Source: Pusillimonas sp. T7-7 (GTDB taxonomy: Bacteria; Pseudomonadota; Gammaproteobacteria; Burkholderiales; Burkholderiaceae_B). Taken from it: a DNA stretch of 64,000 nucleotides. Each line of letters opens with the position of its first letter. Position 1 is the stretch's first letter. Below the pieces are notes generated by a model. It saw only the letters and a list, made by a program, of their open reading frames with translations, was not told the origin of the DNA and did no database searches. The stretch covers positions 2,728,001-2,792,000 of the forward strand of contig NC_015458.1 in the NCBI RefSeq assembly GCF_000209655.1. Reading direction: 5' to 3'. The position numbers and the translations under genes are program-made. Below are positions 1 to 64,000 of this stretch, piece after piece.

Positions 1-782
1 GGCAACGCCACGGCATTCCATACCTTGACGGGGTCTTTCAGGCCAGGCAAGGACATGGTCGAGCCGGGAACCGGGTTGAATGCGCGTATACGCCGCGCCA
101 GCACCACTGCAGGCTGGCTGAAATCCAGCGGCGATTCCGACTTATCGAGCTTGGCGGCATACGTTACGCCCTGGTCGGGCTGGGCTTGTGCCGTCAATGC
201 CCCCTGCCGCAAGGCATCAATGGCTTCCAGTATGGCCCGGGCGCCGATTACGGCCAGCTCATCGTGCAGCGCCGAAGCATTCAGCTCATCGGTAATGGGG
301 GTGACATGCGTCAGCAGCATGTCGCCTGTATCCAGGCCCTGATCCATCTGCATAATAGTCACGCCGGTTTGAGCATCGCCCGCCTCGATGGCCCGTTGTA
401 TGGGGGCCGCGCCACGCCAGCGCGGCAACAGGCTGGCGTGGATGTTGAAGCAACCGTGCGTAGGCAGCATGAGCACCCACTCAGGCAGGATCAGACCATA
501 GGCGGCCACCACCATTAAATCAGGGGCCGCGGCATGAAGCGCCTTTTGCGCCGCAAGGGCCTCGTCCGGGTATTTGCCATCCAGGCGCAGGCTGCGGGGC
601 TGACAGACCGGAATACCCGCGGCCTGCGCTGTTTGTTTGACCGCACTGGGCGTAAGCTTCAAGCCGCGGCCTGAAGGCCGATCGGGCTGGGTCAGGACCA
701 GCGGCACCTCGTGCCCCGCCCCCAAAATGGCGGCCAGCGCCTGGCTCGCAAACTCCGGGGTACCAGCAAAAACAATACGCAT
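1..782 (-). CDS. fmt: Methionyl-tRNA formyltransferase, C-terminus cut by window edge
   Basis: Transfers a formyl group from 10-formyl-tetrahydrofolate to initiator Met-tRNA in the cytoplasm. Translating the minus strand from the ATG at 780-782 gives [12 protein letters not shown], the classic Fmt N-terminus, followed by a QPDRPSGRG segment, the catalytic-region motif [20 protein letters not shown] and a [15 protein letters not shown] stretch. About 260 codons are present and the C-terminal domain lies beyond base 1. It is downstream of def on the same strand, the usual def-fmt pair, but a terminator-like hairpin sits directly upstream of the start and no Shine-Dalgarno sequence is visible. 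Identification is very secure. Confidence 0.96.
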
Positions 783-786
783 AATT

Positions 787-816
787 GAAAAAGCCGATTC
801 ACATCAATGAATCGGC
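787..816 (-). terminator. Terminator-like hairpin between def and fmt
   Basis: On the minus strand a perfect 9-bp stem (GCCGATTCA / TGAATCGGC, 6-nt loop, bases 793-816) is followed by TTTTTC, which has the form of a Rho-independent terminator. It ends a few bases before the fmt start codon, so it should limit read-through from def or fold the fmt leader. Seen directly; function inferred. Confidence 0.6.
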
Positions 817-847
817 CATCATAACAAGCGGATCGGACGCTGAACAA

Positions 848-1360
848 TCAAACCTTGAGCGCTTCGCGCTCTTGTTTGCGCAACCGCGTTTTAATGCGAT
901 TTTGCTTCAGGACAGACAAGTACTCGACAAAGACCTTGCCCAGCAAATGATCGAGTTCGTGCTGCACGCAAACCGCCAGCAGGCCTTCGGCGTCGAACTC
1001 GTAGGGTTCGCCTTGTTCGTTCAGGGCGCGTACCCGTATACGTGCCGAACGCTCGACTTCGTCGTACACGCCCGGAACCGACAAACACCCTTCTTCGTAT
1101 ACCTGCACCTCGTCGCTCTTCCAGAGGATTTCCGGATTGATGAGCACGATCAGATCGTTGCCGTCTTCAGATACGTCTATGACGACCACACGCTCGTGCA
1201 CATCGACCTGGGTTGCGGCCAGGCCCACACCCGGCGCATCGTACATGGTTTCCGCCATGTCGCGCACCAGTTGGCGAATGCGATCATCGACCTCTTGGAC
1301 CGGCTTGGCAACCTTGTGCAAGCGCGGGTCAGGGTATCGAAGAATAGGGAGTAAAGCCAT
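848..1360 (-). CDS. def: Peptide deformylase
   Basis: Removes the N-formyl group from nascent proteins at the ribosome. The 170-residue product has all three metal and active-site motifs in order: GVGLAATQ (residues 44-51), EGCLS (90-94, metal ligand Cys92) and HELDH (134-138, His134 and His138 as ligands, Glu135 catalytic). Length is typical of bacterial Def. It is first of a def-fmt pair transcribed leftward and is divergent from dprA across about 137 bases, an arrangement I associate with Bordetella relatives. Very secure. Confidence 0.97.
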
Positions 1361-1497
1361 AAAAACAAATCCGGTAAAGCGTGTAAGCCTCTATGATAAA
1401 ACAAACTTTGCGCTCGCGCGCCGCGCAGGCGACTTTAACTACGCCAAGTTCGTCCTACTGTCGCCAAAATCGGCCCGGCTTATGTCAAACTAGCGTA

Positions 1498-2667
1498 ATG
1501 CCCCTTATTCTGCCCAAAGACGAGCTCAGCTCCTGGATACGCCTATCCCTTGAACCAGGCCTTGGCCCGGCGCAGGCTCGTCATCTGCTGGCCACGCTGG
1601 GGCTGCCGCAAGACATCTACGCAGCGGCTTCCGGCAGCTTGGCCAAGCTGCTTCCCAGCAAGTTAGTGCAGCAACTCAAGCAAGCGCCCACCGATCAAAT
1701 CAACGACACGATCGCAAAGACCCTGGCATGGCTGAACCATCCACAACATCATCTTCTGACACTTGCCGACCCAGCCTACCCCCGCAGCTTGCTCGACATC
1801 CACGACCCACCGCTGCTGCTGTATGCCAATGGCAATCCTGACTGCTTGAATCGTCAGGCCATCTCCATCGTCGGGGCTCGCAGCGCCAGCGACGCCGGCA
1901 TGGATAATGCACGCGCTTTCGCCCAGCACCTGGCTGAGCAAGGCTGGTGCATTGTCAGCGGGCTGGCCCTGGGCATAGACACTGCCGCACACGAAGGCGC
2001 CTTACGCGCCGGCCCCAACCGGGGCGGCACGGTCGCCATCATGGGCACGGGCATAGATATCGTCTACCCAGCCCGCAACCGCGATCTTGCCCATCGCATC
2101 GCACAAGACGGCCTGTTGATCTCGGAATTTCCGCTAGGCACACGCGCCATCCCCTATCAATTCCCCAAGCGCAACCGTCTGGTGGCCGGCATGGCACGGG
2201 GCGTGTTGGTGGTCGAAGCCGCCAAGCAAAGCGGTTCGCTGATCACCGCCCGCCTGGCTTCTGAAATGGGCCGCGAGGTCTTTGCCATACCTGGCTCCAT
2301 ACACTCGCCGCTGTCACGGGGCTGCCATGCCCTGATACGACAAGGCGCCAAACTGGTTGAATCCGCCGAAGATATCCACGAAGAGCTCGGGCAACCCAAA
2401 TTGACTCCGGGCGCCGCGCTTGCTGGCCCGCCCAAGTCCACCGCAGCGGCTGCTTCAAGCCAGCCTGAAGCATCGCCAGAGCCCAACTCACAACGTATTC
2501 TCGAAGCAATGGGATACGACCCGGTCGATCTCGACACGCTGCAAAGACGTACCCAATTGAATTTATCCACACTGAACAGCAGCCTGTTGATGCTGGAGCT
2601 GGCAGAGACCATTGCAAGGCAGGACGATGGCCGTTTCCTGCGCCGCTCCACGCTGCATTCACGGTAA
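1498..2667 (+). CDS. dprA: DNA-processing protein DprA (Smf)
   Basis: Binds incoming single-stranded DNA and loads RecA during natural transformation. I chose the ATG at 1498 (389 aa) rather than in-frame codons further upstream, because the residues before it are low-complexity and unlike the family. After a helical N-terminus, the Rossmann-like domain carries SIVGARSAS, IVSGLALGID, GGTVAIMGTGIDIVYP, SEFPLGTRAIPYQFPKRNR and a GSLITARLASEMGREVFA stretch, all hallmark DprA motifs. The C-terminus (about residues 330-385) looks like the winged-helix DML1-like domain. Divergent from def-fmt. Secure. Confidence 0.95.
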   Translation: MPLILPKDELSSWIRLSLEPGLGPAQARHLLATLGLPQDIYAAASGSLAKLLPSKLVQQLKQAPTDQINDTIAKTLAWLNHPQHHLLTLADPAYPRSLLDIHDPPLLLYANGNPDCLNRQAISIVGARSASDAGMDNARAFAQHLAEQGWCIVSGLALGIDTAAHEGALRAGPNRGGTVAIMGTGIDIVYPARNRDLAHRIAQDGLLISEFPLGTRAIPYQFPKRNRLVAGMARGVLVVEAAKQSGSLITARLASEMGREVFAIPGSIHSPLSRGCHALIRQGAKLVESAEDIHEELGQPKLTPGAALAGPPKSTAAAASSQPEASPEPNSQRILEAMGYDPVDLDTLQRRTQLNLSTLNSSLLMLELAETIARQDDGRFLRRSTLHSR

Positions 2668-2726
2668 TATAGTGGCTTGCCAACTATAACCATCGCTGTC
2701 GCCACCTGATCCAGGAACGCCACATT

Positions 2727-3635
2727 ATGTCCTTACCCAGCAAAGTCAAAATCGTGGAAGTCTCGCCCCGCGACGGACTGCAGAACGAAAAAGAATTTGT
2801 CGATACCGCCCTGAAAATCGAGCTGGTCAACCGACTGTCGGCCGCTGGCTTTGTCAATATCGAGGCCGCCTCATTCGTATCGCCCAAATGGGTGCCGCAA
2901 ATGGCCGATGGCGCCGAAGTCATGGCCGGCATTACGCGCCGGCCCGGCACCATTTATTCGGTGCTCACCCCGAATCTTCGGGGGTTCGAAGCCGCCCTGG
3001 CGGCGCGTGCGGACGAGGTCGTGATCTTCGGAGCCGCCAGCGAGGCTTTCTCGCAAAGGAACATCAATTGCTCCATCGCGGAATCCATCGCCCGCTTCGA
3101 GCCTGTCGCCCAGGCTGCCAAAGAAGCCGGCGTACGGTTGCGCGGCAGCATCAGTTGTGCATTGGGCTGCCCCTATCAGGGCGAAACCCCCATCGAATCA
3201 GTCGTCGATGTTGCCCAGCGCATGCTGGCCCTTGGTTGCGATGAAATAGACGTGGCCGACACCATAGGCACAGGCACGGCCAAACGCGTCGGCCAGGTCA
3301 TGCGGGCCGTAACCGAAGTGGTCGACCCTGCTCGCATTTCGGGCCACTTCCACGATACTTACGGCCAATCGCTGGCGAATATCCTGGCTGCCATGGAAGC
3401 AGGCATCGGCATTTTTCACAGCTCTGTGGCCGGTCTGGGCGGCTGTCCCTACGCCAAAGGCGCCACGGGCAACGTCGCAACCGAAGACGTTCTATACATG
3501 ATGCAAGGACTGGGCATCGAAACCGGCATTGATCTGGAGGCCGTGGCCGATACAGGACTATGGATGTCGCAGCACTTGAACCGTAAATCGTCCAGCCGCG
3601 CCGGCACTGCGCTGGCTGCACGCAAGGCGGCATAG
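2727..3635 (+). CDS. hmgL: Hydroxymethylglutaryl-CoA lyase
   Basis: Cleaves HMG-CoA to acetyl-CoA and acetoacetate in leucine degradation. The 302-residue TIM-barrel protein starts with VEVSPRDGLQNE (Arg15-Asp16, substrate and metal binding) and ends with the HMG-CoA lyase active-site signature SVAGLGGCPYAKGATGN, which contains the catalytic cysteine. A metal-binding HFHDTYG motif lies between. No other leucine-degradation genes (liu, mcc) are in the window. The next gene starts one base after its stop, so they are probably co-transcribed. It could act on a related CoA ester, but the signature is canonical. Confidence 0.93.
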   Translation: MSLPSKVKIVEVSPRDGLQNEKEFVDTALKIELVNRLSAAGFVNIEAASFVSPKWVPQMADGAEVMAGITRRPGTIYSVLTPNLRGFEAALAARADEVVIFGAASEAFSQRNINCSIAESIARFEPVAQAAKEAGVRLRGSISCALGCPYQGETPIESVVDVAQRMLALGCDEIDVADTIGTGTAKRVGQVMRAVTEVVDPARISGHFHDTYGQSLANILAAMEAGIGIFHSSVAGLGGCPYAKGATGNVATEDVLYMMQGLGIETGIDLEAVADTGLWMSQHLNRKSSSRAGTALAARKAA

Positions 3636-3636
3636 C

Positions 3637-4110
3637 TTGCTGTCGCACTTAAGGCCCAGCGTCGAAGAACATACGCAGCTGCTGCAGGAACTTGGCCCCT
3701 TGCCGATCAAGGGGCCGGCCTGGCCGAAATGGCTCAAAGTGCTGGCCTGGGTCGTTTTGGCTTTCATAGGCTTGCAGATCATACGCATTGCTGCTGGTCC
3801 GCTGGGGCAGAACATCAGCCCCATGGTGTCCGGCAGCATCATCGTCTGCTATATAGGCTTGCTGATTCTGGCGCGCTACATGCACGTATCTGAAACCAGT
3901 ATTACCGAAACAGGCATACAGCAGTCTTGGCTGAGTCGGCGTGAAGTTTCCTGGGAAGACATTCAATTCGTGAAGTTCATACCGTTGCTGGCGTCGAAGA
4001 AAATGATCTGTTTCCTGGGGCGCGGCCGGCCGGTGGTGTTTCAGGCGGGCACCAAAGAGCTGCAGATTGCTTTTGCGCGGATTTCGCTGGTGTACCGAAG
4101 GCGTAAATAG
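3637..4110 (+). CDS. Small two-TM membrane protein with PH-like C-terminus
   Basis: I do not recognise this as a named gene. The 157-residue product starts at TTG one base after the hmgL stop, which suggests translational coupling. It has a short cytoplasmic N-terminus, two predicted membrane segments (about residues 34-54 and 62-80), then a beta-rich region of about 70 residues (ETGIQQSWLSRREVSWEDI and onward). The layout of two TM helices followed by a small beta-rich domain resembles bacterial PH-domain (bPH) membrane proteins. A link to hmgL function is not evident. Real gene likely; function unknown. Confidence 0.6.
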   Translation: MLSHLRPSVEEHTQLLQELGPLPIKGPAWPKWLKVLAWVVLAFIGLQIIRIAAGPLGQNISPMVSGSIIVCYIGLLILARYMHVSETSITETGIQQSWLSRREVSWEDIQFVKFIPLLASKKMICFLGRGRPVVFQAGTKELQIAFARISLVYRRRK

Positions 4111-4141
4111 GGGCTAGTTGCTTGCGAAGTGCCTGCGGTCG

Positions 4142-4267
4142 TTATATCAACCGAACAGACATCCCGCCATCTACGATCATCGGGCTCCCGGTCATGAAGC
4201 CGGATCGATCAGAAAGGAGGAACAAGGCTGCCTGCGCTGTCTGCGCATCACCTTTCGGACGATTCAT
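4142..4267 (-). pseudogene. C-terminal remnant of a short-chain dehydrogenase
   Basis: Minus-strand translation gives 41 residues that read as the tail of a short-chain dehydrogenase/reductase: ALFLLSDRSGFMTG followed by SPMIVDGGMSV and a stop. These match the SDR C-terminal pattern in which FMTG and VDGG flank the last strand. The Rossmann domain and the catalytic Tyr-Lys are absent. It begins two bases beyond the ridA-like stop on the same strand, so an SDR gene probably once followed ridA and was deleted down to its tail. Confidence 0.7.
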
Positions 4268-4268
4268 G

Positions 4269-4664
4269 TCAGCGGCCCTCCGGCTGGCGTATGGCCGCGA
4301 TTGCCTCGATCTCGATCATGGCGGCGGGGTCGTAGAGCGCCTTGATCTCGGCGATCGTGTCGGCCGGATAGGGAGCCGAAAAGAAGCGACGACGCAACGC
4401 CACCACGTCCTCGAAATGCCCCATGTCAGTGACGAAGATCGTGACCTTGATCACGTCCTTCAAACTGGAGCCGCCGGCTTCCAGCGCACGGCGCAAATTG
4501 AAGAAGGCCTGCTCGCCTTGAGCAAGAAAGCCGCCTGCGACAATTTTTCCGTCGTCGGCGGCGCCCGCTTGGCCAGAGATGAAAAGCAAATTTCCGAACT
4601 GAATACCCTGCGAGAGCAGAAAAGGGGCGTAGTTGTCGGGCTGGGTCGTGACACGTTTCAGCAT
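4269..4664 (-). CDS. RidA/YjgF family protein lacking the canonical arginine
   Basis: The 131-residue product has the RidA fold signatures: LLFISGQAG, an AFFNLRRALEAGGSSLKDVIKVTIFVTDM core and a C-terminal MIEIEAIAAI. Canonical RidA hydrolyses enamine/imine intermediates with an arginine in the PARSCVEV motif near residue 105. Here the equivalent segment reads YPADTIAEIKAL, so the arginine is replaced and imine deaminase activity is doubtful. It is more like the catabolic Rid subfamilies that accompany specific pathways. It is divergent from a LysR gene and followed by an SDR remnant, suggesting a broken LysR-regulated catabolic pair. Confidence 0.85.
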   Translation of the reverse strand: MLKRVTTQPDNYAPFLLSQGIQFGNLLFISGQAGAADDGKIVAGGFLAQGEQAFFNLRRALEAGGSSLKDVIKVTIFVTDMGHFEDVVALRRRFFSAPYPADTIAEIKALYDPAAMIEIEAIAAIRQPEGR

Positions 4665-4780
4665 AGTGCGAATCCTTTCATTTGTGATCGGCCGGAAAAT
4701 TGAGGTATGGATGGCCGATTCGTACCGTTAATATAGGGATAGGCATCCCTTGCGACAAAGGTTCATTTGTCAGGTATAAG

Positions 4781-4795
4781 ATGAGATAATCTCAT
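4781..4795. promoter_or_regulatory. Palindrome in the ridA-LysR divergent region
   Basis: A perfect 7-1-7 palindrome, ATGAGATAATCTCAT, ends five bases before the LysR ATG. LysR regulators often bind such interrupted palindromes in divergent promoters, so this is a candidate operator controlling its own gene and the ridA-like gene. The palindrome is seen; binding is inferred. Confidence 0.45.
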
Positions 4796-4799
4796 TCAT

Positions 4800-5738
4800 A
4801 TGCCGATGCCACTCATGCAACGCCGATCACTTCCGCTCTCTGCGCTTCGCGCGTTCGAAGCCGCCGCGCGCTTGGGCAGCTTCAAGGCCGCCGCCGAGGA
4901 ACTGGCTGTTACGCCGACCGCCGTCAGCCACCAGATCCGTGCACTGGAAGCGCAGACAGGGCTTGCGCTGTTCGATCGCCAGGTGCGCAAAGTGTCGCTG
5001 ACCGATGCAGGGGCGCAGCTCTACCCGGTGCTGCGTGACGGGTTCGATGCGTTCGAGGCGACGCTGGCACGGTTGAAGCAACAGCGAACGCGGGCTCTGG
5101 TGAGCATCTCCGCGACGAATGCATTCACCGTGAAGTGGCTGGTACCGCGCATGGCCGATTTCCGGCGCAAGCATCCCGACATTGACTTGCAATTGCAGGC
5201 GAGCGACGACCTCGTCGACCTGCGATCGACGGCGGTCGACATCGCGATCCGCTATGGCCGTGGACCGTATCCCGGCCTTGCGATCGAGCCGCTGTTCACC
5301 GACCGGTTCGCACCCATGGCCAATCCACATCTGGGCGTCGTGTCGCCGGAAGATCTGGCTCGCGTGCCATTGATCCGTTTCGACTGGAAGCAGCCTCAGC
5401 CAGAGAACCCGACCTGGGAACGCTGGTTCACGATCGCGCAGCGGCGCCAACCGCCACAAGCGAGTCAACTACGCTTTTCCGACGAGGGACACGCCATACA
5501 GGCGGCCGTCGCTGGCCATGGCATCGCCCTGGTCAGCCTGGCGTTGATTGCCGACGAACTGGAAGCCGGCCATCTCGTGCAGCCATTCGGACCCGCGATC
5601 GACGGACACACTTATCACCTGGCCATGTACGCTGACCGGCCGTCCTCGGCGCCAGTCCAAGCCGTAGCGGACTGGCTACGCACACAGGCAGCGCGGCGGG
5701 AGCATGGAAATAGCGAGGCGGCTGAGAGCCGGCCGTGA
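4800..5738 (+). CDS. LysR-family regulator, GcvA-like
   Basis: The 312-residue product has an N-terminal winged helix (residues about 10-70: LPLSALRAFEAAARLGSFKAAAEELAVTPTAVSHQI in two adjacent pieces) and a LysR substrate-binding domain from about residue 95. LPLSALRAFEAAAR is typical of the GcvA subgroup. It diverges from the RidA-like gene and carries a palindrome immediately upstream, so it probably regulates that gene and itself. A second ATG at 4815 is possible. The ligand is unknown. Confidence 0.88.
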   Translation: MPMPLMQRRSLPLSALRAFEAAARLGSFKAAAEELAVTPTAVSHQIRALEAQTGLALFDRQVRKVSLTDAGAQLYPVLRDGFDAFEATLARLKQQRTRALVSISATNAFTVKWLVPRMADFRRKHPDIDLQLQASDDLVDLRSTAVDIAIRYGRGPYPGLAIEPLFTDRFAPMANPHLGVVSPEDLARVPLIRFDWKQPQPENPTWERWFTIAQRRQPPQASQLRFSDEGHAIQAAVAGHGIALVSLALIADELEAGHLVQPFGPAIDGHTYHLAMYADRPSSAPVQAVADWLRTQAARREHGNSEAAESRP

Positions 5739-5838
5739 GCAGTCAACGGTTTGCCCACTGGAGCAGACATAGGCCTGACGTTAGCCACTGACGTATGACT
5801 GGATCCGACCCGAAGCAGCCATTCAGGAAAAGTGCCAT

Positions 5839-6453
5839 TCATTGTGTTTTTGACGACGCCCGGTTTTGGGAGCGTTCTCGAACAAGGGTCGAAAGAAGTG
5901 TAGCAATCACATCCTCATAAGTCTTGTTGCCCCCTTTCACATCGCAAGCCAACGCGGCGCGATCGAACATCGCCGATATTAAGTCAGCACAAGCATCGAC
6001 TTCTGCGCTTGGAGTATCTGGCCCAAGCGCATCCCTGATACCACAGCGCAGTTCCCTTCCACCTGTTTGCAGGTCGATCCGCCGCATCTCATCGGGGCCA
6101 AGAACTGCCGGTCCTTCGAGCAGCATTAATCGTACACGACCGGGTTGACGCATTGCCTGGAAATAAGCCTTTGCACCGTGAAGCAGTGCCTTCATCGGCG
6201 TTTCGGCGTTGAACGATTTAGCTTCGATCTCTTTAGCTATCTGAGATGCTTCAGACTCGACGACAGCCTGAAACAGCGCTTGCTTATCCTTGAAGTGATG
6301 GTATAGAGCGCCACGTGTCACACCGGCCCGCTCGACCACTTCGGGCGTTCCCGTTACTGCATATCCCTTCTCGAAGAATAGCGAACGCGCTGCATTAAGC
6401 AGTGCCCCACGTGTTTCCTGGCTACGGTCTACGTTTGATCTTCTCTCTTGCAT
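5839..6453 (-). CDS. TetR-family repressor
   Basis: The 204-residue product has the TetR DNA-binding domain at residues about 10-57 ([19 protein letters not shown], then [18 protein letters not shown]) and a divergent helical ligand domain resembling TetR_C members that repress efflux or detoxification genes. The ATG at 6451-6453 is chosen because the TetR fold begins right after it. It diverges from a VOC-family gene, and two palindromes lie in the 69-base gap, one directly abutting its start. It probably represses itself and the VOC gene. Confidence 0.88.
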
Positions 6454-6454
6454 G

Positions 6455-6469
6455 CATACAGCCTGTATG
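6455..6469. promoter_or_regulatory. TetR candidate operator 1
   Basis: Perfect inverted repeat CATACAG-C-CTGTATG one base from the TetR start codon. It shares the CATAC/GTATG core with the second palindrome at 6484-6500, which supports both being sites for the same dimeric repressor. Confidence 0.55.
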
Positions 6470-6483
6470 TTAATTTAGCGTTG

Positions 6484-6500
6484 ACATACACATTGTATGT
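6484..6500. promoter_or_regulatory. TetR candidate operator 2 overlapping the VOC promoter
   Basis: Perfect inverted repeat ACATAC-N5-GTATGT. It overlaps a TTGACA hexamer (6481-6486) and lies just upstream of a possible -10 (TATGAA, 6505-6510, 18-base spacing), so a bound repressor would block transcription of the VOC gene. Confidence 0.55.
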
Positions 6501-6522
6501 TTTTTATGAAGGAGCGAACATA

Positions 6523-6945
6523 GTGAAGCTAACGCAATATTATCCCGTGCTAATGGTGGCTGATATCTCAGAGATCAGCCGCTTTTATCAAGCACATTTC
6601 GGGTTCCGGCCACTTTTTGAAAGTGACTGGTATGTGCATCTCCAGTCCGTCGAGGACGAGAACGTTAATCTGGCCATTCTGGATGGCGATCACGATACCA
6701 TTCCCGAGACGGCACGCGGCCGCGTCAGTGGAATGCTGTTGAACTTTGAGGTGGAGGATGTGGATGCGATCTACGAGGAATTGAAGGCCAAAGGCCTGCC
6801 GATATTACTTCAGCTGCGGGACGAGCCTTTCGGTCAGCGGCATTTCATTACGCAGGACCCCAGTGGCGTGCTGATAGACATAATAAAGCCAATTCCGCCA
6901 AGCGAGGAGTTCCTCACCCAATTCGCGGATGAAGCATCGCGCTAA
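6523..6945 (+). CDS. VOC-superfamily (glyoxalase/bleomycin-resistance) protein
   Basis: I chose the GTG at 6523 because AAGGAG lies 8 bases upstream and the protein then starts [15 protein letters not shown], a normal VOC start; in-frame codons further upstream fall in the operator region. The 140-residue product has the two beta-alpha-beta-beta-beta modules of the superfamily ([13 protein letters not shown] near the start, [15 protein letters not shown] near the end). Such proteins sequester drugs or act on glyoxal-like or aromatic substrates. It faces a TetR gene across two palindromes, suggesting inducible detoxification. The substrate is unknown. Confidence 0.82.
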
Positions 6946-7192
6946 TGATTCGATTGCCCGGAAGATAGCCATTACCCGGTGGACGTTCTTCCCGTAAAGC
7001 TCGTCGCCGATTGAGCCTCCCGCAAAGCGGCCATTGGTGAACTTCAGCTTACAGCCTGAAGCGGATCAGCCATGCAGAGGTGCTGACCGGCAGCTCCTGG
7101 CCGCAAGTTGCCTGTCATCATCGGCTGAAGCCGACCCGAAACGATCTGTGGCAACGGTCTGCTTTCGGAAGGCCGACCACTATCCATCCAAG

Positions 7193-7684
7193 TTAAATCT
7201 GCCGTTCAAACCCACCCAGGAGCTGTCTTAGCAGATCGTCCAATTGAATGCGTTGCTCACCTGTAAGAGTGGCGATCAGCTTTGCCTGAGTTTCAACATG
7301 GGCCGTAACGGCCTTGTCAATGAGCGCATGCCCTTGTGGCGAAAGAGAAATCAAAAGCCCGCGGCCGTCGTCAGGATTCCTTACCCGCTCAACTAGCCCA
7401 GCCTTTTCCAACTGGTCAATGCGATTCGTCATCGTGCCCGAAGTCACCATGGTCGATACCATCAAATTGCTGGGCGATAACGCATAAGGAAGACCGGCCC
7501 GGCGCAGAGTTGCCAGAACGTCGAAACTTGCGGCATTCAGACCGTGCGCCGCCCACGTTTTTTCCATGCTGCGCATTAAGTGCTGGTTCAATCGCTTGAT
7601 GCGTCCGATCGTGCCCATTGGAGCGACTTCAAGATCAGGCCGCTCTAGGTGCCACTGCGTGAGAATTCTGTCTATTTGATCCAT
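7193..7684 (-). CDS. MarR-family regulator
   Basis: The 163-residue product has the MarR winged helix: FDVLATLRRAGLPYALSPS, then TSGTMTNRIDQLEKAGLV and the wing VRNPDDGRGLLISLS. A dimerisation helix bundle surrounds it. It probably controls the divergent DMT exporter gene, which is now broken (7703-8042). A TGATC-N4-GATCA palindrome overlaps its start codon. The ligand is unknown. Confidence 0.88.
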   Translation of the reverse strand: MDQIDRILTQWHLERPDLEVAPMGTIGRIKRLNQHLMRSMEKTWAAHGLNAASFDVLATLRRAGLPYALSPSNLMVSTMVTSGTMTNRIDQLEKAGLVERVRNPDDGRGLLISLSPQGHALIDKAVTAHVETQAKLIATLTGEQRIQLDDLLRQLLGGFERQI

Positions 7685-7690
7685 AGATCA
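7677..7690. promoter_or_regulatory. Short palindrome over the MarR start
   Basis: TGATC-CATA-GATCA is a perfect inverted repeat whose spacer includes the MarR start codon. MarR proteins bind such short palindromes, so it may be an autoregulatory site, but arms of five bases are easily found by chance. Confidence 0.3.
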
Positions 7691-7702
7691 TATTCTCATA
7701 CC

Positions 7703-8042
7703 AATCTGGCAAAAATCGCGGGCGAGGCGCATCTTTCGCCATTGGCGTTTCTGTGCTGGTCAATCATCGGCGCAGCGCTGGTCCTGATGGTTGTGTCGGT
7801 GCTACGCCGGAATCTGCCATCGGTCAACGCGCATGCACTTGAATACTATGCCGTGTCAGCGCTGGTGGGGGTAGCAGGCTCCAATCTGATTTTCTTTTCG
7901 GCCATCCCGCATGTGGGTGCCAGGCGTGCCAGTCGCCATATTTTTGCAAGGCGAGGCAACGCCTGAAGGCCTGGTTTTAGGGGCCGCCCTAATCGCTACT
8001 GGGGTGTTGCTACTGACGCTTGGCAGGGCCAGGTCTGAATAA
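7703..8042 (+). pseudogene. Internally deleted DMT/EamA transporter
   Basis: One frame gives NLAKIAGEAHLSPLAFLCWS and onward to FFSAIPHVGA (ending near 7920), which reads as a membrane segment pair of a 10-TMS drug/metabolite exporter. The +1 frame then continues VPVAIFLQGEATPEG and a membrane-like stretch ending LLTLGRARSE with a stop at 8040-8042, which looks like the end of such a protein. Only about 115 residues remain of an expected 280-300, there is no start codon near the fragment, and the frame changes at the junction. This indicates 5' truncation plus internal deletion. It was probably the target of the divergent MarR gene. Confidence 0.68.
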
Positions 8043-8076
8043 CCCATCAACGCTACTACGACGAAAGGAATACCTG

Positions 8077-8250
8077 ATGAATATCACTGTATACGGAGCT
8101 GCCGGAACTGTCGGCTGGCGTATTACACGGGAAGCGCTGGCACGCGGACACAATGTCACTGGCGTGGTCAGAACGAAGGCGCAGTTTGACAAGCTGCCCG
8201 ACAACGTCAGGCCCTGTGCCACGGATGTTTCTGACCCGCAATATCTGGCA
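8077..8250 (+). pseudogene. N-terminal fragment of an NAD(P)-binding (NmrA/atypical SDR) protein
   Basis: A well-placed ATG with GAAAGGA upstream opens a protein starting MNITVYGAAGTVGWRI, with the GxxGxxG dinucleotide motif of atypical SDR/NmrA proteins, then ALARGHNVTGVVR. Similarity to the family stops near residue 55 (DVSDPQ). The frame then runs through unrelated sequence to a stop at 8446-8448 inside the antisense of the next gene. It is a truncated gene whose 3' part has been lost. Confidence 0.65.
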
Positions 8251-8333
8251 ATCCCGGCTACGCCGGGATTGTGCGATTCTCTGCAGCATCCAGTGCCTAA
8301 CCAGCCATTACGCTATAGGCAAGCAAGCAGCGC

Positions 8334-9350
8334 CTACCGAACCGGCAACCCATACATCAGCCCGCCATCCGTCCACTGCGCATTCAGCCCGCGCTCTATC
8401 TGTAATGGACTGCCCTTGCCCACATTACGGTCAAAGCTCTCGCCGTAATTCCCCACCTGCTTGATGATGTTGTAAGCCCATTTTTCGTCAACACCCAGAT
8501 TCTTGCCGGCGCCTTCCGTCACACCCAACAGGCGTTTCACATTCGGATTTTCGCTCTTTAACTGCTCGTCCACATTGGCCGAAGTAATACCCAGCTCTTC
8601 TGCCCCTATCATCGCCTGCAAAGACCACTTCACCACATTCAGCCAACGGTCATCACCCTGGCGCACAAACGGCCCCAGCGGCTCTTTTGAAATGATCTCC
8701 GGCAGCACCTGATAATCGTCGGGGTTGGACAGCTTCGAAATGCGGATGGAAGCCAGTCCTGACGCATCGGTTGTGAACACATCGCAGCGACCCGCTGCAA
8801 ACGCATTGACCACCTCGTTGAACTGCTCAATGACCACAGGTTTGTATGTAATATTGTTCGCACGCGCCCAGTCGGCCATCGTATTCTCGTTGGACGTACC
8901 CGTCTGCATGCACACCGATGCGCCGTCCAGTTCCTTGGCGCTGCTTACACCTAATGACTTGGGCACCAAAAACCCCTGCCCATCGTAAAAATTGACGCCT
9001 GCCGAAATCGCACCCAGCGCCGTATCGCGCTGCTGCGTAACGGTGGTATTGCGTGCCAGCAAATCAATCTCGCCGGACTGCAGCGCCGTAAAGCGTTGCT
9101 GCGAACTCAGCGGCACAGCCTTGAACTTTTCAGCATCACCCAGCGTCGCCGCGGCAACCGCCCGGCACAGGTCTACATCCAGCCCCTGCCACACACCCTT
9201 GGCATCCGGCGCCGAGAAACCCGCAAAACCCGTTGTGACACCACAGTGAACAACCCCGCGCTCCTTGACCACATCGAGCGTATCGGCATGAGCAGCTGAA
9301 AAACTGGCGGCCAGAACAGCCGCTCCCGCTACATACTTGAACTTGCGCAT
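8334..9350 (-). CDS. aapJ: General L-amino-acid ABC transporter receptor, AapJ-like
   Basis: A 338-residue periplasmic binding protein with a signal peptide (residues about 1-23, cleavage after AAHA) and a type-II binding fold with GLDVDLCRAVAAATLGD, DLLARNTTVT and WLNVVKWSLQAMI motifs, typical of AapJ/BztA receptors. I chose the ATG at 9350: AGGGG lies 6 bases upstream, whereas the alternative ATG at 9356 directly abuts it. The aapQMP permease and ATPase genes are not adjacent, so this is an orphan receptor here. It sits at the right edge of the decayed accessory zone. Confidence 0.88.
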   Translation of the reverse strand: MRKFKYVAGAAVLAASFSAAHADTLDVVKERGVVHCGVTTGFAGFSAPDAKGVWQGLDVDLCRAVAAATLGDAEKFKAVPLSSQQRFTALQSGEIDLLARNTTVTQQRDTALGAISAGVNFYDGQGFLVPKSLGVSSAKELDGASVCMQTGTSNENTMADWARANNITYKPVVIEQFNEVVNAFAAGRCDVFTTDASGLASIRISKLSNPDDYQVLPEIISKEPLGPFVRQGDDRWLNVVKWSLQAMIGAEELGITSANVDEQLKSENPNVKRLLGVTEGAGKNLGVDEKWAYNIIKQVGNYGESFDRNVGKGSPLQIERGLNAQWTDGGLMYGLPVR

Positions 9351-9426
9351 GAACATCCCCTATTTAGAAACAATAAGCTTTCGAAGGCATCTTACTGCAA
9401 TCAGACAGAGGGTAAAGCACATAAAC

Positions 9427-10701
9427 TTATTCGTAATTACGTATATCGTCGATCACTTTGCCGTCATTGGGCAAACTGCCTGGCGCTACCGGCTCGATAT
9501 CGGCCCGCAGCTTGGTCAGCTCGCGCACCGAAGCGGCCACCCGCGTCAGCTCATCTTGGTCGTGTTGCGCCAGCTCAACCTTCAGCACCATGACGTCGTT
9601 GCCGACCTTGCCGCTGATCACCAACCTGGCTTTCTGGATCTCGAGGTGGCGTTTCAGCACGCCGGCCACCTGCGCCGGATGCACGAACATCCCTCTTACC
9701 TTGGTCGTCTGGTCGGCACGACCCATCCAGCCCTTGATGCGCATATTGCTGCGGCCGCAAGGCGAGCGGCCGGGCAGCAGCATCGACAAGTCGCCCGTGC
9801 CGAATCGGACCAAGGGATAGTCGGGATTCAGGGTTGTGACGACCACTTCGCCTGCATCGCCTTCCGGCGCCGGCTCGTTGGTGCCCGGGCGTACGATTTC
9901 AAGAATGATGTCTTCGTTCACCACCAGGCCGTCGCGCGCAGAGGTCTCGTAAGCCATCATGCCCAGGTCGGCGCTGCCATAGGCCTGGTAGCCGTCAATA
10001 CCGCGTTCGGCAAACCACTTGCACAGGGACGGCGGAAATGCCTCGCCCGAAAACAGCGCACGCTTGAGCGAAGGCAGGGTCACGCCCAGTTCATCGGCTT
10101 TTTCAAGAATGATTTTCAGAAAGCTGGGGGTGCCCGTATAGCCTGCGGGAGCCAGGTCGGCAATGGCCTGCACCTGCTGCTCGGTTTGCCCCACCCCGCC
10201 GGGAAACACCGTACAACCCAGCGCATGGGCTGCGGTTTCCATCATGGAACCCGCTGGCGTGAAGTGGTAGGAAAAGCAGTTGTAAACCAGCTCTCCCGGC
10301 CGGAACCCGGCCGCATGCAGCGACCGCGCAAAACCCCAATAGTCTTTGCGCTGGCTTTCCGGTTCGTAGATGGGCCCGGGTGAAGCGAAAACACGGGCAG
10401 CTTCGCCCCAGCCTATGGCCGAGAATCCACCAAACAGCCGGCTGGCATGGGACAACTCCTGGCCTGTCTCGCCCTGCCGCATGGCCAACTGAGCCTTCAG
10501 CAGTTCACTTTTACGAATGACGGGTATTTGCGCAAGATCGGCCCGGCTGCGGATCGCAGATGGCTCCAGGCCTTGTAATTGCTGCGCGATGGCCGGTGCG
10601 CGCTCGCGGGCGCGACTTAGGGCGTCTGGCAGGCGTGTCAGCAAATTATGCTCGCGTTCGGAGGCATCTGCCGCCTCGCGATCTTCGTAATACTTGTTCA
10701 T
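9427..10701 (-). CDS. Phenylacetate-CoA ligase-like adenylate-forming enzyme
   Basis: The 424-residue product resembles PaaK-type ligases, which activate arylacetic or aromatic acids with ATP and CoA. Visible features are GYTGTPSFLKII, SGEAFPPSLCKWF, YGSADLG, the ATP-site segment RFGTGDLS and the hinge region RADQTTKVRGMFVHP, followed by a small C-terminal domain ending NDGKVIDDIRNYE. PaaK normally shows SSGTTG in the first ATP loop; here the stretch reads GGFSAIGWGEA, so specificity may differ. It is last in the minus-strand ABC transporter operon, downstream of livF, implying that it activates the imported acid. Confidence 0.8.
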   Translation of the reverse strand: MNKYYEDREAADASEREHNLLTRLPDALSRARERAPAIAQQLQGLEPSAIRSRADLAQIPVIRKSELLKAQLAMRQGETGQELSHASRLFGGFSAIGWGEAARVFASPGPIYEPESQRKDYWGFARSLHAAGFRPGELVYNCFSYHFTPAGSMMETAAHALGCTVFPGGVGQTEQQVQAIADLAPAGYTGTPSFLKIILEKADELGVTLPSLKRALFSGEAFPPSLCKWFAERGIDGYQAYGSADLGMMAYETSARDGLVVNEDIILEIVRPGTNEPAPEGDAGEVVVTTLNPDYPLVRFGTGDLSMLLPGRSPCGRSNMRIKGWMGRADQTTKVRGMFVHPAQVAGVLKRHLEIQKARLVISGKVGNDVMVLKVELAQHDQDELTRVAASVRELTKLRADIEPVAPGSLPNDGKVIDDIRNYE

Positions 10702-10760
10702 GATCTATCCTGCCAGAACGCTGTGTCTGGTCAAAAAAATGTGTTCGTACCGCTTGCCGA

Positions 10761-11591
10761 TCAAGCCAGCCAGCGCTTGCGCCGCCGATAGAATTTGGTG
10801 TCGCGAAAGCTCTTGCGCTCGCCACTGGACACGCCCAGATAAAATTCCTTGACGTCCTCGTTCTCGGCCAGCTCACTCGCCTCGCCGTCCATCATCACCC
10901 GGCCGTTTTCCAAAATGTAGCCATAGTCGGCATAGCGCAAGGCAATATTGGTGTTCTGCTCGGCCAACAGGAAACTGACCCGTTCACGCTTGTTCAGATC
11001 CTGGACGATTTCAAAGATCTCTTCCACGATTTGCGGCGCCAGGCCCATAGAGGGCTCGTCAAGCAGAATCATGGTTGGACTGGCCATCAGGGCGCGCCCG
11101 ATCGCCGTCATTTGCTGCTCGCCACCCGAGGTATACCCGGACTGAGTGCCACGGCGCTGCTTGAGCCGGGGGAAATATTGGTAGACCTTATCCAGCGATG
11201 CGGCAAGCTCACCCCGGCTGATCTGGCGTGTGTAGGCGCCGGTCAGCAGGTTTTCCTCGATGGTCAGGTGTGCAAAGCAATGACGCCCCTCCATCACTTG
11301 AACCACACCGCGCTTGACCAGGTCGGCTGGCGTCAGCTTTTCGATGCGCTCACCGCGATAATCGATGCTGCCTTTGGTGACGTCGCCACGCTCTGCTTTC
11401 AGCAGATTGGACACGGCCCGCAAAGTGGTGGTTTTGCCTGCACCGTTGGCCCCCAGCAAAGCCACGATCTTCCCTTCCGGCACACACAAGGACACGCCTT
11501 TGAGGACGAGAATCACGTGGTTGTAGATGACCTCGATGCCATTGACATTAAGCAGGATACTTGGGCTTTCGGCCTGAACAGTCGCATTCAT
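10761..11591 (-). CDS. livF: Liv-type ABC transporter ATPase (LivF)
   Basis: The 276-residue cytoplasmic ATPase has Walker A GANGAGKTT, signature YTSGGEQQ (a variant of LSGGE) and Walker B MILLDEPSMGLAP. The start chosen is the ATG at 11591 (MNATVQAESP) with GGAAA upstream, because the in-frame extension upstream is non-family. The C-terminus extends about 30 basic residues beyond the usual LivF end. It follows the receptor gene and precedes the PaaK-like ligase, in the operon with livG, livH and livM. Confidence 0.9.
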   Translation of the reverse strand: MNATVQAESPSILLNVNGIEVIYNHVILVLKGVSLCVPEGKIVALLGANGAGKTTTLRAVSNLLKAERGDVTKGSIDYRGERIEKLTPADLVKRGVVQVMEGRHCFAHLTIEENLLTGAYTRQISRGELAASLDKVYQYFPRLKQRRGTQSGYTSGGEQQMTAIGRALMASPTMILLDEPSMGLAPQIVEEIFEIVQDLNKRERVSFLLAEQNTNIALRYADYGYILENGRVMMDGEASELAENEDVKEFYLGVSSGERKSFRDTKFYRRRKRWLA

Positions 11592-11660
11592 ACATGTGTT
11601 TCCAGTAATCGCCGGGCTTGGCGGCTGCCCTGGGGCAACCACCAAAGACCCGGCCCTACA

Positions 11661-12986
11661 TCAGCCCTCGCAGTTACGGACTTCGAGTTTCTTTTCTGTG
11701 GCGTACTTGGCGGCAAGCTCCTTGACCAGTGGCTCCACATACTTCTTGTCGGACTGATACCAGTCGGACACGATCTCGAACTTGGAACCATTCCACTGAA
11801 TGATTCGTGCCCAGTCATCGCCCATATGGTTGCTGCATGAGGTCTTGACCGGTTTCATCAGCTTGGCAAAACCGAGTTCTTCAAGGCGTTCTTGCGTGAT
11901 GTTCAGGTTTTCGAATCCCCAACGGACTTGTTCGGGCGTCATGTGCTTGCCCTTGCCGTATTTTTCCTGGGCGGTACGTATGGCCTCGACCTGCAGCATG
12001 GAAATCATCATGCCTCGTGTGTGGGCGATGGTACCCACATACTTGCCATCGGTATCGGTGCCCTGACCCTTGTCGTATACGTGCTTCTTCAGGTCTTCGT
12101 GAACACGGCCATGGTCGGCGCTATTATGGATGGTGATGCCGTTGTAGCCTTTGGCGACCTCTCCCAGATCCTGGACATCGTTCTCGGAGCTGGCCCACCA
12201 GATGCCGTACATCTTGTCGCGGGGATAGCCCACTGCCTGTGCTTCACGAATAGCCGTCGGCGTCATGATGCCGGCGCTCCAGAGCAACAGGAAGTCGGGA
12301 CGGCTTTGGCGTACCTGCAGCCAGGTGGATTTTTGCTGTACGCCAGGGGCGGTTACAGGATAGAGCAGGAGCTCGAAACCGTTGGCCTCGGCGCGTGCCT
12401 TGAGTAGAGTAATAGGCTCTTTGCCATACGGCGAATCGTGGTAAACCAGTGCGATTTTCTTGCCTTTGAGCTTGTCTTCGCCCCCCAGTTTCTTGGCTAT
12501 ATCCTGGATCATGACATCGGCTGCCGTCCAGTACGTGCCCAATAGCGGGAAATTCCACTTGAACACCGAGCCGTCAGCCGATTGCGACAAGCCATAGCCT
12601 ACGGTTTCGATCGAGAAGCCATCGACAATGGCCTTGTCGGTCAGCGCAAACGTGATGCCCGTGGATTGCGTATCGAAACCGGACGCACCGCCATGGCTGT
12701 TCTTAAGGCGCTCGTAGCACTCTACCCCGCGGTCGGTGGCATAGGCTGTTTCGCACTCTTCATAGACGATCTTGACACCGTTGATGCCGCCATCGCGCTC
12801 ATTGACGAGCTTCAGGTAATCCATCTTGCCGTCGGCCCATGGAATACCCAGGGGCGCGAAGGAGCCGGTACGATACGCCAGCAACGGCACAAACTGCTCT
12901 TCGGCGGCCGCCGCCGGCAGCGATGCCGTAAGCAGAGTGCCCGCCACAGCAACCATGGCTGCAGCCAATTTAAATGAACGTTTCAT
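11661..12986 (-). CDS. Liv-type ABC transporter receptor
   Basis: A 441-residue periplasmic binding protein of the type-I (Leu/Ile/Val-BP) fold. The start is the ATG at 12986, 8 bases after an AGGAGG ribosome site. The signal peptide runs to about residue 28 (SLPAAAA). Features include GIPWADGKMDYLKLVNERDGGINGVK in adjacent pieces, the ALTDKAIVDG segment and a LLLWSAGIMTPTAIREA stretch. At 441 residues it is longer than amino-acid LivJ (about 370) and like receptors co-encoded with acyl-CoA ligases, so an aromatic or branched carboxylate ligand is more likely than a free amino acid. The ligand is inferred only. Confidence 0.85.
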   Translation of the reverse strand: MKRSFKLAAAMVAVAGTLLTASLPAAAAEEQFVPLLAYRTGSFAPLGIPWADGKMDYLKLVNERDGGINGVKIVYEECETAYATDRGVECYERLKNSHGGASGFDTQSTGITFALTDKAIVDGFSIETVGYGLSQSADGSVFKWNFPLLGTYWTAADVMIQDIAKKLGGEDKLKGKKIALVYHDSPYGKEPITLLKARAEANGFELLLYPVTAPGVQQKSTWLQVRQSRPDFLLLWSAGIMTPTAIREAQAVGYPRDKMYGIWWASSENDVQDLGEVAKGYNGITIHNSADHGRVHEDLKKHVYDKGQGTDTDGKYVGTIAHTRGMMISMLQVEAIRTAQEKYGKGKHMTPEQVRWGFENLNITQERLEELGFAKLMKPVKTSCSNHMGDDWARIIQWNGSKFEIVSDWYQSDKKYVEPLVKELAAKYATEKKLEVRNCEG

Positions 12987-13091
12987 CTCCAAGTCCTCCT
13001 GTTGGTGTCTATATGCACCGTTTGCGTTTCGGCATGTCCTGAACAGGCCAGCCGGGTTACTGATGTGTTGCCAAAAACAGGCCAGCCCCCA

Positions 13092-14156
13092 TCAATGCGG
13101 GAAAGGCCAGATACGCAGTTTCTCTTTGCCTATGCTCCATAGCCGGGCCAGCCCATGCGGCTCGACAATCAGGAAGAAGACAATAAGCGCGCCAAAAACC
13201 ATGTGTTCGATGTGCGACGCCACATCAACCGAAATGGACAGGCCGAACAGATGCGGAACGTTGGTCAACAATACCGGCAGCAGCACCATGAACGCCGCAC
13301 CAAAAAAACTGCCCACAATCGAACCCAGGCCGCCAATAATCACAATAAACAGCAACTGCAAGGAGCGGTTCAGGTCGAAAGCCAGGGGTTCCCAGGAACC
13401 CAGATGGATGTAAGCCCACAGGGCGCCTGCCACACCAATGATGAAAGAGCTGACAGCAAAGGCCGTAAGCTTGGCGTATACCGGACGAATACCAATAACC
13501 GATGCCGCTACGTCCATGTCGCGGATGGCCATCCATTGGCGTCCGATGGCGCCACGCACCAGGTTCTTGGCCAGCACAGCAAACACCACCACGAATACCA
13601 GCACGAACAGGTAGCGCTGGACGGGTGTTTGCACGGGCAGGCCGAAAGCCGATAGCGCTGGCACGGACACGTTGCCGGATGACGAGTAGTTGGTGAAGTA
13701 AGGAATACGCAAGAAAGCCCAATCAACGAAGAACTGCGCGGCCAGCGTGGTGACGGCCAGATACAGACCTCGTATGCGCAGGCTGGGCACCCCAAACACT
13801 ACCCCCACCAGCGTGGCGAACACGCCCCCCAGCAGTATCTGGATCACTAGCGGCGTGGCAGGAATACGTACGCCGAAATTCCAGGCGGCATAGGCGCCGA
13901 CCGCCATGAACGCCCCTGAGCCTATGGAAATCTGGCCGCAATACCCTACCAGTATGTTCAACCCTATCGCTGCCAGCGACAGAATCAGAAAGGGTATGAA
14001 AATTGCCTGCAGGAAATAATTCGATGCCAGCAGCGGAACCAGCACGAAGGCGGCAATCAACACCCCCAGCATAAAGGTCCGATCTTGCCGGATCGGGAAG
14101 ATCTGCTGGTCTGCCCGGTAGGTGCTTTTGAACTGGCCGTTTTCACGATAAAACAT
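13092..14156 (-). CDS. livM: Liv-type ABC transporter permease (LivM)
   Basis: The 354-residue inner-membrane permease has about nine hydrophobic segments. It contains the LivM motif GYCGQISIGSGAFMAVGAY, LRIRGLYLAVTTLAAQFF and GGLGSIVGSFFGAAF. The start at 14156 gives MFYRENGQFKSTYRAD, the soluble leader often seen in this subgroup. It pairs with LivH 21 bases upstream to form the membrane channel. Confidence 0.92.
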   Translation of the reverse strand: MFYRENGQFKSTYRADQQIFPIRQDRTFMLGVLIAAFVLVPLLASNYFLQAIFIPFLILSLAAIGLNILVGYCGQISIGSGAFMAVGAYAAWNFGVRIPATPLVIQILLGGVFATLVGVVFGVPSLRIRGLYLAVTTLAAQFFVDWAFLRIPYFTNYSSSGNVSVPALSAFGLPVQTPVQRYLFVLVFVVVFAVLAKNLVRGAIGRQWMAIRDMDVAASVIGIRPVYAKLTAFAVSSFIIGVAGALWAYIHLGSWEPLAFDLNRSLQLLFIVIIGGLGSIVGSFFGAAFMVLLPVLLTNVPHLFGLSISVDVASHIEHMVFGALIVFFLIVEPHGLARLWSIGKEKLRIWPFPH

Positions 14157-14177
14157 AGTCGTCTGTATCCAAATCGC

Positions 14178-15107
14178 TTATACGCGGTCGATGATTTTTT
14201 CGCCAAACAAACCTTGCGGGCGGAAGAGCAAAAACACCAGGGCAAGCATGTAGGCAAACCAGATTTCTATGCCGCCGCCCACATATGGCCCCAGATAAAT
14301 TTCAGAGAGTTTTTCTCCGACACCAATAATCAGCCCGCCTATGATGGCGCCGGGAACGGACGTAAGCCCGCCCAGAATCACCACGGGAAGCGCGCGCAAG
14401 GCCGCTGTAGACAGAGTGAACTGAACCCCGAACTTGGATCCCCAGATGATGCCGGCGACCAGGGCAACCAGCCCCGCAACGGTCCAGACCACAACCCATA
14501 TGCGATTCAGTGGAATGCCTATGGATTGCGCAGCCTGGTGATCGTCGGCTACCGCACGCAATGCGCGCCCTACCGTTGTGTACTGGAAGAAGAACGCCAG
14601 CACGGCCACCAGCAGCGCCGAAATACCCGCAGCGGTCAGGTCTTCAAGGCTGATGAGCAAGCCCCCTTCGAACACCGTGTCCAGAATAAAAACCGGATCT
14701 TTGGGCATGCCTACGTCGATGGTGTAGACGCTGCTGCCGAAAATAATCTGCCCCATGCCATCAAGAAAATAACTGATGCCTATGGTGGCCATCAGCAAGG
14801 TCGTACCTTCCTGATTGACCAGATAGCGCAAGACCCAGCGTTCGATGGCCATGGCAATCAGCCACATGAACAGAGCAGCGCCAATAAACGCCAGCACATT
14901 GGCCAGGAACAGGCTTTCTATGCCCAGCCACTGCGGTATCCATTCAGACAGACGCGCCATTGCCAGTGCAGCAATAAGCACCATGGCGCCCTGCGCAAAA
15001 TTGAAGACCCCTGATGCTTTGAAGATGAGCACAAAACCCAGCGCCACCAGGGAATAAAGCATGCCTGTCATCAGGCCGCCAAACAGGGTTTCCAGAAAAA
15101 ATGCCAT
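14178..15107 (-). CDS. livH: Liv-type ABC transporter permease (LivH)
   Basis: The 309-residue inner-membrane permease has eight or so hydrophobic helices and the family motifs GLMTGMLYSLVALGFVLIFK near the start, GVFNFAQGAMVLIAAL, a GRALRAVADDHQAAQSIGI coupling segment and GGLTSVPGAIIGG. It lies between livG and livM in the operon, with short gaps on both sides. The family is secure; the transported substrate is not known. Confidence 0.92.
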   Translation of the reverse strand: MAFFLETLFGGLMTGMLYSLVALGFVLIFKASGVFNFAQGAMVLIAALAMARLSEWIPQWLGIESLFLANVLAFIGAALFMWLIAMAIERWVLRYLVNQEGTTLLMATIGISYFLDGMGQIIFGSSVYTIDVGMPKDPVFILDTVFEGGLLISLEDLTAAGISALLVAVLAFFFQYTTVGRALRAVADDHQAAQSIGIPLNRIWVVVWTVAGLVALVAGIIWGSKFGVQFTLSTAALRALPVVILGGLTSVPGAIIGGLIIGVGEKLSEIYLGPYVGGGIEIWFAYMLALVFLLFRPQGLFGEKIIDRV

Positions 15108-15130
15108 GTCTCTTTTTCCTTTAGTACCTG

Positions 15131-15928
15131 TTAGTGGCTCGCGCCAAGATAAGCCTGGATGACGTCGGGGTTCTGGCGTACTTCGTTGGGCAGGCCATCG
15201 CCGATCTTCTTGCCATAATCGAGCACCACCACGCGGTCGGAGATATCCATGACGACCCCCATATCGTGTTCGATGAGCACGATAGTGGTGCCGTACTCGT
15301 CGTTGACATCAAGTATGAAGCGGCTCATGTCTTGTTTTTCTTCGATATTCATGCCGGCCATGGGTTCATCGAGCAGCAACATGCGCGGCTCCATGGCCAG
15401 GGCACGGCCCAGGTCAACCCGCTTTTGCAAGCCATAGGGCAGGCGCCCGACCGGTGTTTTTCTATATGCCTGGATTTCCAGAAAGTCGATGATGTTCTCG
15501 ACAAATTCCCTATTGGCGATTTCTTCGCGCTCGGCCGAACCCAGTCGAAATGCCTGGGCCAGCACACCACTTTTCATGCGCAGGTTGCGACCGGTCATGA
15601 TGTTGTCCAGCACGCTCATGCCTTTGAACAAGGCCAGGTTCTGGAAGGTGCGCGCAATGCCCATCTCGGCTGCGCGCCGCGAGTTCATTTTTGCAAATTT
15701 CACACCGGCAAGCGTGATTTCACCTTGCTGCGGCGTATAGACACCATTGATCACATTGAGCATGGAGCTTTTTCCGGCGCCATTGGGGCCAATAATGGCC
15801 CGGATTTCGTGCTCTTTCACGTCAAATGAAATGTCGGTTAATGCTTTCACGCCGCCAAAGGCGAGTGAAATATTTCTCATGTCGAGGATGACTTCCCCGA
15901 TGCGCTGGTTGCGAGCTGCTTGACTCAT
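15131..15928 (-). CDS. livG: Liv-type ABC transporter ATPase (LivG)
   Basis: The 265-residue cytoplasmic ATPase has Walker A GPNGAGKSSM, a signature region LPYGLQKRVDLGRAL (LPYGLQK in place of LSGGQ, common in this LivG subgroup) and Walker B MLLLDEPMAGMN. The H-loop reads VLIEHDMGVVMD. It follows the acyl-CoA ligase gene by 22 bases and is co-transcribed with livH. Confidence 0.92.
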   Translation of the reverse strand: MSQAARNQRIGEVILDMRNISLAFGGVKALTDISFDVKEHEIRAIIGPNGAGKSSMLNVINGVYTPQQGEITLAGVKFAKMNSRRAAEMGIARTFQNLALFKGMSVLDNIMTGRNLRMKSGVLAQAFRLGSAEREEIANREFVENIIDFLEIQAYRKTPVGRLPYGLQKRVDLGRALAMEPRMLLLDEPMAGMNIEEKQDMSRFILDVNDEYGTTIVLIEHDMGVVMDISDRVVVLDYGKKIGDGLPNEVRQNPDVIQAYLGASH

Positions 15929-15950
15929 GGCGGACTCTTGTTAGCGTGCC

Positions 15951-17927
15951 TCAGGCAGCCTTTTTAATGTTGCCGGGATGAACGGTTGCTGTAGCGATCT
16001 TCAGATCTGCTGAAATCATGCCACTGCGCCCGTCCTCGAACTTGACCTCGGTTTCTATGAACTGGTTTGTTTTTCCCTGGAACAGGGCATCGACCAGCAC
16101 ACCGTACTTTTGCGCAATAAAAGTACGGCGTACCTTGCGCGTACGGGTTAATTCGTCGTCGTCGGGATCCAGTTCCTTGTGCAGAATCAGGAAACGCGAG
16201 ACTTGCGAACCGGCCAGTTTGGGGTCGGCAGCCAGTTCGACGTTGACTTGGTTGACGCAGTCGCGGATCAGCTCGTAGACCTCTGGCTTGGCAGCCAGGT
16301 CGGTATAGCCGGCATAAGCCAGGCCCCGTCTTTCGGCCCAGTTGCCAACCGCTTCAAGGTCGATATTGATGAAGGCGCATACTTCAGGCATGTTTGCGCC
16401 AAAGGCCACAGCTTCTTTGATGTGTTGGAAGAACTTGAGCTTGTTCTCGATATATTTGGGCGCAAACAGGCTGCCATCGGCCAACTTGCCTACATCTTTG
16501 GCCCGATCGATGATCTTGAGCTGCCCGTCGTCGTCAAGGTAGCCCGCATCGCCTGTGTGATACCAGCCGTCTTCGGTATAAGACTCGGCGGTAGCCTGGG
16601 GATTGCGATAATAGCCCTTGAACATGCCAGGACTCTTGATCTGGATTTCGCCATCTTGGGCCACGCGGATCTCGACCCCTTTTACCGGCGGCCCGACCGT
16701 ATCGGAGCGAACCTGGCCATCGGACTGCACGCAGACGAAGACCGAGGTTTCGGTTGAGCCGTACAGCTGCTTCAGGTTGATGCCTATGGACCGGTAAAAC
16801 ACAAACAGATCCGGCCCGATGGCTTCCCCGGCCGTATAAGCGACACGCACCCGGCTCATGCCCAAGGCGTTACGCAAGGGGCCATATACCAGCATGTTCC
16901 CGATGGCGTACTTGAATTTGTCGAGGACACTGACGCTGGGGTCTTTATCGAGTATGCGCACCCCTACCCGGCGTGCCAGCCGCATGAATGCGTGAAACAT
17001 TTTCCGCTTGATGGCACTGGCGTCTTCCATGCGGATCATGACATGAGTCAGCAGGCCCTCGAGCACCCTGGGCGGCGCAAAATAATAGGTGGGGCCAATA
17101 TCGTGCATGTCGATCGAGACGGTATTGGGCGATTCTGGGTGATTCACAGTAAAACCTGTAACCAGGAACTGCGTATACGAAAACATGTTCTGCCCTATCC
17201 AGGCTGGCGGCAAATACGCCAGCACATCTTCCTGGTCGGTCAGGTTTTCGAATTCCTGGATGGCCAGCGCGCGATCGATAAGGGCATGATGCGACAGCAT
17301 GACGCCCTTGGGCTTGCCGGTGGTGCCCGAGGTATAGAACATGGCCGCCGCGTCGTCGGGCTTGATGGCTGCGATGGCGTCGTCTATATAGGCCGGATGG
17401 GCAGCAGCATGTTCGGCGCCCATATCGAGCAGCCGTTCGTAGCTCAGCAGGCGGTCTTCCTGATAGTTGCGCAAGCCGCGCGGATCGTCGTACACCACAT
17501 AAGCCAGGGCTGGACACTGCTCGCTGGCTTCAAACATCTTGTCGACTTGCTCTTGGTCTTCGACAACGGCTACGCGAATTTCTGCATCTTGCAGAACATA
17601 AAGCATTTCTTGTGCTACCGCGTCTTGGTACAGCGGCACAGGAATGGCGCCTATGGTCTGCGCCGCCATCATCGACAGATACAGACGTGGACGGTTCTCG
17701 CCTACAATGGCCACGTGCTGGCCGGGCCGGACACCCAGCGCAGCCAGGCCATTGGCCAGCGTGCGTACTTGCAGCGCAAGCTCGGCCCAGGTCATGGTTT
17801 GCCATATGCCCAGGTCTTTTTCACGCAACGCGGGGCGTGAGCCACGAACCTTGGCATGATGTTCCACCAACGCCGGAAACGTTGCCGGCACGGCGGGTGT
17901 GCTTTGCACAGGCAGTTTTTGCGGCAC
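15951..17927 (-). CDS. Long-chain-type acyl-CoA synthetase (AMP-forming)
   Basis: The 658-residue adenylate-forming ligase has the P-loop MFYTSGTTGKPKGVMLSHH, the A5 region QLYGSTETSVFV, and A7/A8 motifs DGWYHTGDAGYLDDDGQLKIIDRAKD (two adjacent pieces). The GTG at 17927 is chosen because GAAGGAG lies 6 bases upstream; residues before it are not family-like. It belongs to the FAA1-like group found as the first gene of Liv-type operons and probably traps an imported carboxylate as its CoA ester. It leads the seven-gene minus-strand operon and diverges from a Crp/Fnr regulator gene. Confidence 0.88.
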   Translation of the reverse strand: MPQKLPVQSTPAVPATFPALVEHHAKVRGSRPALREKDLGIWQTMTWAELALQVRTLANGLAALGVRPGQHVAIVGENRPRLYLSMMAAQTIGAIPVPLYQDAVAQEMLYVLQDAEIRVAVVEDQEQVDKMFEASEQCPALAYVVYDDPRGLRNYQEDRLLSYERLLDMGAEHAAAHPAYIDDAIAAIKPDDAAAMFYTSGTTGKPKGVMLSHHALIDRALAIQEFENLTDQEDVLAYLPPAWIGQNMFSYTQFLVTGFTVNHPESPNTVSIDMHDIGPTYYFAPPRVLEGLLTHVMIRMEDASAIKRKMFHAFMRLARRVGVRILDKDPSVSVLDKFKYAIGNMLVYGPLRNALGMSRVRVAYTAGEAIGPDLFVFYRSIGINLKQLYGSTETSVFVCVQSDGQVRSDTVGPPVKGVEIRVAQDGEIQIKSPGMFKGYYRNPQATAESYTEDGWYHTGDAGYLDDDGQLKIIDRAKDVGKLADGSLFAPKYIENKLKFFQHIKEAVAFGANMPEVCAFINIDLEAVGNWAERRGLAYAGYTDLAAKPEVYELIRDCVNQVNVELAADPKLAGSQVSRFLILHKELDPDDDELTRTRKVRRTFIAQKYGVLVDALFQGKTNQFIETEVKFEDGRSGMISADLKIATATVHPGNIKKAA

Positions 17928-18053
17928 GGTTGTCTCCTTCAGCCAAAAAACCAACCCCTTTGCGTAGGGATTTTTTAATCTGTATTGCCAGCTGTTTTAT
18001 GATCTGGCTTGTTCGTCACTGTGCTTAAGTTATAAGTTTGCCGGCGCCTCGAC

Positions 18054-18069
18054 TGTCACCGACGTGACA
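18054..18069. promoter_or_regulatory. Crp/Fnr-type inverted repeat
   Basis: TGTCACCGACGTGACA is a perfect inverted repeat with the 5-6-5 geometry (TGTCA-N6-TGACA) of Crp/Fnr family sites. It lies 28 bases before the ATG of the Crp/Fnr gene, in the divergent gap with the ligase-transporter operon. This makes it a good candidate operator for both directions. The site is seen; binding is inferred. Confidence 0.6.
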
Positions 18070-18096
18070 TTCCCGCCATTTCTAGGGTTAATCCTC

Positions 18097-18771
18097 ATGC
18101 TACTGAAAGACTCACTGCAAGATACCGCGGCGTGGTTCAGCTTACTGGAAGCAGAGCAGCAAGCGCGCGTGCAGCGTGACGTATCAGTTACGCAATATCC
18201 TGCAGGAGCCATCATAGAACGCAAAGGGGAAAAAGCCTACGCCTGGATGGGTGTACTGGCCGGCCTGATCAAAGTATCGGTGGGTAATCAAGACGGGAAA
18301 ATGGCCTCGCTGACGGGTGTTCCCCCAGGCGGATGGATAGGCGAGGGCTCATTGCTCAAGCGGGAATCACGCAAATACGACGTCGTTGCCTTGCGCGACT
18401 CAAGCATCGCCCGCTTGCCCGAAAACACGTTTAACTGGCTGCTGGACAACAGCATTCCGTTCAACCGCTACCTGCTGCATCAGTTGAACGAGCGTGTGGG
18501 CCAGTTCATAGGCAAGGCCGAATACGATCGCCTGCTGGCGCCCGATGCGCGCGTGGCCCGCTGCCTGGCCGAACTGTTCAACCCGCTGCTTTACCCCGGC
18601 AAAAGCATGCGGCTGGACATTACCCAGGAAGAAATTGGCTATCTGGCACGTACATCACGGCAGCGCACCAACCAGGCGCTGCGTACACTCGAAGACGCGC
18701 AACTGCTGAAAGTCGAATACGGCGCGGTCCAGGTACTGGATTTGGCCGGCCTGCGCCAATACGGCATGTAG
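18097..18771 (+). CDS. Crp/Fnr-family transcription regulator
   Basis: The 224-residue product has a cyclic-nucleotide-binding-like beta-barrel (residues about 15-120, with GVLAGLIKVSVG and GGWIGEGSLLKRE) and a C-terminal winged helix (DITQEEIGYLARTSRQRTNQAL, in adjacent parts). It lacks the N-terminal cysteine cluster of Fnr, so it is not an iron-sulfur oxygen sensor of that type. I prefer the ATG at 18097 over the in-frame GTG at 18064, which would lie inside the inverted repeat. It diverges from the ligase-Liv operon, its likely target. Confidence 0.88.
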   Translation: MLLKDSLQDTAAWFSLLEAEQQARVQRDVSVTQYPAGAIIERKGEKAYAWMGVLAGLIKVSVGNQDGKMASLTGVPPGGWIGEGSLLKRESRKYDVVALRDSSIARLPENTFNWLLDNSIPFNRYLLHQLNERVGQFIGKAEYDRLLAPDARVARCLAELFNPLLYPGKSMRLDITQEEIGYLARTSRQRTNQALRTLEDAQLLKVEYGAVQVLDLAGLRQYGM

Positions 18772-18774
18772 CTC

Positions 18775-18810
18775 ATGCCCGATACAAGCACGCACGCCTG
18801 AATCGGGCAT
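18775..18810. terminator. Hairpin between convergent genes
   Basis: ATGCCCGAT and ATCGGGCAT form a perfect 9-bp stem with an 18-nt loop, starting just after the Crp/Fnr stop and ahead of the convergent Bug-receptor stop. No U-tract follows on either strand, so termination is possible but unproven. Confidence 0.4.
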
Positions 18811-18819
18811 GACGGCAGA

Positions 18820-19782
18820 TCAGTCCAGCTTGATGCCGGCCTTTTTGATTACGTCTGCCCATTCTTTGCGCTGAGCCTCGGCATAAGCCTTGAAGTCGGC
18901 AGCATTCATGGGCAGGGGCTCGACCCCCATGGCGGTAATCTTCTCGTTCACCTCAGGCGTTTTCAAGACAGCCTGCAGGTCGGCGCTGAGCTTCTGGACA
19001 ACCTCGGCAGGCATGTTCTGCGGCCCAACCAGGCCTTGCCAGGCATAGGCGGTAAAGTTCTTGACGCCCGCTTCCGCCATGGTGGGAACATTGGGCAGGC
19101 TTGCCAGGCGCTCAGGTGTGGCCACCGCCAATACCCGCAATTTGCCGGCCTTGATGTTTGATGCGGCCGCGGCCGAGTCGACAAAACCCAGGCTGACTTG
19201 CCCGCCCAGCAGGTCTTGCAGCGCCGGGGCAGCCCCTTTGTAAGGTACATGAGTGATCTTGACGTCGGCCCGCTGCTTGAACATTTCCAGCGCCAGATGG
19301 TGCGGCGATCCAGCTCCGGCCGAAGCCGATGTAAGGCTATCCGGTTTTTCGCGTGCCGCTGCAATGACGTCCTGCACGGTCTTGAAGGGCGAGCTTTCGT
19401 TCACGGCCAGCATCAGGGGAAAGCGGGCCAGGCCGCCAATATAGGTGAATTTGTCGGGGTCGTACTGCAGCGAAGCATAAAGCGAAGGGTTGAACGCCAG
19501 CGTACCGGAGTCGGCAGTGCCCACCACATAGCCATCGGGCTGGGCTTGCTGTACGTAGGTGGCACCAATAATGGTCGCCGCGCCCGGCTTGTTTTCTACA
19601 ACAATGGTCTGACCCAGCGTTTTTTCCAGGCCTGCGGCAACGACACGGCCGATCACGTCAGAGCCGCCACCGGCCGGATAAGGAATAACCCACTGGACAG
19701 CCCTTTCGGGCCAGGCGGCCTGAGCCAGGCTGGCTGCGCCAAGCAAGGAAAGGGCAACCAGGCCCTTCAGTAATTTAGACAT
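18820..19782 (-). CDS. Bug-family (tripartite tricarboxylate transporter) receptor
   Basis: A 320-residue periplasmic protein with a signal peptide (cleavage after LAQA, residue 22) and Bug motifs: WVIPYPAGGGSDVIGR, VVENKPGAA, THVPYKGAAPALQDLLGGQV and PNVPTMAEAG. Bug receptors bind carboxylates, amino acids or vitamins without charged-residue contacts. The start at 19782 has GGAGG upstream. No tctAB permease genes are nearby; orphan Bug receptors are abundant in Bordetella relatives and support the taxonomic assignment. The ligand is unknown. Confidence 0.92.
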   Translation of the reverse strand: MSKLLKGLVALSLLGAASLAQAAWPERAVQWVIPYPAGGGSDVIGRVVAAGLEKTLGQTIVVENKPGAATIIGATYVQQAQPDGYVVGTADSGTLAFNPSLYASLQYDPDKFTYIGGLARFPLMLAVNESSPFKTVQDVIAAAREKPDSLTSASAGAGSPHHLALEMFKQRADVKITHVPYKGAAPALQDLLGGQVSLGFVDSAAAASNIKAGKLRVLAVATPERLASLPNVPTMAEAGVKNFTAYAWQGLVGPQNMPAEVVQKLSADLQAVLKTPEVNEKITAMGVEPLPMNAADFKAYAEAQRKEWADVIKKAGIKLD

Positions 19783-19869
19783 GAATGTTTCCTCCGTTGA
19801 ATGCATCAATACAAACTTTTTATGTTTGTCATTATGCAACGGATTTAACATGGATCAAATTCAGGATTG

Positions 19870-21165
19870 CTATCGCACCATGCCTGCAGCCACTGTTTGG
19901 TGCGTTGCCGCATCGATCAGAATGAAGGCGCCTGTAGCCGGATGGTCGACATAGGAATCCAGAGCCAGCAGGTCACGCGCCAGCAATGTAACGTGTCCAA
20001 TATCGTTCATGTCCAGCGTCCCGGCAGCCACCACATTTTGCAGCTCATGGATATCACGCCGGGTGTGTACGGCTTTGACACGCGCCTGGGTCAACCGTGT
20101 CCCCTGTTTCAACCAGTACTGACGGCTAGGGCTCAATACTTGCTGGTCCAGCCAGCACAACTCGGCATCAAACTCTCGAGCCAGATTGATGTGCGCGTTG
20201 GCCGGAACGATCAGGTCTCCGCGAGACACATCAATATCCTTGTCCAGCACGATGGTGATGCTTTCGCCATCCTCAGCCCGTTCCACGTCCTGCTCGCCTC
20301 GCAGCAGCCTGGCCACACGGGCTTGCTGACCATTAGGCAAGACTTTGACGTAGTCGCCCACGTTCAGGCCGGCGCCGGCAAGCTGCCCGGCATAACCTCG
20401 GAAATGATCGCTGCTGTGCCCCGCATGGCGGATGACCCACTGCACGAAAAAGCGGGACTGGGACAGCCCTTCGACAACACGGTTGGGAAGGGTTTCCAGC
20501 AGCGACAACAGTGTGGGGCCCTCGTACCAGGGCGTATTGCCGGATGGCACGACCACGTTGTCTCCTTTCAGGGCAGACAAGGGAATAATATGAAAATGCG
20601 CTATGCCCAACTTGCCTGCCAGCTCGGCATAAGACTGCCGGATGCGTTCAAAAACCTTGGGATCCCAACCCACCAGGTCCATCTTGTTGACTGCCACCAC
20701 AATGTGGCGCAAACCCAGCAGCTGGGCCAGTGCGCTGTGGCGTTTGGTTTGCGGCAACAGCTTGCCATCAGCTGCCCGGCTGGCATCCACCAGTACGATA
20801 GCGGCTTGCGCCGTTGAGGCGCCTGTAACCATATTGCGCGTGTACTGCTCGTGACCCGGTGCATCGGCAATAATGAATTTGCGCAGCGGCGTGGCAAAGT
20901 AGCGATACGCCACGTCAATGGTAATACCCTGCTCCCGCTCGGCCTCCAGGCCATCAGTCAGCAAAGATAGGTCAATTTCATTGACCGCCACCCGTTTGTA
21001 CTTGGAGCGGGCAATAGACGCCATCTGATCGGCAAAGACACCCTTGCTGTCATACAGCAACCTGCCTATCAGCGTGGATTTCCCGTCATCCACAGAGCCG
21101 GCGGTGATCAAACGCAGCACGCCAGTGTCGTGGGCGGACACCCACGAATCATTGATTGCATTCAT
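19870..21165 (-). CDS. cysN: Sulfate adenylyltransferase subunit 1 (GTPase)
   Basis: The 431-residue GTPase couples GTP hydrolysis to APS formation by CysD. G-motifs are AGSVDDGKSTLIGRLL (G1), DVAYRYF (switch), DAPGHEQYTRNM (G3) and VNKMDLV (G4), followed by two beta-barrel domains. It begins with the ATG at 21163-21165, which overlaps the cysD stop in a TAATG junction, indicating translational coupling. The product ends before any APS-kinase domain, so it is CysN and not the CysNC fusion. No cysC is in the window. Confidence 0.94.
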   Translation of the reverse strand: MNAINDSWVSAHDTGVLRLITAGSVDDGKSTLIGRLLYDSKGVFADQMASIARSKYKRVAVNEIDLSLLTDGLEAEREQGITIDVAYRYFATPLRKFIIADAPGHEQYTRNMVTGASTAQAAIVLVDASRAADGKLLPQTKRHSALAQLLGLRHIVVAVNKMDLVGWDPKVFERIRQSYAELAGKLGIAHFHIIPLSALKGDNVVVPSGNTPWYEGPTLLSLLETLPNRVVEGLSQSRFFVQWVIRHAGHSSDHFRGYAGQLAGAGLNVGDYVKVLPNGQQARVARLLRGEQDVERAEDGESITIVLDKDIDVSRGDLIVPANAHINLAREFDAELCWLDQQVLSPSRQYWLKQGTRLTQARVKAVHTRRDIHELQNVVAAGTLDMNDIGHVTLLARDLLALDSYVDHPATGAFILIDAATHQTVAAGMVR

Positions 21166-22073
21166 TAAAAGTACCCCTGTTTTTTGCGCCGCTCCATTGA
21201 AGCTTCGGATGTCTGGTCGTCCATGCGGGTCGCGCCGCGCTCGGTAATCGTGGTGATTGCAGTTTCGGCAATGATGGTCTGTGGATCGGCAGCCGTCGAG
21301 GCAACAGGGCAGGTGCAGGAAATATCGCCTACCGTTCGAAAGCGCACCGTCATTGTTTCCGGGATTTCGGTGGGGCGCGGCGGCGTGATGGGCGTAACCG
21401 GAACCAGCAAGCCATTGCGCTGCACCACCAAGCGCTCGTGCGCGTAATAGATGGAGGGCAAGCTGAGCTTTTCGCGTGCAATGTATTGCCACACGTCCAG
21501 CTCGGTCCAGTTGGAAATCGGAAACACACGCATGTTCTCGCCGGCATGCACCTTGGTGTTGAACAGATTCCACAGTTCGGGTCGCTGGGCCTTGGGATCC
21601 CACTGGCCAAACTCGTTCCTGAAAGAAAACACCCGCTCTTTGGCGCGCGCCTTTTCTTCATCGCGGCGCGCGCCGCCTATGCAGGCATCAAAACCGAACT
21701 CCTCGATGGCTTCCAGCAAAGTGACCGCCTGGGCGGCATTGCGAGAATCAGTTTCGCGCCGCAAGGCGACGGTGCCGCGGGCAATTGAGTCTTCGACATG
21801 CCGAACGATGAGGGTTTCGCCCAGCTCATTGATACGCTGGTCACGAAAGGCGATAACCTCATCAAAGTTATGGCCGGTATCGATATGCATCAAGGGAAAC
21901 GGAAAACCCGCCGGGCGGAAAGCCTTCTCGGCCAAGCGCAGCAATACGACGGAATCTTTACCGCCCGAGAACAAGAGCACCGGACGTTCACACTCGGCGG
22001 CCACCTCTCGCAAAATATAAATGGCTTCCGACTCCAGCCAGTCCAGATGTGTACGCGAAGAAATATCACCCAT
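21165..22073 (-). CDS. cysD: Sulfate adenylyltransferase subunit 2
   Basis: The 302-residue ATP sulfurylase catalytic subunit makes APS from sulfate and ATP. It has the PP-loop LLFSGGKDSVVLL (SGGKDS at 36-41), MHIDTGHNFDE and the conserved GGARRDEEKARAKER segment. It lies between cysH and cysN in the sulfate assimilation operon, 25 bases after the cysH stop. Confidence 0.96.
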   Translation of the reverse strand: MGDISSRTHLDWLESEAIYILREVAAECERPVLLFSGGKDSVVLLRLAEKAFRPAGFPFPLMHIDTGHNFDEVIAFRDQRINELGETLIVRHVEDSIARGTVALRRETDSRNAAQAVTLLEAIEEFGFDACIGGARRDEEKARAKERVFSFRNEFGQWDPKAQRPELWNLFNTKVHAGENMRVFPISNWTELDVWQYIAREKLSLPSIYYAHERLVVQRNGLLVPVTPITPPRPTEIPETMTVRFRTVGDISCTCPVASTAADPQTIIAETAITTITERGATRMDDQTSEASMERRKKQGYF

Positions 22074-22098
22074 GTTCGTATCCTGTTCAGTTTTTCAC

Positions 22099-22800
22099 TT
22101 AGCTCACATGCAGACCGCATTCCCGGGATAGTTTTTGTTCCCACCACCAGCGTCCAGACCTGATGTCTTCGCCGGCACGAATGGCACGGGTACAGGGCTC
22201 GCAACCTATCGATGGGTAACCTTGGTCGTGCAGCGGGTTATACGGAATATCCAGCGCATGCACGACTTCCCATACCTGCTCCAGCGTCCAGTTGGCCAGC
22301 GGGTTGTACTTGTGCAGACCAAAGACCGCATCAAACTCTGTTTCGGTCAACTCGGTACGGGTCAGAGATTGTTCGCGCCGCTGGCCTGTGACCCATGCCG
22401 GACGTCCTTGCAAGATGCGCCGCAAAGGCTCCACCTTGCGCAAGCCGCAACAGGCCTTGCGCAGCTCAATACTTTCATAGAAAGCAAAGGCACCATGTTC
22501 ATCGACATGCCTCTTGACCGCGACGGGATCAGGCTGCACCATATTCACCGTAACGCCGTAACGATCGTGAATATGGTCCACCAGCGCCAGCGTTTCTGGG
22601 TGCAGGCGTCCGGTGTCCAGCGTAAATACTTCAATAGGTAGACCAGCATCAAAAATCGCGTGAGCCATTAACATGTCTTCCACACCCAGCGATGATGCAA
22701 AGACCACGCCGGGATGCTTGCCCGCAATACCCGCCAGATTTTCCTGCAGCACGGCCCATTGTCCAGACGTCGCGGTATTCACAGAAGTCAGCATTGCCAT
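22099..22800 (-). CDS. cysH: APS/PAPS reductase (phosphoadenylyl-sulfate reductase family)
   Basis: Reduces adenylyl sulfate to sulfite with thioredoxin. The two cysteine pairs (KACCGLRK and GCEPCTRAI) that ligate a 4Fe-4S cluster are present, which points to an APS reductase instead of an E. coli-type PAPS reductase. Other motifs are SSLGVEDML, FTLDTGRLHPET and WVTGQRREQS; the C-terminus ends RECGLHVS with the catalytic cysteine. Several ATGs are possible; 22800 is chosen for its AAGG site 6 bases upstream (233 aa). First gene of cysHDN. Confidence 0.92.
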   Translation of the reverse strand: MAMLTSVNTATSGQWAVLQENLAGIAGKHPGVVFASSLGVEDMLMAHAIFDAGLPIEVFTLDTGRLHPETLALVDHIHDRYGVTVNMVQPDPVAVKRHVDEHGAFAFYESIELRKACCGLRKVEPLRRILQGRPAWVTGQRREQSLTRTELTETEFDAVFGLHKYNPLANWTLEQVWEVVHALDIPYNPLHDQGYPSIGCEPCTRAIRAGEDIRSGRWWWEQKLSRECGLHVS

Positions 22801-22945
22801 CATTTGCCTTACGCCCAATAGCATCTGGGCGCCCGATATAAAGAATTCATTCTGACCGCCCCGCAGCATCAAGGGAACGACTTAATAGTTAAGTGTTTAT
22901 CACTGTTCGCCATTAACAGAAAAAGACATAAGCTCATGCATGCAA

Positions 22946-22987
22946 TACGTCCCTTTTTAATTTTTCTGAACTTTTATTGGGGACGTA
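22946..22987. promoter_or_regulatory. Inverted repeat in the cysH-gdhA divergent region
   Basis: TACGTCCC (22946-22953) and GGGACGTA (22980-22987) form a perfect 8-base inverted repeat separated by 26 AT-rich bases containing T-runs. It is centred in the 267-base gap between the divergent cysH and gdhA genes. It may be a bipartite regulator site for either gene. No factor can be named from sequence alone. Confidence 0.35.
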
Positions 22988-23067
22988 ATATGATCTGCGC
23001 ACTAAAATAGGCACACCCGGGCAACCAGGGCCCCTTGTCATTTCACCTACAGCATAAGGCTCAAACC

Positions 23068-24357
23068 ATGTCAGAACACCCGACACACGCACTTCCTTCT
23101 TACCTCAACGCCCACGACCTGGGCCCTTGGGGTATTTATCTTGAGCAGGTCGAACGTGTAACGCCTTATCTGGGTAAGCTGGCCAGGTGGGTTGAAACCC
23201 TTAAAAGACCCAAGCGTTCGCTCATTGTCGATATCCCCATCGAGCTCGATAACGGCACGATTGCCCACTTCGAAGGCTATCGGGTCCAGCACAATACCTC
23301 ACGCGGCCCCGGCAAGGGCGGCGTACGTTTTCACCAAGACGTCACTCTGTCCGAGGTCATGGCGCTTTCTGCATGGATGTCCGTCAAGTCTGCCGCCGTC
23401 AATCTACCCTTTGGCGGTGCCAAGGGCGGCGTGCGCATAGACCCACGCAACTACACGCGCGGCGAACTTGAGCGCGTCACACGCCGCTACACCAGTGAAA
23501 TCGGCGCCATCATCGGGCCCAACAAAGACATTCCCGCACCCGATGTCAACACCAACGCGCAGACCATGGCCTGGATGATGGACACCTATTCCATGAATGA
23601 AGGCGCCACCACTACTGGCGTAGTCACGGGCAAACCGGTTTCTTTAGGTGGCAGCCTGGGCCGGGTCGAAGCCACTGGCCGGGGCGTCTTCGTGGTGGGC
23701 CGCGAAGCCGCTCACGATGCAGGCATACCCATCGAGGGCGCGCGCATCGTCATTCAGGGTTTCGGCAATGTGGGCGGCACCGCGGCACGCCTTTTCTACG
23801 AAGCCGGAGCAAAAGTCATTGCCATACAAGACCATACCGGCTGCGTGCACAACAGCGCCGGCCTTGATGTCCTGGCATTGCTCAAGCATGTGGAAGAACA
23901 TGGCGGCATTGCCGACGCCCCCAATACCGAAAGCCTGTCGGCAGCCGAATTCTGGTCACTGGAAACCGAGCTGCTCATTCCTGCCGCGCTTGAAGGCCAG
24001 CTGCATAAAGACAATGCCAACTCCGTACGCGCCAAAATCGTTATCGAAGGCGCCAACGGCCCAACCACGCCCGAAGCCGACGACATCCTGACCGCCAACG
24101 GCACCCTGATCGTCCCTGATGTGCTGGCCAATGCCGGCGGTGTCACCGTCAGCTATTTCGAATGGGTGCAGGACTTCTCCAGCTTCTACTGGACCGAAGA
24201 CGAAATCAATCACCGCCTTGAAGCCATGATGATATCCGCTTACGCCTCTGTTTCCGCAGTAGCGAAGGAGCATCAGGTCAGTCAGCGCACAGCCGCCTTC
24301 ATCACAGCCTGCACCCGCATACTGGAAGCACGCGAAGTACGCGGTCTTTATCCTTGA
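23068..24357 (+). CDS. gdhA: Glutamate dehydrogenase
   Basis: Interconverts glutamate and 2-oxoglutarate plus ammonia. The 429-residue product carries the Glu/Leu/Phe/Val dehydrogenase signature around the catalytic lysine ([14 protein letters not shown]), a [20 protein letters not shown] dinucleotide-domain entry and the Rossmann motif [10 protein letters not shown]. About 430 residues is the hexameric GdhA length typical of beta-proteobacteria. The ATG at 23068 (AAGG upstream) is preferred over the in-frame TTG at 23035. Its stop abuts the convergent glycosyltransferase stop with no gap. NAD or NADP preference cannot be judged. Confidence 0.95.
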
Positions 24358-25278
24358 TCAGAACTTCTGCGACGAAGACATCATCGACGCGAGGCCGGCC
24401 TGCAGGTCGAAGGGGGCCTCCGCATCGAACAGTGCCCGCATATTTTCCAACGACGGCGATATAACGCGCCGTTGGCACAAAACACGCGGCATGCCCACCG
24501 CCACATCGGCAAGCGTGCGCCAAAAGATTCTCTTTAAACGCGCATGACCCAACTGCTTGCAGGTCCTGCGCCATGCAGGCCGCCATGGACGGCGCATCCA
24601 GGTGAGCCATATATCGTTGCGTATCCGTCGCCGCTCACGCAGACGGGAATCCTCCCGGCCAGAGGGAAAGCATCTGCCGACCACATCAGCCGCATACACA
24701 ACATGCCAGCCGCGCTCCTCCATATCCAAAGCCATCAATGCCTCTTCACCCCCCATGGAAAAAGGCGGCCAGTACCCTCCTGCATCAATGAAAGCGCGCG
24801 TCCGCATGACACACGCCCTCGCCATGAAATCAAGCAAGCGAGGCCCAGGCAAGCGCCCGCGCGGCAGGGGACTTTGCGCCATGTTCATACAGGCAGGACT
24901 CAGCTGTCGGGCAGGTCCGATCTGCATGCAGGCGCTCAGCACAGCGACATCAGGCGCCGCGTCCAGTGTTGCTGCGGCACGCTCCAGCGCACCCGGTTCC
25001 CAGCGGATATCGTCATCGCAAAATGCGATATAGGGAGTATGAGCGTAGGCAGCACCAATATTGCGAGCGGCTCCTCCCAGGTTGCGGCGCGCCCGGATCA
25101 GCATGACCGAAGGAAACTGCGCGGCAATCGCCGCTGATGTCCCGTCTGTCGACCCATTGTCAATGACGATAATCGGCCACCTGCCGGGCAAACGGCAAAT
25201 CGAGGCCAGCGCATTCAGAACAGGTATCCGCCTGTTGTGCGTCGTCAAAACGATCGATATGCGTCCTTCACTAGGCAT
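24358..25278 (-). CDS. GT2-family glycosyltransferase under a sigma-54-type promoter
   Basis: The 306-residue GT-A fold enzyme begins ISIVLTTHNRRIPVLNAL and has the nucleotide-sugar motifs VIDNGSTDGT and FCDDDIRW (the DXD-like metal site). A basic, tryptophan-rich C-terminal region (WLTWMRRPWRPAWRR) could associate with the membrane surface. The acceptor is unknown: no polysaccharide, flagellar or O-antigen genes are adjacent. It lies downstream of the sigma-54 response regulator with its own GG-N10-GC element 39 bases before the start. That makes it the clearest non-regulatory target of the module. Confidence 0.85.
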   Translation of the reverse strand: MPSEGRISIVLTTHNRRIPVLNALASICRLPGRWPIIVIDNGSTDGTSAAIAAQFPSVMLIRARRNLGGAARNIGAAYAHTPYIAFCDDDIRWEPGALERAAATLDAAPDVAVLSACMQIGPARQLSPACMNMAQSPLPRGRLPGPRLLDFMARACVMRTRAFIDAGGYWPPFSMGGEEALMALDMEERGWHVVYAADVVGRCFPSGREDSRLRERRRIRNDIWLTWMRRPWRPAWRRTCKQLGHARLKRIFWRTLADVAVGMPRVLCQRRVISPSLENMRALFDAEAPFDLQAGLASMMSSSQKF

Positions 25279-25316
25279 TGCGAAAACCCTGGCGAATTGA
25301 TGAATAGCCTGCTGCC

Positions 25317-25333
25317 AAGCATTTTCCGTGCCC
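25317..25333 (-). promoter_or_regulatory. Sigma-54 (-24/-12) promoter of the glycosyltransferase
   Basis: The minus strand reads GGGCACGGAAAATGCTT, with the essential GG-N10-GC spacing (GG at 25332-25331, GC at 25320-25319) and the full GGCACG half of the consensus TGGCACG-N4-TTGCW; the -12 half has ATGCT for TTGCT. A start about 12 bases downstream would leave a leader of about 30 bases before the ATG at 25278. Confidence 0.6.
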
Positions 25334-25353
25334 GGCAGCGTCAGGCCATGGCA

Positions 25354-26694
25354 TCAACGCGAAGAAACCCGGCCCGGTTCTTCGACGCCATACTCATCAA
25401 GTCGGTTGTATAGGGTTTTCAAGCTGATGCCCAGCATCTCTGCAGCCGCTTTCTTGGCTCCTCCGCACTGCTTCAAGGTGGCAAGAATGAGCTGCCTGTT
25501 GGCTTCAGCCAACGGGACCCCCACAGGAACCAGTATCTCGGAACCCCACCCCGCAGAGTGCGCCTCAAGCTCAAAAGAGTTGAAGTCCCCGGCAATGACG
25601 TCATCAGCAAGAATATAGCTGCGATAGACGTAGTTGCGCAGTTCACGTATATTGCCTGGCCAAGAGTAATCCCGCATGGCCTTCAATGCCTCAGGCGCAA
25701 ATATTTTTGTGGTGCCGCCCTCAAGATTGAGCTCATCCAGGAAATAGCCCGCCAGCAACAGCACATCATCCTCGCGCTCGCGCAAGGGTGGCAGCACCAG
25801 CGGAAAGACGCTAAGACGATGATAGAGATCTTCACGCAAGGCTCCACTGCTGACAGCCTGCTCGGGATCCCGATTAGTCGCCGCAATCACCCGGACATCG
25901 GCGGCGATTTCTTCGTGCGTACCAACACGCATAAAACGCCCCGTTTCCAGGACCCGCAACAAACGCACCTGCAGGTCCATGGACATTTCGGTGATTTCGT
26001 CCAGAAACAGCGTACCGCCGCAAGCACGCTCGAAATAGCCTTTGTGCTGTCGGTCGGCCCCTGTGAAGCTGCCTTTCTCATGACCGAACAGTTCGCTCTC
26101 GATCAGATTGGATGAAATCGCCCCGCAATTGATTGGCATGAACGGTTGTTGATGCCGCGCACTGGCTAAATGAATGGCCTCGGCCGCCAGCTCCTTGCCG
26201 GTACCGCTTTCTCCGACCAACAATACTGTTGCCTGCGTGGGAGCAACTTTTTCAATATGGGCGCACAGCAGCTGCATCGCGCGAGAATGCCCCACCATCT
26301 TGGAAAAGCAGTCTGGAGCGCCTGATGTGAGTCCCTGTGCTGGCGCCGTCTTGAGCTCCCCCAGCACGCCTCGCAAGCGCCTCAGGCTAACGGGCTTAAG
26401 CAAATAATCGACAGCCCCGCAACGCAGAGCCTCGATCGCGCTGTCGACACTTGAGTGCGCGGTCATGAATACAAGCTGCGTATTGGGTAAATCGGTATTC
26501 TTCCACAACTCAATGCCGTTGCCATCAGGCAGCTTCATGTCAAGCAGCATGACGTCAGGCTTCTGTCGATCGATCTGTATACGGGCTTGCCGGACATCTG
26601 CTGCCTGAGCAACCGTATAGCCGTCTTCAGCGGCAATCTCTGCAACCAGATCACGAACTGCGAGGTCGTCCTCAACGACCAGTAGATGCGGCAT
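25354..26694 (-). CDS. NtrC-family sigma-54 response regulator
   Basis: The 446-residue activator has a receiver domain (residues 1-115; acidic pocket VVEDD, phospho-acceptor Asp52 in LLDMKLPDG, Thr78, Lys100). The AAA+ domain has Walker A GESGTGKE at 161-168, the sigma-54 contact loop GSFTGA at 208-213 and GGTLFLDE Walker B. A Fis-type helix-turn-helix (ILATLKQCGGAKKAAAEML) is followed by LKTLYNRLDEYG. The start at 26694 has AGGGGA upstream. No histidine kinase gene is adjacent, so its partner is elsewhere. It is divergent from a second activator. Confidence 0.93.
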   Translation of the reverse strand: MPHLLVVEDDLAVRDLVAEIAAEDGYTVAQAADVRQARIQIDRQKPDVMLLDMKLPDGNGIELWKNTDLPNTQLVFMTAHSSVDSAIEALRCGAVDYLLKPVSLRRLRGVLGELKTAPAQGLTSGAPDCFSKMVGHSRAMQLLCAHIEKVAPTQATVLLVGESGTGKELAAEAIHLASARHQQPFMPINCGAISSNLIESELFGHEKGSFTGADRQHKGYFERACGGTLFLDEITEMSMDLQVRLLRVLETGRFMRVGTHEEIAADVRVIAATNRDPEQAVSSGALREDLYHRLSVFPLVLPPLREREDDVLLLAGYFLDELNLEGGTTKIFAPEALKAMRDYSWPGNIRELRNYVYRSYILADDVIAGDFNSFELEAHSAGWGSEILVPVGVPLAEANRQLILATLKQCGGAKKAAAEMLGISLKTLYNRLDEYGVEEPGRVSSR

Positions 26695-26844
26695 TAACGT
26701 CCCCTGTTGCTTGCGTTCAGACTTCCGATAACACTCACCCTTATCGTAGCCGTAAACGTAAAAAGGACCAGTTACCAAGCTTGTTTTTTGCAACGAAAAA
26801 AGTCTGTCATGAGCGCAAACGCATTTCATATTAGACTATGAAAA

Positions 26845-27807
26845 ATGAAGAAATCCACCCGTATTCTGGGCCGCTCTTCTTTGGCGTTCCAGCTTGCCCG
26901 CTCCATCGTCAAGGCGGCCCCCACTGATGCCAGTGTCCTGCTTATAGGTGAAAGCGGCACGGGCAAAGAGATCGTCGCACGCGCAATCCATAATCGAAGC
27001 CGGCGGCGCAAAGCACCTTTCGTCGCCATCAATTGCGGCGCCATCACGGCCACGCTGGCTGAAAGTGAATTGTTTGGACACGAGAAAGGCAGTTTTACCA
27101 GCGCCTCTTCCACAACCCAGGGCTGCTTCGAGCAAGCGCATAATGGCACGCTGTTTCTGGACGAAATCACTGAAATGCCGCTGGCGATGCAAGTCCAGCT
27201 ATTGCGTATCCTTGAATCCGGCCAGTACCACCGCGTGGGTGGCTCCAAACAGCTCAAGGTCAATGTCCGCATCATCGCCGCCACCAACCGCGACCCCAAA
27301 CATGCCGTAATAAGTGGCAATTTCCGCTCAGATCTGCTTTATCGGCTGGCCGTTTTTCCAGTATGGATTCCGCCGCTGCGCGAGCGCAAGAAAGACATTG
27401 TTTATTTTGCGCAACGCTTCGTCGACGAACTCAATGAACAGGAAAAAACCCAGAAAACATTGTCTCCATCAGCGGCCAAAGTACTCGAATCACATAACTG
27501 GCCCGGTAATATTCGTGAACTCAAGAATGTCATTACTCGTGCCCATATCCTGTCGGATGACATTCTTGAAATCCCTCCCGTTGGCGCCGTATCGCGCAGC
27601 AAGAAGCCCGAAACGCTCCAGGGAGTGCTCAAGATTCCAATCGGCACCTCCCTGTCGGGTGCGCAACACGCCCTCATTATGGCCACCTTGGACCATTACC
27701 AAGGAGACAAACGCCGTACGGCCCTCGCCTTAGGCATCAGTCCAAAAACGCTCTATAACCGTCTTACCCAACTTCGCAAGGGCGACAGCAGCCACCCCAC
27801 CGACTGA
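26845..27807 (+). CDS. Sigma-54 activator without sensory domain, variant GAFTGA loop
   Basis: The 320-residue protein is an AAA+ domain plus Fis-type helix-turn-helix, with no receiver, GAF or PAS domain (PspF/HrpR-like layout). Walker A is GESGTGKE (35-42), Walker B GTLFLDE (101-107), and PPLRERKKDI and NWPGNIRELKN are intact. The sigma-54 contact loop at 82-87 reads GSFTSA: the conserved second glycine is serine, whereas the neighbouring activator keeps GSFTGA. It may be a weakened or specialised activator. It diverges from the response regulator and precedes rpoN by 162 bases. Confidence 0.9.
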   Translation: MKKSTRILGRSSLAFQLARSIVKAAPTDASVLLIGESGTGKEIVARAIHNRSRRRKAPFVAINCGAITATLAESELFGHEKGSFTSASSTTQGCFEQAHNGTLFLDEITEMPLAMQVQLLRILESGQYHRVGGSKQLKVNVRIIAATNRDPKHAVISGNFRSDLLYRLAVFPVWIPPLRERKKDIVYFAQRFVDELNEQEKTQKTLSPSAAKVLESHNWPGNIRELKNVITRAHILSDDILEIPPVGAVSRSKKPETLQGVLKIPIGTSLSGAQHALIMATLDHYQGDKRRTALALGISPKTLYNRLTQLRKGDSSHPTD

Positions 27808-27858
27808 GTCATGGCACTTCTTACACCTGTCGGTAATTTATAAAGCCCTGCATCGTCA

Positions 27859-27874
27859 CGGCACGGCCCTTGCT
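27859..27874 (+). promoter_or_regulatory. Upstream sigma-54 element before rpoN
   Basis: CGGCACGGCCCTTGCT has GG-N10-GC spacing (GG 27860-27861, GC 27872-27873) and matches TGGCACG-N4-TTGCW except at its first base. It is the first of two same-strand -24/-12 elements 42 bases apart (about four helical turns) ahead of rpoN. Confidence 0.6.
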
Positions 27875-27899
27875 GCTATAGAGGAAGTCCTTATAAAGG

Positions 27900-27916
27900 C
27901 TGGCACCGCTTTTGCT
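27900..27916 (+). promoter_or_regulatory. Downstream sigma-54 element before rpoN
   Basis: CTGGCACCGCTTTTGCT matches the consensus YTGGCACGrN3TTGCW at all key bases (GG 27902-27903, GC 27914-27915, spacing 10). Transcription would start near 27927 and give a leader of about 43 bases before the GTG. This suggests the sigma factor controls its own gene. Confidence 0.65.
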
Positions 27917-27969
27917 TGACTCTATCCAAGTACCCAATAAAAAGGCCACTTTGATTGAGGAGCAAACCA

Positions 27970-29340
27970 GTGACACAGATACGCGTTGAACAACAGGCCC
28001 GCCAACAACTTTCCCTGACGCCCAAGCAGCAGCAATCCGTCAAACTGCTGCAGATGTCAACACTTGAGTTCAGCCAAGAAATCAGTGCCGCCATGGCCAA
28101 CAACCCTTTTCTTGAGGAGCCGGAAGAGAGTGTAGACGCGCCACCTGCCCAACAGACCCTGCCTGAAAAAACACTTTCTTCCTATCCGGGCGACTATCCG
28201 GGCCGAGGCAATAACGATCAAGCCCATAGCGACGTGGGGGAATGGGCCCGAGGCGGCGCCTCTATGCAAGATGCCCTGCTGGCCGACCTATGCAGCTATC
28301 CTCTGAACGAACGCGACCGGGCGCTGGCGGAGCATATCATCGAAGCCCTGGACGATGACGGCTATCTGCGTGCGCCATTTTCGGAACTGGCTGGTACCGA
28401 GGCGTTTGCTCACGCTCCAAGCAACGACGAGTGGGAAATCGCCCTGCATCTTGTACAGCAGCTGGGCACGCCCGGCTTGGGCGCGCGCGACCTGAAGGAA
28501 TGCATGATTCTGCAGCTCAACGCGTTGCCCTCCACAACAGACTGCGGGAAGCTGGCCCTGGGTATTATTTTGGATCACCTGGATACATTGGCGCGCGGGG
28601 ACTATGCCGGCCTGGCCCGCAGCCTACACTGCTCGAAAGACGACATACAGGCCGCATGCTCGCTGATACGCAGCCTTGACCCCCACCCCGGCCGAAGCTA
28701 TAGCCCGGTCGATCCGTCCACCTTCATTATTCCCGATGTCACGGTTCGCAAGGTCGGCATGCACTGGACAGCCGTATCGAATAAGGACGCCATACCACAG
28801 GCCCGGCTCAATGCCACCTATGCCCGCTTGTTCCGCGGCACGCGCTATAACGAACGCAGCCTGATGGCCCAAGAGCTGCAGGAAGCCCGGTGGCTGCTGC
28901 GCAGCCTTGAGCAACGCAGCAACACCATAGAACGCGTGGCGCAGGCCATCGTCGCACGCCAACAGACGTTTTTCGACTACGGCGAGATCGCGCTGCGGCC
29001 CCTCATGCTCAGCGAAGTCGCCGATGAGCTGGGCATGCACGAGTCCACCGTCTCACGTGCAACCAGCCATAAATATCTGGCATCGCCTCGCGGCATCTTC
29101 GAGTTCAAGCACTTTTTTTCACGCGAGCTGCCCACCCGATCGGGCGGCACATGTTCGGCCGGCGCCGTGCGGGCGCTGATACAGGAAATGATTGATGACG
29201 AGGACCCCAAGTCACCACTTTCCGACGTCATACTGACACACAAGCTTGAGCATGAAGGGATCGTCGTGGCACGCCGGACCGTGTCCAAATACCGGGCCCA
29301 GATCAAAATCCCCCCTGCGGAACTGCGCCGTACCCTTTGA
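27970..29340 (+). CDS. rpoN: RNA polymerase sigma-54 factor, apparent module-specific copy
   Basis: The 456-residue sigma-54 has region I with [20 protein letters not shown], a shortened acidic region II, the core-binding domain, the helix-turn-helix segment [15 protein letters not shown] with [13 protein letters not shown], and the RpoN box [10 protein letters not shown] (434-443). The GTG at 27970 is chosen because GAGGAG lies 7 bases before it. Housekeeping rpoN normally sits with lptB and hpf; here the neighbours are two activators, so I suspect a second, specialised copy. Two -24/-12 elements upstream suggest autoregulation. That it is a paralogue is inferred from context only. Confidence 0.93.
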
Positions 29341-29464
29341 GCGCCATACAGCGCAAGATGCAAAGGCGGGCCAAGTCCAGTTAAAATGGCCTATTTGCCG
29401 TTATCTGGCCTTTTGCCATGCCCGCCTCAACCCATTCCAGCGCCATCACAGCACACCCCGTCCA

Positions 29465-30238
29465 ATGACCGCATCCCACTATGCCGTCAGGGCTGAAAAT
29501 ATACATAAATCGTTTGGTTCGAACGAAGTGCTGCGTGGTATCTCGTTTGCCGCCGAGCAGGGTGAAGTGCTGTCCATCATTGGCGCATCAGGCTCGGGAA
29601 AAAGCACATTGCTGCGCTGTATCAATCACTTGGTGGTTCCTGACGAAGGCGTCGTGCATATAGGTACGGAAACATTGCGCAGCCATAAACGGCGCGATGG
29701 TGTCGCAATCAGTACCGACACCCGGCAGCTGGAACGCGTACGCGCCCGGCTGGGAATGGTGTTTCAGAACTTCAATTTATGGTCGCATCGCAATGTGCTG
29801 CAAAACCTGCTCGAAGGCCCCCTGCACGTCCAGCGCATTCCCAAGGCCCAGGCCACCGAGCATGCTCTGGGCCTGCTGGCCAAGGTAGGCCTGTCCGACA
29901 AAAAAGACGCTTACCCCAACGAATTATCCGGCGGCCAGCAGCAACGCGTTGCCATCGCCCGCGCCCTGGCCATGAACCCCGATGTCCTGCTGTTCGACGA
30001 ACCCACCTCGGCGCTTGACCCCGAAATGGTGGGCGAGGTGCTACGGGTCATACGCCAGCTTGCCGACGAAGGCCGCAGCATGATCCTGGTTACACACGAA
30101 ATGAAGTTCGCACGCGAGGTCTCGGACCACACCATCTTCATGCACAACGGCCAAATCGAAGAAGAAGGCCCACCCAGCCGCTTGTTCGACGAGCCCACAT
30201 CAGAACGACTGCGCCAGTTCCTGCTTCCCGCTTACTAA
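29465..30238 (+). CDS. Polar amino-acid ABC transporter ATPase (HisP/GlnQ type)
   Basis: The 257-residue cytoplasmic ATPase has Walker [16 protein letters not shown]-loop MVFQNFNLW, signature [15 protein letters not shown] and Walker [15 protein letters not shown]. The ATG at 29465 is chosen because homology begins there ([13 protein letters not shown]); upstream in-frame codons overlap the rpoN end. It heads an operon with a receptor, two permeases and an asparaginase. The insert [10 protein letters not shown] before the Q-loop matches the HisP/ArtP group of basic amino-acid transporters. Confidence 0.93.
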
Positions 30239-30363
30239 GGGCCCGAACAGGCCTGTTTTGGTAATATCCTGAACTCAGCGGCGTCAGCGCCCAACGCGTG
30301 CCGTGCAAGCCATGAGCCACAAGAACAACCACCGGCTGTACCCAGCCACTCAAAGGAACTAAC

Positions 30364-31176
30364 GTGATCACAACTTTTTTACAGAAAGCCGTGCTTGGCG
30401 CCGGCCTGGCGCTGGTGGGGCTATCCGCCACCGCCGACACCCTGAAGATCGGTACCGAAGGCGGCTACCCCCCCTGGAGCATGGTCGATGCCAGCGGCAA
30501 GGTCAGCGGCTTCGACGCCGACGTCGGCAACGCATTGTGCAAAGAGCTGGATGCCGACTGCCGCTTTGTCGTTCAGGCCTTCGACAGCCTGATTCCCTCG
30601 CTGGACGCCAATCGTTTTGACCTGATCATTTCTGGCATGTCAGTGACCCCCGAACGCAGCAAGCGTATTACCTTCAGCATTCCCTATGCGGTGGAAGATG
30701 CCATTTTCGTACTGCCCAAAGACAGCGAACTCATCACCGCCGACAGCCCTGAAGCGATTTTCAAAGGCCTGGCAGGCAAGACAGTAGGCGTGCAGGGCGG
30801 CACCACTCATGGCGATTATCTGCGTCAAAAAGCCGGCGACCTGAACATCAAAAACTACGATACGCTTGACCAGATGCAGATAGACCTGGACGCGGGTCGC
30901 CTGGATGCAACATTTGCCGACCTGACCTCGCAATCGAAATTCCTGAAGAAAGTCGGAGACAAGGATTTTTCCTTGTCCAAACTGGTCATCAAGGGATCCT
31001 CCGCCCCCGAAGTACTGGGTTACGGCATTGGCATCGGCATCAACAAAAACAACACCGAGCTGAAAGAAAAAGTCGATGCCGCGCTGTGCAAGCTCATCAA
31101 CGACGGCACCGTCAAGACCTCTAGTGAAAAATGGTTCGATATCGACATATCGAACTACGAGGTCTGCAAGAAGTAA
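30364..31176 (+). CDS. Basic amino-acid ABC transporter receptor (HisJ/ArgT-like)
   Basis: A 270-residue periplasmic type-II binding protein. It starts at GTG 30364 with AAGGA upstream and has a signal peptide cleaved near residue 24 (LSATA). LKIGTEGGYPPWSMVD, GFDADVGNALC, DLIISGMSVTPERSKRI and GYGIGIGINK are typical of Lys/Arg/Orn or histidine receptors. The ATPase gene ends 125 bases upstream and the permease genes follow within 6 bases. Specificity among basic amino acids, or for Asn given the downstream asparaginase, is not certain. Confidence 0.9.
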   Translation: MITTFLQKAVLGAGLALVGLSATADTLKIGTEGGYPPWSMVDASGKVSGFDADVGNALCKELDADCRFVVQAFDSLIPSLDANRFDLIISGMSVTPERSKRITFSIPYAVEDAIFVLPKDSELITADSPEAIFKGLAGKTVGVQGGTTHGDYLRQKAGDLNIKNYDTLDQMQIDLDAGRLDATFADLTSQSKFLKKVGDKDFSLSKLVIKGSSAPEVLGYGIGIGINKNNTELKEKVDAALCKLINDGTVKTSSEKWFDIDISNYEVCKK

Positions 31177-31182
31177 ACACCC

Positions 31183-31896
31183 ATGCTAGAGACGATACTC
31201 TCGGTGCTGCGCGAAGGATGGGGCTGGACGCTCCTGCGTGGCGCCGTCATGACCTTGCTGATTTCAGTGCTGGGCATGGCCTTGGGTATCGTCATAGGCA
31301 TTCTGGGCGCCAGCATCAAGACCTCGGGGCCCAGGCTCCTGGGCCTGCTGGTCGGCATTTACACCACCATAGTACGCAGCATTCCAGAGCTGCTCATTAT
31401 CTATCTGCTGTTCTTCGGCTCAGTCCAGGCCGCCTCTGACTTGGCTGATGCGCTGAGCTGGCAAGACGCGATGACCAGCTGGTTTCCCGCCCTGGTAGGC
31501 ATCTTGGCCATCGGGCTGATTGCCGGCTCTTACGCAGTGGAAGTGTTTCGCGGCGCACTCAAGGCCATTCCAACGGGCCAGATCGAAGCCGCTCGCGCGA
31601 TTGGCATGTCTGCTCGCCAGCGCCTGTTCCGTATCGTCATGCCACAAATGTTCTGGTATGCCTTGCCGGGCGCCAACAACGTATGGCAAACCGCACTCAA
31701 AGACACCGCCCTGATCTCGCTGGTGGGCCTGGTGGAAATCATGCGCGCCGCCGTACTGGGAGCCGCGGCAACACGTGAACCACTGGCGTTGTACCTGATG
31801 GCCGGCGCCCTGTACTTCATGATTGGCGCTACCAGCCAGGGGGTTTTTGTACTTGCAGAACGCCGTTATGGCCACGGCATGAAGGCGCATGCATGA
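31183..31896 (+). CDS. Amino-acid ABC transporter permease (HisQ type)
   Basis: The 237-residue inner-membrane protein has about five hydrophobic helices, and the polar amino-acid permease signature TIVRSIPELLIIYLLFF followed by the EAA loop VEVFRGALKAIPTGQIEAARAIGMS (adjacent pieces). It starts six bases after the receptor stop and overlaps the next permease by 4 bases (ATGA), so the two subunits are translated together. Confidence 0.92.
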   Translation: MLETILSVLREGWGWTLLRGAVMTLLISVLGMALGIVIGILGASIKTSGPRLLGLLVGIYTTIVRSIPELLIIYLLFFGSVQAASDLADALSWQDAMTSWFPALVGILAIGLIAGSYAVEVFRGALKAIPTGQIEAARAIGMSARQRLFRIVMPQMFWYALPGANNVWQTALKDTALISLVGLVEIMRAAVLGAAATREPLALYLMAGALYFMIGATSQGVFVLAERRYGHGMKAHA

Positions 31897-32570
31897 TGGA
31901 TGCCGATCTGTTCCAACACACCATCGTCAACCTTTTCCAGGGTTTCGGCTTAAGCGTCTATATTGGGTTGACCTCCATCCTTCTGGCATCGCTGATCGGC
32001 CTTGCCCTGGCCCTGATGCGCGGCACACCCAATACCCTGGCCGCACGGTTTTCCTTTGCATACAGCACCTGCTTTCGTGGCACACCCTTGCTGGTGCAGT
32101 TGTTCATTCTGTACTACGGAATCGGCACCCTGGGCTTTGTACGCGAAAGCCCCGTCTTGTGGTGGCTATTCAGCGACGGCGGACGCTGCGCCATCTTGGC
32201 AATAGGCCTGAACAGCGGCGCCTATGTCAGTGAAGTGCTGCGTGGCGGATTCCAGTCTGTGCCCAAAGGCCAGATCGAGGCTGCTCAAGCCTGTGGCATG
32301 TCCGCCCTGATGCGCTTCCGGCGCATCGTGTTTCCATTGGCCATCCGCCAAGCCCTGCCCGCCTACAGCAATGAAATCGTGCTGGCCATCAAAGGCACCA
32401 GCCTGGCGTCCACGATTGCCGTCATGGAACTTACCGGCCATGCCAAGCGCCTGATGAACCAGAACTACGCTATTATCGAAACCTTCGTACTGGCCGGCGC
32501 CCTGTACCTGATGATTAATTTTTCCTTGCTGGCCTGCCTGCATATGGTGGAGCGCAGGCTCAAGCATTGA
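31893..32570 (+). CDS. Amino-acid ABC transporter permease (HisM type)
   Basis: The 225-residue inner-membrane partner of the preceding permease has about five helices, CFRGTPLLVQLFILYYGIG, and the EAA loop VSEVLRGGFQSVPKGQIEAA. It begins by a 4-base ATGA overlap with the upstream gene. A 34-base gap separates it from the asparaginase gene, so the five genes probably form one operon. Confidence 0.92.
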   Translation: MMDADLFQHTIVNLFQGFGLSVYIGLTSILLASLIGLALALMRGTPNTLAARFSFAYSTCFRGTPLLVQLFILYYGIGTLGFVRESPVLWWLFSDGGRCAILAIGLNSGAYVSEVLRGGFQSVPKGQIEAAQACGMSALMRFRRIVFPLAIRQALPAYSNEIVLAIKGTSLASTIAVMELTGHAKRLMNQNYAIIETFVLAGALYLMINFSLLACLHMVERRLKH

Positions 32571-32604
32571 ACGGCGCAAGGTCGCAGAAAGAGAACACTA
32601 TTCA

Positions 32605-33600
32605 ATGAAGACCAAGCTCTTGCCAACCATAGCCCTATTAGGCACGGGCGGCACCATCGCCTCTACCGCTGCCAGCAATACGGCCCTGACCGACTACACG
32701 GTGACCGAAGGCATAGACGCGCTATTGACGGCTGTTCCAGCCTTGGCTGCACTGGCGAATATCCAGTGCGAGCAGGTCTTCAACGTCGACAGCCGCAATA
32801 TCACCAACACCATGCTGCTCAAGCTGGCCAACAAGGTCAACCGCCTGCTGGACGACCCCGCCATCGACGGCGCTGTCATCACGCATGGCACCGATACGCT
32901 GGAAGAAACGGCTTACTTCCTGAACCTTGTCGTAAAAAGCACCAAACCTGTTGTACTGGTGGGGGCCATGCGGCCAGCTTCCGCCTTGAGCGCCGATGGG
33001 CCATTGAACTTGTACAACGCCGTATTGCTGGCCGCCTCGCCGCAGGCGCACGGCCTGGGTGTACTGGTTACACTGAATGACAGCGTCCATGCTGCCGGCT
33101 TGGTCAGTAAAGTCAATACATCCCACGTTCAGGCCTTCAGCTCCCATGAGCAGGGCAGCCTGGGACAAATCACGCATGGCCGACTTCAGCTATTCCAGAA
33201 GCCCTATCGCGCTCACACCACCAATACCGTATTCCAGTTGCAGGGCATTAAAAAACTGCCTTCGGTCGATATCATGTATGACCATCAGAGCGCCGGGTTG
33301 CATCTGTACGAAGCCGCCATCGCCTCAGGCGTACAAGGCATAGTCATTGCCGGCAGCGGCAACGGCAGCCTGTCGCCCCGGGCTGAAAAAGGCGTTCGCC
33401 TGGCCAAGAAGCATCAGATTCCCTGCGTACGCAGCAGCCGCACAGGCTCAGGCATGGTTACGCCCAGCCAGAACGACGCACGGCGCGGCCTGATCGCTGC
33501 CCTGGCACTCAACCCGCAGAAAGCGCGCATACTGCTGATGCTGTCCCTGGCACACACCAGCGATCGCGCCACGATCCAGTCATATTTCGAGTGTTATTGA
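32605..33600 (+). CDS. L-asparaginase, no signal peptide
   Basis: The 331-residue enzyme hydrolyses asparagine to aspartate and ammonia. Both catalytic threonine motifs are present: LLGTGGTIAST near residue 15 and AVITHGTDTLEETAYFL near residue 95. The rest follows the type II (AnsB) sequence pattern, but no signal peptide precedes the first motif, so it should act in the cytoplasm. It is the last gene of the amino-acid importer operon, suggesting import followed by deamidation. Confidence 0.9.
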   Translation: MKTKLLPTIALLGTGGTIASTAASNTALTDYTVTEGIDALLTAVPALAALANIQCEQVFNVDSRNITNTMLLKLANKVNRLLDDPAIDGAVITHGTDTLEETAYFLNLVVKSTKPVVLVGAMRPASALSADGPLNLYNAVLLAASPQAHGLGVLVTLNDSVHAAGLVSKVNTSHVQAFSSHEQGSLGQITHGRLQLFQKPYRAHTTNTVFQLQGIKKLPSVDIMYDHQSAGLHLYEAAIASGVQGIVIAGSGNGSLSPRAEKGVRLAKKHQIPCVRSSRTGSGMVTPSQNDARRGLIAALALNPQKARILLMLSLAHTSDRATIQSYFECY

Positions 33601-33615
33601 GCTTGCTGAAACGGC

Positions 33616-34536
33616 TTAGTCCAGCGACCGCTGGCTTTCAAATCGCCGCAGCTGTCCACTGACCGGATCCACAAACTCGATGCTGCGCGCCAGCAGTTGC
33701 AGGGGACGGCTGAAATCGTCGTCACGCGCATAAGCCTTCAGCTCGGGATAAAAATCATCATGGCGTATAGGCATGCCCAGGGCACTCATATGCACACGCA
33801 ATTGATGTTTACGCCCTGTGTGCGGACGCAAACGGTATCGCCCCCACTTGCCCATGGCTTCCATCAATTCGATCTGTGTTTCGCTATTCGGTTCGCCTGG
33901 CACCTCGCGCATGGTGAAATGCCCTGGGCGCGCCGCCATACTGCTGCGATGCACCAGGGGAAATGCCAAATCACTGCGTAATGGGGCAATCGCCTCGTAT
34001 TCCTTGCGCACATTGCGGGTTTGAAACAGCGCCTGATATACGCCACGGCTTTCGGGGTCGGCGCAGAACAACAGAACACCCGCGGTATCCCTGTCCAGCC
34101 TGTGGATGGGGCTAAGCTCCGGCAAACCCAGCGACTGACGCAAGCGCACCAAGGCCGTTTCCTTAAGATAGCGGCCGCCGGGAATACTCGCCAGGAAATG
34201 AGGCTTGTCTGCCACGACCAGGTGGTCGTCGCGGAACAGCACCGGCAAGTCGTAAGGCACACGGGTTTCTTGCGGTACCTCCCGGTAATACCATAACCAG
34301 CCCAGCGGCTGGTACGGACTATCAAGCGTTTGGGCCACGCCGGCCTCATCCACGATATCGCCACGCGCAAGCCGGTCGAGCAGTACATCACGCGGCACAT
34401 GCGGAAAACGCTCAAGCAGATAGTCACGCAGCAATGCCCAAGGCCCTTGGGGCAAATAGACGCGGCTGGGCGCCACACCATCGCGCGCCGGCAACGGCGC
34501 ATTGCGCACAAACTCTATACGCTGTGCCTGCCTCAA
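33616..34536 (-). CDS. RluA-family pseudouridine synthase
   Basis: The 306-residue product has the catalytic motif HRLDRDTAG with the essential aspartate and the C-terminal [15 protein letters not shown] motif of RluA/RsuA-type enzymes. The N-terminus resembles a short S4-like segment. The RNA target cannot be stated; the protein is in the group that contains RluA/TruC-like enzymes. Its ATG overlaps the tdh stop by four bases (ATGA), an odd pairing of RNA modification with threonine catabolism. Confidence 0.88.
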
Positions 34537-35564
34537 GAGCCCGTCCAGTCAAGAACAACCTTGCCGCTTTGGCCAGACAGCATCGCATCAAAGCCTTCAC
34601 GATACTGATCTACAGAATACCGATGCGTGATGATGGGCGATAGATCAAGCCCGCTTTGCAACATGGCTACCATTTTGTACCAGGTCTCGAACATCTCGCG
34701 GCCATAAATGCCCTTGATCTCGAGCCCTTTGAAAATCACCTGATTCCAGTCTATGCCTACTCCGGCGGGCAACAAGCCCAGCATGGCGATCTTTCCGCCA
34801 TGATTCATCTGCTCAAGCATGCTGGTAAAGGCACTGGGTACACCCGACATCTCCAGGCCCACATCAAAGCCCTCGGCCATGCCTAGCTCGTCCATTACAT
34901 CGCGCAATGATTCACGCGACACATTGACGGTACGGCTCGCACCCATCTTGGCGGCCAGCTCAAGGCGATAGTCATTGACATCGGTGATCACCACATTGCG
35001 CGCGCCAACATGCCTGGCAATCGCCGCTGCCATCGCGCCTATCGGCCCCGCACCCGTGATCAGCACGTCTTCACCAACCAGATTGAATGCCAGCGCAGTA
35101 TGCGTGGCATTGCCATATGGATCAAAAATGGCGGCCAATTCATCGGGCACATCGTCGGGAATTTTGAAGGCATTGAAAGCCGGAATGGCGAGGTATTCGG
35201 CAAAGGCGCCCGGCCGATTTACGCCTACACCCTGTGTATTACGGCACAAATGGCGGCGTCCGGCCCGACAGTTACGGCAGAACCCGCAAGTAATATGCCC
35301 TTCACCCGATACCCGGTCGCCGATATTGAAGCCACTGACTTCCTGTCCGATTTCAACGATCTCGCCCACGTACTCATGGCCCACGTGCATGGGCACCGGT
35401 ATTGTCTTGCTGGCCCAGTCATCCCACTTCCAGATATGAATATCCGTTCCGCAGATGGCTGTTTTCCTGATCTTGATCAGGACGTCGTTATGGCCAACAA
35501 CGGGTCGTTCAACTTCGGTAAGCGTAAGGCCTTCAACAGGCTCAAGTTTGGCAAGGGCACGCAT
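34533..35564 (-). CDS. tdh: L-threonine 3-dehydrogenase
   Basis: Oxidises threonine to 2-amino-3-ketobutyrate with NAD. The 343-residue medium-chain dehydrogenase has the catalytic zinc ligands Cys38, His63 and Glu64 and the structural zinc cysteines 93, 96, 99 and 107, matching E. coli Tdh positions, plus the Rossmann motif [17 protein letters not shown]. Kbl, the next enzyme of the pathway, is encoded upstream on the same strand with a gap of about 90 bases. Together they convert threonine to glycine and acetyl-CoA. Confidence 0.96.
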
Positions 35565-35655
35565 GGCGGGCTCCGAAAGGAAGAGGGCCTATTATAAATC
35601 TGAGGCAAGGAGCCCGTATTCAGCGATTCGGCAATATGCAGGTAAAGCAGCCAGT

Positions 35656-36858
35656 TCAGGAAATCACACCCAGCCGACGGCCCGCCTTTTCAAACGCCGC
35701 CACAGCCTGATCAATCTGATCTGAAGTATGCGCCGCGCTCATCTGCGTACGAATCCGCGCCCGCCCCTTGGGCACCACCGGGTACGAAAAACCAATCACA
35801 TACACACCTTCAGCCAGCAAAGCCTCTGCCATATCGGCCGCCAGCCTTGCGTCGCCAAACATCACCGGAATAATCGGATGCTCCCCCGGCACCAGCTCAA
35901 ACCCCAGCGACGCCATCGCAGCCCGAAACTGCCGCCCATTGGCATGCACCCGCGTACGCAAATCCCGACCCTCATCACTCGCCAGCAGCTCGAGCACCCG
36001 CAACGACGCCGACACAATCGCAGGCGCCAGCGTATTCGAAAATAGATACGGGCGCGAACGCTGACGCAGCAGTTCAACCACCAAAGCATTGGCCGCCACA
36101 TAGCCCCCCGATGCCCCGCCCAGCGCCTTACCCAAAGTACCCGTCAGCACATCCACCCGGCCTTCCACACCGCAATACTCCGGCGTCCCTCGGCCATTCT
36201 CGCCAATAAACCCCACGGCATGAGAATCGTCCACCATCACCAAGGCATTGAACTCGTCTGCCAGATCGCAAATTGATTTCAGGTCGGCAATAATGCCGTC
36301 CATGGAAAAAACACCATCGGTGGCAATCAGCTTATAACGCACTCCCGCCGCATCAGCCGCCTCCAGCTGCGCGCGCAGGTCGGCCATATTATTATTCTTG
36401 TAGCGATAGCGCTTGGCCTTGCACAAGCGTACGCCGTCGATAATGCTGGCGTGGTTCAACTCATCGCTAATGACCGCATCCTGCTCATCGAGCAATACCT
36501 CGAACAGCCCGCCATTGGCATCAAAGCAGCTGGAATACAAAATGGCATCGTCCATCTTCAAAAAACTTGCCAGGCTTTGCTCCAGCGCCTTATGGCCGGT
36601 TTGGGTTCCACAGATAAAGCGTACCGACGCCAGACCAAAACCCGCAGCATCCAGGCCTTGCTTCGCAGCTTCGATCAGACGCGCGTCGTTGGCCAGCCCC
36701 AGGTAATTATTCGCGCAGAAATTCAACACCCGGCTGCCATCGGCCAACTCAACCCGAGCCGACTGCTGCCCAGCCATGACACGCTCGGTCTTGTAAAAGC
36801 CGTCACTGCGCAACTGCTCGATTTGCGCACTCACATTCTGAAGAAAAGCATTCCGCAT
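35656..36858 (-). CDS. kbl: 2-amino-3-ketobutyrate CoA ligase
   Basis: A 400-residue PLP enzyme of the alpha-oxoamine synthase family. Motifs are [44 protein letters not shown] and the PLP-lysine site [15 protein letters not shown] chose the ATG at 36858 ([16 protein letters not shown]), which gives the same length as E. coli Kbl within two residues; the in-frame extension to 36927 is not family-like. It acts with Tdh. Confidence 0.95.
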
Positions 36859-36907
36859 TGCCTGCCCGCCTGTAAAAAATACTGAGCTGACAATATACTG
36901 CAGGATC

Positions 36908-36941
36908 AAAAAAGGCCAGCCCCGCAAAGAGACTGGCCTTT
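36908..36941 (-). terminator. Rho-independent terminator of the TAXI-TRAP operon
   Basis: On the minus strand a 9-bp stem (AAAGGCCAG / CTGGCCTTT) with a 13-nt loop is followed directly by a run of six U. It lies 20 bases beyond the stop of the fused TRAP permease and before the kbl start, so it ends the TRAP transcript. Confidence 0.75.
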
Positions 36942-36960
36942 ATACGCGCGTCAAAAAACG

Positions 36961-39597
36961 TCAGACTGGCACTGGCGCAGGCATGCCTTCACGCCGCAGG
37001 CGAACGCCCTGCTTGAACCAAATGAGCGCCAGAATCAACAAGGCAGGCACATAGAACCAGAACTCAGATGGGCGGTTCGGATTGGGCACCTTGATTTCTG
37101 CGATGTCCCAACCCTGCTCCCAACCAGCGCGTCTGGCCTGGCTGCCAAAGCGCACGGCGGCGATCTGCGCTTGGTCGCCCAGTGCCATCACCGTTACGCC
37201 GGCCGCCGACAGGCGCGCCAGACCTGCCGCATCGCCGGTGGCTTCGCTGCCTTCAGGCAGAGCAGCCAATGGCACGGCAACTGTTTTCTGCTTGTCTTCG
37301 CCTTCCAGACTCATACCCTTGATCTGCACAACCAGACGTCCCTTGGGAGGCATCTCGGCAGCAACCTTGAGCAGTTCGGCTGCGGGGCGCACTTCATATT
37401 TTGGCGCCACATAATTCATGAAAAAGTCTGGGCGGAACAGCATGAAAGTGACCAACAGCAGCAACACGACTTCCAGCCAGGTTGCCTTGGAGCGCATCCA
37501 TCTCATGGTTGCAGCAGCAAAAGTCAATGAAGCCAGTATGGCCCCGCCTACCACCAGAATCAGCTCTCCCGTCCCTTCGACATCGATCAGTAACAGCAAA
37601 GGATTGAAGATGAACATGAAGGGCAACACGGCGGTACGCATTGCGTATGTGACTCCCTGGACACCCGTTTTGATGGGATCCTCGCCCGAAATCGCCGCCG
37701 CGGCAAACGTAGCCAGGCCCACTGGCGGCGTAATGTCGGCCATGATGCCGTAATAGAACACAAACATGTGCACGGCAATCAGCGGAATGACCAGGCCGCT
37801 TTGCGCGCCCAGCTCAACCACCACCGGCGCCATCAGCGTTGCCATCAAGATGTAATTTGCCGTGGTCGGCATGCCCAAGCCCAATACCAGGCACACAGCG
37901 GCGGTGAAGACCAGCATCAACAGCACGTTGCCCATGGACACCAGCTCGACGAATGCAGTCATGCGCAGGCCCAGCCCAGTCAGGGTGATGGCGCCCACAA
38001 TCAGCCCTGCAGTGCCGCAGGCAATGGCGATGCCTATCATGTTGCGTGCGCCTTCCTGCAGGCCGGTAACGGTTTCCGAAACTCCTGTCTTGACCGCCGG
38101 AGCTACGGACTGCTTGCGGAACCAGGCGATCAAGGGGCGCTGGGTGAGCATCTGCAGAACCATGGCCACCACAGCCCAGAAAGCCGATAGGCCGGCCGAG
38201 AACTGTTCGACAGTCAGGCACCAGACTAAAATGCCAATGGGAATCAGGAAGTACAAACCCGAACGCACTGTGGGCCAGGACTCGGGCCTGACTGGATTGG
38301 TAATGCTGATCTCGGTGGGCAGATCGGGATGCTTTGCACTAATACGCAACAGCCACAGATACAGAGCGACCAATATGCAAACCAATATGGGCGTTGCCGC
38401 CTCGCCCGCCACTGCCTGAACCCCAACGCCAACCCAGTACACCAGCGCCATCACAATCAGGCTGCCTGCTATACCCATACCCCAACCCGCCAGCTTCTGC
38501 AGGAAAGTGCGAGGCTGGCCGGACGACATCATAGGCTGTATGCCAAGCTTCAGCGCCTCTAGGTGGACGATGTAAAACAGCGCAATATACGAAATACTGG
38601 CTGGCAGCAAAGCGTGGCGCAAAATATCGGTATAGGGTATGCCTACGTACTCGATCATCAGAAAGGCGGCCGCCCCCATCACCGGCGGCATGATTTGCCC
38701 ATTCACCGATGATGCGGTTTCAATCGCGCCTGCACGTATGCCGCCATAGCCCGCCTTTTTCATCAGCGGAATGGTGAAGATGCCTCCCGTAACCACGTTG
38801 GCCACTGACGACGCCGACACAATGCCATTGACGGCGGACGATACCACCGCGACCTTGGCTGGGCCGCCACGCAAGTGCCCCAGCAAGGCAAAGGACACCT
38901 GCATCATGTAATTGCCGGCGCCGCAACGATCAAGCAGCGAGCCCAGCAAAACAAAAATGAATATATAAGACACCGATACGCCCAGCGCGACACCGTAGAC
39001 GCCTTCCGTGGTCAGCCACATGTGCGAAACCAAGCGTTCGATAGATGCGCCGCGATGCGCCAGCGCATCGGGCAGCCACGGCCCTAGAAAAACGTAAGCG
39101 ACAAACACGGCGCCCAGTATGGCCATGGGGGCCCCCAATGCACGCCGGGTCACTTCCAGCAACAGCACCAGCCCTATTGCCGCCACGGTGATATCCATAG
39201 TCGTCGGAATGCCGGGACGTGTGGCCAGTTCTTTGTAAAACAGAAAGAGATAGGCTCCGCAGAACCCTGCAATAATGGCCAATACCCAATCGATCGGGGG
39301 CATCTTGTCGCGCGGCGAACTTTTGCGCGCAGGGTAGGCCAAATACCCCAGAAACATCGCTATGCCCAGATGCAAGGCACGTGCTTCGGTGTCGTTGAAA
39401 ATACCCAGATTCAGCGCAAAGGGCAAAGGCGAAGCGTACCAAAGCTGGAACAATGACCAGGCGATGGCCCCGCAAAAAAGGACAGCACCGGTTATTCCGC
39501 CGACATTGCGGCCGCCGCGGTCGACATCGGCGACCAATTGTTCAAGCCGCGCATTATTCTGCTGATCGACGGCAGTTGGCGATGAGGAGGTGCTCAT
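36961..39597 (-). CDS. Fused TRAP transporter permease (DctQM) with DUF3394-like C-terminus
   Basis: The 878-residue inner-membrane protein joins a 4-TM DctQ-like part (residues about 30-160) to a 12-TM DctM-like part with the TRAP signatures GGPAKVAVVSSAVNGIVSAS, TGGIFTIPLMKKAGYGG and GLGMPTTANYILMA. After the last permease helices a soluble region of about 130 residues (ending PSEFWFYVPALL with one more TM) resembles DUF3394 and contains a PDZ-like AAVRFGSQARRAGWEQGW stretch. It partners the TAXI receptor encoded upstream. Substrate unknown. Confidence 0.93.
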   Translation of the reverse strand: MSTSSSPTAVDQQNNARLEQLVADVDRGGRNVGGITGAVLFCGAIAWSLFQLWYASPLPFALNLGIFNDTEARALHLGIAMFLGYLAYPARKSSPRDKMPPIDWVLAIIAGFCGAYLFLFYKELATRPGIPTTMDITVAAIGLVLLLEVTRRALGAPMAILGAVFVAYVFLGPWLPDALAHRGASIERLVSHMWLTTEGVYGVALGVSVSYIFIFVLLGSLLDRCGAGNYMMQVSFALLGHLRGGPAKVAVVSSAVNGIVSASSVANVVTGGIFTIPLMKKAGYGGIRAGAIETASSVNGQIMPPVMGAAAFLMIEYVGIPYTDILRHALLPASISYIALFYIVHLEALKLGIQPMMSSGQPRTFLQKLAGWGMGIAGSLIVMALVYWVGVGVQAVAGEAATPILVCILVALYLWLLRISAKHPDLPTEISITNPVRPESWPTVRSGLYFLIPIGILVWCLTVEQFSAGLSAFWAVVAMVLQMLTQRPLIAWFRKQSVAPAVKTGVSETVTGLQEGARNMIGIAIACGTAGLIVGAITLTGLGLRMTAFVELVSMGNVLLMLVFTAAVCLVLGLGMPTTANYILMATLMAPVVVELGAQSGLVIPLIAVHMFVFYYGIMADITPPVGLATFAAAAISGEDPIKTGVQGVTYAMRTAVLPFMFIFNPLLLLIDVEGTGELILVVGGAILASLTFAAATMRWMRSKATWLEVVLLLLVTFMLFRPDFFMNYVAPKYEVRPAAELLKVAAEMPPKGRLVVQIKGMSLEGEDKQKTVAVPLAALPEGSEATGDAAGLARLSAAGVTVMALGDQAQIAAVRFGSQARRAGWEQGWDIAEIKVPNPNRPSEFWFYVPALLILALIWFKQGVRLRREGMPAPVPV

Positions 39598-39669
39598 GTT
39601 GATTTCCCATGGTATTACTATCGGGTTGATCCGGCACGTAATGAGCGCATGCCGGTTCGCACTGCCAAG

Positions 39670-39726
39670 GGCGGCCTCGGCCGCCGATTACTTCTGAATA
39701 GACTGAAAGGCGTGCTTAACGCACGC
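39670..39726 (-). other. Two hairpins between TAXI receptor and permease genes
   Basis: GGCGGCC-TC-GGCCGCC (39670-39685) and GCGTGC-N5-GCACGC (39710-39726) are perfect stems in the 154-base gap. They could stabilise the receptor mRNA or reduce read-through into the permease, giving excess receptor over permease. No long U-tract follows. Confidence 0.45.
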
Positions 39727-39751
39727 TCTTGTTATTAGCCAAGGCGGGTGC

Positions 39752-40750
39752 TTACAGCAAGCCTTTTTCTTTGAAGTACTTCTCGGCGCCGGGGTGCAAA
39801 GGCGCCGACAGGCCGTTCTTGACCATATCTTTGGCTTCCAGGTGGCCGAAAGCCGGGTGCAGTTTCTTGAAGTCGTCAAAGTTCTCGAATACGGCCTTTA
39901 CGATCAAATAGACGGTTTCTTCGGGCACATCAACCGACGATACGAACGTGGCCAGCACACCATAGGTATTGGTTTCCTGAGGATTGTTGGGATACAGGCC
40001 TGCAGGAATCGTTGCCTTGGCATAGTAGGGGTAGTCAGCAACCAGTTTGTCGACCACCGGACCAGTCAGCGACATCAGCTGGGCGCCGCAAGTGGTGGTG
40101 GGGTCTTGAATGTTTGCCGAGGGGTGACCCACACCATACATGAAGCCATCGATCTTGCCATCGCACAGTGCGGGGCCGTGTTCATCGGGACGCAACTCGG
40201 ATGCCAGCGAAAAATAGCTCAAGTCCAAACCCTTGGCTTTCAGGAATTGCTCCATGGAAGCGCGCGTACCCGAACCCGGGTTACCCACGTTGAAACGTTT
40301 GCCCTTCAGATCGTCAAACGACTTGATATTGGCTTCTTTGCGCACGACATAAGTGAAGGGCTCGGGGTGCAAGGAGAATACCGAGCGCAGTTTCTTGAAC
40401 TCACCCGCGTCCTTGAATTGGCCTTCGCCGTTGTAGGCATTGAAGCCCACGTCGGATTGCACAACGCCCAGGTCGAGTTCACCGGCCTTGATGGTGTTGA
40501 TGTTGAACACCGAACCGCCCGTGGATTCGACAGAGCAGCGTACACCATGATCGGCGCGGTCTTTGTTGACCAGACGGCAGATTGCGCCACCAGCCGCGTA
40601 ATAAACACCCGTCACGCCACCCGTACCGATGCTAACGAATTTTTGTTGCGCCACTGCGGGTAACGGCGATGCCAGCGCGGCGAACATGGCTGCGGCTCCG
40701 GCAGTCATGGCCAGGCGCTTGCCGGCTGCTGAATTGAATAGTTTTCGCAT
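39752..40750 (-). CDS. TAXI-family TRAP receptor
   Basis: The 332-residue periplasmic receptor starts at the ATG at 40750 with AAGGAG 7 bases upstream and has a signal peptide to about residue 28. The TAXI hallmark [22 protein letters not shown] is followed by [28 protein letters not shown] (adjacent pieces) and [19 protein letters not shown] receptors bind glutamate-like or other organic acids; the ligand here is unknown. It is upstream of the fused permease, which completes the system. Confidence 0.92.
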
Positions 40751-40924
40751 AACGTTCTCCTTGGGGTTTACCCTCTTTACATATTGCCGGCTTCTGACCG
40801 GTACGATGTACAAGCACTCGCGAGCTTGCCTGTGTGTGTATAGGCGATCGGCCATTGTATAAAAACGGCTATGCTTAAAACAAATAATTACATCAGGGTT
40901 TTTACCTAGAACTTGCCGGGAACA

Positions 40925-41806
40925 TCAAGCCAATGCTGTGTCCAGCAACATCATCAATACAAAGCCCAGCATCAAGCCTATGGTTGCATGCGACTCATGG
41001 CCTTGCCTGTGCGACTCGGGGATAATTTCGTGGCTGATCACAAAAAGCATGGCGCCTGCAGCAGCGGCCAGCCCCCAAGGCAGCAGCGCAGCGGAAAGAC
41101 CGATGATGACAACGCCCAGAACGGCTGCCAGCGGTTCAATAAGGCCTGACAGCATAGCCACCCCGACAGCGACCTTGCGGTTGTAGCCAACGCCGTTCAG
41201 CGCCAGCGCAATAACCAGCCCTTCGGGTATGTCTTGTATGGATATACCCATCGCCAAGGTGCGTGCGCCAACTTCATCAGCACCTGCAAACCCGACGCCT
41301 ATGGCCAAACCTTCCGGAAAATTATGCAGACAGATGGCAAGCACAAAGAGCCAGACACGCCTCAATTTACGGACCGGGCCGCCCTCGAGCCCTTTGACGA
41401 AGTGCTCGTGCGGCAAGGCCCGGTCCAAGAGCAGCAGGCCCAAGGCGCCGATCAGCAAGCCGGCCGCAACAATACCACCAGCTCCCCATGGACCTGCACC
41501 TTGCGCCTTTGCGCTGTCGAGGGCAGGAAGAATGAGTGAAAATGAACTGGCAGCCAGCATCACCCCTGCACCGAACCCCAGCATCGCATCATTGACACGC
41601 TGAGAAAAACGCAAAGACAGTACAACAGGCAAAGTACCCAGCGTCGTGGCTAGAGCGGCCAACATGCCCCAATGCAAGGCACCTTGCAAATTAGGGCTGA
41701 CATCCATCTGACGTCCGTATAGCTCGACACCCAGCAAAACAAGCAGGATGGCGGCAATGAGCAAACCTATCGTACCGGGTTTGGCTGGAAGAGCGCTGCT
41801 ATCCAT
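40925..41806 (-). CDS. ZIP-family metal transporter
   Basis: The 293-residue inner-membrane protein has about eight helices. The metal-pathway motifs are present: ICLHNFPEGLAIGVGFAG in helix IV, SIQDIPEGLVIALAL in helix V and a SHEIIPESHRQGHESH segment near the end. The layout matches GufA/ZupT-like ZIP proteins, which import zinc or other divalent metals. No Fur or Zur box was recognised upstream. Its start is ten bases after the stop of a thioesterase gene on the same strand. Confidence 0.9.
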   Translation of the reverse strand: MDSSALPAKPGTIGLLIAAILLVLLGVELYGRQMDVSPNLQGALHWGMLAALATTLGTLPVVLSLRFSQRVNDAMLGFGAGVMLAASSFSLILPALDSAKAQGAGPWGAGGIVAAGLLIGALGLLLLDRALPHEHFVKGLEGGPVRKLRRVWLFVLAICLHNFPEGLAIGVGFAGADEVGARTLAMGISIQDIPEGLVIALALNGVGYNRKVAVGVAMLSGLIEPLAAVLGVVIIGLSAALLPWGLAAAAGAMLFVISHEIIPESHRQGHESHATIGLMLGFVLMMLLDTALA

Positions 41807-41815
41807 AAGCTTGAG

Positions 41816-42226
41816 TTATCGTTGCCGTATATATTTGAACGTACCCACCGCCGTCGCCACCAGCAAGTCGTCGTCTACCCAGACCTCGGCTCGGGTAAAG
41901 AACACGCTGCGCCCTTTGCGTTCGACATACCCCTTGCCGACCAGGACCTTGCCGTCGCGGCTATCAAGGAAATTGGTGGTCAGCGATAAAGTCAGGCTGT
42001 GCAGCTCTGGGGAGCCAGGCGGAGCATATAAACCACTGTAGCCCGATACTGAATCCAGCAAAGTACATATCACGCCGCCATGTACCCGGCCGGTACGATT
42101 TCCGAGTCTTTTCGAGACGGGCAAATGCATTTCAGCGTATCCCGGAGACCACTCCTTTAACGTCATTCCCATCCATTCAAGATACGGATTTTTGACGGAT
42201 AGCGATTCGTTGTGCTCCAAAGTCAT
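41816..42226 (-). CDS. PaaI-type hotdog thioesterase
   Basis: The 136-residue product fits a hotdog thioesterase of the PaaI/YdiI group. The active-site helix motif is GRVHGGVICTLLDSVSGY, followed by TLSLTTNFLDSRDGKVLVGKG in adjacent pieces. It hydrolyses acyl-CoA, but the substrate cannot be told from sequence. It lies just upstream of the ZIP gene on the same strand. Confidence 0.88.
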   Translation of the reverse strand: MTLEHNESLSVKNPYLEWMGMTLKEWSPGYAEMHLPVSKRLGNRTGRVHGGVICTLLDSVSGYSGLYAPPGSPELHSLTLSLTTNFLDSRDGKVLVGKGYVERKGRSVFFTRAEVWVDDDLLVATAVGTFKYIRQR

Positions 42227-42311
42227 GCTGTAAAAAGTCCAGAAAGTTCAAAACACTTAAGCTTATTCCATTTCCGGATCGCGCGTGAATGGTCGCATTG
42301 CTGAGCAGACT

Positions 42312-43703
42312 TTACTGATTGACGGATGGATGCCCATCTGCGGCTGTGTCGTCGCCAACAATCAGTTCCAATCTTTCATTTTCAAAGTCGGCGTGCAAGG
42401 GCTCCAGCGCCGGCATGGTCTTATTGGCTTTGGACGACAGCTCATTGAAGCGGGACGCCTTGCCATACAGGCCTTGCTGGCCCGCCACCGCCGTAACCGT
42501 GTCGTTGTAATGCCGGCTTACCGTATCCAACGTAGCGCCCAGTTTTTTCAAGCGCTCGGCCACAACCACCACCTGGTTGTACAGCTCACCGGCGCGCGCA
42601 CTCAGTTCGTGAGCCTGTTCTGTGCCCCTGGCAACCATCCACAAGTTGGCTATTGTTTTCAGTATGGGCATGAGGGTGGTATGCGTAACCATGACCACAT
42701 TGCGCTGATAACCATAATTGAAGAGCTCTTTATTGTGCTTGAGCGCCTCTATGTAAGCGGGCTCTATGGGCATGAACATCAGCACAAAGCTGGGGCTGCG
42801 CATTCCAATCAAATTACTGTAATCTTTCTTTGACAGGTCGTCGATATGGTTGCGCACAGCCTTTACATGGGCGTCCAGCGCAGCCAGGCGTTCAGGTTCG
42901 GTATCGGCGGCAACAGACCGTTCGTAGTCGACCAACGATACTTTGCTATCTATCACCACATGCTTCCGGTCGGGCAACTTCACTACGAAATCAGGCTGGC
43001 GGTCATTGCCATGTGCATCCTTGAAACGCGGCTGCGGCTGATAGTGATCACCTTTAAACAGACCGGCCAGCTCCAGCGTACGTTCAAGCTGCATCTCGCC
43101 CCAGTTGCCGGTGGTTTTTTTGTCGCCTTTCAGGGCGGATGCCAACGTATTGGCTTCCGTACTGATTTTCATGCCTACTTCAAGCACACGCTTGATTTCA
43201 GCCCCCAACGACACATTGCCCCGCAAGGCTTCGTCGTGCACCTGATTGACACGGATCTGGAACTGCTCGATCTGTTCGCGAAAAGGTTTGAGCATGGCGT
43301 CCAGAGAGGTCTGGCTGTTTTGCGCGAAAGTCTTGCCTTTTTCTTCCAGTATCTGATTGGCCAGATTCTGGAATTCATGCTTGAGCTGCGCCCGGGACTG
43401 TTCCAGGCCTTCTTTGATTTCGCGAAAACCAGCCAGCTTTTCGGCGTGTATCGTGCGCAACTCGACCAACTGGCTTTCAAGTTGTGACACCTCGCGCGCA
43501 AGCTGCTGCTGCCCGGCTTCTTTGACTACCAGTGCCGCCCGGCCCTCTTCCAGGCGCTCTTGCAAACCTTGTACCGTAGCCTGCCGTTCTGCACGCACGG
43601 TCGCCAGCCTGCCGCGAAACAGCAGGCTGCTTAGGCCCACGCCCAGAAGCACACCCGCCAAGCCCAGCAAGATGCCCATCAAGTCTATGGAATAGGGGTA
43701 CAT
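42312..43703 (-). CDS. rmuC: DNA recombination protein RmuC
   Basis: The 463-residue protein has an N-terminal membrane anchor (about residues 9-30), a coiled-coil region (about 35-180) and a nuclease-like RmuC domain with GNWGEMQLERTLELAGL, QPDFVVKLPDRKHVVIDSKVSL and FVLMFMPIEPAYIEAL. RmuC limits DNA inversions at inverted repeats in E. coli. The panB gene begins about 850 bases to the right and also runs leftward, ending 26 bases before the rmuC start. Confidence 0.93.
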   Translation of the reverse strand: MYPYSIDLMGILLGLAGVLLGVGLSSLLFRGRLATVRAERQATVQGLQERLEEGRAALVVKEAGQQQLAREVSQLESQLVELRTIHAEKLAGFREIKEGLEQSRAQLKHEFQNLANQILEEKGKTFAQNSQTSLDAMLKPFREQIEQFQIRVNQVHDEALRGNVSLGAEIKRVLEVGMKISTEANTLASALKGDKKTTGNWGEMQLERTLELAGLFKGDHYQPQPRFKDAHGNDRQPDFVVKLPDRKHVVIDSKVSLVDYERSVAADTEPERLAALDAHVKAVRNHIDDLSKKDYSNLIGMRSPSFVLMFMPIEPAYIEALKHNKELFNYGYQRNVVMVTHTTLMPILKTIANLWMVARGTEQAHELSARAGELYNQVVVVAERLKKLGATLDTVSRHYNDTVTAVAGQQGLYGKASRFNELSSKANKTMPALEPLHADFENERLELIVGDDTAADGHPSVNQ

Positions 43704-43729
43704 TCGGCTTCTTCCCTTACTTTATATAG

Positions 43730-44554
43730 CTAGCCCTTTTTTACAGCAAAGCAGTGCTCAAGCCCCGGAAAACTGCCATCTTTGACATCCGAGGCATATT
43801 GCTGCACCGCCGTCTGGATAACGGCGCCCACATCAGCAAATTGCTTGGCGAACTTGGGTATTCGTGCGCCGCTTAAACCCAGGATGTCTTCAGTAACCAG
43901 TATCTGGCCATCGCAAGCCGGCGAGGCGCCTATGCCTATCGTGGGCACGGCCAAAGTTTCGCTGATACGGCGGCCCAGGGCCTCGGCGACACCTTCAAGC
44001 ACAACACCAAAGGCGCCAGCCTGCTCATGCGCAACGGCGTCCTGCAAAATACGCTCTGCAGAATCATCGGTGAGGCCCTGGGCCTTGAAGCCCCCCATCG
44101 TATTGACATACTGCGGCATCAGGCCCACATGCGCCAATACAGGTATGCCGCGCTCGACCAGAAAGCGGGTGGTTTCGGCCAATACCGCGCCGCCTTCCAT
44201 CTTGACGCCATCAGCCCCGCTGGCCGCGAGCATCTTTGCTGCGTTTGCAAACGCCTGCTGTGGAGACTCTTGATAGCTGCCAAACGGCATGTCGACGATG
44301 ACGCATACATGACGGGTCGAACGCACTACCGCGGCTGCATGTGCAGCCAACTGGTCAACCGTGATCGACAAAGTGTCGGGCATGGCGTAACCCACCATGG
44401 CTGTTGAATCCCCCACCAGGATCATGTCCAGGACTTCATCGAGCAAACGGGCAAAGGGAGCCGTATAGGCAGTCAAGGCCGCAATTTTCTGCTGGCCTTT
44501 GTATTGCATCAGCTGCGGTACGCTGATTCTTTTTGTCTGACTATGCACACTCAT
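43730..44554 (-). CDS. panB: 3-methyl-2-oxobutanoate hydroxymethyltransferase
   Basis: First step of pantothenate synthesis: adds a hydroxymethyl group from methylene-tetrahydrofolate to 2-oxoisovalerate. The 274-residue TIM barrel has [48 protein letters not shown] and [17 protein letters not shown]. The ATG at 44554 is chosen because AAGGAG lies 5 bases upstream; an in-frame GTG is two codons earlier. No panC is next to it. Confidence 0.96.
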
Positions 44555-44717
44555 TTTCACTCCTTCGGGATAGCGTTTTCACAGAAGCGGAAGCTAACAA
44601 ATTAAAAAATTTCCGCGACGCAACAACCGTATAATGAGACAGATCAACTAAAAGAACAAATCAACAGTAAACGGCCGCCTCGTCGGTTCTCAGTGCTTCG
44701 CAACACGGAGGGCATAC

Positions 44718-45554
44718 ATGTCCAGCAATCAAAACACTGTCACGTTTCACGACGGCAAAACTGCGCCCCGCCTGGGTCTGGGTGTATGGCAAGTAGAAGA
44801 TGACATCGCCGCATCAGTCGTTATCAATGCCCTGGAAATCGGCTACCGTTCCATCGATACCGCCGCCATCTACGGCAACGAAACAGGCGTCGGCAAAGGC
44901 ATTGCTCAGTCGGGCGTAAAGCGTGAAGAGCTGTTCGTTGCCACCAAACTCTGGAATGATCGCCATGGTCACGATATATCCAAAATCGCCTTCAACGAAA
45001 GCCTGGAAAAGCTCAACCTTGACTACGTCGATTTGTATTTGATTCACTGGCCTGTTCCCCAAAAGGGGCTTTTTGTCGAAGCCTGGGAAAGCATGATCCA
45101 GCTGCACGACGAAGGCCGTGCAAAATCCATAGGCGTCAGCAATTTCAATATCAACCACCTTCAGCAACTGCTGGATGAAACCGGCGTTTTACCCGTTGTT
45201 AACCAAGTCGAGCTGCATCCTCACTTCCAGCAAGAAGCCTTGCGCGACTTCCATGCCGAGCATGACATCATCACCGAAGCCTGGAGCCCGCTTGGGCGCG
45301 GACGGCTGTTCGAAGACCCCGTGCTGACCGGCATTGCTCACAAGCATGGCTGCAGCGTAGCGCAAATCATGCTGCGCTGGCATACGCAACTCGGCAATAT
45401 GGTTATACCGAAATCGGTCCATACCGGCCGGTTGGCCGAAAACTTCCATATCTTCGACTTGCAACTCGACGAAGAAGACATGGCGGCCATAGCCCGGCTT
45501 GACCGCCCCGATGGCCGCGACGGCCCTGACCCCGAAACCTTCTACCTGCCTTAA
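44718..45554 (+). CDS. Aldo/keto reductase, 2,5-diketo-gluconate reductase type
   Basis: The 278-residue NADPH-dependent reductase has the catalytic tetrad: Asp in GYRSIDTAAIYGNE, Tyr in the same motif, Lys in VATKLWND and His in DLYLIHWPVP. The cofactor-site motif VIPKSVHTGRLAEN is near the C-terminus. Length fits DkgA/DkgB-like enzymes that reduce methylglyoxal and beta-keto esters. A TATAAT hexamer lies at 44630-44635 but no good -35 was found. Confidence 0.92.
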   Translation: MSSNQNTVTFHDGKTAPRLGLGVWQVEDDIAASVVINALEIGYRSIDTAAIYGNETGVGKGIAQSGVKREELFVATKLWNDRHGHDISKIAFNESLEKLNLDYVDLYLIHWPVPQKGLFVEAWESMIQLHDEGRAKSIGVSNFNINHLQQLLDETGVLPVVNQVELHPHFQQEALRDFHAEHDIITEAWSPLGRGRLFEDPVLTGIAHKHGCSVAQIMLRWHTQLGNMVIPKSVHTGRLAENFHIFDLQLDEEDMAAIARLDRPDGRDGPDPETFYLP

Positions 45555-45568
45555 GGTAGGTACTTCCT

Positions 45569-46978
45569 TCAGGCTGCCTTGCGCGCACCCCTGCTCATGA
45601 AGATGGCCAGGCCCGGAGCGCAGGCAAATACAAAGAACAGGGCTGCAGCTGCTTGCTGCGCGCCCTGCAAGCCTCCTGGCTGAGTAAACCCCGCTGCGTT
45701 GGTGACCATGCCGGCCAGGGCCGCACCCATGGCCATGGCATACAGCTGCAAGGTGGTAATGGCTGCAGACGCCATGTTTTCCTGCCCTTTCGGCGCCGAC
45801 TTGAATACGCGCGTGAGCAGGTTGGGCCAGCACAAGCCTACCCCCAACCCTACACCCAGTAGCGGCACAATCAGCCAATCGGCCGCGTGACTGCTGTCAT
45901 GCGATAGCCCGCCCAAGGGCATCATGATGGCCAGCAGAGCCAGCGACACAGTCGACACAACAGGCCCCGTCCGGATCAGCCGATTCGCGGTCGCCGATGA
46001 GCGGCCCGAGCTGATGAACGATCCCAAAGTCCAGCCCGCCGACATCAAGGCCGTCCAGTAGCCTGCCATCAAAGGGCTTTTGGCATGTATGACTTGCAGA
46101 AAGTATGGAATATAGATCTCAGTTGTCACGCCTATGCTCAGCAGGCAGATGCAGGCATACAGGCTGCCCAGTGCCGTACGGGCTGAATAAGAGCCTGTGG
46201 GGAAAAGCCGTATGCTGGCCCGGTTGTCAGCCTTGGCAATCAATACCGCCATGAGCAGCCCCGCGGCAATGCCCGCGATGTTCCAGCCCCAGTCCGGCGA
46301 CAGGCTGGCGACCGACACCAGCAGCACCGACCCAGCCAGAAGGGCGATCTTTCCCAGCGGACTTCGCGCATGTTTGGCGCTTGCACTGAGCTGTTGGCGT
46401 ATTTGCGTATAGACCAGCAAAGCCAGCAGTCCGGCGATCGGCAGCACAGCCCAGAACGCCAGGCGCCAGTGCCCGGTTTGAGCAAAAATGCCGCCTATGG
46501 CCGGCCCTGCAAGCGTGGCCACCCCCCACATGCTGGACACCAGCACCATGGCGCGCGACCACAAGCGCTCATCGAACACTATGCGCACGGCCGAATAGCT
46601 CAGACCCAGCAATAGGCCGCCGCCAAAGCCCTGGGCGGTACGTCCCAGCAGCAACTGAGGCATGCTGGGCGACATGGCGCACACGGTGGTACCCAGCATG
46701 AACACGGCAATGGCCCACAAGAAAGCGTGTCGCAGGCCAAACCGGTCAAGGAACTGAGGAGACAGCGCCGAACCGAGAATGGACGCTACGACAAACAGCG
46801 TGGTGTTCCAGGCGTAATATTCCAGGCCGCCTATGTCGCCGACGACCGACGGCAAAATAGTCGTCACAATATAAACATTGACGGCGTGCACCGCCACGCC
46901 CCCCGCCAGAGCCAGCGACCGCAGACCATTACGGCCTTTTAAAAGCTCAGACCATGAGCCTGTATGTGTGTTGCGCAT
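45569..46978 (-). CDS. MFS transporter, EmrB/QacA-like
   Basis: The 469-residue inner-membrane protein has about 12-14 helices. Typical motifs are VNVYIVTTILPSVVGDIGGLEYYAW near helix 1 (two pieces), the LDRFGLRHAFLWA loop (motif A) and GRTAQGFGGGLLLGLSYSAVR (motif C-like GxxxGPxxGG follows as LAGPAIGGIF). The start at 46978 is favoured over upstream in-frame codons because the protein then begins with a normal amphipathic leader. Probably a drug or metabolite exporter. Confidence 0.88.
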   Translation of the reverse strand: MRNTHTGSWSELLKGRNGLRSLALAGGVAVHAVNVYIVTTILPSVVGDIGGLEYYAWNTTLFVVASILGSALSPQFLDRFGLRHAFLWAIAVFMLGTTVCAMSPSMPQLLLGRTAQGFGGGLLLGLSYSAVRIVFDERLWSRAMVLVSSMWGVATLAGPAIGGIFAQTGHWRLAFWAVLPIAGLLALLVYTQIRQQLSASAKHARSPLGKIALLAGSVLLVSVASLSPDWGWNIAGIAAGLLMAVLIAKADNRASIRLFPTGSYSARTALGSLYACICLLSIGVTTEIYIPYFLQVIHAKSPLMAGYWTALMSAGWTLGSFISSGRSSATANRLIRTGPVVSTVSLALLAIMMPLGGLSHDSSHAADWLIVPLLGVGLGVGLCWPNLLTRVFKSAPKGQENMASAAITTLQLYAMAMGAALAGMVTNAAGFTQPGGLQGAQQAAAALFFVFACAPGLAIFMSRGARKAA

Positions 46979-47036
46979 AAACCTGCCGGATTCTTGTTGC
47001 CCGCGTATGGAACGAAGCTTGCTGACGCAAACAGGC

Positions 47037-47249
47037 CTAATAATGCGGCGGTTTCTCGTGCGCGTATGGATCGGCGCCAGCGCCATCGCTGGCGGCTTCT
47101 TCCAGACGCTTGATCAGCGCCGTACATAATGCGCGCAATTCATCTATTTGCTTGTGCTGCAGATAGACCTGATCATTCAGACTCTGGATCAGGTCTTCCT
47201 GGGCTGTCAGTTTTATTTCGATATCGACCAGACGATGCTCAATAGTCAC
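47037..47249 (-). CDS. slyX: SlyX family protein
   Basis: The 70-residue coiled-coil protein (RLVDIEIKLTAQEDLIQSLN, then IDELRALCTALIKRL) ends with the SlyX tail HEKPPHY. Function is unknown in the family. It sits 12 bases downstream of acnA on the same strand and may be co-transcribed. Confidence 0.88.
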   Translation of the reverse strand: MTIEHRLVDIEIKLTAQEDLIQSLNDQVYLQHKQIDELRALCTALIKRLEEAASDGAGADPYAHEKPPHY

Positions 47250-47261
47250 GCTTTGGGCCGC

Positions 47262-50144
<2,883 letters not shown>

Positions 50145-50294
50145 TCATGTTCACGCCCGTATATAAAGAACACCCGGCCTGCTCTGGCGGCTTGCCCTGA
50201 ACTTGGCCGGAAACCCCTCGATGAGTCATTTATTCTTCACAAATTCAGTTCGCCACATCGGTTAACATAGGGGATTACCCTTACCGGATGTCGA

Positions 50295-50633
50295 ATGACC
50301 TATCTAGTCACCGAAGCCTGCATACAGTGCAAATACACGGATTGCGTCACGGTCTGCCCCATGGATTGCTTCATGGAAGGTCCGAATTTCCTGGTCATCA
50401 ACCCCGATGAATGCATAGACTGCTCGATCTGCGTCGCTGAATGCCCGCTGGGCGCCATTGTCAGCGACCATGAAGTAGCCGACGAGCAGCGCCACTTTAT
50501 AGACCTCAATCGCCAGCTTTCACAGCATCCGGCCTGGAAACGCATCAGTCGGGCCAAAGCCCCTCTTTCCGACCATGAACATTGGGCCACCGTCAAAGAC
50601 AAGCTGTCTTTGCTCGAAATCGAGCCTACCTGA
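50295..50633 (+). CDS. fdxA: Seven-iron ferredoxin FdxA
   Basis: The 112-residue electron carrier has cysteines at 9, 12, 17, 21, 25, 40, 43, 46 and 50 (CIQCKYTDC, VCPMDC, DECIDCSICVAECP) for one 3Fe-4S and one 4Fe-4S cluster, as in FdxA of Azotobacter. The C-terminal 50 residues are the usual FdxA extension. It is divergent from acnA across a 219-base gap in which I could not assign a firm promoter. Confidence 0.94.
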   Translation: MTYLVTEACIQCKYTDCVTVCPMDCFMEGPNFLVINPDECIDCSICVAECPLGAIVSDHEVADEQRHFIDLNRQLSQHPAWKRISRAKAPLSDHEHWATVKDKLSLLEIEPT

Positions 50634-50664
50634 AGGCGGCCTGCCAACACCACAGGTTTCGGAC

Positions 50665-50681
50665 AATAGCCGTAGGCTATT
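50665..50681 (+). terminator. Hairpin after fdxA
   Basis: AATAGCC-GTA-GGCTATT is a perfect 7-bp stem with a 3-nt loop, 32 bases after the fdxA stop. No U-tract follows, so it may be a weak or Rho-assisted end. Confidence 0.35.
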
Positions 50682-50713
50682 AAGCAGATCAACACAAACA
50701 ACTTCACTCCGTT

Positions 50714-50732
50714 AATGATAGCTATTATCATT
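50714..50732. promoter_or_regulatory. Fur-like box before the DUF2061 gene
   Basis: AATGATA-N5-TATCATT is a perfect inverted repeat. Its core TGATAGC-T-ATTATCA (50716-50730) matches the 7-1-7 Fur consensus TGATAAT-n-ATTATCA except at two bases. It lies 30 bases before the DUF2061 ATG, where a repressor would block transcription. Confidence 0.6.
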
Positions 50733-50761
50733 TAATAAAACGCAGTCGATAGGAGAAGTTT

Positions 50762-50998
50762 ATGTTGTTGCTAGCCCAAAAAACCAGTCAGGTCGCTTTG
50801 CACATGTCGGTTGCCTTTGGCGTGACTTACGCGTTCACAGGCTCCTTGGCTACAGGCGGCCTGGCTGCCATACTGGAGCCTATCTGCAACGTGCTGCTCT
50901 TGCCGCTGCACGATCGATTGTGGGGCAAATTGCGTTCTCAGCCTCGCGCCGATTCACGCTCGACTACTGACGCGCTTTTGCCACTGGCCAGCCAATAG
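50762..50998 (+). CDS. DUF2061 small membrane protein
   Basis: The 78-residue protein matches the DUF2061 pattern: an initial QKTSQVALHMSVAFGVTYAFTGS segment (one helix with the conserved His and TGS) and a second hydrophobic segment LAAILEPICNVLLLPLHDRLW. The family is of unknown function. The start has AGGAGAAG 5 bases upstream. A Fur-like box covers the promoter region, which suggests iron-responsive expression. Confidence 0.8.
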   Translation: MLLLAQKTSQVALHMSVAFGVTYAFTGSLATGGLAAILEPICNVLLLPLHDRLWGKLRSQPRADSRSTTDALLPLASQ

Positions 50999-51143
50999 CC
51001 CAGGCCGATGACCGCCAGGGCGCTGGCCGCAAAAGGTAAGGGCCGGTATAAGCAGGCAGGCTCACGATACGCAGATTTTCCTTGGATGCACGCGGCGCGG
51101 TGACTAGTTCAGCGCTTCCTTAGATTCACTCGGGCACTGTTTC

Positions 51144-52040
51144 ATGATCGATTTCAAGCAAATAGATGCATTCGTATGGGTAGCTGAACTAGGCAGTTTT
51201 CGCGCTGCGGCAGAGAAACTCAATACCACCCAGCCTGCCATTTCCCAGCGTATCGCCGCCCTTGAGTCCATCATGACGGTACGCCTCTTCGAACGCGGAG
51301 CCCGCGGAATCAAGCTGACTGAAAAAGGCCAGGAGTTGCTGTCGCACGCACAGCGCATGCTGGAGTTGCGCAACGACATGCTTCGTGTGGCTCAGTCGCG
51401 TAACGCCGTTCGCGGCACATTGCGACTAGGCACCTCTGAAACGCTGGTGCAAACCTGGTTGCATGATCTGATCGACGAGCTGCATCAGAAGCACCCTGCT
51501 CTGGTGGTCGAAATCCATGTAGATACCACCCATGTATTAAGGGGGCTGCTTGCGTCGCACCAGATTGATCTGGCCATGCTGCTTGGGCCCACTCAAGAAC
51601 CCAAGGAATGCCACCTGCACTTGTGCGACTACGAGCTGGCATGGGTGGCCAGCCCTGTACTCAAGCTGCATGGGCGAAAAGTCACGATTACCGAATTGGG
51701 CCGCTACCCGGTCATCACCTACCCATCGGTCAGCCAGCCATACCACGCGGTAAAAAACTCCCTGCTCGAAGCCGGGATCAAGGCACCCAGGATTTATGGC
51801 AGTGCGTCAATGAGCACCATCGTCCAGATGACCTTGCGCGGCATAGGCCCCAGCGTCATTGCTCCGGCCGTTATTGAACAAGAGGTGGCGCAAGGCAAGC
51901 TATGCCTACTGGATGTTGCCAAGACACCGCCGCCGCTGAGCTTTTATGCTTGCTGGATAGACTCTCCGGACAGCCACACCATGCGCACGGTTGCCCGCCT
52001 GGCGCAACGCATCGCAAAAGCGTCAACCGCCCAGACATAA
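51144..52040 (+). CDS. LysR-family regulator of the downstream catabolic cluster
   Basis: The 298-residue product has an N-terminal winged helix (FKQIDAFVWVAELGSFRAAAEKLNTTQPAISQRI across residues 4-40, in adjacent parts) and a LysR ligand domain (GTLRLGTSETLVQTWL, ISHELGR-like segments). It is encoded on the same strand, 94 bases upstream of the DUF1445 gene. It is the most likely regulator of the first TRAP-amidase group, though the same-strand arrangement is less common for LysR. The inducer is unknown. Confidence 0.88.
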   Translation: MIDFKQIDAFVWVAELGSFRAAAEKLNTTQPAISQRIAALESIMTVRLFERGARGIKLTEKGQELLSHAQRMLELRNDMLRVAQSRNAVRGTLRLGTSETLVQTWLHDLIDELHQKHPALVVEIHVDTTHVLRGLLASHQIDLAMLLGPTQEPKECHLHLCDYELAWVASPVLKLHGRKVTITELGRYPVITYPSVSQPYHAVKNSLLEAGIKAPRIYGSASMSTIVQMTLRGIGPSVIAPAVIEQEVAQGKLCLLDVAKTPPPLSFYACWIDSPDSHTMRTVARLAQRIAKASTAQT

Positions 52041-52134
52041 GAATTCTTTATGACCCTGCATACGAACTAACAATTGGACAGGCTCCGCAAGTTCGGTGCA
52101 ATCTAGAAGCTGTATCCATCGGTATAGAGCTTTC

Positions 52135-52947
52135 ATGCGTCAAGACACCGCCCTCCTCTGCAAGACGCCCGCACCCGAGGCGGCCCGTTGCCGCGCCTCG
52201 ATTCGCCATGGCGCACACACAGGCCCTACCTCTGGCCTGGCGCATGGCTATGTGCAAGCCAACCTGATGATATTGCCCAAGAGCCTGGCCGATGAGTTCC
52301 TGCTGTTCTGCCAGCGCAATCCCAAGCCCTGCCCCCTGCTGGCGGTCACCGAACCCGGCCAACACTCCTTGCCCGCATTGGGACAGGACATCGACCTGCG
52401 CAGCGATGTACCCAAGTATCGCGTCTGGCGCCACGGAGAATTGGTGGCAGAGCCAGACAACCTTATGGATATCTGGCGTGACGACCTGGTGTCATTCGCG
52501 ATTGGCTGCTCGTTTTCGTTCGAAGAAGCACTGTTGGCCAACGGCATCGACATCCGCCATATCAGCCAGGGCAGGAATGTGCCCATGTACCGAACCAACA
52601 TTGCCACCGCCAGCACGCGCAGCCTGCACGGCCCCCTGGTTGTATCAATGCGGCCCATGAAAGCCAGCGACGCCATACGTGCCGTCCAGATCACATCCCG
52701 CTTCCCGGCTGTGCATGGCGCGCCCATTCACCTGGGCGATCCTGCTCTTATCGGCATCCAAAATATAGATCAACCCGACTACGGCGATTCCGTTCATATA
52801 AACGAGGGCGAGATCCCCGTGTTCTGGGCTTGTGGCGTTACACCGCAATCCGTCATCAACACAGTCAAGCCGGTATTCAGCATTACACATGCACCCGGCC
52901 ATATGCTGATTACCGATATCAGCAACGCCAGCCTGGCTTCGTTCTAA
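52135..52947 (+). CDS. DUF1445 protein, putative hydro-lyase / D-glutamate cyclase type
   Basis: The 270-residue cytoplasmic protein has the DUF1445 signature [20 protein letters not shown] then [10 protein letters not shown] and a C-terminal [15 protein letters not shown]. Members are annotated as putative hydro-lyases, and the human C14orf159 protein with a DUF1445-type domain is a D-glutamate cyclase. Here it leads an operon with a DctPQM importer, DUF2848 protein and amidase. That suggests a role in interconverting a cyclic (lactam-like) and open amino-acid or acid form; this is inference. The ATG at 52135 is favoured by family length. Confidence 0.82.
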
Positions 52948-52987
52948 CCCAGCCAGCTTTGTTTTTGCTATTCCCGAGGAGACCACC

Positions 52988-54046
52988 ATGAAGAAAATAT
53001 TATTATCAACACTAGCCGCCAGCACCTTGCTTATTGGCGCCAACAGCATGGCGCAGGAAAAAGTTTCGGGCCTGCCCGAAACGCAATTGCAAGTCGTGGG
53101 CGGGCTAAGCAATCTGACCGCCTATCGCAATCACGAGCAGCCGTTCTGGACCAAAACCGTTCCTGAACTATCTGATGGCAAGGTCACTGCGACCATCAAG
53201 GGCTTCAATGAAATGGGCCTGAAAGGGCCTGAGATACTTCGCCTCATCGGGCAGGGCGTCATCCCCATCGGCACAGCGACGATCGCCTACTTTGCCAGTG
53301 ACAACCCCATCAATGAGGCCATCGACTTGGCCGGCCTGGCTCCCGACGTCAAAATTGCGCGCGAAATCACCGATGTGTTCCAGCCTGTGTACGAGAAGTT
53401 CTACGCCAAGAACGGCATCAAGGTACTGGGCTTTTCCACCTATCCTGCTCAAGTGTTGTTCTGCAATGCAGACATCAACGATCTGTCAGATGTGAAAGGC
53501 AAGAAAGTCCGTACCAGCAGCCGCACAACGGCTGAATTCGTCCAGGCTTTGGGCGGATCCAGTGTGACCATACCCTTTGGTGAGGTGGTGCCCGCCTTGC
53601 AGAACGGCGTGGTCGATTGCGCCATTACCGGATCGATGTCTGGCTATTCCGCCAAATGGTACGAAGTCAGCACACACCTATATGCGCTGCCCATCAACTG
53701 GAACCAGCAAATACACGCCGCCAACCAGGCTTACTGGGACAAGCTCGACCCCAAGGTCCAGGACTTTCTGCAGAAAAACATCACGCTCATGACAGACGAC
53801 ATCTGGGATGCCGCCGCCAAAGAAACCCAGGAAGGCTATGATTGCAATACGGGCGCCGACGCCTGCAGCCAGCCTGTCAAGGGCAAGATGAAGCTGGTGG
53901 AACCCACCGAGGCTGATCGCGAGCTGCTGAAGAAAATCGCAGCAGAAACCGTAGTTCCAAAATGGGCGGCCCGCTGCTCGGCCGAATGCGTTCAAGACTT
54001 CAACGCAACCATAGGCAAGAAACTGGGCATCACGGCCAGCAAGTAG
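52988..54046 (+). CDS. dctP: TRAP transporter receptor (DctP family)
   Basis: A 352-residue periplasmic receptor with a signal peptide cleaved near residue 22 (GANSMA). It has the DctP pattern: FCNADINDLSDVKGKKVRT (part), SSVTIPFGEVVPALQNGVVDCAI and a conserved Arg-containing binding-site helix. The sequence starts with KVSGLPETQLQVVG, less like C4-dicarboxylate DctP. dctQ and dctM follow, completing a three-gene TRAP importer. Carboxylate or amide-acid substrate likely, not known. Confidence 0.9.
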   Translation: MKKILLSTLAASTLLIGANSMAQEKVSGLPETQLQVVGGLSNLTAYRNHEQPFWTKTVPELSDGKVTATIKGFNEMGLKGPEILRLIGQGVIPIGTATIAYFASDNPINEAIDLAGLAPDVKIAREITDVFQPVYEKFYAKNGIKVLGFSTYPAQVLFCNADINDLSDVKGKKVRTSSRTTAEFVQALGGSSVTIPFGEVVPALQNGVVDCAITGSMSGYSAKWYEVSTHLYALPINWNQQIHAANQAYWDKLDPKVQDFLQKNITLMTDDIWDAAAKETQEGYDCNTGADACSQPVKGKMKLVEPTEADRELLKKIAAETVVPKWAARCSAECVQDFNATIGKKLGITASK

Positions 54047-54059
54047 TCACTATGTACTC

Positions 54060-54079
54060 GCGGCGGCATCAGCCGCCGC
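54060..54079 (+). other. Hairpin between dctP and dctQ
   Basis: GCGGCGGC-ATCA-GCCGCCGC is a perfect 8-bp stem with a 4-nt loop, 14 bases after the dctP stop. It likely limits read-through or protects the receptor mRNA, giving more receptor than permease. Confidence 0.5.
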
Positions 54080-54102
54080 CGAACCATTGACTGGTGACCG
54101 AC

Positions 54103-54726
54103 ATGAACGACTCCACCGAACGCTACCCGCAGCTTGCCCGGCTGCTTACTTACGCCACAACACTGTCACGCATCGCCATCTGGGTGGCCGGCAGCCTGAC
54201 TTTGCTCAGCGCCCTATACATAACCGCCGACATCATCACCAGAAAACTCCTTGGCTTCCCCCTGGGAGGTGCTGATGAGCTGTCGGGCTATGCTTTTGCC
54301 ATCAGCATTTCATGGGCGCTTTCATTTGCCACCCTGCAGCGCGCCAACATCCGCATAGACGCGCTTTACCAACTGCTGCCACCCCGGTTGTGCGCAATAC
54401 TCGACTGGGTGGCCCTGGTCGCGCTGGCTGTCTTCATCGCCTACCTGACACGCTACGCCGCTGACGTCTCCATGCTTTCATGGACGCGGAATGCAAGCGC
54501 CAATACCGTCATGGCCACACCGCTGTGGATACCGCAGTTCCTATGGCTCGCCGGTCTGACCTGGCTATGCATCGTACTGGCCCTGATGCTGATACGCTCC
54601 TCGCTGGCTCTGGCCACCGGAGACACCGCCGCAATCAGTGCACTGTGCGGCATACGCAGCACACAAGAAGAAGCGGACGAAGAGGCCGAAGCCGGCGAGA
54701 AAATGGTATTGGGAGGCCCGCAATGA
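54103..54726 (+). CDS. dctQ: TRAP transporter small permease (DctQ)
   Basis: The 207-residue inner-membrane protein has four hydrophobic segments and the DctQ pattern RKLLGFPLGGADELSGYAFAISISWALSFATLQRANIRID (in adjacent pieces). The start at 54103 has GGTGA five bases upstream; an in-frame GTG at 54094 is possible. Its stop overlaps the dctM ATG by four bases (ATGA). Confidence 0.88.
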   Translation: MNDSTERYPQLARLLTYATTLSRIAIWVAGSLTLLSALYITADIITRKLLGFPLGGADELSGYAFAISISWALSFATLQRANIRIDALYQLLPPRLCAILDWVALVALAVFIAYLTRYAADVSMLSWTRNASANTVMATPLWIPQFLWLAGLTWLCIVLALMLIRSSLALATGDTAAISALCGIRSTQEEADEEAEAGEKMVLGGPQ

Positions 54727-56006
54727 TTACGACATCCCTGGTTCTACTGCTGGTCCTGATCGGCATCAGCATCCCGGTGGGTGCGGCGCTGGGCGTACTG
54801 GGCCTGATCCTGGACCCTCTTTATTCAATGCTGCCGCTCACCCGCGCGATAGGCGAAGTATCGTGGTCGACCAGCAATGAGTTCCTGCTGGTTGCCATTC
54901 CCCTGTTCATCATGCTGGGTGAAATACTGCTGCGCTCGGGGCTGGCCGAAAGAATGTACAACGCCATGAGCATGTGGCTGTCATGGCTGCCCGGCGGCCT
55001 GATGCACGCGAACATTGGCGCCAGTGCCTTGTTCGCCGCAACATCGGGTTCCAGTGTCGCCACGGCCGCAACCGTTGGCACCGTCGCCCTGCCCCAGATC
55101 AGAAAGAAGGGCTATAACGAGCCTTTGTTTCTTGGCAGCCTAGCCGCTGGCGGAACACTGGGCATACTGATACCCCCTTCCATCAATCTGATCATCTACG
55201 GCGTCCTGACCAACACCTCAGTGCCTCGTCTGTACCTGGCGGGCATCATTCCCGGTCTGGCCATGGCCGTCCTATTCATGCTTTCCATCGTGGCAGCCTG
55301 CCTGGTCAGGCCCAAGTGGGGTGGTCAGAAAGTCACCGCCAGCTGGCGCGAACGCCTGCTTGGCCTGGTGCACCTGCTGCCGCCGCTGGGCATCTTCCTG
55401 CTGGTTGTAGGGTCTATTTATGCCGGCATCGCCACACCCACCGAAGCCGCAGCACTGGGTGTGGTCGGCGCCCTGATTCTGGCGGCCTGCATGCGGCGGC
55501 TGACGCTGGGCATGCTGCGCGAAGTCATGGAAGGCACCATGAAAGCCACCGCCATGATCATGCTGATCGTTATAGGCGCCGCTTTCCTGAACTTCATCAT
55601 GTCGGCTACAGGCCTGACTACCGCACTGACCAACACCATTTCGGACCTGAATGTCTCACCGTCGACAATGCTGCTGATGCTAGTGGTCTTTTACCTGGTG
55701 CTGGGCTGCTTCATGGAAACCTTGTCCATGATGATCACCACCATTCCGATCGTGGCGCCCATTATGTTCGCCCTGGGTTTCGATCCCGTATGGCTGGGCA
55801 TCGTCATCATCATCCTGATCGAGGTCGCCCTCATCACTCCGCCCGTGGGGCTGAACCTGTTCGTGGTCCAAAGCCTGCGTAAAAGCGGCAGCATGAACGA
55901 CGTCATGATAGGCAGTCTGCCTTTCGTGATCATGCTGCTCGCCATGGTCGGCCTGCTGGCCTGGGTGCCCGACCTGGCCCTGTGGCTGCCGCATATTTTC
56001 AGCTAA
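54723..56006 (+). CDS. dctM: TRAP transporter large permease (DctM)
   Basis: The 427-residue inner-membrane protein has about 12 helices with SGLAERMYNAMSMWLSWLPGG, FAATSGSSVATAATVGTVALP and GGTLGILIPPSINLIIYGVLT, all DctM hallmarks. Starts by a 4-base overlap with dctQ, so translation is coupled. The partner receptor gene is two genes upstream. It ends 22 bases before the DUF2848 gene, which supports one transcription unit. Confidence 0.94.
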   Translation: MITTSLVLLLVLIGISIPVGAALGVLGLILDPLYSMLPLTRAIGEVSWSTSNEFLLVAIPLFIMLGEILLRSGLAERMYNAMSMWLSWLPGGLMHANIGASALFAATSGSSVATAATVGTVALPQIRKKGYNEPLFLGSLAAGGTLGILIPPSINLIIYGVLTNTSVPRLYLAGIIPGLAMAVLFMLSIVAACLVRPKWGGQKVTASWRERLLGLVHLLPPLGIFLLVVGSIYAGIATPTEAAALGVVGALILAACMRRLTLGMLREVMEGTMKATAMIMLIVIGAAFLNFIMSATGLTTALTNTISDLNVSPSTMLLMLVVFYLVLGCFMETLSMMITTIPIVAPIMFALGFDPVWLGIVIIILIEVALITPPVGLNLFVVQSLRKSGSMNDVMIGSLPFVIMLLAMVGLLAWVPDLALWLPHIFS

Positions 56007-56028
56007 TACATAATCTGCGAGTAAAGAT

Positions 56029-56712
56029 ATGAAGCTTTCTTTTGAACTGATCACCGCCGAGCCAGCAGCAAGCATCCAAGTCGATATCAAGACCTGCATT
56101 GTGGCCGGCTGGGCAGGCCGCGACCGGGCTGCCATTGAGCATCACATAGAAGAGCTGGCCGAGCTGGGTGTACCCCGCCCCAGCGCCGTACCTTTGTATT
56201 ACCGCATCGCGTCCAATCAACTGACACAAGACAATGAAGTGGAAGTTGTAGGCGACGGATCCTCGGGCGAGGCTGAAGTATTTATTTTTTCGCACCAGGG
56301 AAAAACGTTGATCAGTCTGGCATCCGACCACACCGACCGCAAGCTTGAAGCACATAGCGTGGCGCTGTCCAAGCAATTATGCGCCAAGCCGGTTGCGCGT
56401 ACCGCATGGATCTATGATGACGTCGCCGCTTACTGGGACGAGCTTATCTTGCGGGCATGGATAGAAGAGGACGGAGGCCGCGTGCTGTATCAAGAGGGTC
56501 CGCTGGCCTTGCTGCGACACCCCATGGAGCTGATTGAAGACCATTTTGGACAGCGGGCCATTCCCGAACACGCAGGCATGACTTGCGGTACGGTCGCCGC
56601 CATAGGACCCATCAGGCCATCACCCACTTTCACTATGGAGCTGTTTGATCCGCAGCGCGAACGCAGCATCCGGCACAGCTATACTTTACGGATCCTGCCC
56701 GAAGTCGCCTGA
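56029..56712 (+). CDS. DUF2848 protein (fumarylacetoacetate-hydrolase-like)
   Basis: The 227-residue protein resembles DUF2848 proteins, which I place near the fumarylacetoacetate hydrolase fold (segments LGVPRPSAVPLYYRIASN, SDHTDRKLEAHSVALSKQLCAKP, TMELFDPQRERSIRHSY). The family has no proven reaction. It is commonly found beside amidases, and here it lies between dctM and the amidase gene, with 22- and 42-base gaps. It probably acts on the amidase substrate or product; that is inference. Confidence 0.8.
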   Translation: MKLSFELITAEPAASIQVDIKTCIVAGWAGRDRAAIEHHIEELAELGVPRPSAVPLYYRIASNQLTQDNEVEVVGDGSSGEAEVFIFSHQGKTLISLASDHTDRKLEAHSVALSKQLCAKPVARTAWIYDDVAAYWDELILRAWIEEDGGRVLYQEGPLALLRHPMELIEDHFGQRAIPEHAGMTCGTVAAIGPIRPSPTFTMELFDPQRERSIRHSYTLRILPEVA

Positions 56713-56754
56713 CTTGGCGCTACGGTTTTCATAGACCCTCACAACAGAAACGAT

Positions 56755-58098
56755 ATGCTGCCCACACTGACCGAACTGCAAACAGCGCTCAATAAGGGCG
56801 AAACGACTTCTGTGAAGCTGACCCAGGCCGCCCTGGAACGCATCCAGGCGCAAGATGGCGAAGGTGCGCGCGTTTATACGCGAGTCTATGAAACCCAGGC
56901 TCTGGCAGCGGCACAAGCATCAGACCTGCTGCGCGCAGTCGGCCCCGCCCGTTCGCCCATAGATGGACTGCCCGTATCGGTCAAAGACCTTTTCGATATT
57001 TCCGGCGACACAACGCTGGCGGGCTCCACCGTGCTGAAAGATGCTCCCGCCGCCCAACAGAACGCGCTGATTGTGCAGCGCCTGATCGGCGCAGGCGCGG
57101 TCATCATGGGCAAGACCAATATGACTGAGTTCGCCTTTTCAGGATTGGGCCTGAATCCGCACTATGGCACACCCAGCAGCCCCTGGGACAGGGCCAACAA
57201 GCGCATTCCGGGCGGCTCCTCTTCGGGCGCGGGCGTGTCAGTGGCCGACCAGATGGCCGTCGCCGCCATAGGAACGGACACCGGTGGATCAGTACGTATT
57301 CCGTCTGCCTTTTGCGGGCTGACCGGCTTCAAACCCACCGCTAGGCGCATTTCGCAAACCGGAGCCTTGCCGCTGTCTTTCAGCCTGGACTCCATCGGCC
57401 CCCTGGCCGCCTCGGTATCGTGCTGCGCCTTGCTGGACGGTATCCTGGCAGGCCAGCCGCGCGTAATGCCTGTGGCGCCCGCATTGAAGCAGTTGCGCTT
57501 TGCCGTGCCGTCCGCAGTCGTACTGGACGGCGCCGACGACCACGTACGCCGCACCTTCGAACAAACCCTGGCCACGCTGCAAGCGGGCGGTGCTCAGGTA
57601 GATACTATTGACCTGCCGGAATTCCAGGAATTGGCCTTCATCAACCGCCAGGGCGGACTGGTGTGCGCAGAAGCCTGGGCCTGGCACGAAAAATTGCTTG
57701 AACAACATGCCGACCAGTACGACCCGCGCGTTGCATCACGCATTATGCGCGGCAAGAATATATCGACGCCCGCCTACATCGAGCTTCTGCAAACACGCTC
57801 GGCCTGGATTGCGTCGTTGCAGCAGCGCCTGCATCACTACGATGCACTGCTTATGCCTACCGTGCCAGTCGTAGCACCCACCATCAAAGAACTGCAAGAG
57901 TCCGACGAATCCTACTTCGCCGCCAACGGCCTGATTCTGCGCAACCCTACCCTCATTAATTTCTTTGATGGCTGCGCCCTGTCCATTCCTTGCCACGCTG
58001 CGGGCACAGCCCCTGTAGGCCTGATGGTTGCTGGCCCGGCCATGCACGATCAGCATATATTGAACGTAGGCGCGAGCATCGAGGCTGCATTGGCTTAG
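56755..58098 (+). CDS. Amidase of the amidase-signature family
   Basis: The 447-residue hydrolase carries the Ser-cisSer-Lys triad: Lys77 in LPVSVKDLFDI, cis-Ser155 in PGGSSSGAG and nucleophile Ser179 in GTDTGGSVRIPSAFCG, with the usual 24-residue spacing between the serines. It may hydrolyse a linear or cyclic amide; it lacks a GatA-specific context (no gatC, gatB). Together with DUF2848 and DUF1445 proteins and a DctPQM importer it forms the degradative core of the cluster. Confidence 0.92.
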   Translation: MLPTLTELQTALNKGETTSVKLTQAALERIQAQDGEGARVYTRVYETQALAAAQASDLLRAVGPARSPIDGLPVSVKDLFDISGDTTLAGSTVLKDAPAAQQNALIVQRLIGAGAVIMGKTNMTEFAFSGLGLNPHYGTPSSPWDRANKRIPGGSSSGAGVSVADQMAVAAIGTDTGGSVRIPSAFCGLTGFKPTARRISQTGALPLSFSLDSIGPLAASVSCCALLDGILAGQPRVMPVAPALKQLRFAVPSAVVLDGADDHVRRTFEQTLATLQAGGAQVDTIDLPEFQELAFINRQGGLVCAEAWAWHEKLLEQHADQYDPRVASRIMRGKNISTPAYIELLQTRSAWIASLQQRLHHYDALLMPTVPVVAPTIKELQESDESYFAANGLILRNPTLINFFDGCALSIPCHAAGTAPVGLMVAGPAMHDQHILNVGASIEAALA

Positions 58099-58239
58099 CC
58101 TGGCGGCACCGACTTGCCTAATACAAATGCTAATTGACGTCAAAAGCGACACAGGTTAAACGTTCTAACGAGGATACCAAAACAAGGCAGCCTGCCATGA
58201 ACAGCGCAGCCTCCATTCGCAGTGCTTACAGGAGACGTC

Positions 58240-59202
58240 ATGAAAATTTCCATAAAGCAGTTTGCATTTATGTTGTGTTTCTCGGTAGCAGCAATACAGC
58301 CCGCCAGTGCTGAAAACATATCCATCGCAACCGGTGGCACTGGCGGGGTTTATTACCCCATAGGTGGCGGCATTGCCTCGGTGCTTTCCAAAAAAGTCGA
58401 AGGCATGGAAGCCACCGCCGAAGTCACCGGCGGCTCGGTCGACAACCTTAAACTGATAGACGGCGACCCATCCTATATTGGTCTGGCCATGGCTGATGCC
58501 AGCCAAGACGCCTACAAAGGCGAGAACAAATTCGAGGGGCACAAAGTACCGCTGCGCACCCTCATGATTCTGTATCCCAACCGCATGCACGTTGTTACCG
58601 TCGAGGGGCGTGGCATCAACAGCATTGCCGACCTGAAAGGCAAGCATATCTCTACCGGCTCGCCGGGCAGCGCTACCGAGGTCATGGCGTTTCGCATGCT
58701 GGAAGCGGCCGGACTCGATAAAGACAAAGACGTCGACCGCGAACGGCTGGGGGTGGCTGAATCGGTCAATGGCGTCAAAGACAACAAAATCGATGCCTTC
58801 TTCTGGGTGGGCGGCCTGCCTACTTCGGCCGTAACCGACCTGGCCAACACTCCAGGAACCAAGATCAAGATGATCGACAATGCCGACCTGGTCCCTGCCA
58901 TGAATAAGAAATACGGCAATCTTTACGTACAAGACACCATTCCTAAATCAACTTACCGCGGCATGGAAGCCGACAACAAGCAGGCCACGGTCATGAACTT
59001 GCTCGTCGCCAGCGAAAAAATGTCCGACGAAACCGCCTACAACATCGTCAAGACCATCTTTGAAAGCCGCGATGACCTCATCGCGGTCCACAAAGATACC
59101 GCCGAGTTCAAACTCGAAAAGCAAAAAGCCTCGGCAACGCCTATTCCATTCCATCCTGGCGCCATCAAATACTTTGAAGAGCGCGGTTTCAGTATCAAAT
59201 AA
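58240..59202 (+). CDS. TAXI-family TRAP receptor (second)
   Basis: The 320-residue periplasmic receptor starts at the ATG at 58240 (AGGAGA upstream) with a signal peptide cleaved near residue 24 (QPASA). The TAXI motif IATGGTGGVYYPIGGGIASV and TGGSVDNLKLIDGDPS are present, plus STGSPGSATEVMAF. It precedes a fused DctQM permease, from which it is separated by a strong terminator-like hairpin. Likely a second importer for the same catabolic cluster. Confidence 0.92.
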   Translation: MKISIKQFAFMLCFSVAAIQPASAENISIATGGTGGVYYPIGGGIASVLSKKVEGMEATAEVTGGSVDNLKLIDGDPSYIGLAMADASQDAYKGENKFEGHKVPLRTLMILYPNRMHVVTVEGRGINSIADLKGKHISTGSPGSATEVMAFRMLEAAGLDKDKDVDRERLGVAESVNGVKDNKIDAFFWVGGLPTSAVTDLANTPGTKIKMIDNADLVPAMNKKYGNLYVQDTIPKSTYRGMEADNKQATVMNLLVASEKMSDETAYNIVKTIFESRDDLIAVHKDTAEFKLEKQKASATPIPFHPGAIKYFEERGFSIK

Positions 59203-59220
59203 TCAATAGCCTGCCCTGCA

Positions 59221-59247
59221 CCCCAACCCTTACGCGGTTGGGGTTTT
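59221..59247 (+). terminator. Terminator-like hairpin between TAXI receptor and permease
   Basis: CCCCAACC-N7-GGTTGGGG followed by TTTTC is a perfect 8-bp stem with a U-tract, the standard form of an intrinsic terminator. Placed 19 bases after the receptor stop and 20 bases before the permease start, it would give high receptor and low permease expression. Confidence 0.7.
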
Positions 59248-59266
59248 CAATTTACAGGACACAAGC

Positions 59267-61300
59267 ATGATCGATAAAGTAGAACCGGACTCGACAGCAG
59301 AGGTTGTCAGCGAAGAAGCCCTGAAAAGGGCTGAAGAATATATCGAAGAAGAGGAAGGCGCAGCGAATCGGCTGAGTGGCTGGCTGGGTATTTTCCTTTC
59401 CACCGTGGCTGTGGGAATGTCCTTGTTTCATCTGTATGCTGCCTACTCCATCGTACCCACTCAAACGCTGCGCCCCATACACGTCGGCTTCGTCCTTTTC
59501 CTGTCATTCCTGATCTTTCCCGTCAGCAAGCACTTTCGCCACCGTATCATGTGGTGGGACTGGATAGCCGCCTTGATGTCCATTGCCATCGTGGTATATC
59601 TCATCGTGGGCGGCGACGACTTCACTGACCGCAATACCAGCCCCAACTCCTGGGATATTTTCTTCGGTGTGGCACTGATCCTGATGGTGCTCGAGGCCAT
59701 GCGTCGCACCATAGGCTGGATTCTGCCGGCCATCTCTATCTGTTTTCTGCTGTATGCCTTCCTGGGGCCTTACCTGCCGCACCCCTGGACGCACAAAGGC
59801 TATGAAATAGGCCGCCTGGTCGGTTTCATGTACATGACACTCGAAGGCATTTATGGAGTTGCCGTCGATGTATCGTCATCACTAATCATTTTGTTCACCA
59901 TTTTTGGCGCCTTTCTGCAGTTCTCAGGCGCAGGAAAGTTCTACATAGACTTTTCTTTTTCAGCCATGGGAGGCAAGCCGGCCGGCGCCGGGCGAACGGT
60001 GGTGCTGGCCTCCTTCCTGCTCGGCGGTCCGTCCGGTTCGGGGGTGGCTACCACGGTCACCCTGGGCTCGGTCGCCTGGCCCATGCTGGCCAAAGTCGGA
60101 TACGAGCGCAATGCGGCAGGCGGACTACTGGCGGCGGGTGGCCTGGGCGCCATTATCTCGCCACCCGTCATGGGAGCAGCCGCTTTCATCATTGCCGAGT
60201 TCCTGAAAATATCGTACCTGGACGTGCTGCTGATGGCCGTCATACCCACCTGCCTGTTCTACCTCGCCCTCTTCCTGATGGTCGAGATCGATGTACGCAA
60301 GTACGGCATGAGCAACACCATCATCAAGAAAGTCGATACCGTCTGGAATCTGACCCGGCACTACTGGTTCCACTTCCTGTCGCTGATTTCCATTGTGGCA
60401 TTCATGATGATGGGCTTCTCACCCGTCATGTCGGTATTCTGGGCCACCATCGTCTCTTTCCTGACCAGCTTCCTGCGCGCCGATTCGGCCATGATTTCTT
60501 ATGACCTGTTTCGGGGTAAAGGCAAGGCATCCGAGCATTTTTTCCAGTCGCGGTTGATACAGGCGCTGCGTGCTGGCTCGGTAGGCATGTTGAATGTTGG
60601 AGCCACCTGCGCCGGGGCAGGCATTATCGTCGGGGTCGTCACCATGACCGGCCTGGGCCTGAAATTCAGCGGCATCGTCATTGACTACGCCGGCGGGTCC
60701 TTGCTGCTGACAGCCATTTACACCGCCCTGGTGGTCTGGATCATCGGCCTGGCCGTGCCCGTGACTGCCTCATACATCATTTGTGCCGTCATTACCGCAC
60801 CGGCACTCATCAAACTGGGTGTCCCCGACTTTGCCGCCCACATGTTCATTTTCTATTACGCCGTGCTCTCCGAGGTTTCGCCGCCTACCGCACTGTCGCC
60901 CTTTGCCGCATCGGCCATTACGGGCGGCGACCCCTACAAGACCACTTTACAGTGCTGGAAATACACCATACCCGCCTTTCTGGTCCCCTTCGTCTTTGTG
61001 CTGGATCCCAGCGGCCAGAGCCTGCTGCTCATGGGTACGACCGAAGCTCTGGCCGAAGCCAACTGGCTGCATATTGCACAAATTACCTTCACGGCGGCAA
61101 CGGGTATCTTTGCACTGGCCGTCGGTTTCCAGGGATGGTTGATCGTACGCTCCTCTATTCTTGAACGCGTACTGCTGATTATTGCCGGGTTCATGCTGGT
61201 CTACCCAGGCCCCATTTCAAACTCGGTGGGCTACGCAATGGTACTGATAGCCTTGGGTTCACAATGGCTGCGCCGCAAGCAAACGGCGGCGCCTGCATAG
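59267..61300 (+). CDS. Fused TRAP transporter permease (DctQM, second)
   Basis: The 677-residue inner-membrane protein has an N-terminal cytoplasmic stretch with EEEE-rich residues, a 4-TM part and the DctM part with LLGGPSGSGVATTVTLGSVAWP, GGLGAIISPPVMGAAAFI and LSEVSPPTALSPFAASAITGG. It lacks the large DUF3394-like C-terminal region of the other fused permease in the window (878 residues). It partners the TAXI receptor encoded just upstream. Confidence 0.93.
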   Translation: MIDKVEPDSTAEVVSEEALKRAEEYIEEEEGAANRLSGWLGIFLSTVAVGMSLFHLYAAYSIVPTQTLRPIHVGFVLFLSFLIFPVSKHFRHRIMWWDWIAALMSIAIVVYLIVGGDDFTDRNTSPNSWDIFFGVALILMVLEAMRRTIGWILPAISICFLLYAFLGPYLPHPWTHKGYEIGRLVGFMYMTLEGIYGVAVDVSSSLIILFTIFGAFLQFSGAGKFYIDFSFSAMGGKPAGAGRTVVLASFLLGGPSGSGVATTVTLGSVAWPMLAKVGYERNAAGGLLAAGGLGAIISPPVMGAAAFIIAEFLKISYLDVLLMAVIPTCLFYLALFLMVEIDVRKYGMSNTIIKKVDTVWNLTRHYWFHFLSLISIVAFMMMGFSPVMSVFWATIVSFLTSFLRADSAMISYDLFRGKGKASEHFFQSRLIQALRAGSVGMLNVGATCAGAGIIVGVVTMTGLGLKFSGIVIDYAGGSLLLTAIYTALVVWIIGLAVPVTASYIICAVITAPALIKLGVPDFAAHMFIFYYAVLSEVSPPTALSPFAASAITGGDPYKTTLQCWKYTIPAFLVPFVFVLDPSGQSLLLMGTTEALAEANWLHIAQITFTAATGIFALAVGFQGWLIVRSSILERVLLIIAGFMLVYPGPISNSVGYAMVLIALGSQWLRRKQTAAPA

Positions 61301-61304
61301 AAAG

Positions 61305-61342
61305 CCTCAAAGCCTGGACGGGCGGACATCCAGGCTTTGAGG
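61305..61342. other. Long hairpin between TRAP permease and GntR genes
   Basis: CCTCAAAGCCTGGA and TCCAGGCTTTGAGG form a perfect 14-bp stem with a 10-nt loop, starting five bases after the permease stop. No U-tract follows, so it may be a bidirectional or Rho-aided terminator or an mRNA-protective structure. This is the longest perfect stem I found in the window. Confidence 0.5.
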
Positions 61343-61393
61343 GCGACCCACATCAGGGATAATCCCGGTGGCAAACTTGTTGCCTAAGCTTCA

Positions 61394-61430
61394 ACATACT
61401 ATCTTTGATCAAACATCAAAGGTAGTATGT
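61394..61430. promoter_or_regulatory. 37-bp near-perfect palindrome over the GntR start
   Basis: The left arm ACATACTATCTTTGAT and right arm ATCAAAGGTAGTATGT match at 15 of 16 positions around a 5-base spacer. The right arm includes the ribosome site AAAGG and the ATG at 61427-61429. It is a likely GntR operator and in RNA would hide the start codon. The palindrome is seen; binding is inferred. Confidence 0.65.
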
Positions 61431-62110
61431 CTGTAAATGTCGCCCTGGAACCGCTGGTACACACATCTGTCCACGAGGCGGTGTATCGTCAGTTGCGCGA
61501 TCACCTGATGCGCGGTGACTATGCTGCCGGCGACATCCTGGGCATACAAGAATTGGCCGATGCCTTCGGCACCAGTGCCATGCCGGTACGCGAGGCATTG
61601 CGCCGGCTCGCGGCGCAGCGCGCCGTCGAACCCATGAAAAGCCGCTCCATGCAGGTACCGCTCATGTCGAACGAGCGTCTTGACGATATCAAGCGCACCC
61701 GCATGCTGATAGAAGGAACGGCCGCCGCCTGGGCGGTCGATCACATAACACCCGCCCAACTCAATCTATTGCACACGCTGGCAGCCCAGCTGGGCGACTC
61801 GCTCAGTTGCCAGGCCTCTATCAACACAGGCCTGGAAATCAACCAGCAATTCCATTTCACCATCTACCGGGCCGCACAGTCGGAAACCATGCTGGCCATG
61901 ATAGAAAATCTGTGGCTGCAATCAGGCCCTTATTTACGCGCTACCCGCGAACTCATGCACTCCACCGAGCGGCCAGGTATCGAATTCCATGCCCAGATAG
62001 TTCAGGCCATCGAGCAAGGCGACGCCCAGGCCGCACGCCTGGCAATGGAACAAGACATCTGTTGGGCTTTCGACAAAATCAAGGCTCACACCATGGTAGC
62101 CACGGCCTGA
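61427..62110 (+). CDS. GntR-family regulator (FCD type)
   Basis: The 227-residue product has the GntR winged helix (VHEAVYRQLRDHLMRGDYAAG, then LADAFGTSAMPVREALRRLAAQRAVE) and an all-helical FCD ligand domain with the metal-site-like pattern HFTIYRAAQSETMLAMI and a late HAQIVQAIEQGD. FCD regulators sense organic acids. Its start sits in a long palindrome, so it probably represses itself and the downstream IlvD-type gene, 38 bases on. Confidence 0.9.
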   Translation: MSVNVALEPLVHTSVHEAVYRQLRDHLMRGDYAAGDILGIQELADAFGTSAMPVREALRRLAAQRAVEPMKSRSMQVPLMSNERLDDIKRTRMLIEGTAAAWAVDHITPAQLNLLHTLAAQLGDSLSCQASINTGLEINQQFHFTIYRAAQSETMLAMIENLWLQSGPYLRATRELMHSTERPGIEFHAQIVQAIEQGDAQAARLAMEQDICWAFDKIKAHTMVATA

Positions 62111-62147
62111 GACCTGACGGCACTATTCAAGAAACCGGATACTTTCC

Positions 62148-63887
62148 ATGTCTTTACATAAACATCGTTCCCGCATGGTCACCCAAGGCCTCAGCCGCGC
62201 GCCGCACCGCGCATTCCTGCGTGGCACCGGCTTCGACGACGAAGCCTTGCAAAAGTCCATTGTCGGCATAGTGAGCACCCAGGGCGAAAATACGCCATGT
62301 TCCATGAGCCTGGCGCCGCAAGCCGACCGCGCACGTCTGGGCGTGGCAGCGGGCGGCGGCGTACCGGTCAGCTTCTCGACCATATCCGTGTCTGATGGCA
62401 CGTCCATGAATCACGCCGGCATGCGCATGAGCCTGCTATCGCGTGAAACCATCGCCGACAGCGTAGAGCTGGTCGTGCGCGGGCATGCCTACGACGGCCT
62501 GGTTGCATTGGCGGGCTGCGACAAAACCCTGCCCGCCATGATGATGGCGATGGTAAGGGTGAACACACCAGCGGTATTTTTGTACGGCGGCGCCACCCTG
62601 CCCGGCCATGCGCTGGGCAAGCAGGCCACCATACTGGATACCATCGAAGCGGTGGGCAACGTACAGAATGGCACCATGAGCATTAAAGACCTGGGCGCCA
62701 TGGAACGCGGCTGTCTGCCCTCGGCCGGCTCTTGCCCCGGCCAGTTCACCGCCAACACCATGGCCATGGTCGGCGAAGCGCTGGGCTTGTCGCCACTGGG
62801 CTCAGCCATGATGCCAGCCGTCTATAGCGAACGGCTGGCCATTGCTCAGCGCGCAGGACTCAGAGTCATGGACATCCTGGAAAAAGGCGGCCCCCTGCCG
62901 CGCGACCTGGTCACGCGCGCCAGCCTGGAAAATGCCTGTGCGGCCGTGGCGGCCACCGGCGGTTCAACCAATGCCGCCCTGCATATCCCCGCCATCGCGC
63001 ACGAAGCCGGCATACGCTTCACCCTGGACGACGTGGCAGAGGTATTCAGCCGCACGCCGCTGATTGCCGACCTGCAGCCCGGCGGTCGCTTTCTGGCGCG
63101 TGACTTGCACGAGGTTGGCGGGGTCCCCGTCGTGTTGAAGTCATTGCTGGATGGAGGCTACCTGGACGGATCCGTCTTGACGCTGGATGGCTGCACCCTG
63201 GCCGAGGCCCTGGCCAACACGCCTGATCCCGACGGTGAGGTGATCAGGCCTTGTTCGCGCGCCCTACATCCCTCTGGCGGCGTCACCGTTCTCAAAGGCA
63301 ATCTGTGCCCCCATGGCGCCCTGCTGAAAATAGCGGGCCTGAAATCACTTGAGTTCTCGGGTCCGGCCCGCGTATTCGAAAACGAAGGCGACTGCATGCA
63401 CGCGGTATCCACGCGTGAATACGAGCCCGGTGAGGTGCTGGTCATACGCAACGAAGGTCCCAAGGGCGGACCCGGCATGCGCGAGATGCTCAGCGTTACC
63501 GCCGCGCTATACGGCCAGGGCATGGGAGAACGTGTGGCCTTGCTGACCGACGGCCGTTTTTCAGGCGCCACCCGAGGCATGTGCATAGGCTATGTCAGCC
63601 CGGAAGCGGCTGCCGGCGGCCCCATAGGCCTGATCCGCGATGGCGACATCATCCATATCGATGCGCGGGCCAACACCCTGGATGTAGCAGTAGAAGAGGC
63701 CGAGCTCGACCAACGCCGCAAGGCTTACGTCGCACCGGCACAGGCCAGGCTTGCCGGCGCCCTGGAAAAATACGCCCTCCTCGTGCGGTCTGCTCATGAA
63801 GGGGCCGTCACGCACTCGGGCAATGTGGAATGGCCTTATGAAACTCCTGAAGACGACCATGCAGACTCCAGTAATCCTGCACAATAG
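62148..63887 (+). CDS. IlvD/Edd-family dehydratase
   Basis: The 579-residue enzyme has the Fe-S ligand cysteines of the family at Cys51 (ENTPCSM), Cys124 (AGCDKTLPAMMMAM) and Cys196 (PSAGSCPGQFTANTM). The rest resembles dihydroxy-acid and sugar-acid dehydratases. In IlvD the second motif reads GCDKNMPG and the third GACGGMYTANTM, so the differences favour a sugar-acid or other 2,3-dihydroxy-acid dehydratase over branched-chain synthesis. It lies between a GntR regulator and a hydroxypyruvate-isomerase-like gene in a catabolic setting. Confidence 0.86.
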   Translation: MSLHKHRSRMVTQGLSRAPHRAFLRGTGFDDEALQKSIVGIVSTQGENTPCSMSLAPQADRARLGVAAGGGVPVSFSTISVSDGTSMNHAGMRMSLLSRETIADSVELVVRGHAYDGLVALAGCDKTLPAMMMAMVRVNTPAVFLYGGATLPGHALGKQATILDTIEAVGNVQNGTMSIKDLGAMERGCLPSAGSCPGQFTANTMAMVGEALGLSPLGSAMMPAVYSERLAIAQRAGLRVMDILEKGGPLPRDLVTRASLENACAAVAATGGSTNAALHIPAIAHEAGIRFTLDDVAEVFSRTPLIADLQPGGRFLARDLHEVGGVPVVLKSLLDGGYLDGSVLTLDGCTLAEALANTPDPDGEVIRPCSRALHPSGGVTVLKGNLCPHGALLKIAGLKSLEFSGPARVFENEGDCMHAVSTREYEPGEVLVIRNEGPKGGPGMREMLSVTAALYGQGMGERVALLTDGRFSGATRGMCIGYVSPEAAAGGPIGLIRDGDIIHIDARANTLDVAVEEAELDQRRKAYVAPAQARLAGALEKYALLVRSAHEGAVTHSGNVEWPYETPEDDHADSSNPAQ

Positions 63888-63899
63888 CTGAACACGACC

Positions 63900-64000
63900 A
63901 TGAAGCTGGCCGCCAATCTCTCGCTGCTGTATCCAGGCCTGGACTTGCCAGAACGCATGACCAGGGCGGCAAGCGACGGCTTTGAGGCTGTCGAGATCCT
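63900..64000 (+). CDS. Hydroxypyruvate isomerase-like protein, cut by window edge
   Basis: From the ATG at 63900 the first 33 codons read MKLAANLSLLYPGLDLPERM and then a DGFEAVEI segment, the usual N-terminus of hydroxypyruvate isomerase / sugar-phosphate isomerase TIM-barrel proteins (Hyi, OtnI-like). It begins 12 bases after the dehydratase stop, so the two are probably co-transcribed. The remainder lies beyond the window, so subtype cannot be set. Confidence 0.7.
   Translation, partial: MKLAANLSLLYPGLDLPERMTRAASDGFEAVEI

Follow-up and report, generated by a model that had tools for sequence, protein, structure and literature searches.

The sigma-54 module and its promoter elements

The window, that is, the whole 64,000-nucleotide stretch of Pusillimonas sp. 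T7-7 DNA analysed here, carries a block of four genes that encode a glycosyltransferase (GT2), a receiver-type enhancer-binding protein (RR), a single-domain enhancer-binding protein (EBP) and a sigma-54 factor (RpoN2). Its -24/-12 elements were sorted by the base at -26 into a T class (TGGCAYR-N4-TTGCW) and a V class (VGGCAYR-N4-TTGCT, no T at -26). The features are as follows:

24358..25278, minus strand: GT2-family glycosyltransferase gene (Pfam Glycos_transf_2)
25317..25333, minus strand: -24/-12 element of GT2, GGGCACGGAAAATGCT (match listed at 25318) / GGGCACGGAAAATGCTT, non-T at -26
25354..26694, minus strand: RR gene, receiver-type enhancer-binding protein with REC, AAA+ and HTH_8 (Fis-type) domains
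26845..27807, plus strand: EBP gene, single-domain enhancer-binding protein with AAA+ and HTH_8 and without an N-terminal domain
27820..27837, plus strand: palindrome CTTAC-N8-GTAAT, kept upstream of rpoN2 in many relatives
27859..27874, plus strand: second -24/-12-like element before rpoN2, CGGCACGGCCCTTGCT, V class
27901..27917, plus strand: -24/-12 element of rpoN2, TGGCACCGCTTTTGCT / TGGCACCGCTTTTGCTT, conserved, with T at -26
27970..29340, plus strand: rpoN2 gene from a GTG start (PF00309, PF04963, PF04552), in a reading frame open from 27955

The AID, CBD and DBD domains of RpoN2 are intact, all three scoring above the cut-off, which places the protein in the sigma-54 family. RR carries the GAFTGA-type loop GSFTGA; the loop of EBP in the window reads GSFTSA, with the second glycine of GAFTGA lost. 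The GT2 protein matched only general GT2 families above the cut-off, and no NCBIfam model at the cut-off. These domain matches agree with a preliminary description that had placed an rpoN gene, two enhancer-binding proteins and a GT2 gene together here, and its remark that no kinase gene is adjacent was borne out by the listed neighbours of the block, among which we found none on reading by eye.

By count, the -24/-12 matches in the window do not exceed chance (15 with at most two mismatches versus 19.1 expected). The GT2 element and the rpoN2 element at 27901 are taken as real because they are conserved in relatives; the preliminary description had already assigned such elements to both genes. 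Among 18 distinct GT2 upstreams scored, the GT2 element (GGYACG-N4-NTGCT) was weak or absent in three (L071, L073 and L127); it aligned in all 13 that were chosen from them, with T at -26 in two. The 27901 element aligned in 11/11 rpoN2 upstreams submitted to alignment; L055 and L058 have not retained the 27859 element. By its conservation in many relatives, the palindrome at 27820..27837 is likely an enhancer site of the rpoN2 promoter, and rpoN2 transcription probably depends on sigma-54. We gave up assigning the CTTAC-N8-GTAAG site solely to the small EBP, because some genomes with EBP lack the site or have it in poor form, and one without EBP has its core form.

A second sigma-54 lineage and the V-class sites

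The preliminary description had regarded the block copy as a dedicated sigma-54, and the case that it had named against this, a genome with no other rpoN, does not apply: another rpoN lies at G000:C1:3243758. RpoN2 is therefore an extra copy, and we conclude that it is a dedicated second sigma-54. The expected housekeeping setting of rpoN with lptB and hpf was not found, since the six scanned neighbours of the other rpoN are leuA-like, LacI-type, phosphoesterase, BFD, ferritin-like and RF3-like genes, with neither lptB nor hpf among them. In the tree, RpoN2 forms a single clade (18/18 rows, support 100/100). The canonical RpoN box is ARRTVAKYRE, which is also the common form in the alignment. 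The RpoN2 of the window departs from it, and all 18 clade members show the same type of variant, with S (17) or T (1) at a position that is A in 55 of the 57 other readable rows, and without the E after KYR in any of the 18. The RpoN box of RpoN2 is a variant rather than lost, and by its three domains the protein is still a sigma-54.

With EBP as the query and the family genomes sorted by rpoN number, a separate, longer RR-type frame was recovered at 1.2e-82 or better in all 18 genomes with two rpoN genes, and at 3.2e-90 or better in 17 of them; in the remaining one (G014) the frame is short (376 aa). The 14 family genomes with one rpoN gave nothing better than 1.6e-69. The RR-type frame thus accompanies a second rpoN in 18/18 versus 0/14 genomes of the family sample, and the small EBP is present in 14 of the 18 two-rpoN genomes.

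We then compared the numbers of V-class and T-class sites with a control consisting of the same pattern at N5-7 spacing, the count being divided by 3; this replaced a reverse-pattern control that was judged too weak, as genomes lacking rpoN exceeded it too. V sites numbered 432 versus 203.3 in the control over the 18 family genomes with two rpoN (16/18 above control), 93 versus 122.3 over the 14 with one (6/14 above), and 33 versus 27.3 over the five with none (3/5 above), while 24 genomes from other families of the order gave 116 versus 176.7 (3/24 above). T sites were above control with either two or one rpoN in the family (218 versus 82.3 and 184 versus 77.0, respectively), and those in genomes without rpoN numbered 28 versus 23.7. 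The two-rpoN and one-rpoN genomes differed in V sites (Mann-Whitney, p=2.7e-5) but not in T sites (p=0.91). Around the modules (746,568 bases in 39 loci), 56 V sites were found at N4 and 1-4 at each other spacing from N1 to N8. The agreement is incomplete: the V excess is weak in the window's own genus, G012 has RpoN2 yet lies below control (11 versus 18.0), and some one-rpoN genomes attain V ratios of 1.2-1.4. Overall, V-class sites are, by these sequence counts, associated with RpoN2, and the comparison supports a predicted distinct promoter recognition by this factor. A strict exclusivity of RpoN2 and T-class sites was dropped owing to L153, L231 and L234; L153, a 192-aa gene of this genome with T at -26, resembles a V-class gene of L072.

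Predicted targets and the role of the module

Of the 22 V sites in this genome, 13 are followed at a distance of 42-111 nt by a likely gene start, the starts having been picked by eye and without a control set; two of the 13 (L175 and L183) are also inside a longer reading frame. The genes behind the V sites include BON, PRC-barrel, glycine-zipper, entericidin, dodecin, SodC and LigD-type genes as well as the local GT2, and their Pfam families are mostly those of small stress-type proteins. In relatives, V-class sites also precede GlgA/GlgE-like alpha-glucan genes, CsbD and Ku. In many relatives the block itself adjoins GlgA/GlgE-like, alpha-amylase-family and BON/PRC genes and a sugar cluster, the commonest neighbours being GlgA- and GlgE-like and other alpha-amylase-family genes, and GT2 orthologues adjoin RR.

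Because no usable shared enhancer motif was found at the V-class promoters, either among palindromes or by an EM search, the activator there stays proposed. Among exact palindromes, GC-rich 4-mers outnumbered those of the shuffles slightly at best (8 versus 4-6 in the best case). The rpoN2 palindrome is exact in 2/54 neighbourhood V sites and, among the 13 own-genome upstreams, occurs at rpoN2 only. The EM motifs outscored one shuffled control (e.g., 75.6 versus 16.3 and 111.4 versus 44.0), but they were rejected because they covered almost all sequences, were low in information and partly sigma-54-like, and were compared with a shuffle that does not keep dinucleotides.

We consider it likely that the block controls a specialised Burkholderiales sigma-54 pathway with a stress-type regulon. 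What follows is our inferred scheme of signal, activator and physiological role, and of which sigma factor acts at which promoter. A signal would activate RR, and RR and/or the small EBP would bind the CTTAC-N8-GTAAG site; the housekeeping RpoN1, acting at the T(-26) promoter with RR/EBP, would then switch on rpoN2. RpoN2, with its altered RpoN box, may no longer need T at -26 and, with RR as its activator, would transcribe from VGGCAYR-N4-TTGCT promoters, which would drive stress-protection genes in the manner of a general-stress-type regulon.

This reading and three rival ones are not mutually exclusive in the probabilities that we attach to them. The V excess could be due to RR/EBP or to base composition, with RpoN1 reading V-class promoters wherever RR is present; indeed, every genome of the family sample that has one of RR and RpoN2 also has the other, so that their effects are inseparable there. 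However, the two groups have similar T-class ratios, composition is taken into account by the spacing control, the RpoN box is altered in the same clade, and a genome of another family (G057) with RR, EBP and one rpoN shows no V excess (2 versus 4.7 in the control, a single case). We regard this explanation as unlikely. It also seems improbable that RpoN2 is redundant or decaying, with an RpoN1-like specificity, and that, the GlgE pathway having been lost, the module persists in the window's genus as a relic, given that RpoN2 is intact in its three domains and retained in three of the four species sampled from the genus, the promoters of GT2 and rpoN2 show conservation, the V sites of this genome still precede stress-type genes, and the V excess follows RpoN2 in other genera. 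What speaks for such a relic is that no alpha-amylase-family gene was found in this genome, that the V excess is weak in the genus (61 versus 46.3 over three genomes; 16 versus 17.3 in G003), and that, among 16 aligned EBPs, the loop GSFTSA/GSFTDA is confined to this genus.

The preliminary description had seen a self-contained circuit that switches on surface glycosylation. A local circuit of this kind via GT2 would accord with the adjacency of this gene, with its conserved sigma-54 element and with the other glycosyltransferases that adjoin the module in relatives. We hold it to be very unlikely, as most of the targets predicted in this genome are small proteins of stress type, and the commonest neighbours in relatives are the GlgA-/GlgE-like and alpha-amylase-family genes, the former presumably encoding cytoplasmic alpha-glucan enzymes. 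Nothing that we found ties GT2 to the cell surface, and the predicted targets are scattered over the chromosome, at odds with a self-contained circuit.

Known sigma-54 systems and the Burkholderia replicons

Returning to the stress-type pathway, a broader proposal is that the duplicated sigma-54 of Alcaligenaceae and Burkholderia, through a changed -24 recognition (loss of T at -26, with the RpoN-box A changed to S/T and the E lost) and a single RR activator, became a general stress sigma factor; we advance this tentatively, with somewhat less than even confidence. If true, the stress regulon would be held fully off without ATP-driven activation and kept apart from the cell's other sigma-54 regulon by one promoter position, which would provide a testable rule for separating two sigma-54 factors in one cell (base -26 plus two RpoN-box residues). 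It would also link sigma-54 to alpha-glucan/trehalose, Ku/LigD and BON/PRC/dodecin type genes, which in other bacteria are under RpoS, SigB or EcfG. The general stress responses governed by those factors have trehalose, CsbD, BON, dodecin, entericidin and Ku/LigD targets; the target types here are similar, the difference being a sigma-54 family factor that would need an ATP-driven activator.

In a literature search from whose scope subscription papers mostly fell out, we recognised no paper on the module, the promoter class or a sigma-54 general stress regulon in Alcaligenaceae. In Cereibacter (Rhodobacter) sphaeroides, RpoN1 is reported to act with NifA, RpoN2 with FleQ/FleT and RpoN3 with AprX (PMC11999139), a likeness in that paralogous sigma-54 factors each have, here by prediction, their own enhancer-binding protein and promoter set, and in that FleT/FleQ are also two paired enhancer-binding proteins; the RpoN2 of the window likewise forms a lineage of its own. 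The discriminating position there is reported to be -11, in contrast to the predicted -26 here, and RpoN1 and RpoN2 serve nif and flagellar genes rather than stress-type genes. For Ralstonia solanacearum and Xanthomonas, compared by titles and abstracts, rpoN1 and rpoN2 are similarly a pair of sigma-54 genes that differ in part in what they do, but the titles name motility, virulence and metabolism as their roles. In Burkholderia pseudomallei, RpoN2 (BPSS2218, a second sigma-54 on chromosome 2; gene numbers from PMC13192269) is reported to be needed for the expression of katE in late growth (PMC4745423), which we count in favour of the stress-type pathway. Compared by description, BPSS2218 resembles the RpoN2 of the window in being a second sigma-54, and differs in that the available part of PMC4745423 describes neither a promoter class of its own nor a response regulator or a wider regulon.

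On Burkholderia secondary replicons the same module and gene types recur, and the general stress proposal, if true, would assign a function to their second rpoN. The Burkholderia sites have C at -26 in 11/15 and T in 2/15, and in B. multivorans a protein 41% identical to GT2 adjoins RR. The RR of the window is an orphan; in two Burkholderia replicons a hybrid kinase adjoins RR or lies near it.

The regulatory block and the second sigma-54 gene

The block lies in the window (G000:C1:2728001-2792000, on contig C1 of the 3.92-Mb, two-contig Pusillimonas sp. T7-7 genome, G000) and comprises four genes:

24358-25278, minus strand: GT2 glycosyltransferase gene (protein P0004)
25354-26694, minus strand: response regulator gene, receiver-AAA+-HTH (RR)
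26845-27807, plus strand: small single-domain AAA+-HTH enhancer-binding protein gene (EBP), divergent from the RR gene
27970-29340, plus strand: sigma-54 gene (rpoN2)

The preliminary description anticipated a housekeeping rpoN beside lptB and hpf. A second copy, rpoN1, does exist elsewhere as the sole other rpoN in the genome, but neither lptB nor hpf was among its six scanned neighbours, which include leuA-like, BFD, ferritin-like and RF3-like genes. PF00158 matched ten stretches of the genome, six of them strongly (165-241 bits), and RR and EBP account for two of these six. The positions of RR conserved in an alignment of relatives include D9, D52, T78 and K100.

When 74 RpoN rows were placed in a tree, all 18 RpoN2 proteins formed one clade (18/18, support 100/100); at its base lie two single sequences, from genomes G056 and G040 of two other families. 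The RpoN box of this clade reads ARRTVSKYR in 17 members and ARRTVTKYR in one (next residue A, G, S or T); the same RpoN-box position is A in 55 of the 57 other readable rows, the exceptions being G017 and G056. Because the RpoN domain contacts the -24 element, as described in the available part of one study (PMC5505868), the altered box makes a changed -24 preference of RpoN2 plausible. The closest described case found of sigma-54 paralogues separated by promoter sequence is that of C. sphaeroides, where, in the accessible text, the separation is at -11 (PMC11999139).

Distribution of the module in relatives

We examined 61 genomes, namely our own and 60 relatives, of which 37 (our own included) belong to the same family. 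Two rpoN copies were found in 18 of these 37, one in 14 and none in five. The EBP query matched at 3.2e-90 or better in all 18 two-rpoN genomes, each of which had a further, RR-type frame scoring 1.2e-82 or better (3.2e-90 or better in 17; the frame of G014 is short, 376 aa), while the best match in the 14 one-rpoN genomes was 1.6e-69. As read from the search results, the small EBP is present in 14 of the 18 and absent from G018, G019, G031 and G035.

The window was then compared with 45 relatives' loci, some of which represent one genome from two collections or short contigs. Among these 46 loci, GT2 genes occurred in 22, GlgA-like (GT5) genes in 21, and GlgE-like genes in 22, while 14 had a long alpha-amylase-family gene and 11 a carbamoyltransferase gene (each family was assigned from one or two cluster representatives); on the other side of the module, some loci carry BON, GT4, SDR, HAD, GT2/GT9 and epimerase genes. 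Judging from their domains, some of the neighbours are putative trehalose genes. No alpha-amylase-family match was found in the window's genome (the positive control was found in 13 of 14 genomes), indicating that the GlgE part was lost there and the regulators and GT2 were kept; two loci of the same genus, L055 and L058, look alike in this respect. A conserved cluster of SDR, HAD, GT9, carbamoyltransferase and GT2/GT9-type genes (plus an epimerase gene in some) adjoins the module in Alcaligenaceae and in B. multivorans (L057 619-10036, L127 5-8889, L233 5241-12566), which suggests some carbamoylated glycan or glycoside. Genome G057 of another family (locus L067) has the RR/EBP pair with only one rpoN, and could tell apart the roles of RR and RpoN2.

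Two classes of -24/-12 site

A weight matrix from the general -24/-12 consensus was used to score 420 bases around each start, with identical stretches counted once. Elements of at least 13 bits were found for 21 of 24 rpoN2, 14 of 18 GlgA-like and 5 of 18 GT2 genes (GT2, 11 of 18 at 11 bits), and for none of 65 RR/EBP starts even at 11 bits. T occupies -26 in 20 of the 21 rpoN2 elements, whereas target-type elements mostly have A, C or G, though the matrix favours T. All 11 aligned rpoN2 upstream stretches contained the rpoN2 element, and all 13 aligned GT2 stretches contained the GT2 element (T at -26 in two); by upstream scoring, the latter is weak or absent in L071, L073 and L127. Upstream of the rpoN2 element, at a distance of about 70-85 or 120-175 bases, is a palindrome, CTTAC-N8-GTAAG, which is exact or near-exact in many loci but not all.

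V-class (VGGCAYR-N4-TTGCT) and T-class (TGGCAYR-N4-TTGCW) sites were counted in the 61 genomes, with the expectation set at one third of the summed counts of these half-sites at spacings 5-7. V sites numbered 432 against 203.3 expected in two-rpoN family genomes (16 of 18 above expectation), 93 against 122.3 in one-rpoN genomes (6 of 14), 33 against 27.3 in those without rpoN (3 of 5), and 116 against 176.7 in 24 genomes of other families (3 of 24). The corresponding T counts, within the family only, were 218 against 82.3, 184 against 77.0 and 28 against 23.7. These counts indicate that the T-class excess tracks any rpoN, whereas the V-class excess tracks RpoN2. In the RpoN1 part of the tree, one-rpoN genomes are interspersed among two-rpoN ones, and in four kinship contrasts read by eye (G032 with G035; G011 with G006, G008, G012 and G018; G027 with a clade that includes G021 and G026; G001 with G000, G002 and G003) the V ratio was lower in the one-rpoN member each time. 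Counting against this association, the V excess is weak in our own genus (61 against 46.3; G003, 16 against 17.3), G012 falls below expectation (11 against 18.0), and one-rpoN ratios reach about 1.4 (G036, 6 against 4.3). Of 31 T-class upstreams, 12 carried the exact 4+4 core of the palindrome and two a version with one mismatch (shuffles expect 0.1 and 1.6); of 54 V-class upstreams, two carried it exactly (L056 and L057, both beside an rpoN2 gene).

Predicted targets, proposed mechanism and Burkholderia counterparts

Thirteen of the 22 own-genome V sites sit 42-111 bases before a likely start, with starts judged by eye and no control set placed likewise; two of them (L175, L183) also fall within a longer reading frame. 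The genes that follow encode PRC-barrel (two), glycine-zipper lipoprotein-like, DUF421, BON, LigD_Prim-Pol, entericidin, Sod_Cu, dodecin and GFA proteins, RpoN2 itself and two proteins without family (one scanned, one not). At least five of the remaining nine sites fall inside long reading frames and probably arose by chance. A divergent pair of V sites 37 bases apart (G000:C1:226202-226254; L171, L172) serves one PRC-barrel gene and the glycine-zipper lipoprotein-like gene. Near relatives' modules, V sites precede GlgA-like and GlgE-like genes as well as CsbD, Ku, GH15/trehalase-like, DUF421, PRC, BON, SDR and erythromycin-esterase-like genes; one target protein scan covered ten proteins, nine from relatives. 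A subset of the 16 own-genome T sites was inspected, and some of these precede a hemerythrin-type gene that neighbours a strong EBP gene, a gene for an NMT1-like substrate-binding protein and a DUF1488 gene. A T-class promoter-like site also precedes the own-genome gene of a 192-aa protein (L153 1554-2132), whose glycine-zipper match is weak and under the cut-off; by eye, the protein resembles a V-class gene of L072, so the T/V split is not strict.

At the sequence level, the two sigma-54 genes, the conserved module with its elements and the V-class excess accompanying RpoN2 are established. The finding of the preliminary description is real and reaches further than was supposed there, but its link to surface sugars is not supported; the evidence points to a stress regulon instead. 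RpoN1, with RR/EBP at the palindrome, would drive production of RpoN2, which together with RR would read the V-class promoters, and an unlinked kinase would phosphorylate RR. The GAFTGA loop contacts sigma-54. In EBP, its second glycine is changed, giving GSFTSA in the window (26845-27807) and GSFTDA in two congeners (L055 7069-8091, L058 10177-11211), against G[SA]FTGA in the remaining 13 relatives aligned. The small EBP may be an accessory, especially in this genus with its altered loop, and could act as a hetero-oligomer partner, a role reported for FleT with FleQ in the available text on C. sphaeroides (PMC11999139).

Our literature search turned up no description of this module or of its promoter class. 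For B. pseudomallei, the accessible parts of two papers report that katE requires RpoN2 (PMC4745423) and that RpoN2 and KatE both fall in a trigger-factor mutant (PMC13192269). Searches of the plasmid collection matched 63 Burkholderia records for RR and six for rpoN (best 25 listed in each), and among the matches listed at least five have relatives of both RR (49-51%) and rpoN (44-45%). In B. multivorans, EBP and RR are divergent, near a GT2-like gene 41% identical to P0004, a kinase gene, a carbamoyltransferase-type sugar cluster and BON genes, and rpoN2 is grouped with DUF892, DUF3008, PRC, CBS, Ku and LigD genes. In B. pyrrocinia, RR is followed by a hybrid PAS histidine kinase. The RpoN box of these Burkholderia proteins is ARRTVTKYRQ. 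At 15 sites upstream of annotated genes (L231, L233, L234), -26 is C in 11, T in two, A in one and G in one, where two of the C sites lie within the end of rpoN2 and several sites are counterparts in the two species; with L235 included, spacing 4 gave 19 sites and other spacings 0-3. A large frame beside an RR-type gene in L070 (5196-8915) resembles the hybrid histidine kinase adjoining RR in Burkholderia.
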